Assembly (NCBI GenBank): GCA_024399015.1
Contig: JAKSIC010000031.1
Span: 1 to 32,546, forward strand
Source: Fibrobacter sp.
GTDB taxonomy: Bacteria; Fibrobacterota; Fibrobacteria; Fibrobacterales; Fibrobacteraceae
DNA: 32,546 nucleotides
Direction of reading: 5' to 3'
Shown here in pieces: positions 1 through 32,546 of this stretch. Under the pieces are notes generated by a model, which saw only the letters and a program-made list of their open reading frames with translations, did not search any database and was not told the DNA's origin. The position numbers and the translations under genes are program-made. Position 1 is the stretch's first letter. Each line of letters starts with the position of its first letter.

Positions 1-51
1 TAAGACACGCCACCAGCGTTCGTTCTGAGCCAGGATCAAACTCTTCATTAA
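1..51 (-). rRNA. rrs: 16S ribosomal RNA, 5' end only (partial)
   Basis: The complement of positions 25-44 is the universal 27F primer site (AGAGTTTGATCCTGGCTCAG) that lies near the 5' end of bacterial 16S rRNA, and the following bases continue as expected (GAACGAACGCTGGTGGCGTG). The 5' end near 51 is estimated from the E. coli offset. Only the first ~50 bases are present; the rest runs off the left edge, where rRNA repeats commonly break short-read assemblies. Confidence 0.96.
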
Positions 52-295
52 TTTTAAAGTCTTGGTCCCGTAATCACGTTCGTATAATTGGCAACTAAAA
101 GTTGCCTTACATCTTCGGCTCGGTCATGTCCAAGCAAGCTTGGCCGCGACTCTCGCCTTACGATTAATTGACTTCCAAGAATTGTTTCTTGGGTCCGTCA
201 CTAAGCACATCTCCGATTCCTTCAATCTTCCCGGCAGTCTCTCAGGATTGCCGTCCTGTTTCGTTCAGGCTTTTCAGCCGTCCCTCTCAGGAACG
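52..295 (-). other. rRNA operon leader region
   Basis: This is the stretch between the rRNA promoter and the mature 16S 5' end. It holds short hairpins, including GGCAAC/GTTGCC at 90-106 and CCAAGAA/TTCTTGG around 175-197, as expected for a processed rRNA leader. I found no convincing boxA. A 105-codon open frame at 140-457 crosses it and the promoter, but it has no protein-like composition and I do not consider it a gene. Confidence 0.6.
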
Positions 296-301
296 ACGCC
301 A

Positions 302-329
302 ATTATAGAATTTTCCAGAACCTTTGCAA
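302..329 (-). promoter_or_regulatory. rRNA operon promoter (-35/-10)
   Basis: On the minus strand there is TTGCAA (329-324), a 16-base spacer and a perfect TATAAT (307-302). It sits about 250 bases upstream of the 16S 5' end. Upstream of it (about 331-390) is an A/T-rich stretch with several A/T runs, which could act as an UP element. The assignment rests on consensus and position. Confidence 0.6.
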
Positions 330-482
330 GGGTAGTTTTTCACTTTTTTTCGCTTTTTTCGACGTTTTTTCCAAAAAACGGAAAAAAAACGGGTCATACG
401 CAGCGAATCCCACTAGGAGTTCACAAACTATTCACAACTTTTTTCAAAGACCGGTAAAAAATTTTCGGTAAATCGTTCACTT

Positions 483-1379
483 TTAACGAGTTAGGCCGGC
501 GACGACCTGGTCAAAAGGGCGTTTTTTTGCTTCAAGATCCACAGAAACGGACTCAATCTGCCATCTGAACCATGTCAACTGGCGTTTTGCATAGTTTCTG
601 GTCTTCTTTTTGACGTCTTCTACAATATTATTGACGTCCGATTGGCTTTTTGCCTGCAATAATTCCCTATATCCAAGGCTCTGCCATGCGGGAGCATCCA
701 GCGGGACAGTCTTTGCCAGCTGCAGACATTCATCAATCCAACCGTCTTTAATCATCTGGTCGACACGGGCGTCGATTCTTTTGTACAAGTTATCGCGATT
801 ACGTTGAAGCCAGAATACAGGCAAAGTACCGATACCGCCTTCACGTTCTTTCTGCAAGTCCGAAAGCTTTCGTCCCGTAGCACGAAAGACTTCAAGAATT
901 CTGCAAATACGTTGTACGTTATTAGGCTCCACCTTAGCCATCGCTTCCGAATCCACGACGCACGCTTCCTTGTACAAACTATCCGCACCACGTTCAACAA
1001 TAGTTTGTTCTAAATCCTTACGAATGTTGTCTGGAATTTCCGGAATGTTGGGCAAGCCCAGCATCAAAGATTGGAGATAAAGACCTGTGCCACCCACAAG
1101 AATGAAATTCTTTTCCGGGTTCTCTGCCACAAGGTTTTTAGTTTGTCTGCAAAACTCCCCTGCCGAAAAAGATTTTGTCGGTTCCAGGAAATCCACCAGA
1201 TGATGTTTCACTCGCAGAATGCAATCTCGGCTTGGTTGGGCTGTGCCGATGGAAAAACCTTTGTAGATCTGGCGGGAGTCTACACCAATAATTTCAGCAC
1301 CATAATGGTCTGCAAGTTCCATGGACAAACTGGATTTACCAATTCCCGTGGCACCAACCAATGCAAATAAGATAGGCAT
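483..1379 (-). CDS. miaA: tRNA dimethylallyltransferase MiaA
   Basis: MiaA transfers a dimethylallyl group from DMAPP to N6 of A37 in tRNAs reading UNN codons; it is cytoplasmic. The 298-residue protein shows the P-loop GATGIGKS at residues 9-16, the family signature DSRQIYKGFSIGTAQ and the LVGGTGLYLQSL motif, and its length fits the family. I chose the ATG at 1379 (MPILFALVG) because the P-loop strand begins there; the frame continues upstream for 16 codons without family similarity and would overlap the divergent gene at 1410. Only 30 bases separate the two divergent starts. Confidence 0.95.
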   Translation of the reverse strand: MPILFALVGATGIGKSSLSMELADHYGAEIIGVDSRQIYKGFSIGTAQPSRDCILRVKHHLVDFLEPTKSFSAGEFCRQTKNLVAENPEKNFILVGGTGLYLQSLMLGLPNIPEIPDNIRKDLEQTIVERGADSLYKEACVVDSEAMAKVEPNNVQRICRILEVFRATGRKLSDLQKEREGGIGTLPVFWLQRNRDNLYKRIDARVDQMIKDGWIDECLQLAKTVPLDAPAWQSLGYRELLQAKSQSDVNNIVEDVKKKTRNYAKRQLTWFRWQIESVSVDLEAKKRPFDQVVAGLTR

Positions 1380-1409
1380 GCCGTCAATGTAGTTATATTT
1401 ACAGTCAAG

Positions 1410-2516
1410 ATGAAGAAAACAAAACACATAATTGCCATTATCATCGTATTGGTTATTATTATCGGGACCGCTGTAGTGTTACTCCCGAAACTGGCTGATT
1501 CCGAATTGGCCAAGAGCCTTACCCAGGAAGGCGAAACCTCCACAGAGCAAGTTGTAGAGGAAGTCGCCGCAGATACCATTCCTTTCAAGGACAAACTTCA
1601 GGAAGAACTTCAGGTTGTCCAGTCCACTTACGCCAAGAGAAAAAAGAAAGACGTTTGGACTCTTGGTCGCGGTCAATCCATTATTACATACTTGCTTCAA
1701 ACCCAACGCTTCGTGGCAAAAAAAGGCGGCAAGATTTTGTATATGGAAGAACTCCATAACAACAATGTCCTGCAGTCCGCCAATGTGGAAATTTTGCAAC
1801 CGGACAACGACACTTTGTGCATCGAGTTCCAAGTTTCAGAAAGCGTCTTTAGAGACGACGCCTCCGTGCTGGCAGTAGCCTTCCAGGTTACCAAACTGAC
1901 ACCCGAACTTATCGTCGAGTTGAACAAGCTGGACTATCCCTATAGCTTGTTGATTCCTCCGTTTGGCACACAGTCCGACTTCTATCCGAATTTGGACAAA
2001 GTAAATTCTGCAGAACTCGAGTTATGGTTGACTTTGGAATCCACCAAGCTGGACAAGAGTCACAACAAGCTGAGACCTCTTCGAATCCACCATACAGAAG
2101 AACAAATTGAAAATGTTGTTGACGAGGCAAAAACCCTTATTCCCCGAGCAAAGGGTGTTGTTTCCCGCTTTGGCGAACAAGCAGTTGAACACGAGCAGCT
2201 TCTCCAAGCCATCTTGAAACCGGTACAAAAGAATAACTTGTGGTTCATTGACGCCACCATGAATAGCCGATCCAAGGTTCCCCAGGCCTGTAAGAACTTG
2301 AATCTCAAGTGCGAAGCATCCTCTTACTACAATCCCGACAATAGCGCCCTGGCAGACTATGTCAAGCAACGCCTCCGCGATGCCCGAAGGAGAGGCCTTT
2401 CCACCATGTTTATCCCCTTAACCACGGATAACCTGAATAAAGTAAAGGACCTTTCGGAAAAGGCAAAAAATCAGGGAACTAGCTTAGTATATTTATCTAA
2501 ATTTATGGAATATTGA
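1410..2516 (+). CDS. Divergent polysaccharide deacetylase-like membrane-anchored protein
   Basis: This 368-residue protein has a short basic N-terminus, one hydrophobic segment at about residues 6-27 and a long extracytoplasmic part. The C-terminal half resembles the YibQ/COG2861 divergent polysaccharide deacetylase family (PF04748): an apparent core strand (SLLIPPFGTQ), the RAKGVVSRFGEQ segment matching the family's GvnNhmGS region, LWFIDATMNSRSKVPQACKN matching the F(V/I)DS(R/T)T..S.A..A signature, then a C-terminal LVYLSKF. Several canonical polar residues are replaced, so enzymatic activity is uncertain. In other bacteria the family sits near cell-envelope proteases (EnvC). The stop lies just before the ribosome binding site of pdxJ, suggesting co-transcription. 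The assignment is by motif only. Confidence 0.6.
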   Translation: MKKTKHIIAIIIVLVIIIGTAVVLLPKLADSELAKSLTQEGETSTEQVVEEVAADTIPFKDKLQEELQVVQSTYAKRKKKDVWTLGRGQSIITYLLQTQRFVAKKGGKILYMEELHNNNVLQSANVEILQPDNDTLCIEFQVSESVFRDDASVLAVAFQVTKLTPELIVELNKLDYPYSLLIPPFGTQSDFYPNLDKVNSAELELWLTLESTKLDKSHNKLRPLRIHHTEEQIENVVDEAKTLIPRAKGVVSRFGEQAVEHEQLLQAILKPVQKNNLWFIDATMNSRSKVPQACKNLNLKCEASSYYNPDNSALADYVKQRLRDARRRGLSTMFIPLTTDNLNKVKDLSEKAKNQGTSLVYLSKFMEY

Positions 2517-2528
2517 TAAGGAGCCTGT

Positions 2529-3263
2529 ATGACCGTAAAACTGGGTTTTAACGTAGACCATATTGCAACCATCCGTGAAGCTCGCAAAATCTGCGAACCG
2601 GATCCCGTCACAGCAGCTGTCATTGCAGAACTCGCCGGCGTTGGCGGCATCACCGTTCACCTCCGTGAAGACAAGCGCCACATTCAGGATCGCGACGTCA
2701 AGTTGCTCCGCGGCACCGTCACCACCAAGATGAACCTTGAAATGGCTCCCTCCCAGGAAATGGTGCAGATTGCCATCAACAACCAGCCCGACACTGTCAC
2801 CCTGGTTCCTGAAATTCACACAGAACTTGCAACCGAAGACGGTTTGAACGTCGCAGCAAAGGCAGCGGACTTGGTAAAGCCGGTCATCACCCTCAAGAGC
2901 AACGATATTTCCGTTGGCGTATTCATCGACCCCGAAACCGAACAGGTCAAGGCCGCCAAGAAAATCGGCGCAGACTTCATCGAATTCAATACCAGCAAGT
3001 ACGCTACATCCTGCACCCTCGGTAGCAAGGAAGAAATTGAACGCGAAATTTCCGCATTGCAGGACATGACCGTTCTCGCCCGCAAGTACGGTCTTCGCGT
3101 AAAGGCCGGCCGTGGCCTGAACTACAGAAACGTCGGTGCCATTGCCGCTATCGAAGGCGTCGAAGAATTGATCGTCGGCCACAGCATCATCTGCCGCGCC
3201 GTCATGGTAGGCATGGACCGCGCCATCAAGGATATGCAGGAAGCAATCCGCAACGCGGACTAG
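2529..3263 (+). CDS. pdxJ: Pyridoxine 5'-phosphate synthase PdxJ
   Basis: PdxJ condenses 1-deoxyxylulose 5-phosphate with 3-amino-2-oxopropyl phosphate to pyridoxine 5'-phosphate, the ring-closing step of DXP-dependent vitamin B6 synthesis. The 244-residue protein matches over its whole length: FNVDHIATIREAR at 7-19, ITVHLREDKRHIQDRDV at 41-57 (catalytic His44), NLEMA at 69-73 (Glu71) and ELIVGHSIICRAVMVG near the C-terminus. A strong AAGGAG (2518-2523) precedes the ATG. At the position of the E. coli catalytic His193 (GHGL) this protein reads GRGL, with Arg195. It lies 12 bases behind the preceding gene, probably in the same operon. Its stop overlaps that of the convergent truA by 4 bases. 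Confidence 0.96.
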   Translation: MTVKLGFNVDHIATIREARKICEPDPVTAAVIAELAGVGGITVHLREDKRHIQDRDVKLLRGTVTTKMNLEMAPSQEMVQIAINNQPDTVTLVPEIHTELATEDGLNVAAKAADLVKPVITLKSNDISVGVFIDPETEQVKAAKKIGADFIEFNTSKYATSCTLGSKEEIEREISALQDMTVLARKYGLRVKAGRGLNYRNVGAIAAIEGVEELIVGHSIICRAVMVGMDRAIKDMQEAIRNAD

Positions 3264-4012
3264 TAGTCCTTATATTCTACGTTCTCTAGAACAAGACCTT
3301 GAGGGGGAGCCCACGTGCGCTCTCCCTTAAAATTTTTATTAAAAATCTGGTTGACCGTTCCCATAGGCAGCTTACCGCGACCCACGTCGAACAATGTTCC
3401 CACCATGGCTCGAACCTGACGGTGCAGAAAGCGATTTCCCTTAATGTGGAACATGCAACTCCAGTCGTTCAGGCGTTCCAAACGGAATTCCGTCAAAATG
3501 CAATCCGTGGGTTTTCCGTCATTACGGGGAATGCAAAAGTCAATAAAGTCGTGGTGTCCGAGGAAAGACTCCGCTTCCTTTTCCATAGCATCAAGATCAA
3601 GATGCAAGGATCCGCATTCCCAGCCAAAATCACGCTGCAAGGCCACCGGTCTGGTGAAGATGGTGTACTGATAATAACGGCAGGTCGCATCGAAACGGGA
3701 ATGGAAATCGTCGGCACAGCGTTCAAGATCGCGAATGCGAATCAAGCGCTTTGTAAGTCCGTTAATGGAATTCACCGTCTTGAAAATATCGATTTCGCCG
3801 TCGTAATCAAAATGCACACACTGACCGCGGGCGTGAACACCAGTGTCCGTCCTGCCAGAACCAGTAATACGAATCGGGGCACGAAGAGCAATGGAAAAGG
3901 CCTCTTCCAAGGCAGACTGGACCGTTACAAACTTAGTCTTGCCGCCTTCGTTCTGAGCCTGCCAGCCGTAGAAGGCGCTGCCAAGATATTCGCAGCGGAA
4001 CCTATAGCGCAT
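3260..4012 (-). CDS. truA: tRNA pseudouridine synthase A
   Basis: TruA makes pseudouridine at positions 38-40 of the anticodon stem. The 250-residue protein has the catalytic motif GSGRTDTGVHARGQ at residues 51-64 with nucleophile Asp56, the N-terminal YLGSAFYGWQ strand and the family motifs FHSRFDATCRYYQY and FLHRQVRAMVGTLFDVGRGK. The ATG at 4012 lies 6 bases after the stop of the upstream membrane-protein gene, so the two are probably one operon. The 3' end overlaps pdxJ through the shared CTAG at 3260-3263, leaving no room for a terminator between the convergent genes. Confidence 0.96.
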   Translation of the reverse strand: MRYRFRCEYLGSAFYGWQAQNEGGKTKFVTVQSALEEAFSIALRAPIRITGSGRTDTGVHARGQCVHFDYDGEIDIFKTVNSINGLTKRLIRIRDLERCADDFHSRFDATCRYYQYTIFTRPVALQRDFGWECGSLHLDLDAMEKEAESFLGHHDFIDFCIPRNDGKPTDCILTEFRLERLNDWSCMFHIKGNRFLHRQVRAMVGTLFDVGRGKLPMGTVNQIFNKNFKGERTWAPPQGLVLENVEYKDY

Positions 4013-4018
4013 CGATGG

Positions 4019-4990
4019 TTAGTCCTGATTGTCGCGGATAACGGCTTCGACCTTATCCTGCGGGAGCTTCATGCGGGAAGCGATGATGGATGCAGGAACG
4101 CCGCGGCGGGAAAGCTGCAGGATCTTGCTCTTTTCAGAGCTTTCTCTATCGAAGCGGGTAATTTCAAGAGGGCTGCTACCCATAAGGCTGGGGTCGCCAG
4201 TAGAGTTACGACTCTGGGCGCGAAGCCTCATGGTTCGTTCGCGGGACAGGCCGCGGGGTGCACGAAGAACGTCAGAAAGATTCTGCATTGCAGAAGTAAT
4301 ACGTTCCTTTGCAGTCGGACGAAGCGTAGGCTTGCTTGTGGGAACGCCGGTAAGAATCTTGTTTTCCGGAATACCGTTTTCATCTTCGAAGGCGATCTTC
4401 TGGTCAGTATCCGTAGAACGTTCCGTTGCCTGCTGAGCCATGGTTTCGCGCTTCTGGGCTGCATATTCTTCTGCATCTGCAATAATGGAGCGCTTCTGCG
4501 GACGGGGGCGGGCAACCAAAGTTGCGGCATCATCAAAGCCACCCTTAGGTTCCTTGAATCGTTCTGCCTTCACGGCTTCCATTCTCTGGGTAATGATTTC
4601 CTGACGGCGCTTCAAGAGCAAAACAAGAACGACAATACAGATAATAATGGCGACTGCACCGCCAACAATCCACATCAAGGTATCAGAGGAAATGGATTCA
4701 GGCTGCGGTTCTGCTTCCGGAGTGGCAGTTTCACCTTCACCAGTCGGACCGTTGCGCATGGCGGAAAGAGTTTCCCAGGCGGCGTCCAGTTCAGTACGGA
4801 TAACAACCTGAGCATCGGGATTACCTTGGGCATTCCAAAGTTCAATTTCCAGGGAGTCAATCTTTGCACGGGCAGCCAGGTAGGCGTCGGCATCGAAAGA
4901 GGATCTGGTTCCAGAAAAATCAATAGCAAGATATGCGACCAAGGCGCAGGCCAGCACAAACAACACTATAGGAGCTACAAACTTCTTCAT
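4019..4990 (-). CDS. Two-segment membrane protein with HTH-like C-terminus, function unknown
   Basis: I recognise no named family for the whole protein (323 residues). It has an N-terminal hydrophobic segment (KFVAPIVLFVLACALVAYLA), a periplasmic-type stretch of about 75 residues, a second membrane segment (about 105-125, ending LLLKRR) and a basic, Arg-rich region of about 200 residues that should be cytoplasmic. The last ~35 residues (KILQLSRRGVPASIIASRMKL..DKVEAVI) resemble the small helix-turn-helix-like end of DUF2802/DUF6115-type membrane proteins. I chose ATG 4990 over an in-frame TTG three codons upstream because the Met-Lys-Lys start looks like a signal anchor. No clear ribosome binding site is visible. 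It probably forms an operon with truA. Confidence 0.65.
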   Translation of the reverse strand: MKKFVAPIVLFVLACALVAYLAIDFSGTRSSFDADAYLAARAKIDSLEIELWNAQGNPDAQVVIRTELDAAWETLSAMRNGPTGEGETATPEAEPQPESISSDTLMWIVGGAVAIIICIVVLVLLLKRRQEIITQRMEAVKAERFKEPKGGFDDAATLVARPRPQKRSIIADAEEYAAQKRETMAQQATERSTDTDQKIAFEDENGIPENKILTGVPTSKPTLRPTAKERITSAMQNLSDVLRAPRGLSRERTMRLRAQSRNSTGDPSLMGSSPLEITRFDRESSEKSKILQLSRRGVPASIIASRMKLPQDKVEAVIRDNQD

Positions 4991-5083
4991 GTGGCGCAAT
5001 TTAGCAAAAAAGAATCCGTGTATTTATGAGCCTATATGGCAAAGGGGGCTTTTTAAGACTTGCAGAAAAAAACGGTACAAAAA

Positions 5084-5145
5084 GTGACGTTTATCACAAG
5101 TGTGACGGACGTTACATTTCTTCTTGTGATATTCACAACACTTGT
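5084..5145. promoter_or_regulatory. Nested inverted repeats, possible operator or structured leader
   Basis: This short stretch contains TATCACAAG (5092-5100) with its exact inverse CTTGTGATA (5123-5131), ACAAGTGT (5096-5103) with ACACTTGT (5138-5145), a near-perfect GTGACGT/ACGTTAC pair, and the compact palindrome TTGTGA-TAT-TCACAA (5124-5138). The half-sites resemble CRP/FNR-family operators but with non-standard spacing. It lies about 100 bases upstream of the minus-strand membrane-protein/truA operon, so an operator is reasonable. An RNA structure is the alternative. Confidence 0.4.
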
Positions 5146-5231
5146 TTTAAAGTTTTCAACAAAACCCTACACAACGGACTTTTAATTGGTATCTTTGTGT
5201 TCAAGAACTCTTTGTTCTCCTCCTAACCCCC

Positions 5232-5268
5232 AAAAAAACATCCCGGCATCAGTCGGGGTGTTTTTCTT
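5232..5268 (+). terminator. Rho-independent terminator (possibly bidirectional)
   Basis: A G/C-rich stem pairs ACATCCCG (5238-5245) with CGGGGTGT (5254-5261) around an 8-base loop, with one G-U pair. An A run precedes it and TTTTT follows, so it can work on both strands. No annotated plus-strand gene feeds it, so it may end an unrecognised transcript from 5000-5230. Confidence 0.65.
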
Positions 5269-5276
5269 TATGACGT

Positions 5277-5294
5277 GAGGGGCTACTGCCCCTC
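5277..5294. repeat. Short inverted repeat
   Basis: GAGGGG (5277-5282) and CCCCTC (5289-5294) form a 6-bp hairpin with a 6-base loop. It is one of a series of G/C-rich hairpins in this gene-free region. Confidence 0.6.
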
Positions 5295-5345
5295 AAACTC
5301 CCCGCCCTCTGGACTCCCACCCCTGTGATGAAAAAGCGGGAACTT

Positions 5346-5372
5346 AAAAAAGGTCCCTCAAGGGGACCTTTT
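5346..5372 (-). terminator. Rho-independent terminator
   Basis: AAGGTCCC (5350-5357) pairs exactly with GGGACCTT (5363-5370) around a 5-base loop, flanked by A's on the left and T's on the right. It is correctly placed to end the minus-strand GGDEF-family gene at 5566-6915 and could work in either direction. Confidence 0.65.
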
Positions 5373-5408
5373 GAAATTTTTGAATTTACACGTTCCAAGG
5401 TAAATGAA

Positions 5409-5563
5409 CACTTGGCAACTTTGTTGCCTTAGTGAGAATTATCCACGAAGTGGACGTAGGTAGCCCCTTGCAATGATTCTATGGGGGTTGAGGGGGACGT
5501 CCCCCTCTGTCGGAAATGTGCTGCGCACATTTTCGCTGGGGTTCCAAGGGGCAACGCCCCTTG
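5409..5563. repeat. Cluster of palindromes (REP-like intergenic mosaic)
   Basis: Five inverted repeats follow each other: GGCAAC/GTTGCC (5414-5428), TCCAC/GTGGA (5442-5454), an 18-bp perfect palindrome GAGGGGGACGTCCCCCTC (5490-5507), AAATGTGC/GCACATTT (5514-5532) and CAAGGGGC/GCCCCTTG (5545-5563). GCCCCTTG also occurs at 5463-5470, so it can pair with 5545-5552 and enclose the two inner hairpins. This looks like a repetitive extragenic palindrome mosaic. I cannot test copy number elsewhere in the genome. Confidence 0.6.
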
Positions 5564-5565
5564 CA

Positions 5566-6915
5566 TTACATATTAGCCAGAACGTCGGCGAGAATCACTC
5601 GATTTGCACCGGCCTGGATAGCGTAGTTCATGGAAGCTTCGGCAGTGTAGAAGAGAGACTGGCCGTCGGCTGCGTGAACCGGCATTACAGAAACGCCCAT
5701 GCTCAAGGTTGTGGACAGGATGCCATCACCATAGGCAATCTGGAGCTGAGAAATTTCGTTGCGGATCTTTTCTGCTCGCTGACGGGTAATCTGCAAATCT
5801 GCACCCGGTAGAATCACGCAGAACACATCACCATCGTAACGGCAGGGAATATCTTCGTTGCGGATGTAGCCCGGAAGACGCTGACCCAATTCCCAAAGGA
5901 GCTGTTCAACAGCGTGGCGGCCGCGGTTCTGCTGGATTTCCTGAGCGGCATCCGGATAAATCATAATGAGGCCGATAGGAGTCTTGTGACGAGCAGCGGC
6001 ATAGACTTCGCGAGTCAAGGATTCTTCTGCATAGCGACGGTTGAAAAGGCCCGTCAAGGAATCGCGGATGCTATGTTGTTCGTAACGAATATTCAAGTTC
6101 TGATTTGCAATATACAAGCCAAAGGTCGTTGCAAATACGCTAACCTTAGCAAGCCAATCTTCCTGAGATTCGTTATCCGGCAAGACATCTGTCTGAATGG
6201 AGAAAATACCAAAGTGTTCATCAATGCCTTCAACAGGGGCGCAGAAAGAAATCCCCTGAGGATGATGATGCAAATGAGTACAGCCACCCTTAAGATTCGG
6301 ATTGGAGTAATCAGAAATGACAATGTCGCCAGCATTGAAACTTGCACATTCACTGGGGCGAATCACATCATCACTAATGACCTTGTCACCAAAGGCGATA
6401 ATCTTGTGAAGATCGGTCTGGGTGCCCGCATACATATAGAGAACACCAGAGGCCTTGGGGAACAACTGAGGAAGCAACTTTTCAATAGTCTTGAGAGCTT
6501 CCGGGAAAGGACGATTCTTAAGAATGCACTTGGAGTAAGCCTTCCAGGCGTCCATGGGGAAGCCGACCTTGACAGCATCCTCGGTAACCTTGGCCAATGC
6601 TTCCTTGGCAGACATGGCTCCCTTCGGCAGAGGAGGTTCTTCAACAGGAACGTCGGGCTCGGCCATGGTAGGAATGCTGGATGTAATCTCCATCTTGGAA
6701 GCCTTGAGTTCGTTCAGGGCTTCGTTGAACTCGACTTCCGTATTTTCAATTTTCTTTTTGCAAAGGGTAAACAGGACAAAACCAAGGACCGTACCCCAGG
6801 CGCCGATAAAAACAAACTTGCCACCAAGGGAAATGGTTGCCTCGGGGACAAAGTAGGATACTGCTACACCTGATACAAAGGCTATAAGCCACACGATAAG
6901 GGAAAACATTGTCAT
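5566..6915 (-). CDS. Membrane-anchored GAF-GGDEF protein with degenerate active site
   Basis: The protein has two N-terminal membrane segments (about residues 4-25 and 35-52), a linker, a GAF-like sensor region (about 130-275, with HLHHHPQ near 215) and a C-terminal GGDEF domain starting DSLTGLFNRRY. The signature reads RYDGDVF (codons 5821-5835) where active enzymes have RYGGDEF, and the usual DxDxFK metal/substrate motif reads YPDAAQ. The product-binding I-site RxxD is intact as RNED (5851-5862), five residues before the signature as usual. I infer that it binds c-di-GMP rather than making it. ATG 6915 was chosen over upstream TTG codons; a second ATG follows at 6909. No strong ribosome binding site is visible. 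Confidence 0.85.
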   Translation of the reverse strand: MTMFSLIVWLIAFVSGVAVSYFVPEATISLGGKFVFIGAWGTVLGFVLFTLCKKKIENTEVEFNEALNELKASKMEITSSIPTMAEPDVPVEEPPLPKGAMSAKEALAKVTEDAVKVGFPMDAWKAYSKCILKNRPFPEALKTIEKLLPQLFPKASGVLYMYAGTQTDLHKIIAFGDKVISDDVIRPSECASFNAGDIVISDYSNPNLKGGCTHLHHHPQGISFCAPVEGIDEHFGIFSIQTDVLPDNESQEDWLAKVSVFATTFGLYIANQNLNIRYEQHSIRDSLTGLFNRRYAEESLTREVYAAARHKTPIGLIMIYPDAAQEIQQNRGRHAVEQLLWELGQRLPGYIRNEDIPCRYDGDVFCVILPGADLQITRQRAEKIRNEISQLQIAYGDGILSTTLSMGVSVMPVHAADGQSLFYTAEASMNYAIQAGANRVILADVLANM

Positions 6916-7003
6916 ATCCAACAATTTACTTATTTATGAATAAAGTGGCTGAAAAATTTTGTTTAAAACGGCCGTTTAAACGGATTATTCTAAATTTATC
7001 CCT

Positions 7004-9589
7004 ATGACTATTCTCGACAAGATTGCCCTAGCCCTCCCCGCCGTCGAATCCCCCGCCCGCTATATGGGTGGTGAAGCCAACAGCGTGGTTAAAGATCACA
7101 GCCAGATGCTCTGCCGCATGGCCTTTGTGTTCCCCGACAAGTATGAAATCGGCATGAGCAACAACGGCATCCGCATCCTGTACCATGTGATCAACAAGGA
7201 GCCGGACCTGCTTTGCGAAGTAAGCTTCGCTCCCTGGGAAGACATGGCGAAGGAAATGGAGAAGTACGACATTCCCCTGTACAGCTATGCCAGCTACACT
7301 CCTGTCCGAGATTTTGAAGTCCTGGGCATGACGCTCCAGACCGAATTGAACTTTACCAACGTGCCTTACGTTCTGGACTTGGCCCGAGTTTGCACTTGGA
7401 GCAAGGACCGTAAGGAAGATGATCCCATCGTGGTGGCCGGCGGCCCCGCCATGGCAAACCCCGAACCGGTGGCGGACTTCTTTGACGCCTTCATGATCGG
7501 TGACGGCGAAGATATGATTATCAAGTTCCTGCGCTGTGTTGGCGAGGGCCGCAAGGCAGGACTCCCCCGTAAGCAGATTCTGGAAAACCTGTCCAAGATC
7601 GACGGCGTCTATATCCCCAGCCTTACGCCTACGGTAGTGAATGAATTTGGCGATGTGGTTCCCGCAAATCCGGCAGCCGGCCCTTATGAAAAGACTAACG
7701 GTGTGCGCCGCCAGTTCATTCCTGTCATGGACCGAAAGAACTACCCCATCAAGAACCTGATTGCAAACATGCAGCTGGTTCACAACCGCTTCAGCGTGGA
7801 AGTGATGCGTGGTTGCGCCCAGGGTTGCCGTTTCTGTCAGGCAGGCATCTGGTACCGTCCCTGCCGCGAATTAGATCCAGATGACGTTCTTGAAATTGCC
7901 AAGGAAGGCATCCAGGCCACAGGCGAACGCGAACTTGGCCTGCTCTCCCTTTCCACCGCAGACTACAAGCCGGTGGAAGGCCTTACCGACTCCATCATCG
8001 ACGACCCGTTCTTCGATACCGTGGACGTAAGCCTCCCCTCCATCCGCGTGAACGCCTTCGGCGAAACTTTGGCCCAGAAGATTTCCGCATTGAAGGGCGG
8101 CCGTAGCGCCACCTTCGCTCCCGAAACCGGTTCTGAACGAATCCGCAAGATGATCAACAAGACCATCAGCGACCAGGACATGTACAACGCCGCAGAACAC
8201 GCGTTCTCCAGCGGTTTCAACAAGATCAAGCTGTACACCATGATCGGTTTTCCCACTGAAAACCTGGAAGACATGGAAGCCTTCTGCGGACTCATTGAAA
8301 ACCTGGTGAAAATAGGTCGCAAGTACCTTCGCGGTTGCCAGATTGCAGTTTCCATGGGCATCTTGATTCCGAAGTCCTTCACAGGCCTTCAGTGGGCCCC
8401 CTTCATGGACAAGGAAACCGCACTGAAGCACATTCGCTTCGTTCGCGAAAGATTCTTCAAGCACCCCAACGTAAAGGTGAACTGGGCTGGCTGGGAAATG
8501 AGCCATCTGGAAGCTGTCTACAGCCGCGGCGACCGTCGCCTGGCCCAAGTCATTTACGCAGGCTACAAGAAGGGCCTCACCTTCGAAAGTGACGCCTACC
8601 GTTTCGACTACGAAAAGTGGCTGCAGGTTTGGGAAGAATGCGGCTACGACACTACTTGGGTGTACCGCACCCGCGAAAAGGAAGAAGTGTTCCCCTGGGA
8701 CTTCATCCACGCCGGCACCACCAAGCAGTACCTCCGTCGTGAATGGGAAAAGGCCTTCAAGGAAGACTCCGCCCCCGTTCCCAACTGCAAGTGGGGCGAC
8801 TGCCAGAAATGCGGTATTCCGGGCTTCGGAGCAGAAATCCATTTGGCAAACGATCCGGTGCGCCACAAGGCACCCAGCCGTACCCCCGAAGAAATCAAGA
8901 AGCTGGTGGCAGACCGACGCCCCAAGCAAAAGGACTGCTTCAGCTACAAGATCACCTTCAAGAAGACAGGCCTCAGCCGTTTCCTGCCCCATCACAACAT
9001 GCTGAGCTTCTTCGAACGCACTTTCTTGTGCGCAGGAATTCCCATCAAGTTCAGCGAAGGTTTCAGCCCCAAGCCCCGCATCGTGAACATGGGCGCATTG
9101 CCCCTGGGTCTTGAAACCTACTGCGAAATCATCAGCGTGGAACTTCTGAAGCCTCTGGATATTTCCAAGGAAGGCCTGCCGGAAACCATGAAGAAACTTT
9201 CCGCCCCCTTCCCCCGCGGCATGGAAATCGTGAACATCGAGCCTTTGACCGACAAGCTTTCCAAGCACTTCCCCAAGGCAATGGTCTACAGCTATACCGC
9301 CGACGACATGGATGACGCTCAGGCACAGAACATCCGCGAGCAGTTCAGCGTCAAGAACCTTCCCGTAGTACTCAACCACCGCGGCCAGGAAATCAACTTG
9401 AACGAACACATTCTGGATTTACAGATTCAGGGCAAGACCATCCTCGTGAAGGCAAAGTGCAACGATCAGGGCGGCACCGCAAGCCCCTTCAGCATTTACG
9501 CAGGTCTTCTCGGCAAGGAATACGATCCTAAGAAAGTTGATGATGAAACCAGAAAGTTCCTCATCAAGAAAATCGCCATGGACTTTTAG
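7004..9589 (+). CDS. B12-type radical SAM protein fused to DUF2344 (TIGR03960 + TIGR03936)
   Basis: The 861-residue protein has an N-terminal cobalamin-binding-like region (about 20-210), a radical SAM core with Cys271-x3-Cys275-x2-Cys278 (RGCAQGCRFCQAG), a further Cys cluster CKWGDCQKCG near residue 595, and a C-terminal DUF2344 domain from about 646 (FSYKITFKKTGLSRFLPHHNM). The two halves are known both as neighbouring genes and as a fusion. The substrate is unknown; in other bacteria the pair often lies near ribonuclease G and ribosomal protein genes L21/L27, suggesting an RNA- or ribosome-linked role. It is the most G/C-rich stretch of this part of the window, with strongly biased codons, suggesting good expression. 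No strong ribosome binding site precedes the ATG. Confidence 0.9.
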   Translation: MTILDKIALALPAVESPARYMGGEANSVVKDHSQMLCRMAFVFPDKYEIGMSNNGIRILYHVINKEPDLLCEVSFAPWEDMAKEMEKYDIPLYSYASYTPVRDFEVLGMTLQTELNFTNVPYVLDLARVCTWSKDRKEDDPIVVAGGPAMANPEPVADFFDAFMIGDGEDMIIKFLRCVGEGRKAGLPRKQILENLSKIDGVYIPSLTPTVVNEFGDVVPANPAAGPYEKTNGVRRQFIPVMDRKNYPIKNLIANMQLVHNRFSVEVMRGCAQGCRFCQAGIWYRPCRELDPDDVLEIAKEGIQATGERELGLLSLSTADYKPVEGLTDSIIDDPFFDTVDVSLPSIRVNAFGETLAQKISALKGGRSATFAPETGSERIRKMINKTISDQDMYNAAEHAFSSGFNKIKLYTMIGFPTENLEDMEAFCGLIENLVKIGRKYLRGCQIAVSMGILIPKSFTGLQWAPFMDKETALKHIRFVRERFFKHPNVKVNWAGWEMSHLEAVYSRGDRRLAQVIYAGYKKGLTFESDAYRFDYEKWLQVWEECGYDTTWVYRTREKEEVFPWDFIHAGTTKQYLRREWEKAFKEDSAPVPNCKWGDCQKCGIPGFGAEIHLANDPVRHKAPSRTPEEIKKLVADRRPKQKDCFSYKITFKKTGLSRFLPHHNMLSFFERTFLCAGIPIKFSEGFSPKPRIVNMGALPLGLETYCEIISVELLKPLDISKEGLPETMKKLSAPFPRGMEIVNIEPLTDKLSKHFPKAMVYSYTADDMDDAQAQNIREQFSVKNLPVVLNHRGQEINLNEHILDLQIQGKTILVKAKCNDQGGTASPFSIYAGLLGKEYDPKKVDDETRKFLIKKIAMDF

Positions 9590-9674
9590 TATTTCATTGA
9601 GTCCTCTGCATTTTTTTCATAAGATTCCGAAATTTTAGTGTATATTCTTAGGGTTCTAAATTAAAGGAGTCTTT

Positions 9675-10376
9675 ATGAAGAAGATGTTTATTGCAGCCCT
9701 TACGGCAATGGCTATGTGTTCCTACAGCTATGCTCAGGACGACGAGGAAGAGTACGAAGAAGACGAAGCTCCTGCCGTTGAACAGAGTTCCGCCGCCGAA
9801 GAAGAGGAAGAAGAAGAGGAAGCTCCCGTAGCAAAGAAGGAAAAAACAAAAAAATCCTCCGGCAGCAAACTCAGCTTTGGCCTTGGAATGGGTTTAACCT
9901 CCGGAAATCTCGCTGAACTTGACTTTAAGATCAAGCTGAACCCCAGTATGGAAGCCACCGCTATTTTGGGTTTCAAAAACCACGGTGCAACATCCACTGA
10001 ATCCGGCGGAGTTACTATAAAAGGCTCGGATGGCAGCACATCCTTGAAGATTGGTGCAGGCTTTGACTACTATATTAACATGCCCCTTCTCCCTATTTCT
10101 GCAGGCGCAGAACTAGCCTACTTTACCAATGGTGAAACTGTGGTCGATGCAAGCACTACTAACGAAAATAGCGGGGTTTATTTCGATCTGATGTTCGGTG
10201 TCCACGCACCGATCGCACCCAACTTCACGATTTCAGGAAAGGCAGGTTTGGGAATCGGCTACAACATGACAGAAGTAAACATCACTAATGCAATGGGCGT
10301 TACCGTTACCGCCGAATCCTCTAGAATGGATGTGGGCATCAAGGCCGGTCTGTACGCCACCTGGTACTTCATGTAA
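9675..10376 (+). CDS. Outer-membrane beta-barrel-like protein with acidic N-terminal linker
   Basis: The 233-residue protein begins with a clear signal peptide (cleavage probably after SYSYA, residue ~20). An extremely acidic low-complexity linker follows (Asp/Glu runs, residues 22-50), then a Lys-rich patch, then alternating amphipathic strands (LSFGLGMGLTSG, MEATAILGFK, SLKIGAGFDYYINM, GVYFDLMFGVHAP, MDVGIKAGLYATWYFM). The aromatic C-terminus WYFM fits a small outer-membrane barrel. AAAGGAG (9663-9669) precedes the ATG and a TATATT at 9641-9646 could be a -10 box. No specific family was recognised. A terminator follows directly, so it is a single-gene transcript. Confidence 0.75.
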   Translation: MKKMFIAALTAMAMCSYSYAQDDEEEYEEDEAPAVEQSSAAEEEEEEEEAPVAKKEKTKKSSGSKLSFGLGMGLTSGNLAELDFKIKLNPSMEATAILGFKNHGATSTESGGVTIKGSDGSTSLKIGAGFDYYINMPLLPISAGAELAYFTNGETVVDASTTNENSGVYFDLMFGVHAPIAPNFTISGKAGLGIGYNMTEVNITNAMGVTVTAESSRMDVGIKAGLYATWYFM

Positions 10377-10398
10377 TTTGAAAGGTTGCCAACAATTT

Positions 10399-10430
10399 TA
10401 GCCGCTCCGAAAGGGGCGGCTATTCTTTTA
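10399..10430 (+). terminator. Rho-independent terminator
   Basis: TAGCCGCTCC (10399-10408) pairs with GGGGCGGCTA (10413-10422) around a GAAA tetraloop, with one mismatch-like position, followed by a T-rich tail. It ends the preceding outer-membrane protein gene. Confidence 0.8.
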
Positions 10431-10462
10431 TACAACCCGATTTTGCGGGCAGGATAACAACC

Positions 10463-10675
10463 CTACTCTGCGGGCAGGATAATTTCGATGTGGCTGGTGC
10501 TCACGTTCAGGAAGTGGGTACGGAACAAGTCATGCTCGTTCTTGTCGCTCACCTTCACCTGGGTCACAGCGATAAAGTCCTTGTTTTCGCGGATGTAGTC
10601 GGTAAGACGTTCATCGCGGAGGGTGTCAATTTCACCCGTAATAATAAAACTGTCGGTCCAAATCTTTACTAGCAT
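10463..10675 (-). CDS. Small conserved protein, possibly DUF6812-like
   Basis: The 70-residue protein starts MLVKIWTDSFIITGEIDTL and ends LNVSTSHIEIILPAE, with several short predicted beta strands and no Cys, signal peptide or membrane segment. It resembles small bacterial proteins with the strand pattern of DUF6812, but I cannot confirm that. Upstream on the minus strand TTCTTG-17-TATATT could be a promoter placing the transcript start within about 15 bases of the ATG, so the leader would be very short; only AAGG directly before the ATG resembles a ribosome binding site. It is transcribed alone, divergently from the LOG-family gene. Confidence 0.65.
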   Translation of the reverse strand: MLVKIWTDSFIITGEIDTLRDERLTDYIRENKDFIAVTQVKVSDKNEHDLFRTHFLNVSTSHIEIILPAE

Positions 10676-10713
10676 GCCTTAAATATAAAGTTTTTTCCAA
10701 CTTGCAAGAAGAT

Positions 10714-10735
10714 AAACAACATTTTTTTGTTGTTT
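10714..10735. repeat. Inverted repeat in divergent promoter region
   Basis: AAACAAC (10714-10720) and GTTGTTT (10729-10735) form a 7-bp stem around an A/T loop between the divergent small gene and the LOG-family gene. It may be an operator shared by both. No regulator is suggested by the context. Confidence 0.4.
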
Positions 10736-10789
10736 AATTGGATTTTAAGTGTATTTTACAAAAGTAATCTTTAGCAAAGGAGTTTTATT

Positions 10790-11587
10790 ATGGCAACGAA
10801 AAAGCAGCTCCATCCTGAAATTGGAAAAATGATGTACCACAACGCCGAATTCATGGACAGCGATACCGGCCGTCCTCTCCGCGTTCTCTCTGAATTTTTG
10901 GGTCCCCACCAGGTTTTTGAACAGGAAGATGTAAAGAATACCATCGTTTTCTTCGGTTCCGCCCGCACCTTGCCCATGAAGGAAATCCAGAAGCGTCGCA
11001 AGGGTTGCAAGAACAAGAAGGAACTGGCCCGTCTCAAATCCCTGGAACTGGTAGCCGAATACTACGATGCTGCTCGCGAACTGGGTGCAAAGCTGGGCAA
11101 GTGGGCCAACAAGCGTAAGGAAGGCTACGCCATCATGACCGGCGGTGGCCCGGGCATCATGGAAGCAGGTAACCGCGGCGCTAACGACATTGGCACCCCC
11201 TCTATCGGTCTCAACATCAAGCTGCCCTTTGAACAGCATCCGAACCCCTACATCGACGATGAACTGAATCTTCAGTTTCGCTATTTCTTTGTTCGTAAGT
11301 ACTGGTTCCTGAAGATGGCCAAGGCATTGGTTGTCTTCCCCGGTGGTTTCGGCACCTTGGACGAAATGTTCGAAATGCTGACCTTGATTCAGACCAACAA
11401 GTACGCTCAGGAAATGCCTGTGGTTGTTTACGGTTCCTCCTTCTGGAAGAAAGTGGTGAACTGGGAATACCTGGCAGAAACCGGTATGATCAACAAGGAA
11501 GACCTGGACCTGTTCCACTTCAGCGATTCCGTAGAAGATGCTTACAAATACATTACGGAAACCATTGAAAAGAACGAATCCAAGTAG
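10790..11587 (+). CDS. LOG-family protein (cytokinin riboside 5'-monophosphate phosphoribohydrolase-like)
   Basis: LOG-family enzymes cleave nucleoside 5'-monophosphates to base and ribose 5-phosphate; members were long misnamed lysine decarboxylases. The 265-residue protein shows the Rossmann start IVFFGSARTLPM, the MTGGGPGIMEAGNRGA nucleotide-binding motif and the diagnostic PGGFGTLDE at residues 184-192, preceded by the conserved Arg in FFVRKYWFLKMAKAL. It is longer than the minimal ~190-residue LOG, with an N-terminal extension of about 45 residues and a Lys-rich helical insert near 65-110, as in the larger subgroup. AAAGGAG (10777-10783) precedes the ATG. The cellular substrate cannot be read from the sequence. 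Confidence 0.88.
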   Translation: MATKKQLHPEIGKMMYHNAEFMDSDTGRPLRVLSEFLGPHQVFEQEDVKNTIVFFGSARTLPMKEIQKRRKGCKNKKELARLKSLELVAEYYDAARELGAKLGKWANKRKEGYAIMTGGGPGIMEAGNRGANDIGTPSIGLNIKLPFEQHPNPYIDDELNLQFRYFFVRKYWFLKMAKALVVFPGGFGTLDEMFEMLTLIQTNKYAQEMPVVVYGSSFWKKVVNWEYLAETGMINKEDLDLFHFSDSVEDAYKYITETIEKNESK

Positions 11588-11604
11588 TCACTAACAATAT
11601 TCAA

Positions 11605-11636
11605 AAAACGACCCTGCGAACACAGGGTCGTTTTAT
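11605..11636 (+). terminator. Rho-independent terminator
   Basis: AACGACCCTG (11607-11616) pairs perfectly with CAGGGTCGTT (11623-11632) around a 6-base loop, followed by T's. It separates the LOG-family gene from the kinase gene, which starts only ~14 bases later. Confidence 0.85.
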
Positions 11637-11649
11637 CTATTTTTGAACC

Positions 11650-12750
11650 ATGATTCGAAACTTTTTTGCAGAAACATTGGATCGCGTCTCCCGCAACCTG
11701 TCCCTCCGTCCCGACTACAGCATGGAGGAATACCAACGTTGGTTTGACCAGAATCCGGAATTTCTTCACAATGAATCTGTAAGAAAGATCCAGTTGACCG
11801 AGCCTCTGGCGCTGGAAGGTACGAACAACTTGTTCCGCGCCAAATACTGGCTTGAGCAGCCCGGCAGCGACAAGCATTTGGCAGAACAGGAAATCGTTGT
11901 CAAGATTTGCAAATACTGGACAAAGCCGGGCAAGAACCGCATTCACCGTTTGAACGCCTTGCTCAGCGCCTTCCAGGACGAAATTCGAATCAACAACTTG
12001 ATTCACGCCACCAATATCGAAGGCGTGGTACAGAGCATGGGCGGTGGCATCGCAGGCCGTCACCCGTACCTGAAGATGGAATTCATCAAGGGTTGCTCCC
12101 TGGACAAGACCTTCAAGACAAAACTGAGCGACGACGATGTACTTCATCGTATCGCACAGCTGGCCTACCTGGCAAACACCATCAGTCAGCTGCACTATTA
12201 TCAAGTCGTCCATAAGGATCTGAAACCCAAGAACCTCCTGCTTTGTCAAAACCCGCAGCACAAGAACAACCACAAGATTCTTATCTGCGACTTCGGCTAC
12301 GCCCAGGCAAAGATGCGTGAAACAGTCACCGAATACGGCGGCATGATGACTCCTTGCTACAGCGCTCCGGAACAGGCCATCATGGGAGAAAACCTTTCTT
12401 CTTCCGTAGATTATTTCAGCTTCGGCATCATTGTTCACGAATACCTTACCGGCGAAAAACTGTTCCCGAAACTTATGGACATTTTTGTTGAAGACGGCAA
12501 CCGGGTTACAGACCGCTATTTGGAGCACCTGAAGACAGGTCGCGAAAACCGTTTCCACGATCCACGTTTCCCGGAACTTTCTAAGTGGATCGACCAGCTG
12601 ACAGTCTTCGACAGTTTCGAACGAATGCAGCAGTGTCCCAACTTGTTCGACATTGCCCACAAGCTGCGTGAAGAAGTCAACGCCCAGGGATACCGTGATG
12701 TAAACACAGATTTCCTTTGGAATCAATTAGGTGAGTACGGACGTCGCTAA
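11650..12750 (+). CDS. Serine/threonine protein kinase (Hanks type)
   Basis: The 366-residue protein carries a eukaryotic-like kinase domain with all key residues visible: the VVK lysine (Lys85), a probable helix-C Glu111, the catalytic loop HKDLKPKN (Asp190, Lys192, Asn195), DFG at 214-216, SAPEQA with Glu241 and DYFSFG (Asp254). The catalytic loop reads HKD rather than HRD. There is no membrane segment or extracellular sensor, so it should be a soluble kinase; the C-terminal ~70 residues are helical and unassigned. It starts just after a terminator and has no strong ribosome binding site. The next gene overlaps or follows within 20 bases, so the kinase and that membrane protein probably act together. 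Confidence 0.9.
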   Translation: MIRNFFAETLDRVSRNLSLRPDYSMEEYQRWFDQNPEFLHNESVRKIQLTEPLALEGTNNLFRAKYWLEQPGSDKHLAEQEIVVKICKYWTKPGKNRIHRLNALLSAFQDEIRINNLIHATNIEGVVQSMGGGIAGRHPYLKMEFIKGCSLDKTFKTKLSDDDVLHRIAQLAYLANTISQLHYYQVVHKDLKPKNLLLCQNPQHKNNHKILICDFGYAQAKMRETVTEYGGMMTPCYSAPEQAIMGENLSSSVDYFSFGIIVHEYLTGEKLFPKLMDIFVEDGNRVTDRYLEHLKTGRENRFHDPRFPELSKWIDQLTVFDSFERMQQCPNLFDIAHKLREEVNAQGYRDVNTDFLWNQLGEYGRR

Positions 12751-12769
12751 AAGTGATTATATTCAAAGC

Positions 12770-14266
12770 ATGTCTGATTCACAAAACGCTTTTAAGAAAT
12801 TTTTTGGTAAAGTCAAGGATGTTTTCAAGCGAGTCAATCGCTATTTGAAACCATCCCACTATATTGTTCTGGTTCTTATTTTAGGGTTGGGCGTTTTCAA
12901 CGCCGTTACCGCATTGTCCCCGCAGATGAAGCAGAACAGTCGTGAGAAGAATATCGTCCGTACATTCAATCAATGGTGGAGCGAATCTGGAGCAGAACAA
13001 TTCCGCGCCGTAGGCCTCGAACCCACGGAAAAGATCAAGTCCGAGGAATTCGACCGCTATCGCGAAAGATACCTTTCCCAAAATCCGACCTACATCATTG
13101 AAGACCGCATTCAGGAAATGCGAGGTCAATTCCGCAACTGGTGGGAAGTCCAGGGCGGCCGCGACGCCTACATGCAGGAACACCAGAATTTCATGCCCAC
13201 CGAAGCCGACTATCAGCGAGAACTTGATAAGTGGATCGACAAGTATACCGACAAGTTCCCTCGCTACAACATGGCATTCGTACCCAAGCAGGGACGTTAC
13301 GAGCGCCTGTTCACCAGTTGGATGCTCTTCCCCAGCGCACTCAGTTTCCTGATTTTCGCAGGATTCTTCTTCTTCGCATTCTACCGTTTGCAACCCCGCT
13401 GGCAAATGTATTTCATCGCAGGCTTTGCAGTATTGCTAGCCGTAAGTGGTGGTCTCTTGGTAGACGTTCTCTGCAGCACAAGTTTCTTTGACCATTACGA
13501 TGCTGAACGCTACATGGGTATGAGTCTCGCACTCTGCTTTATGTTGGGCGCCACAGCCTTCGCTCCCCGCAAGGAACTGGCACCGCAATGGGTTACTGCA
13601 GTCGCCATCGCAGGTCTCTTCCTGGATATGATCGTCAACTGGTGCGTGAATCCGGGAATCTTCGGCGCAGTCACCATCCTTTCTCCCGTTTGCTTCGGCC
13701 TTGGCGCTCTTGCAGGTATCAAGATTGAAACTCGTCGTAAGACAAGAGCAGAAGTTCTGGCCGAAAACTTGGAAACTCGCCTCCGCGAAAACGCAAACAA
13801 GAATCCTCTGGCCGAACGCAAGGCCAAGACCCGCAGCATGATTGAAGAAGGCTTCAAGGTTTTCAAGGCTGGCGAAATCAACAACGCGCAGCGCATGCTT
13901 AGCCAAGGCCTTTCCTCCTTGCTCCAGGAACATCCCGTAGACACCCCCACGGTGGTGAACGTTGCCAAGAGGCTCACGACCATGTACATTGACTTCTCCA
14001 GCAACCAATGGTTGGAATGGGGCGAAATTGCCAAAACCAAGAACGCTCCCGAAGCAGCAATCATTCTTTTGAAAAAAGGTCTTTCCGAAGAAAAGGATGC
14101 TAATTTCGCACGCCGTGCTTTGTACACTTTAGGCGAAGTCTGCGTCAATAGCAATATTGAAAAGGAAGACGGTCTCAATAGACTGAGAAAAGTCATCGAG
14201 ATGAACGGCAACGACATTCTGGCAAAGCAGGCAAAGCGCATGCTGGAAATGCACGAAGCCAACTAA
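12770..14266 (+). CDS. Rhomboid-like multi-pass membrane protein with helical repeat C-terminus, probably catalytically dead
   Basis: The 498-residue protein has a first membrane segment (about 31-48), a large hydrophilic loop (~130 residues rich in Trp, Arg and Glu), about five further membrane segments (about 183-320) and a cytoplasmic helical tail with a TPR-like end (ARRALYTLGEVCVNSN). The pattern RYERLFTSWMLFPSA, then YMGMSLALCFMLGA, then SPVCFGLGALAG parallels the rhomboid motifs R.LTS.FLH, GASGA..G.LGA and AH.GGF.AG. The serine is present (GMS) but the GxSG glycine, the TM2 His/Asn and the catalytic His are absent. An in-frame GTG at 12731 would add 13 residues and overlap the kinase stop by 20 bases; neither start has a good ribosome binding site. 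The rhomboid link is my inference. Confidence 0.75.
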   Translation: MSDSQNAFKKFFGKVKDVFKRVNRYLKPSHYIVLVLILGLGVFNAVTALSPQMKQNSREKNIVRTFNQWWSESGAEQFRAVGLEPTEKIKSEEFDRYRERYLSQNPTYIIEDRIQEMRGQFRNWWEVQGGRDAYMQEHQNFMPTEADYQRELDKWIDKYTDKFPRYNMAFVPKQGRYERLFTSWMLFPSALSFLIFAGFFFFAFYRLQPRWQMYFIAGFAVLLAVSGGLLVDVLCSTSFFDHYDAERYMGMSLALCFMLGATAFAPRKELAPQWVTAVAIAGLFLDMIVNWCVNPGIFGAVTILSPVCFGLGALAGIKIETRRKTRAEVLAENLETRLRENANKNPLAERKAKTRSMIEEGFKVFKAGEINNAQRMLSQGLSSLLQEHPVDTPTVVNVAKRLTTMYIDFSSNQWLEWGEIAKTKNAPEAAIILLKKGLSEEKDANFARRALYTLGEVCVNSNIEKEDGLNRLRKVIEMNGNDILAKQAKRMLEMHEAN

Positions 14267-14286
14267 ATCATTCAACAAGTTCAATT

Positions 14287-14316
14287 CGACGCGGTCCAAA
14301 AGACCGCGTTTTTTTA
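14287..14316 (+). terminator. Rho-independent terminator
   Basis: ACGCGGTC (14289-14296) pairs perfectly with GACCGCGT (14302-14309) around a 5-base loop, followed by a run of seven or more T's. It ends the kinase/rhomboid-like operon. Confidence 0.88.
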
Positions 14317-14351
14317 TGGAACAGCCTTGCCGCCTGCGCCGCCGACCCATC

Positions 14352-14382
14352 AAAAAAGGCGAACTCTTTTTCAGAGTTCGCC
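14352..14382 (-). terminator. Rho-independent terminator of the pectate lyase gene
   Basis: GGCGAACTC (14358-14366) pairs with GAGTTCGCC (14374-14382) around a 7-base loop. On the minus strand six T's follow, so it terminates transcription coming from the pectate lyase gene. Confidence 0.85.
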
Positions 14383-14406
14383 CTTAGAAATTAGAGAAAG
14401 AATAAT

Positions 14407-16998
14407 CTACTTGGCCTGAACGTACTTGCGAATAACACTTCCGTTCTTTGCAAGCTCCACCACAATTACGCGGGCGGCAGGCATCTTGGCAGGCTTGTGT
14501 TCCCCCGCAAAGAGCGGTCGTCCCTGCATATCGAAAATGCGGTAGAAGCCTGTTTCAGCTTCCGTAGAACGAGCTACATTGAAACGAATTGCAGATGTTT
14601 CGCTACTGCTGGAACCAGGAACAACATCCTCGCTGCTGGAACTTGCCGGAACGTTAGGATCCGTTACCACAATCTTACCGGATTTTGCGAATGTGGAATC
14701 GCTGCTCGTGGCACTTACCTTGAAACCAAAGGAACCTGCTTCCGTGGGAGTTCCGCTGATGGTAATTTTCTTGGCTGCGTTATCAATGTCAGTCGTAACG
14801 CCCTTGGGGAAACCTTCCACCTTCACGGTTTCAGCACCGCTCCAAGTGTAGCAGAAATCAACAATAGGCTGGCCCAATTCAATAGACTGACTAGAAGGAC
14901 CGGCACCGCACTTGGTAATTTCGGGATAAGTTTCACCGACCACCTCGAAGGTCACGAATTCAGACATGTGGGTAAGACCGTTGTTGTCCGTTACCACAGC
15001 TACCGCGGAGAAAATACCCGCAGAAAGTCCGCTGGCAGTTACCTGGAACGGCGCGGCAGTTGCTGTACCCACCTTGTCATTGCCGATGTAGAAGTCCACA
15101 CTCTTTACAGAGCCGTCGCCAGCGCTCTTTGTGGCAGTGAGCAGCACACCTGCGCCCACGTCATATTTTGCGTTGGCGGCAGGAGCGCTCAATTTCACTT
15201 CCGCAGCCTTCTTGCTGATGCCGAATGCCTGGTTGTAGCTGGGCATGGAACCGTAACGGCCGCCTACACCTGTAAGTTTCGGAAGATCCGTGGGAATACT
15301 AGCCACACTGCGCTTTTCCCAGGAATAGGAGGGATTGAAGGTTTCTGCCTGAGGAACGCCCTGAATTACAGAGGCTTTGTTGGATTCGTCCGTATAGCGA
15401 TGTTGCTGTTTCGTATTGTCAAAAGTAACTCCGCTATAGTAGACGTAGCCATTTACACCCCATTCAGCCAGGTAGCCATTGCCATTCTTGATGTAGCTGT
15501 TTTCGTAGCGGACGTAAGCCTTTGCCGTAGAGCTATGACCGTTGGCACCCGCAATGAAGAAGCGGTTTCCGTCTACCAGCTGGTTATAGATGTGAACCTG
15601 AGAACCATTAACTTCGCCAGTAACCTTGGGAACGCGGCCATAGGAATTGTGCCAGTAGTTGTTGGCGTAAGTCAGATGGGCGTCTTCCACAAGGGCCATG
15701 TAAGGGTCGGTGCCCCAGCAGTTGTATTCGTTGGCGCCATCCAGGTCAGTGTAGCTGATGGTAGCGTTATCCACGAATTCCATATCCATGCCATCGCTGA
15801 TCCACTTGTAGCTGATATGGTCCGCCCAGAAGTTCTTGATGTGGTGATCCTTGTCGCCACTAGTTTCCAGACCATCGCCGGCCTCGATCAGGTGCGGGTT
15901 TACATCGTATATAGCGAGATTACGGTAGATGTTGTTGTGGCCGCCTTCGTTCCAGCGATTATTGAGAGATGCGCCACGGAGGTTAGCACCACGGCCCATA
16001 CCGACCAGGCTCTTGTCGCCCTTGATGGTAATCCAGTCACTCCAGGACTGGAGATTGGCGCTTTCAGAAACAGGAACGGAACCATCATTCAAAGAAGCGC
16101 AGGAATTGGCTTCAAAAGCAATTCTGTAGAAAACATTTTCCTTACCAGTGACAGCGTTCTTTTCGCCGCACTTCTTGGTACACCAGGTGCGACCCTGCCT
16201 GGTGGCTTCGGTAACCGCATTACGGAACTGACGGAAATCGTAAGTTCCTTCGGGAACCAGGATAGTCACGGCCTCATTAGACTGCAGATGCTTACGGATA
16301 GAAGCAGAATCAGTGGCAATGACAATATTACCCTTGTCGCCGCCGGTAGTCACAGAGCCAAAGCCTTCAGCCTTGACATTGAATGTGAAAAGCAAAATTG
16401 CGGTGGAATCCGCTTCGTCAGCAGTCCAGATCCACTTGGCCTGAGTATTGGGGGCAAAGCCCTTCAATTCACCACCGCTAGGCATCTTGGTATTTGCGTA
16501 AGACAGGGTAGTTGCACCACCCCACTGGCTCAAATCACGGCCCTTGTTCTTCCAAGAGGTGCTGCCAACGCTAGGTTTTGATTTCCAATCACTGCCACTG
16601 TAATAAGAACGATCCAGTTCGTCAATTTGCACCATGACGCCAGGGGCACCCATTCCGTTGACTCCAACAACGGAAATAGCGTTTTCGCCAGGCAAGAATG
16701 TCATTGGAACGAATCGTACGCGGCCGGCTTGATTGTCTTCGGCCAAAAGCGCACCATTATGGTACAGTCTATAACCGCCATCGGCTACGATCCAAATCCC
16801 TGGACCGTAGCCGGCGTTATAGGTAGCCCCGATGAGCAGGGAACCTATCTTATCTCCTCCCCCTACATTCACACTCGTTGGAAGTGATACCACTTCAGAA
16901 GGAGACAAAGAAGCGTTGGACAGTCCTACGGCAAAAGCCATTGTCACACCTGCAATGAACTTGCCCAACGAGGTTTTTCCCATTACACCATATCCCAT
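14407..16998 (-). CDS. Secreted multidomain pectate lyase (polysaccharide lyase family 1) with C-terminal sorting-type domain
   Basis: This 863-residue secreted enzyme should cleave pectate by Ca-dependent beta-elimination. After a signal peptide (about residues 7-30) comes an N-terminal beta-rich module to ~210. The right-handed beta-helix (about 215-590) has DHISYKWISDGMDMEF near 393 and NSYGRVPKV near 448-456, the latter matching the catalytic-Arg region of PL1 enzymes. A Big_7-like Ig domain (about 600-690), a second Ig-like domain (about 692-770), a Ser-rich linker and a C-terminal domain (FYRIFDMQGRPLF...IRKYVQAK) follow; the last resembles type IX secretion sorting domains. AGGG lies 8 bases before ATG 16998; a second in-frame ATG is five codons in. 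The gene is divergent from a TIGR02147 regulator. Confidence 0.9.
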   Translation of the reverse strand: MGYGVMGKTSLGKFIAGVTMAFAVGLSNASLSPSEVVSLPTSVNVGGGDKIGSLLIGATYNAGYGPGIWIVADGGYRLYHNGALLAEDNQAGRVRFVPMTFLPGENAISVVGVNGMGAPGVMVQIDELDRSYYSGSDWKSKPSVGSTSWKNKGRDLSQWGGATTLSYANTKMPSGGELKGFAPNTQAKWIWTADEADSTAILLFTFNVKAEGFGSVTTGGDKGNIVIATDSASIRKHLQSNEAVTILVPEGTYDFRQFRNAVTEATRQGRTWCTKKCGEKNAVTGKENVFYRIAFEANSCASLNDGSVPVSESANLQSWSDWITIKGDKSLVGMGRGANLRGASLNNRWNEGGHNNIYRNLAIYDVNPHLIEAGDGLETSGDKDHHIKNFWADHISYKWISDGMDMEFVDNATISYTDLDGANEYNCWGTDPYMALVEDAHLTYANNYWHNSYGRVPKVTGEVNGSQVHIYNQLVDGNRFFIAGANGHSSTAKAYVRYENSYIKNGNGYLAEWGVNGYVYYSGVTFDNTKQQHRYTDESNKASVIQGVPQAETFNPSYSWEKRSVASIPTDLPKLTGVGGRYGSMPSYNQAFGISKKAAEVKLSAPAANAKYDVGAGVLLTATKSAGDGSVKSVDFYIGNDKVGTATAAPFQVTASGLSAGIFSAVAVVTDNNGLTHMSEFVTFEVVGETYPEITKCGAGPSSQSIELGQPIVDFCYTWSGAETVKVEGFPKGVTTDIDNAAKKITISGTPTEAGSFGFKVSATSSDSTFAKSGKIVVTDPNVPASSSSEDVVPGSSSSETSAIRFNVARSTEAETGFYRIFDMQGRPLFAGEHKPAKMPAARVIVVELAKNGSVIRKYVQAK

Positions 16999-17013
16999 GT
17001 TTTACCCTATTCC

Positions 17014-17132
17014 CAGACAACGGGGCTTTCAATCCATTATCCCTTATGGATTGCTTAAAATCTAGGTTAAGAACGTGATATTTGCCACAAATTTTATGCC
17101 CGACCCCGTTTTATCGTTGTTCGCAGACAACG
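17014..17132. promoter_or_regulatory. Divergent intergenic region with repeated CAGACAACG and inverted repeats
   Basis: CAGACAACG occurs at 17014-17022 and again at 17124-17132. The second copy ends a short palindrome CGTTGT-6-ACAACG (17115-17132), and AACGGGG (17019-17025) is inverted as CCCCGTT (17104-17110). CAATCCAT (17030-17037) and ATGGATTG (17046-17053) form a perfect 8-bp hairpin in the pectate lyase leader. These are plausible sites for the adjacent TIGR02147 regulator. No binding data support this. Confidence 0.4.
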
Positions 17133-17184
17133 CTATCCAACACAAAAACAACTCTTTTTTTATACCTTTTTCTACATTTAGGGC

Positions 17185-18048
17185 ATGGCTGAACAGAGAA
17201 AACAGAAAAAAGTCTTCGAATACATGGATTACCGTGCATTCTTGAAGGACTATTATAACCAGAAAAAGGAGGCAAATTCTGCCTTCTCTCTGCGTGTTTT
17301 CTCCGATAAGATCGGTTTCAAGGCAAAGGATTTCATTAGCCGCGTCATGAACGGCGAAAAGAACCTTTCCACCCAGAGCATTCCGAAAGTCGCTTCCGGA
17401 CTTCGCCTGGGCAAGCACGAAACCGAATTTTTCATCAGCCTCGTTGAATTTAACCAAGCCGAGACAACGGAAGAACGTGACGAAGCCTTCAACAAGATGC
17501 AGGCCGTTCTCAAGGTTGTCCGCTTTGCCGAAAAGCAGCATCTGCTGGGCCACGCCCAGTACATGGTCTACTCTCACCCCCGCCACCTGTTCATCAGAAG
17601 CCTTATCGGCATGTTCGGCTTCAACGGGGACTACGCCACCTTGGCAAAGCAAGTCCACCCCAGCATCACTGTCGATGAAGCCAAGCAGTCTGTAAAGCTC
17701 TTGGAAGAATGCCAGTTGATCAAGAAGGGCGAAGACGGCAATTACGTTTTAAGTGAAAATGCAATCACCACCGGTGATCGCACTTCCAAGCTGGCCCTCC
17801 GCGGATACCATCAGAAGTGCCTGAAGATGGGCGCCGACTCCATTGACCGCGACCCGCCCAGCAAACGTCATATCTCGGGCCTCACCCTGGGCATCAGCCA
17901 GGAAGGCTATGACCGCATCGTGGAACGAATCAATGCATTCCGCAAGGAAATCGCCCTCATTGCCGAAGAAGACGAAGGCAGCGACAAGGTTTTCCAGATG
18001 GAATTCGCCATGTTCCAGGTGGGCGGAAAAAACGACAAAAGCACCTAG
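17185..18048 (+). CDS. TIGR02147 (DUF4423) family putative transcriptional regulator
   Basis: The 287-residue protein matches the family greatly expanded in Fibrobacter: an N-terminal FEYMDYRAFLKDYYNQKK, a helix-turn-helix-like region (about 32-75, FSDKIGFKAKDFISRVMNGEKNLS), the FFISLVEFNQAET segment and the C-terminal winged-helix-like part (VKLLEECQLIKKGEDGNYVLSE). The end (DKVFQMEFAMFQV) is also typical. The family is presumed to regulate nearby genes, but its mechanism is not established. Here the divergent neighbour is the secreted pectate lyase, so control of that gene is a reasonable inference. Only weak AGGG precedes the ATG. Confidence 0.9.
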   Translation: MAEQRKQKKVFEYMDYRAFLKDYYNQKKEANSAFSLRVFSDKIGFKAKDFISRVMNGEKNLSTQSIPKVASGLRLGKHETEFFISLVEFNQAETTEERDEAFNKMQAVLKVVRFAEKQHLLGHAQYMVYSHPRHLFIRSLIGMFGFNGDYATLAKQVHPSITVDEAKQSVKLLEECQLIKKGEDGNYVLSENAITTGDRTSKLALRGYHQKCLKMGADSIDRDPPSKRHISGLTLGISQEGYDRIVERINAFRKEIALIAEEDEGSDKVFQMEFAMFQVGGKNDKST

Positions 18049-18079
18049 CAGCTTCACCAAAAGTTTCCATAAAACGCAT

Positions 18080-18116
18080 CAAAAAAAGGCCTGCTCTCCA
18101 CAGCGGGTCTTTTTTC
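18080..18116 (+). terminator. Rho-independent terminator (possibly bidirectional)
   Basis: An A run plus GGCCTGC (18088-18094) pairs with GCGGGTC and T's (18103-18115), with two G-U pairs and an 8-base loop. It ends the regulator gene and could also stop the minus-strand operon that finishes at 18141. Confidence 0.75.
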
Positions 18117-18140
18117 ATTTCTTGAGAGTGAACAAGATTT

Positions 18141-18869
18141 TTACGTCGGATTATCGCATTTCTTGAGTTTATCTTCCAATTCCTTAGCAGCCTCTTCATG
18201 AGCCTTCTCGGAACGGATTTTGTTATCAAGTATCTTGGCTTCGTATTCAGGACTCATGATTACAGAGCCATCGCTGCAGTTGGCCACCCACTTGTCGTAT
18301 TCATAAGGCATAGGGGTTCCGTACATGCAAGCCATGTCATCAAGTTCCAGTTCCATTTTTTCAAGGCACCTGATTTTCTCTGCCGAGAATAACTTGGCCT
18401 CATCGCTTTTCAGCATGTTCTGAATTTTCAACAACATGTCGGATTCAGCCTTGCTCTGCCCTTGCTGTTCCGGAGTAGTCCAAGACTCAACGTAAGCACC
18501 TACGCTTTGGATGTCGCCATGACCATCGCAGACATCCATGGCAGACAAGGCCGCCCCTAGGGAGTCATTAGGAGTAAGCGATTTTTCCTCCGAAGAGGAA
18601 GACGTTTCTTCAGAAGATGAACTGAAAGCCGGTTCAATGCCATATACGGTTGCGCTCATAGGAGGAATTCGTTCGTCACTGGAGCTGGACCTCACCTCGG
18701 AACTAGACGAGCTTGCGGCCGACGAACCGGGTTCACTCGAAGAACCCGGCTCTACGGAGGAACTAGTATCTGGGGTCACCACCGGAGATACCGAATTGTC
18801 GTTACAGCCGACCCAACAGAAGGACGCTGCGGCAAAGAATATCCTTGCCACTAATTTTTGAATCTTCAT
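18141..18869 (-). CDS. Ser-rich lipoprotein of the rSAM/lipoprotein operon
   Basis: The 242-residue protein has a lipoprotein signal ending WVGC (lipidated Cys22), a long Ser/Glu-rich linker (about 30-95) and a helical C-terminal part. It carries two Tyr-Gly motifs: YGIEP (76-80) and CMYGTPMPY (181-189, codons 18303-18329). The second closely resembles the YGTP.A.Y motif of lipoproteins that accompany TIGR04133 radical SAM enzymes in Bacteroidetes. Six further Cys lie outside the signal region. AAAGGAG (18875-18881) gives a strong ribosome binding site. It is the last gene of the operon, 23 bases after the radical SAM gene. Being a substrate of that enzyme is inferred from motif and position. 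Confidence 0.8.
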   Translation of the reverse strand: MKIQKLVARIFFAAASFCWVGCNDNSVSPVVTPDTSSSVEPGSSSEPGSSAASSSSSEVRSSSSDERIPPMSATVYGIEPAFSSSSEETSSSSEEKSLTPNDSLGAALSAMDVCDGHGDIQSVGAYVESWTTPEQQGQSKAESDMLLKIQNMLKSDEAKLFSAEKIRCLEKMELELDDMACMYGTPMPYEYDKWVANCSDGSVIMSPEYEAKILDNKIRSEKAHEEAAKELEDKLKKCDNPT

Positions 18870-18892
18870 TTTTTCTCCTTTAGGCCAAAAAT

Positions 18893-19999
18893 CTACTTTG
18901 CCTGTTTTGCAGCCTCACGTTCCATGTCAATAGCATGCTGCAGGCGTTTTACATGGCAGTACATCAGTTCGCCGCTCTTTTCATCACGGAGATGAAGGCT
19001 GGAACCTTCGCAGTAGCGCCAGTACTTGCATTTCTTGCAATCGCCAGTGCGAGTCCAGCTGCGGTCACGCATAATCTGGTAACGGTTCTGCCAAACGTCC
19101 CACAGGTCATCCTTGTAGATGTTACCCTGGATGTAGTCACCGCGAAGGCTGGGGCAGGCGGAAATATCGCCATTGGCAAGCACAGAACTGACGTTTACGC
19201 CGGCACGGCAGAAGAAGGGATAATTGCGGGCTTCCTTTTCGTAGCTGCCCAGGAACCCTTCGCAACCATAGTTGACATTGATTCTGCCTTGCATCTTGGT
19301 TTCGCGGATAAAGTCAAAGACCTGCTTGAACTCGTTATCCGGCAACTTGAAGATGGGATTGTTGGCGGCGCGTCCCTTGGGGAACACCGTTGCAATACGC
19401 CAACGCTTTACGCCAATGGCCGTAAGCAACTCGCGGATTTCAGGAAGTTCCGGAAGGTTTTCGCGGTTGACGCAAGTCATCACGTCAAAGGTAAGGCCCG
19501 GAGTATTGGCGGCCATCTTGATGGCACGCAGTGCATTGTCAAAGCTGAATTCAGAACCGCGGAAATGATTATGGCTATCATGAAGACCGTCAAGGCTAAT
19601 GGTCAGGCTGCGAAGGCCAGCCTCAAGCAAGGACTTGTACTTTTCTGGACTCATGGCAAGCGCATTGGAAACCATGCCCCAGGGGTAACCACGTTTCTTG
19701 ATTTCCTTACCGCATTCCACAAGGTCCGGGCGCATCAGCGGTTCACCGCCAGTAATCACTACCATGAAATGCTTGGGGTCGATATGAGGAGCCAGGGAAT
19801 CCAGCACCTTCATAAAATCTTCGCGGGGCATATCGGGAATAGCGTCCTTCATGCAGTCGCTACCGCAGTGAAGGCAGTGCAAATTGCAGCGCAAAGTACA
19901 TTCCCAGAAGAAATAAGTCAGCGGGTGGGTTGCCACTTCGTTATGACGGTAATGACGATAAAATTCAAGAGCGAGACGCTTTTTAAGATTCAAATGCAT
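18893..19999 (-). CDS. Radical SAM/SPASM enzyme of the rSAM/lipoprotein system (TIGR04133-like)
   Basis: The 368-residue enzyme has the radical SAM cluster motif CX3CX2C at Cys38/Cys42/Cys45 within WECTLRCNLHCLHCGSDC, GGEP at 84-87 and a C-terminal SPASM domain with Cys264, Cys282, Cys321, Cys324, Cys330 and Cys348, which should bind auxiliary Fe-S clusters. The N-terminal half closely matches Bacteroidetes enzymes of the rSAM/lipoprotein system (DMP.EDF.KVLDS..PH, VITGGEPLMR.DL, RGYPWGMV.N). SPASM enzymes typically modify peptides or proteins. The ATG at 19999 is 5 bases after the upstream lipoprotein stop and has AGGA about 11 bases upstream, so they are co-transcribed. The chemistry and substrate are unproven. 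Confidence 0.92.
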   Translation of the reverse strand: MHLNLKKRLALEFYRHYRHNEVATHPLTYFFWECTLRCNLHCLHCGSDCMKDAIPDMPREDFMKVLDSLAPHIDPKHFMVVITGGEPLMRPDLVECGKEIKKRGYPWGMVSNALAMSPEKYKSLLEAGLRSLTISLDGLHDSHNHFRGSEFSFDNALRAIKMAANTPGLTFDVMTCVNRENLPELPEIRELLTAIGVKRWRIATVFPKGRAANNPIFKLPDNEFKQVFDFIRETKMQGRINVNYGCEGFLGSYEKEARNYPFFCRAGVNVSSVLANGDISACPSLRGDYIQGNIYKDDLWDVWQNRYQIMRDRSWTRTGDCKKCKYWRYCEGSSLHLRDEKSGELMYCHVKRLQHAIDMEREAAKQAK

Positions 20000-20004
20000 C
20001 GTAT

Positions 20005-20301
20005 TTATTCCTGACCAGGGTTTTCATTTGAGACACTTTCATCATCGCAAGTTCCATTGAACACGCAAGGCGGTCCATAGAGTTCCGTCTGTTCAACAAT
20101 CGTCGAATCCACAATCAAAGGATCGTTAGGATCAAAAACTACTCCATAATCCGGCATTATTTCACAACCATTACCATCACAGCCACAAGGGCCGCAGCCG
20201 TACGCAGGCATCGGATTCGAGGCGGCCCCATTTTCGCAGCCAGCCCACATAGTGGCAAACAGAGCCAGCAATATCTTTTTCCAGTGATTACGAATAGCCA
20301 T
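20005..20301 (-). CDS. Small Cys-rich lipoprotein B, candidate radical SAM substrate
   Basis: The 98-residue protein begins with a lipoprotein signal (KKILLALFATMWAGC, lipidated Cys22). The mature part has YGCGPCGC (34-41, codons 20179-20202) and YGPPCVFNGTC (75-85, codons 20047-20079), separated by an acidic linker. It is a clear paralogue of the next gene upstream: same signal sequence and both Cys motifs, different linker. AGGAGG lies just before the start. With the radical SAM gene 5 bases downstream, it is the most likely substrate by position. It resembles natural-product precursors in being small and Cys-rich, but it is lipid-anchored. Confidence 0.82.
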   Translation of the reverse strand: MAIRNHWKKILLALFATMWAGCENGAASNPMPAYGCGPCGCDGNGCEIMPDYGVVFDPNDPLIVDSTIVEQTELYGPPCVFNGTCDDESVSNENPGQE

Positions 20302-20332
20302 AATTTAGCCTCCTACGCCAAGTTAATCAAAA

Positions 20333-20650
20333 TTACTTTTTCTCTTCTTTACCTAAATCGCACGACCCATCAAAATAACAGGGCGGACCATACACAGCAA
20401 CAGGAACCTCATACTCCTCAGGTTGTTCAACGACTGTGCCCGCAGCAGGTTCCCCAACAACGACAGAATCCACGACAACGGAGTCCTGAGGCAACGGATC
20501 AGTAGAAGGCTCTTCGCACGCTTCGCAACCACAAGGCGGACAACCATATAGATCTCCGCCCCCGATATCAACCTCGGTTTCGGTACAACCCGACCACACA
20601 CAGGCAAACAGGGCTAACAAGATCCTTTTCCAAAAATTGCGAACAACCAT
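20333..20650 (-). CDS. Small Cys-rich lipoprotein A, candidate radical SAM substrate
   Basis: This 105-residue protein is the first gene of the operon. It has a lipoprotein signal (KRILLALFACVWSGC, lipidated Cys22), YGCPPCGC at 35-42 (codons 20525-20548) followed by EAC, a Val/Pro/Glu-rich linker and YGPPCYFDGSC at 87-97 (codons 20360-20392). It is paralogous to lipoprotein B, 31 bases downstream; the Cys motifs are conserved while the linkers differ, so selection seems to act on the motifs. AGGAGG sits about 8 bases before the ATG. The mature protein has seven Cys, including the lipidated one. The function is unknown. Confidence 0.82.
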   Translation of the reverse strand: MVVRNFWKRILLALFACVWSGCTETEVDIGGGDLYGCPPCGCEACEEPSTDPLPQDSVVVDSVVVGEPAAGTVVEQPEEYEVPVAVYGPPCYFDGSCDLGKEEKK

Positions 20651-20768
20651 AATTAAGTCCTCCTTTTTTCAGAAATTAGATTTTTTCTTTAGAGGCCGAA
20701 ATGCAAAAACTTACTAAAAATGCAGTTTTTCAAAAAAAAACGTCTACAATCAAATTTCAAGTCATTTT

Positions 20769-20798
20769 ATGATACGAAAAACAGCCTATATGCAACAA
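20769..20798 (-). promoter_or_regulatory. Candidate promoter of the rSAM/lipoprotein operon
   Basis: On the minus strand TTGTTG (20798-20793) and TATCAT (20774-20769) are separated by 18 bases, upstream of lipoprotein A, with a leader of roughly 110 bases. The match is moderate. The 176-base gap between 20650 and 20827 holds no gene. Confidence 0.3.
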
Positions 20799-20826
20799 AG
20801 GTTGTTTCTAAAAGACAATCCAAATT

Positions 20827-22788
20827 CTAGCGCAGGTTGATCCTTTGTGTTCCAAGAATGCGGGAGCCCTCGGAAACACGGACCACAGCCATTCCCAAAT
20901 GAGAAAGGCGATCCAGGTTCATTGAAAATTCACCACCTTCAAAGAAACTTCTAGAAATAAGGTTTCCCTGAAGGTCGAAAATATCTACGCGCTTAATGCC
21001 CGGGTCACGGGACTCAATTTCAAGAACTGAACAATTTACAAACAAGCGAAGATTTTGCACATCGGCAACAACAGAAGCCAGGGCATCAGTTGCAGAAGAG
21101 CTTGACGATAAGGAACTGCTCGAAGAAACCGGCGCAGAACTACTTGAAACAACTGCGACAGGAACCTTACAAGTCGTCACCTTCACACCATTTTTAGTAG
21201 TAAAACAGACGTCCGAATTTTCTTCCATAATACCTGAAAAACCTATCCCCAAATCTTGTCCCGACCAGGATTTAAACCCGGTAAAACTCGTGATCTTCTG
21301 GTAACCCGGGAAAGGGTCATCCTTTAGGTGCTGCGTTTCAAAACCATCGTAGAAACTCGTCACCTTTAAGTTACCAGCCTCCACCACATCAATTCGCTGG
21401 TGGTTTTCGTAATCGTTCAAGGAGTCGCTAATCCAGGAAAACCTATTGTAGTCAATATGCCAGATTAGCATTCCATGCCCCGGAAGACTATCGTCCCACC
21501 GTCCGTTCCTTTGACGATTCTCCACAATGAACCATTCATCCTCCTTTCCAGGAACCGCAATCTTGTAGGCCTTATTGGATTCAGACAGAGGTTCCAAGGA
21601 AACAATATCTGCAGAGGAGTCCAAAGCCTCGTAATCAAGCCATCCCATAAAATTTCGTTCAAAAGCACTATAGCCGGCAGGCTTCTTACCTCCGCCGTTA
21701 TACATGCCTGTACCCATCACGTCCCAAGCGTGTACTCCAGGCGCCTGATACTGAGAATTCTCGTATTTATAGTAGCACTCATCTCTCCAGACACAATAAT
21801 GATCCTGAAGTCCCATGGTATGACCGAACTCATGGATAAATGTAGCGAACAGGTCCGTTTCCTGGCTGATCATCAGATAGTTGCTAAATTTTTTTCCATT
21901 GCCCGCATCAATTTTACCGCAGGCGTTATAGACAAAATTGAAACCAAATCCACTAAGTCCCGAGGACTTTTCTGTACCTGCATAAAGGAACCCGGTCGCA
22001 TCAATGTCACCATCACCATCAGAATCATAGAGCGATGCATCAAAATTCGGGTACTTTGTCTTGAGCACCTTGATGGCCTCAACCCCCAGTTTATAGCGGG
22101 TATCGGGCGAGCCCTCAGGAGTCTTAAATTCAGAAGCCTGATAGTTGATGGACACAGAATAGATGTCAAATATAGGGACAAACTTTTCTCCCGACTGGTC
22201 AGCGAAATAGTCCCTGACAGAGCCTACATAACCGTCCTTGGAATATCCCTGCTTATTAAAGATGTCACTAACTACAGAGGAGTCCCGGTTGTATTCACCA
22301 CGGCCCTGCACCAAAATCACAGGAAAACGGTTGGTGCCAATCCCGAATTTTTCAGAAGCAGGCAGCTTCATCAATGCTCCGGCCCGGGATTTCGGCATAG
22401 CCCATGGCGCTGCCCCCGATTTTTCCATTCTGGGGCGCTTTAGCGGATCCGGGTGACGCTTACGGTGATTCTCCAAAAGCTTTCGGGAGTCAAGACTTTC
22501 AAGAAATTTCTTGTCTGCAACGGAGCGATGAGCCAAGTCCTTAGCCTTGATTCCAGAGGACACGCCCTCTTCATTGGCGTAATAATACACTCTCAAGGAG
22601 TCGGAAACCACGAGGTAGCCATCAATGGTCTGGGTGCGATGGTAATGTTCATCACCAGTTTTGCGAAGCGTTACAGAATCCCCCTGATTATCATACACGT
22701 ATGGGGTCGGATTCATCGGATAGGCAAAAGCCTCCGTCACAAAGAGTCCCGCCAAAATCAGCGGGCACAAAACAAACCTCAATCGCAT
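20827..22788 (-). CDS. Secreted M6-family metalloprotease with C-terminal sorting-type domain
   Basis: The 653-residue protein has a signal peptide (cleavage after FVTEAFA, ~22), an N-terminal propeptide-like region and a zinc protease domain with HEFGHTMGLQDH at 319-330 (His319, Glu320, His323; Asp329 extends the site) and the downstream WDVMGTGMYNGGG Met-turn, as in the immune inhibitor A (M6) family. A Ser-rich linker near 550-565 leads to a C-terminal beta domain (VDIFDLQGNLISR...RINLR) resembling type IX sorting domains. AAGGAG at 22797-22802 precedes the ATG. It is divergent from the second TIGR02147 regulator. The likely role is extracellular or surface proteolysis. Confidence 0.9.
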   Translation of the reverse strand: MRLRFVLCPLILAGLFVTEAFAYPMNPTPYVYDNQGDSVTLRKTGDEHYHRTQTIDGYLVVSDSLRVYYYANEEGVSSGIKAKDLAHRSVADKKFLESLDSRKLLENHRKRHPDPLKRPRMEKSGAAPWAMPKSRAGALMKLPASEKFGIGTNRFPVILVQGRGEYNRDSSVVSDIFNKQGYSKDGYVGSVRDYFADQSGEKFVPIFDIYSVSINYQASEFKTPEGSPDTRYKLGVEAIKVLKTKYPNFDASLYDSDGDGDIDATGFLYAGTEKSSGLSGFGFNFVYNACGKIDAGNGKKFSNYLMISQETDLFATFIHEFGHTMGLQDHYCVWRDECYYKYENSQYQAPGVHAWDVMGTGMYNGGGKKPAGYSAFERNFMGWLDYEALDSSADIVSLEPLSESNKAYKIAVPGKEDEWFIVENRQRNGRWDDSLPGHGMLIWHIDYNRFSWISDSLNDYENHQRIDVVEAGNLKVTSFYDGFETQHLKDDPFPGYQKITSFTGFKSWSGQDLGIGFSGIMEENSDVCFTTKNGVKVTTCKVPVAVVSSSSAPVSSSSSLSSSSSATDALASVVADVQNLRLFVNCSVLEIESRDPGIKRVDIFDLQGNLISRSFFEGGEFSMNLDRLSHLGMAVVRVSEGSRILGTQRINLR

Positions 22789-22899
22789 CGCAAATACTCC
22801 TTACCCTTAATTTATACTTATTTCTGTGATTTTGAACACATTTTTTGTCTATTAAACATCAAAATTCGCAGAATTTGGCCATTTTTTCGATTTTTCAAA

Positions 22900-22941
22900 G
22901 TTCTCAAAATTTTTCTCAAAAATTAAACTATATTTGAGAAC
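22900..22941. promoter_or_regulatory. Inverted and direct repeats abutting the regulator start, candidate operator
   Basis: GTTCTCAAA (22900-22908) is repeated as TTCTCAAA (22913-22920) and exactly inverted as TTTGAGAAC (22933-22941), which ends one base before the regulator's ATG. A TATATT (22929-22934) could be the -10 box, which would start transcription at the ATG itself. Such an arrangement fits autoregulation by the TIGR02147 protein. It also lies between this gene and the divergent M6 protease gene. Confidence 0.45.
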
Positions 22942-23778
22942 ATGGAAAAGTACATTGACATCTACCAGTTTACGCACTTCCGTAAATACCTGGAAGAATA
23001 CCAGGCCGCCCGCGTCAAGGCCGAGCCCGGTTTTACCCGTACAGAAATTTGCAACCTTCTGGGCATGGAAAAGAGCCGCAGCTACTTTGCCGACGTGCTC
23101 CGCGGAAAGAAGGTGAGCCCCCGCATGGTGGCCAAGTTCATCGAGCTCTGCAATCTGGAAAAGAAGGAAGCCAAGTACTTTGAAGTCATGGTGAAAGTGG
23201 ACCAGGCCAAGACCGATGCCATCCGCAAGGCCGCCATGGAAGAACTTCTGCAGATGCATCCGAACCCGCAGAACATCCTGAATACCGACGCCTACGAATA
23301 TTACAATCACTGGTATAACAGCGCCCTCTTCGCCATCCTTGATGCCATGGACGTAGACGACGACTTGACTCCCGTACAAAAGAGAATTTTCCCGAAGGTC
23401 ACCTTGGGCAAGCTGAAAGAAAGCCTGGACCTTCTGCAGCGCTTGGGCCTTGCCCGCAAGAACGAGGAAGGCTTCTGGAAGCCCACCCAGGAATCCATTT
23501 CCAGCGGACCCTACAACAACGCGGAGCTGATCAAGCAGTATCAGCTGCAGTGCTTCGAGCTTTCCAAGCAGGCACTGATTACGCCGCCCAAGGCTCCGGC
23601 CATCATGAGCACTTTGACCTTTAGCGCTTCTAGCAACGCCTACAAGGAGCTGGAAGCCGCCGTGCAGGAATTCAAGGCCAAGGCCCGCAGCATTATCGCC
23701 GGCGACAAGAACAAGGCCAACGGCGTTTATCAAATGAACCTTCACCTGTTTTCCAACCTGGATACGGAGGGCAAATAA
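22942..23778 (+). CDS. TIGR02147 (DUF4423) family putative transcriptional regulator
   Basis: This 278-residue protein is a second member of the Fibrobacter-expanded family: N-terminal IYQFTHFRKYLEEYQ, a helix-turn-helix-like part (TRTEICNLLGMEKSRSYFADVLRGKK, about 32-57), KYFEVMVKVDQAKT, the LGKLKESLDLLQRLGLARKNEEGFW winged-helix-like segment and the typical ending GVYQMNLHLFSNL. No ribosome binding site is visible before the ATG, and the candidate -10 box leaves almost no leader, so the transcript may be leaderless. Its stop overlaps the start of the next lipoprotein gene (TAATG), which indicates coupled translation. The divergent M6 protease may be a second target. Confidence 0.9.
   Translation: MEKYIDIYQFTHFRKYLEEYQAARVKAEPGFTRTEICNLLGMEKSRSYFADVLRGKKVSPRMVAKFIELCNLEKKEAKYFEVMVKVDQAKTDAIRKAAMEELLQMHPNPQNILNTDAYEYYNHWYNSALFAILDAMDVDDDLTPVQKRIFPKVTLGKLKESLDLLQRLGLARKNEEGFWKPTQESISSGPYNNAELIKQYQLQCFELSKQALITPPKAPAIMSTLTFSASSNAYKELEAAVQEFKAKARSIIAGDKNKANGVYQMNLHLFSNLDTEGK
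23766..23770 (+). promoter_or_regulatory. Ribosome binding site deciding the lipoprotein start
   Basis: GGAGG lies 7 bases before the ATG at 23778 and inside the end of the regulator gene. It supports initiation at 23778, upstream of the heptamer repeat, rather than at the later in-frame ATG at 23811. Confidence 0.6.
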
Positions 23779-25427
23779 TGAAATTACGAATTATGAATTA
23801 CGAATTACGAATGGTTCGCGATTTCATTACAGGCATGAGCTTCGCGGGCTTGGGTTTCGCAGGGCTTATGAACCTCGCAGGCTGTAGCGAAGGCGGTCCC
23901 AGCTCCGCCGGCGTCTGGACCGAAACCGAATCTGGGGAAAAAATTGCTTCCATAGAAAGTTGCAGCAGAGACATTCCCAATAATTTGTTAAAAGCCAGAG
24001 CCTTGTCAAAATCGTACACCCAATCCAATTGCATAGCTTATGAACGCACCTACACTATGATAAACGTTCAGGGAACCGCCTTGGACGAAAGCGGCTCTGC
24101 TCTGAAAAGCGCACGAATCAAGTTGGCAACTAAAGGATTGGAAAAAGAAACTACCACAGACGATAACGGCATCTACAAATTTTCCGATGTGATATACAAG
24201 GCCAGCTATAACGATGACGCTCTCTTGTACGACGTAAATTACCAAAAGATAAACGACACAACCTACGTTACCTACTTGGATTACACACTACAGATTGCAT
24301 CAAGCGACAGCTCCTTGATAAGTTACCACGCTATCAATTTCGAAAATTACAAGCGAATTTCCGACGGTGACAGCATCTATCTTGAAATTCCTGCCCAATC
24401 GGCACACAAGACTACCGACATGGAATTCAAAACTTATCGTTTCTCCAAGGGCTATAATGTATGCCTTGATGAAACCGACATTTGCCACACTCTCTCTGAA
24501 GAAGAAGTTGAAGACAGTCACTTCATCATGAAAAATATTCCCGAAGGTTATTACATCTACTTATGCGGCACCTTCACCGAAGGAAACGAAACAACTTCAG
24601 GCTGCGCACTACTTGAAAAGCCCTTAATAACAACACCTATTCTAGATTCCGTAAGCTACGTCCTTCCTAAAAGCGCTTCCGAATTGGCCGACTCCCTGGG
24701 AAAAGTTCTAGTTCCAGTAAAGACCAGTGCGGACAACCCTTTCATGGCGAACGGAAAAACTATTACCAAGTTGATTCCTGCAGGTAGCAAGGAACTCTAC
24801 TGGGCCGAAATTTCCTTGAATTGTTCCGACACCGCAAAATACATCCTTCTGGATAACATCGTCTCTAAGCAGAGATCCAACATCATCACCGCAAAGGAAA
24901 GTCTGCAAGACACCTTAATGGACGATATCTCCGCCTACTGGAATCGTAATGAAGTTGGATTCAGCTTTAAAGTTAAAGCATCGGGAAGCGATTTGGAAAC
25001 CGCCGTTCTATTCAGCACCGTAGATTCCACTGAAAGTGGCCTTCCCAGAGGTTACGAAGTCCGCCAATGCGAAACCAAATCCAAGAACATCTGCGTACGA
25101 GTCTATAGCGGTTTGGAATCCGCAGTCACTGACACCGTAGTCTACGGCAAGGCCGATATTCTGGATGGCGAGGAACACATTTTCTCCATGGCCATGGTGG
25201 GCAACCACCTGTCTGTCGCCGTAGACGGAGAAATACTCCGCGATACAGACCTGAAGGTTAGCGATGATTTCGCGCACTTCACCAAGGAACGCATTCTCGC
25301 TGTTGGCAATGTGGAACTGAAAAACTTCGTCATGTTCACAGTCGATAATAACATCCGAAAGAGCGGCGAACTCAACTGGAACCGCCTTAAGGCCTGGCTG
25401 ATTTCCCATCAGACTTACAGCAAGTAA
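23778..25427 (+). CDS. Lipoprotein with carboxypeptidase-regulatory-like and LamG-like regions
   Basis: This 549-residue lipoprotein begins with an unusual N-terminus encoded by a heptamer repeat, then a hydrophobic signal ending LMNLAGC (lipobox, Cys near residue 36). A carboxypeptidase-regulatory-like beta domain (about 93-135, VQGTALDESGSALKSARIKL...DDNGIYKFSDV) and a C-terminal concanavalin/LamG-like region (about 395-530, VGFSFKVKASG...HLSVAVDGEIL) can be seen. Translation is coupled to the upstream TIGR02147 regulator by a one-base overlap. If initiation is at 23778, loss or gain of one repeat unit shifts the frame. Its function is unknown; the context suggests a surface lipoprotein under the regulator's control. 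Confidence 0.8.
   Translation: MKLRIMNYELRMVRDFITGMSFAGLGFAGLMNLAGCSEGGPSSAGVWTETESGEKIASIESCSRDIPNNLLKARALSKSYTQSNCIAYERTYTMINVQGTALDESGSALKSARIKLATKGLEKETTTDDNGIYKFSDVIYKASYNDDALLYDVNYQKINDTTYVTYLDYTLQIASSDSSLISYHAINFENYKRISDGDSIYLEIPAQSAHKTTDMEFKTYRFSKGYNVCLDETDICHTLSEEEVEDSHFIMKNIPEGYYIYLCGTFTEGNETTSGCALLEKPLITTPILDSVSYVLPKSASELADSLGKVLVPVKTSADNPFMANGKTITKLIPAGSKELYWAEISLNCSDTAKYILLDNIVSKQRSNIITAKESLQDTLMDDISAYWNRNEVGFSFKVKASGSDLETAVLFSTVDSTESGLPRGYEVRQCETKSKNICVRVYSGLESAVTDTVVYGKADILDGEEHIFSMAMVGNHLSVAVDGEILRDTDLKVSDDFAHFTKERILAVGNVELKNFVMFTVDNNIRKSGELNWNRLKAWLISHQTYSK
23784..23811 (+). repeat. Four tandem copies of a 7-base repeat at the 5' end of a gene
   Basis: The units TTACGAA, TTATGAA, TTACGAA, TTACGAA occupy 23784-23790, 23791-23797, 23798-23804 and 23805-23811. 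The repeat starts two codons after the ATG and ends at a second in-frame ATG. A 7-base unit is not a multiple of three. Confidence 0.9.
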
Positions 25428-25453
25428 ACCTGCATCCCGGTTTGACTGAGATG

Positions 25454-25483
25454 AAAAAAGGCGGCCTCTCGGTCGCCTTTTTC
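25454..25483 (+). terminator. Rho-independent terminator (possibly bidirectional)
   Basis: AAAAAGGCGGCC (25455-25466) pairs with GGTCGCCTTTTT (25471-25482) around a 4-base loop, with one G-U pair. A's on the left and T's on the right let it serve both the lipoprotein gene and the convergent prepilin peptidase gene. Confidence 0.8.
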
Positions 25484-25489
25484 GTTTCT

Positions 25490-25525
25490 GGATCCTTCAC
25501 CCCTGCGGGGTTCAGGATGACGAAG
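25490..25525. repeat. Imperfect palindrome with a TTCAGG..ATGAC motif
   Basis: ACCCC-TGC-GGGGT forms the core, flanked by GGATCCTTC and TTCAGGATGACG, which partly pair. TTCAGGATGACGAAGG resembles TTCAGGCATGACCGAGG inside the 75-bp repeat at the right end, so both may belong to one dispersed repeat family. Confidence 0.5.
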
Positions 25526-25529
25526 GGCC

Positions 25530-26411
25530 TTATTCCCCGATGACAAATCTCAGGTACATATCCAAAAGATCGCTTCCCCACAGGTAAACTACAGGAGCGG
25601 CAATGGCAAGGAAGGGGCCGAAAGGAATCTGGCCCGGAGCATCCTCGGAATCGTCTACAGATGCCTTTTCCGCAACCTTCGCCTGAATTTTTGCATAAGG
25701 AATCATGACAATAATGCCGATGACCGCAGCAATCACAAGAATCATAAAGGCGGACTGTACACCCATCAAGGCGCCATAACCGGCCAGCAATTTCACGTCG
25801 CCAAATCCCATGGCTTCCTTCTTGAACACCTTGCTGGCAATAACGCCAAGGAGCCAGAGGCCGCCACCAGCAGCAACGGCGCCGATCAAGCTCTGCAGCG
25901 GAGTAATTCCACCAGGAATCAGGGAAAGCAGAAGGCCTGCAGCGATACCGCCCACGCTCATGGAATCAGGAATTAGTTTGTACTTAAAATCAACAGCACA
26001 GACCGGATAAATGGCCAACAAAAGCCAGAACATGGCCAAGGCATCGGCCCACACCTCCGAGCGCACCACCGGGGCGGAGAAAAGTTCCGGAACCACGGCA
26101 CCGTAATTCACCGCAACAGCTGCAAAAAGGGCCAAAACACCCAGTAAACCGCACAAAGCTTCACCAATCGGGTAGATGATATTCAGGGGCTTATGGCAGC
26201 AGGCCGTCTTACCACGCAAAATAAACCATCCAATCACCGGCAAATTCAGGTAAATCGGGATGTGCTTTTTGCACAACGGGCAGTGGGAAGGCGGATTTAC
26301 GAGGGAAATTCCGCGGGGCATGCGGTACACAATCACGTTGTAGAAACTGCCCACACAGGCGCCAAATACAAAAAAAACAATCAACCAATACCAAAGCGGA
26401 ATTAGTTCCAT
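25530..26411 (-). CDS. Prepilin peptidase (A24 family, PilD-like)
   Basis: This membrane aspartic protease cleaves, and usually N-methylates, type IV pilin-like precursors. The 293-residue protein has about eight membrane segments, the N-terminal GACVGSFYNVIVYRMPRG motif, HCPLCKKH (Cys44, Cys47), the catalytic aspartates Asp141 (AVDFKYKLIPD) and Asp205 (GFGDVKL), and IPFGPFLA near the end. The second zinc-type pair reads TACC (Cys71, Cys72) rather than CxxC, so metal binding may be altered. An acidic loop (DDSEDAPG) precedes the last segment. GGAGG lies before the ATG. No pilin or pilus assembly genes are in the window. It is convergent with the preceding lipoprotein gene. Confidence 0.93.
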   Translation of the reverse strand: MELIPLWYWLIVFFVFGACVGSFYNVIVYRMPRGISLVNPPSHCPLCKKHIPIYLNLPVIGWFILRGKTACCHKPLNIIYPIGEALCGLLGVLALFAAVAVNYGAVVPELFSAPVVRSEVWADALAMFWLLLAIYPVCAVDFKYKLIPDSMSVGGIAAGLLLSLIPGGITPLQSLIGAVAAGGGLWLLGVIASKVFKKEAMGFGDVKLLAGYGALMGVQSAFMILVIAAVIGIIVMIPYAKIQAKVAEKASVDDSEDAPGQIPFGPFLAIAAPVVYLWGSDLLDMYLRFVIGE

Positions 26412-26467
26412 AAAAAACCTCCATCAGCGCAATAAATCACACCGAAATCGTAAAGAAAAAGATAAAT

Positions 26468-26473
26468 TATAAT
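26468..26473 (+). promoter_or_regulatory. Candidate -10 box
   Basis: A perfect TATAAT lies about 65 bases upstream of the giant lipoprotein gene in A/T-rich DNA. No good -35 was found. The overlapping ATTATA at 26466-26471 could equally serve the minus-strand prepilin peptidase. Confidence 0.35.
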
Positions 26474-26538
26474 ATGTAAAATAATGTTCAAGTTTCTGGA
26501 CAATTTGTGTTTTTAATGTTTTGGACGAGGACTATACT

Positions 26539-29500
26539 ATGAGAGTAAAAAGTCTGATTTCGCTGTTCGTGGCATCAACCGCCCTGCTATTCCTCGATAG
26601 CTGTTCCCGAGAGTCCCCTCTCAAGGAAAATGTCGGCCTACAGAACAACCATTCCAGGGTTTTCGCCTCCCGCGAACCGTTCAAGGATCCCCAGGCCTTT
26701 ATCGACTCCATGGCCAACACACCCGTGGACACCACAAACATTGTTCCCGACACTTTGACGGTAACAGTCAACGACTCCATCTATCTCATCGGCATCCTTC
26801 CCCGATTCGTGGAAAAGATCTACTTGTTCCAGTGGAACATGATTGATGGCGACAGCACCGTTTCCATCAAGGGCGACAACGCCGAACCTTTCGCATGGGC
26901 ATACAAGAAGCCGGGCGTTTACTACCCCCAGTTCATCGCATTCGACGGTAACAATGCAACAGACACCGCAGGCACCGGCACAAAGCGTCTTTATGTCAAT
27001 GTCATCGACACTAAGCCTGTTCTTGGCGTACCCAAGGACACCTTGTGGACCTCCAACAAGGGCGACGTAAAGTTCGGCATCTTCGCAGCAGACTCCTTCG
27101 GCACCATCAAGAACGTCAAGATCGACCTTGACGCAAGCGGCAAGGATTCCGCAACGGTCTGGAAGTACGAACAGGAAGAAGGTGACGACTCTCTGTACGT
27201 CACCATCAAGAACGACAAGAACTATATCGACTCCCTGGGCAACCAGACCATCTACGTCATTATCGAAGATGACGACGGAAACGAAACCCTCGACAGCGTC
27301 TATCTGCATTTCAACAGACCGCCAACCCTCAACATCATTTCTCCGCTGGACGGCTCCCGCCACAGCATCAAGGAACGTTTCTACTTCTACTACGAAAGCG
27401 AAGACGAAGACAATCCGCAGGATCTGCGCTACTTCATCCGTGCCCAGATTTCCAAGAACGGCAAACCTCCTCAAAAGGCACTCACCGAAGCAGACTTCAT
27501 CGCAAAGAACATCTCCGTCAACATTTTTGAACCGACTACCGAAGACGGCAGAAATGTCATTACCCTCCTGAACGACCCCTCCACAGAACTCACCGGCCGT
27601 ATCTATTGGGAAATGTACGTCTCCGACGGATACGACATTGTTGAAATGGAACGTATCGCAACAAGCGACTCCACAAGCCGCCCCTGGAACTTCTACCTCG
27701 GCGACCTCAGCTCCACCCAGGGTACATTCTTCGGTGTTGCCAAGTACGAAGGCCGTGACAACCACGCAGGCATCCGAATCCAGTTCAATAACGGAAGCAA
27801 GATTTTTGATGGTTTCACCGACAAGGACGGTAACTACACCATCAAGGCAGACGTTGGTTCCTACGAAGTGCGCGCCAGCTCCGATTCCATTCGTGAATAC
27901 GAGTACGCATTCCAATACGACTTGTTCATTGAATCCGGCATGACCCTTAAGGTCGACCCCCTCATCCTGGCAGATACAACTTCTCCCACATTGGTGTTCA
28001 AGAACCAGGACACCTTGGATATTCGCAAAATCGAATCCATGAACATTTACGCCAAGGACTTGGCATCCCGCGTCAATGCAGTTACTGCAAAATTGAACGA
28101 CAACGATGTTGAGCTCACTTGTATCGCTAGCGACCAGGGTGTTATCGTAAACTGCGGCCTGACCTTGGAAAATCTTTTGGACGGCGACCACGTTCTTGCC
28201 ATTACCGCAAAGGACAACGTTGGTAACACAAACACCATAAAGGACACTCTTTTCGTGAGAGCCACAAAACTCGCCCTTGATGTGAATGGAGTCCAAAAAG
28301 ACAAGATTGGCAAAAATTCCACGAAGGACCTTGACTTTACCGCCGTAATTACCAACGCCTACCCCGCAGCTGATTCCGTGCTGTGGAGTTGGGATATTGA
28401 AGGCAAGACCGATTCTAAGAAGGTTGCAATCCAGGATGGCAAGGCTACAATCAAGCTTTCCTACGCAAACATCATCAAGAACTTCGATGATCCTGACGAT
28501 CCCAAGCATGCCGAAACAGACTTCACCATGACCGCCGCCTATGCAAACAACGGAGCAGACGTAAAGAGCACCGTCAAGTTCGGAGTCCTCAGCAGCATGC
28601 CGACCATCGTGTTTGCCGAACCTGGTAGCGACGTCAAGGTCACAATCAATGACCCTGTCAAGTTTAGCGTTGTCGCCTATCCTGGCGAAAGCAGCACTTC
28701 CATGGAAATCACCTGGAACTGCGGAACAGATCTTTCTGACGGATATACCTGTCCGGCAAAGGACGCCACCGAAGGCACCTTGGCATTCAAGACCCTTGGC
28801 GAACATGAAGTTGTCGTCACTGTAAAGGATGACCACGGCGATGTCGGCACAGACAAGATCACCGTAAGCGTAATTAGCGACAAGCCGGCGATTGTGGCAA
28901 GCACCAACGACAAGAGTAACGAATACAAAATCAACTCTAGAGTCAAGGTGAACCTTGTTGCAAACGACAAGCAGGGCAAGGTATCCGAAATCAAGTGGGG
29001 CTGCACCGCCAACGAAGATCTCGAGAAAATCAAGAACGACAACACTGTAACAATCTCCCCGGCAGCATCTATCGAAACTACCGTGGAAGTGCAGCTGACA
29101 AGCCAAGAATCCAAGAACTTCCGTTGCTTGTTCAGAGCACTCGATGATGACGCAGAAGAAGGTCGCGACACTTTAACATTCGTCACTTTGCTGGATCCGC
29201 CGGTTGTTCAACTCAAGACAAAATCCGACGCCGTAAAGATCAACTCTGAACAGAAGATCATCGCAACAGCAACTGATAAGCTCGGTAAGATTACCAAGTA
29301 CGAAATTGCTTGTGGCGAAAATCTCAAGAGCCTCCCCGCATACGTGACAATGTCCAAGCCCGACACCACCGCTTTGATGCCTAGCTATGCAACAGATTAC
29401 TACTGCGTTGTTCAAGTCACCGACGACGACAATAACACCGCCCGTGACACCGCAACCTACAAGGTTCTTGTTGGCAAACCCACAGTCAAGGCTTCCGTGA

Positions 29501-31866
29501 ACTACACGAAGGTTACGATCAATGACAAGGTTGAACTGAATGCTCACGCAGTAGACTCCCTTGGCTCTATCATCAAGTACGAATGGGGATGCGGATCCAA
29601 GTCAGCCAAGAACATCGGCTTCACCTATTCCTCCGCAACGACTCCCAAAACGACCATGACCATGCCGAACGTTGCCGACGCAAACTACCTCTGCATTATC
29701 AAGGTCACCGACGACGACAGCAATGAGGCTAGAGACTCCGTTGAAATCAACATCATCCAGGCTCCGCCCACTGTGAAGGTTTCCAAGGATCATCAGGTTA
29801 TCCGTGAAGAAATGAACATTCTCCTCAACGCCACCGCCTCCGACAATAACGGGGTTCCTACTGACGAAGGTGAAATCGTCAAGAAGGAATGGAGTTGCGC
29901 TATTCCGGAAAAAATCTCCAGCAACTGGAAAGTCGTTTCCGATCTGGATACCGTTTGGAAAGCACCGGCAGCAAACAACAACCTGATTTGTGTGGCCCGA
30001 GTAACCGACAACGACGGCAACGTAGCTACCGATACAATGACATTTACCTACACCTCTGAGCTCCCGAAAATTTGGGTAACCAGCGAACTTATCTACTACA
30101 ACCAGGGCGACGAAATTGACCTCAATGCAAAGATCAATAACGCATGGCAGGGCATTGACTGGTTTAGCTGGGAATGCGTGGAAAAGGCCACTGGCACTAC
30201 CATGGAATCCAAGGTTCCCAAGTACAGCTACAAGGACAATGGTGAGTCTTTCGCAATCTACAAGGATTCTTCCTACACTGAAGCAGGAAAGGATATGTAC
30301 TGTATCGTTTCCGCACAGGAATCCAGCTCCAAGGAAGTATTCAAGGACACCACAGAAATTCGTATTATGAAGAACTTCCCCGTTGGTGTCATTACCGCCC
30401 CGGATACAGTATACCTGTGGAACGGCGATGAAACCCTTCCCGAAGAAGCCCAGTTCTTCTGCGACGAAAAATGCGGTGCCCACTGCTCCAAGCGAGGTGA
30501 ACTCAGCCCTGCAAATTCTACACAGGAATACCGTTGGAATTTCAATACCACTGCAACGACATTCTATAACGGTCCAGACAGCGGTCGTAGTCCGGCAATC
30601 GACGTGTACGACATAAACTTCCACAACTACTTCCTCCGTCCCTCCGAAGAAGGCTCTTTCACACTTTACCTGGACTACCGCGATTCCGTTACCCCGAACC
30701 CGGTTACAAATGGTTTCAGACTTCGCCATCAGGCAGAAGTTGTTTCCAAGACCATCTACTTCAGAAGAGCTTGGCAGAACCTTTCCAAGGACACCGTGGT
30801 GGCAACAGCAAAATCGACTGTAACGCCGGCACTTGCATTTGTAGGAAGCAAGCCTGTTTCCGCCTACCTGGAAAACAAGAGTGTTGTCAAGGTTTCTGTC
30901 TACAACAACGGAAACTGGACACATATCGGAAGCTTCGATGCAACTGATTCCGTCACCAGCATCCAGTTGGCTTCTGACGGCAAGGATCTCTACATCGGCG
31001 CGCTGACCACAAAGAAAGACTTCATTATCAAGAAGTCTGCTAACGCAAGCAATGAGCCTGCTAACCTGAGCTCCTTCAGCAACGTAAGAGTGCCGAAGCT
31101 CATTAGCAGTTCCACAGGAAAGATTGCTTTCGTCTATTACAGTTCCACCAACCACGTCGCCGTGCAGACACTCAATAGCGAAGCTAAGACCTGGACCAAC
31201 AAGGATCTTACAAAATCATCTACCAACCTTATTGAATTGGAAGCTACCTACACCAAGGACGGCAACCTGGTCATCGTGTATGTAAATACAAACTACAAGG
31301 GTTACGCCGCAGTGTACGACGCGTCCCTCACCAGTAAAATTGCTCCGGCGGAAATTCCCGACAACCCCAACCACATCGGTATCGCTGTTGACGGAAACAC
31401 CCTCTATATGTCAAGCATGGACTACGACTGGGAAAATGCCTCCGGATTCAAATCTACTCCCATTGACGGAGCATCATTTAGCTGGAGCGATCATGTCAGC
31501 ATCTTCGACGAAGCATTCATTTCTTTCCACACAAGCATTGCAGCAAGAAATGGAGTCGTCTACGTAGCCATCGACAATAGTTACGCAGCCAACCTGTCCC
31601 AGGTACAGGTCTTCCGCTTCGAAAACAACAAATGGCACTACCATGGTGAAACCGACCTTCCCTACTTTATGACTCCGTTCTTCAACAAGAATAAATACTA
31701 CTTGCGCGGATTCGCACCGGTATTGCAGCTTGATGATAGTGGTAAGCTCCATCTTTCTATCCTGGGTACTGCAAACGGTTCTAGCACTTCTAAAAACAAC
31801 GGTCCCATCGTTATGAAGTATGTGGCCGACAACTGGAAAATCAATTCTACCTGTGAGGAAAAATAA
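26539..31866 (+). CDS. Giant lipoprotein with tandem PKD/Ig-like repeats and C-terminal beta-propeller-like region
   Basis: The 1775-residue protein has a lipoprotein signal (MRVKSLISLFVASTALLFLDSC), a PKD-like domain near 80-155, a carboxypeptidase-regulatory-like domain near 393-475, then tandem PKD/Ig-like repeats of about 95-105 residues starting near 688, 780, 884, 979, 1075 and 1173. A C-terminal part of about 350 residues (1421-1775) with repeated blades resembles a beta-propeller. Repeats share a W-x-C early and C-(V/I)-(V/I) later, followed by VTDDD.N.ARD, suggesting one disulfide per repeat. ATG 26539 was chosen because GAGGA (26527-26531) lies 7 bases upstream and the signal begins there. 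The next gene overlaps by one base. A surface-exposed adhesive or binding role is inferred. Confidence 0.88.
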   Translation: MRVKSLISLFVASTALLFLDSCSRESPLKENVGLQNNHSRVFASREPFKDPQAFIDSMANTPVDTTNIVPDTLTVTVNDSIYLIGILPRFVEKIYLFQWNMIDGDSTVSIKGDNAEPFAWAYKKPGVYYPQFIAFDGNNATDTAGTGTKRLYVNVIDTKPVLGVPKDTLWTSNKGDVKFGIFAADSFGTIKNVKIDLDASGKDSATVWKYEQEEGDDSLYVTIKNDKNYIDSLGNQTIYVIIEDDDGNETLDSVYLHFNRPPTLNIISPLDGSRHSIKERFYFYYESEDEDNPQDLRYFIRAQISKNGKPPQKALTEADFIAKNISVNIFEPTTEDGRNVITLLNDPSTELTGRIYWEMYVSDGYDIVEMERIATSDSTSRPWNFYLGDLSSTQGTFFGVAKYEGRDNHAGIRIQFNNGSKIFDGFTDKDGNYTIKADVGSYEVRASSDSIREYEYAFQYDLFIESGMTLKVDPLILADTTSPTLVFKNQDTLDIRKIESMNIYAKDLASRVNAVTAKLNDNDVELTCIASDQGVIVNCGLTLENLLDGDHVLAITAKDNVGNTNTIKDTLFVRATKLALDVNGVQKDKIGKNSTKDLDFTAVITNAYPAADSVLWSWDIEGKTDSKKVAIQDGKATIKLSYANIIKNFDDPDDPKHAETDFTMTAAYANNGADVKSTVKFGVLSSMPTIVFAEPGSDVKVTINDPVKFSVVAYPGESSTSMEITWNCGTDLSDGYTCPAKDATEGTLAFKTLGEHEVVVTVKDDHGDVGTDKITVSVISDKPAIVASTNDKSNEYKINSRVKVNLVANDKQGKVSEIKWGCTANEDLEKIKNDNTVTISPAASIETTVEVQLTSQESKNFRCLFRALDDDAEEGRDTLTFVTLLDPPVVQLKTKSDAVKINSEQKIIATATDKLGKITKYEIACGENLKSLPAYVTMSKPDTTALMPSYATDYYCVVQVTDDDNNTARDTATYKVLVGKPTVKASVNYTKVTINDKVELNAHAVDSLGSIIKYEWGCGSKSAKNIGFTYSSATTPKTTMTMPNVADANYLCIIKVTDDDSNEARDSVEINIIQAPPTVKVSKDHQVIREEMNILLNATASDNNGVPTDEGEIVKKEWSCAIPEKISSNWKVVSDLDTVWKAPAANNNLICVARVTDNDGNVATDTMTFTYTSELPKIWVTSELIYYNQGDEIDLNAKINNAWQGIDWFSWECVEKATGTTMESKVPKYSYKDNGESFAIYKDSSYTEAGKDMYCIVSAQESSSKEVFKDTTEIRIMKNFPVGVITAPDTVYLWNGDETLPEEAQFFCDEKCGAHCSKRGELSPANSTQEYRWNFNTTATTFYNGPDSGRSPAIDVYDINFHNYFLRPSEEGSFTLYLDYRDSVTPNPVTNGFRLRHQAEVVSKTIYFRRAWQNLSKDTVVATAKSTVTPALAFVGSKPVSAYLENKSVVKVSVYNNGNWTHIGSFDATDSVTSIQLASDGKDLYIGALTTKKDFIIKKSANASNEPANLSSFSNVRVPKLISSSTGKIAFVYYSSTNHVAVQTLNSEAKTWTNKDLTKSSTNLIELEATYTKDGNLVIVYVNTNYKGYAAVYDASLTSKIAPAEIPDNPNHIGIAVDGNTLYMSSMDYDWENASGFKSTPIDGASFSWSDHVSIFDEAFISFHTSIAARNGVVYVAIDNSYAANLSQVQVFRFENNKWHYHGETDLPYFMTPFFNKNKYYLRGFAPVLQLDDSGKLHLSILGTANGSSTSKNNGPIVMKYVADNWKINSTCEEK

Positions 31867-32330
31867 TGAATATTGAAATAGCAGCAATTTGTGACGCAGC
31901 TACAGCCGATGGCATGGGCGGTCGTTTGAACATTCTTGGCGCCTTTGATCGTGTATTCGCCAAATTCCCGCTGGTCATTCCCCAGTGCTCGGCAGCTTTC
32001 CGAATTCGCTATCAGCGTGCTGAAGCTGGCGTCCATGAATTGCAGCTCACCATCGAAGACGTCTGCGGCAAGCCCATCGTTCCGCCGATGAATACAAAGC
32101 TTCCCCTGCAGGAAGTGGCCCAAGGCTTTGACACCGCAGCAGTGAATCTGGTCTTGAACTTGCAGCGTCTGCAGATCGCCCGTCCGGACAAGTACATTGT
32201 CCGCCTGGCAATCGACCAGGAAGAACTCATCAGCCTCCCGCTTTACATGCTGGAAGCTCCCCAGCATATGCCGGGCGGCCCTGTCGCCGAAGGCGAGCAG
32301 TCTCTGGGCCCCGTAGACGGCAACGCCTAA
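31866..32330 (+). CDS. DUF6941-like protein
   Basis: The 154-residue protein starts MNIEIAAICDAATADGMGGRLNILGAFDRVF, closely resembling DUF6941 proteins (start CDAA...GGKLNILGAFD followed by PQC). It has no signal peptide or membrane segment and should be cytoplasmic, with a beta-sandwich-like strand pattern. The function is unknown. The ATG overlaps the stop of the giant lipoprotein gene (TAATG), so translation is probably coupled. GAGGA about 8-12 bases upstream can serve as ribosome binding site. Its last three codons lie inside the first unit of the 75-bp tandem repeat, so the C-terminal Asn-Ala-stop may come from the repeat. Confidence 0.8.
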   Translation: MNIEIAAICDAATADGMGGRLNILGAFDRVFAKFPLVIPQCSAAFRIRYQRAEAGVHELQLTIEDVCGKPIVPPMNTKLPLQEVAQGFDTAAVNLVLNLQRLQIARPDKYIVRLAIDQEELISLPLYMLEAPQHMPGGPVAEGEQSLGPVDGNA

Positions 32331-32546
32331 GAGCCGAGAGTCGCGCCGAACTTGTTCAGGCATGACCGAGGCGACAGAGGCGAGCGCCGCAGACGCAACG
32401 CCTAAGAGCCGAGAGTCGCGCCGAACTTGTTCAGGCATGACCGAGGCGACAGAGGCGAGCGCCGCAGACGCAACGCCTAAGAGCCGAGAGTCGCGCCGAA
32501 CTTGTTCAGGCATGACCGAGGCGACAGAGGCGAGCGCCGCAGACGC
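32322..32546. repeat. 75-bp direct tandem repeat, three exact copies
   Basis: Units at 32322-32396, 32397-32471 and 32472-32546 are identical by eye. Each contains GGCGAGCGCC (a small hairpin) and TTCAGGCATGACCGAGGCG. Because 75 is divisible by 3, a plus-strand and a minus-strand frame stay open through the array, each with a 25-residue period; the minus-strand frame repeats MPEQVRRDSRLLGVA. I do not regard either as a gene. The window ends exactly with the third unit, so the real copy number is unknown. Confidence 0.95.

Follow-up and report, generated by a model that had tools for sequence, protein, structure and literature searches.

The enzyme-lipoprotein pair TIGR04133/TIGR04134 is already known by name from NCBIfam. 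Ribosomally made beta-amino acid peptides and proteins are the subject of Scott et al. (Chem, 2022), a study that may already include TIGR04133. In the literature library searched, no paper mentions TIGR04133, TIGR04134 or the lipoprotein pair by name. The hallmark of a splicease at YG is the loss of 135.07 Da (C8H9NO). The splicease PlpXY naturally acts at MYG and LYG, and the tags that work with it include PIRPLYGLPI and ones of the AVAAGYGVVFP type (PMC10533398, PMC11002830, PMC10373908). Spliceotides have been reported as protease inhibitors (PMC10373908, PMC11117315).

Here we analyzed a stretch of 32,546 nucleotides (the window) from a 3.34-Mb Fibrobacter genome with a completeness of 99.85%, in which a radical SAM/SPASM enzyme of the TIGR04133 family is encoded among lipoproteins that carry repeated YG sites. 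Among the public records of the collection, the closest is a Fibrobacter metagenome-assembled genome from horse faeces, whose enzyme is identical or nearly so.

The operon, its enzyme and its lipoproteins

Four genes at window positions 18141-20650, all on the minus strand, encode lipoprotein A, lipoprotein B, the radical SAM/SPASM enzyme and lipoprotein C, with intergenic gaps of 31 bases (A-B), 5 bases (B-enzyme) and 23 bases (enzyme-C). This is the layout that the initial annotation had described, and a check of the open reading frames confirmed all of it:

20651-20826, no strand: gap upstream of the operon, the expected place of a promoter, 176 bases (promoter search)
20333-20650, minus strand: lipoprotein A, candidate substrate, 105 aa (ORF; homologues in many Fibrobacter operons)
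20005-20301, minus strand: lipoprotein B, candidate substrate, 98 aa (ORF; homologues)
18893-19999, minus strand: radical SAM/SPASM enzyme, 368 aa, TIGR04133 (TIGR04133, PF04055, PF13186; alignments)
18141-18869, minus strand: lipoprotein C, candidate substrate, 242 aa (ORF; domain homologues; AlphaFold2 model)

No consensus promoter stood out in the 176-base gap, where matches were at shuffle level, and an Rfam search of the whole window gave no match. The operon holds the enzyme and the lipoproteins only, with no PlpY-like recognition (RRE) protein among its genes. Directly upstream on the same strand lies a gene for an M6 metalloprotease (20827-22788), whose counterpart at one related locus (L035) is only 45% identical, compared to 93% for the flanking TIGR02147 gene. 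Two proteins of the TIGR02147 family, a paralogous family in Fibrobacter, are encoded on either side of the region, both on the plus strand (17185-18048 and 22942-23778), and the contig ends in a 75-base tandem repeat (window 32311-32546; 3.1 copies, 98% matches).

Upon searching the enzyme against TIGR04133 (rSAM_w_lipo), we obtained 603.2 bits with a cut-off of 425, over positions 1-350 of the 350 in the model; it is thus a member, which bears out the family assignment made at first reading. The domain matches are PF04055 (73 bits) and PF13186 (35 bits), the radical SAM cluster motif is CNLHCLHC (C37, C41 and C44), and the SPASM domain has C320, C323 and C329, with the usual fourth Cys missing (CKKCKYWRYCEGSS). 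Every aligned TIGR04133 sequence has an S or N after CxxCxxxxxC, at a position that is Cys in TIGR04103, GDL and similar enzymes. Against TIGR04103, the model for the PlpX splicease, the window enzyme scored 140.4 bits with a cut-off of 725 and is not a member. A close kinship between the two families was rejected on profile scores, in which TIGR04133 stands about equally near to the TIGR04103, TIGR04053 and NirJ2 models, with AhbD likewise not separated, so that TIGR04103 is no nearer than several other SPASM families. Because the profile scores do not set TIGR04133 with TIGR04103, the ancestry of the enzyme does not decide its chemistry. In the AlphaFold2 model, the barrel is fair and the SPASM region has a pLDDT below 50, and therefore we drew no active-site reading from it; its fold matches are ordinary radical SAM maturases, e.g., SkfB, SuiB and PqqE. 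TIGR04133 was found above its cut-off in 89 of the 168 Fibrobacterota genomes searched, and occurs in Bacteroidota and Treponema as well.

All three lipoproteins have their candidate lipidated Cys at residue 22, as had been noted before, with VWSG, MWAG and CWVG directly preceding the Cys in A, B and C, respectively (by inspection and a lipobox search). In lipoprotein A, the signal peptide MVVRNFWKRILLALFACVWSG precedes C22 and the YG sites are GDLYGCPP (YGCPPC) and VAVYGPPC. Lipoprotein B has the signal peptide MAIRNHWKKILLALFATMWAG before C22 and three YG sites, MPAYGCGP (YGCGPC), MPDYGVVF (MPDYGVVFDP) and TELYGPPC. The six YG motifs named by the initial annotation are thus all present, but its count was incomplete: the third site of lipoprotein B, MPDYGVVFDP, had been overlooked, bringing the total to seven. 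In lipoprotein C, the signal peptide (ending FCWVG before C22) is followed by a Ser-rich linker with ATVYGIEP and then by a folded domain, modeled confidently by AlphaFold2 over residues 99-235, in which CMYGTPMP is predicted to lie in a loop that joins a helix and a strand. A fold search against the PDB gave no match for lipoprotein C at E<=0.001, and no known inhibitor fold. Within the family of this protein, where most members share 22-31% identity, few residues are invariant, and these include Y182 and G183.

We rejected the window lipoproteins as members of TIGR04134 (lipo_with_rSAM), as a search with that profile gave no match for A, B or C at E<=1. The best place for it in the whole genome lies away from the operon and reaches 20.3 bits, with a cut-off of 39.8. 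The TIGR04134-type arrangement is nevertheless there: A, B and C each have a lipobox and a YG with Pro a few residues on, and they share an operon with a TIGR04133 enzyme. Profile and domain searches found no Nif11 or NHLP leader in the three proteins.

The XYG motif across lipoproteins and genomes

Of the 13 Tyr residues in the mature regions of A, B and C, seven precede Gly (binomial P about 2e-5), and across relatives the excess is far larger than in the window alone. We compared 112 dereplicated lipoproteins with an operon-like signal-peptide ending with 211 other lipobox ORFs from the same loci as controls. YG occurred in 107 of the 112 lipoproteins, at 302 sites compared to 60.9 expected, and in 78 of the 211 controls, at 150 sites compared to 105.3 expected. 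The 302 sites give the consensus [P/A]-[L/K/D/E]-Y-G-[V/I]-P, and a canonical [P/A]xYG[VILMPCAT] was present in 90 of the 112 lipoproteins versus 24 of the 211 controls (~11%). The residue X before YG was mostly L (144 of 302 sites), followed by K (43), D (27), E (24) and A (22). Pro at +3 was found at 114 of the 302 sites, so that in Fibrobacter it is no more than a preference. Of the YG.P motif proposed by the initial annotation, the YG is kept beside orthologous enzymes and an obligatory Pro is not; what stays fixed is XYG, preceded at -2 by P or A and followed by a small hydrophobic residue, and the motif is better described as XYG. That reading had itself named a lack of motif conservation in lipoproteins beside orthologous enzymes as evidence against it; with YG conserved there, the interpretation is not refuted.

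The partners of related enzymes extend this picture. In Fibrobacter, one to several lipoproteins lie around the TIGR04133 enzyme; they differ in length and domain content and have up to eight YG each. In Bacteroidota and Treponema, the loci show the pairing that the initial annotation had named for Bacteroidetes: beside the enzyme stands a TIGR04134-type lipoprotein that combines a carboxypeptidase-regulatory-like domain with a YGxP near the Cys. Several deep Fibrobacterota (L133, L136 and L145) have an exported partner that keeps the XYG but in which a sorting tail for type IX secretion often takes the place of the lipobox. A TIGR04133-like group below the cut-off (L122, L124 and L125; about 36% identical, 270 bits) is followed by a zinc-ribbon protein with IYGPPI, which suggests XYG modification of a protein that has no signal peptide. 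Thus, it is XYG that stays constant across partners, and neither lipidation nor domain. In other Fibrobacter (L146, L147 and L148), a likely multi-core substrate is encoded ahead of a TIGR04103-like enzyme, a protein in which KYGYP is repeated many times (up to about 20). A by-eye reading of this repeat protein as chagasin-like (I42) was dropped, as Pfam gave no support. The DUF1843 peptides associated with GDL enzymes (L118 and L121) have LYG or PYG near the N-terminus in three of six cases and YA or YM in the others. Taken from the sequences, YG is very probably the modification site of the enzyme.

A shared signal peptide and candidate substrates elsewhere in the genome

The lipoproteins have a signal peptide in common, KHWKK...FWxxC, in which K-H-W-K-K and an L occupy positions -17 to -10 before the Cys, a region outside the selection criterion. 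A profile of 16 such peptides (22 residues, carrying no YG information) was run on the whole genome of the window and gave four matches at E<0.003, namely lipoproteins A (E 1.9e-11) and B (9.4e-13) and two proteins on other contigs, far from the enzyme (L158, G000:C6:26099; L159, G000:C9:61833). Both have canonical YG sites, IALYGVQP and APLYGIVP in the former and MPDYGVPP in the latter. The second is apparently related to lipoprotein C. Among all 68 lipoproteins with the shared signal peptide (loci L156-L195), including ones far from any enzyme, 66 contain YG.

The enzyme and the signal peptide were found in the same four of 11 genera. Across 111 genomes of the family, both were present in 74 and neither in 30, with the enzyme alone in two and the signal peptide alone in five, four of the latter being incomplete genomes (Fisher P 1.2e-19, relatedness ignored). 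These data suggest a family of at least five surface-anchored candidate substrates in this genome, partly scattered, and it is very plausible that one enzyme serves several of them. Because of the profile matches, the co-occurrence and the presence of YG in 66 of 68 proteins, we infer that the signal peptide may serve as a recognition leader with the enzyme working in trans.

Candidate chemistry and comparison with known systems

We consider it about an even call that this is a multi-substrate lipoprotein-modifying system in which the TIGR04133 enzyme acts in a splicease-like manner. Before export, the enzyme would recognize its substrates in trans via KHWKK...FWxxC, the signal peptide doubling as a RiPP leader peptide, and would cut tyramine out at XYG, leaving alpha-keto-beta-amino acids; the modified proteins would then be exported, lipidated at Cys22 and displayed. 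The cell would bear electrophilic ketoamide sites with differing X (L, V, A, D and M here), which may offer proteases a reversible covalent inhibitor or bait whose P1 residue is X. The role, left as unknown by the initial annotation, is thereby sharpened to a candidate chemistry, tyramine excision. Because the YG motif matches a site where a known enzyme rewrites the protein backbone, the analysis suggests a cell coated with chemically reactive, perhaps protease-blocking proteins, and an anchored protease-inhibitor coat is the putative role that we favor. Protease inhibition is known from small spliceotides and not from proteins like the window lipoproteins.

The XYG sites expected of splicease substrates are there, seven in the window and 302 in the 112 related lipoproteins. 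In Nostoc, a TIGR04103 enzyme (853 bits with a cut-off of 725) has in front of it a Nif11 precursor that ends in GRGSIALYGLPPELF, its last residues being IALYGLPPELF; scored on the Fibrobacter matrix, this core and those of PlpA fell at the 84th-91st percentile of background YG sites, a moderate likeness that is not decisive. Our confidence in splicing is set at about even because this likeness is moderate and the profile scores do not tie TIGR04133 to TIGR04103. A serious if less favored reading is that the enzyme modifies YG by other radical SAM/SPASM chemistry, i.e., oxidation, decarboxylation or cleavage at the Tyr, a C-C crosslink from the Tyr to a neighbor, or epimerization. Every argument for YG as the site holds equally for it, and TIGR04133 is a separate family that scores about equally with TIGR04103, TIGR04053 and NirJ2 and lacks the SPASM Cys of TIGR04103. 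Yet the determinant reported for spliceases is XYG in which any X is allowed, and the residues at -1, +2 and +3 all vary, so that none of the neighbors of YG is conserved well enough for a crosslink partner. It is improbable that the lipoproteins are no substrates at all, with YG serving in binding or structure and the enzyme making something else: although in the lipoprotein C family YG belongs to a folded domain (AlphaFold2 model of lipoprotein C), it recurs in unrelated contexts (Ser-rich linkers and several domain types, in up to eight copies per lipoprotein, as well as type IX-tailed proteins and the zinc-ribbon protein beside a related enzyme), and the enzyme and the signal peptide are gained and lost together. 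A thioether of sactipeptide or ranthipeptide type, for which the cysteines of YGCPPC and YGPPC in lipoproteins A and B would provide the partner, is scarcely credible and was rejected, as Cys is not constant around YG, most sites having none in the first two or three positions past the G (26 of 302 sites at +2 and 15 of 302 at +4), and follows the G in neither EYGTPSADY nor EYGSPHANF, sites of Bacteroidota partners.

If splicing holds, XYG backbone splicing would be a routine modification of surface proteins, beyond small-peptide natural products; an export signal would double as a modification leader; and varied X would give ketoamides with different P1 residues. Such a system would reach across rumen and hindgut Fibrobacter and, via the TIGR04134 partners, human gut Bacteroidota, and it would give the long-standing orphan pair TIGR04133/TIGR04134 a concrete chemistry. 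The broadest form of this idea, genome-wide protein splicing in Fibrobacter and relatives with the shared lipoprotein signal peptide as the leader for a TIGR04133 splicease, we hold to be doubtful at present.

Of the described systems, the TIGR04133/TIGR04134 pair of Bacteroidota and Treponema has the same enzyme family and likewise a YG lipoprotein encoded beside the enzyme. The Fibrobacter locus differs in that its lipoproteins fall outside TIGR04134, that there are several candidate substrates instead of one, each with multiple YG, that Pro at +3 is optional, that KHWKK...FWxxC is conserved, and that more candidate substrates lie elsewhere in the genome. The GDL-motif radical SAM system (TIGR03913) with DUF1843 resembles it through an enzyme 47-48% identical to the Nostoc TIGR04103 protein and some peptides with LYG or PYG, whereas the DUF1843 peptides are small and cytosolic, and YG is not constant in them. 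The TIGR04103-like/KYGYP system shares a radical SAM/SPASM enzyme beside a protein of many XYG, but its enzyme is longer, with a C-terminal extension, and its substrate lacks a signal peptide and has mainly Lys as X. PlpXY (TIGR04103 with a Nif11/NHLP precursor) likewise combines a radical SAM/SPASM enzyme with substrates of several XYG sites each, in contexts (ALYGLPP, PLYGLP and AxYGVV) like those of Fibrobacter; in contrast, the window enzyme belongs to another family and works beside no PlpY-like protein, and its candidate substrates bear a Sec/lipoprotein signal peptide in place of a Nif11 leader, so that the product would stay on the cell as a lipoprotein. Compared to all of these, what appears to be new here is a multi-substrate, partly scattered Fibrobacter system, a signal peptide as the shared leader, and the splicease hypothesis for lipoproteins.
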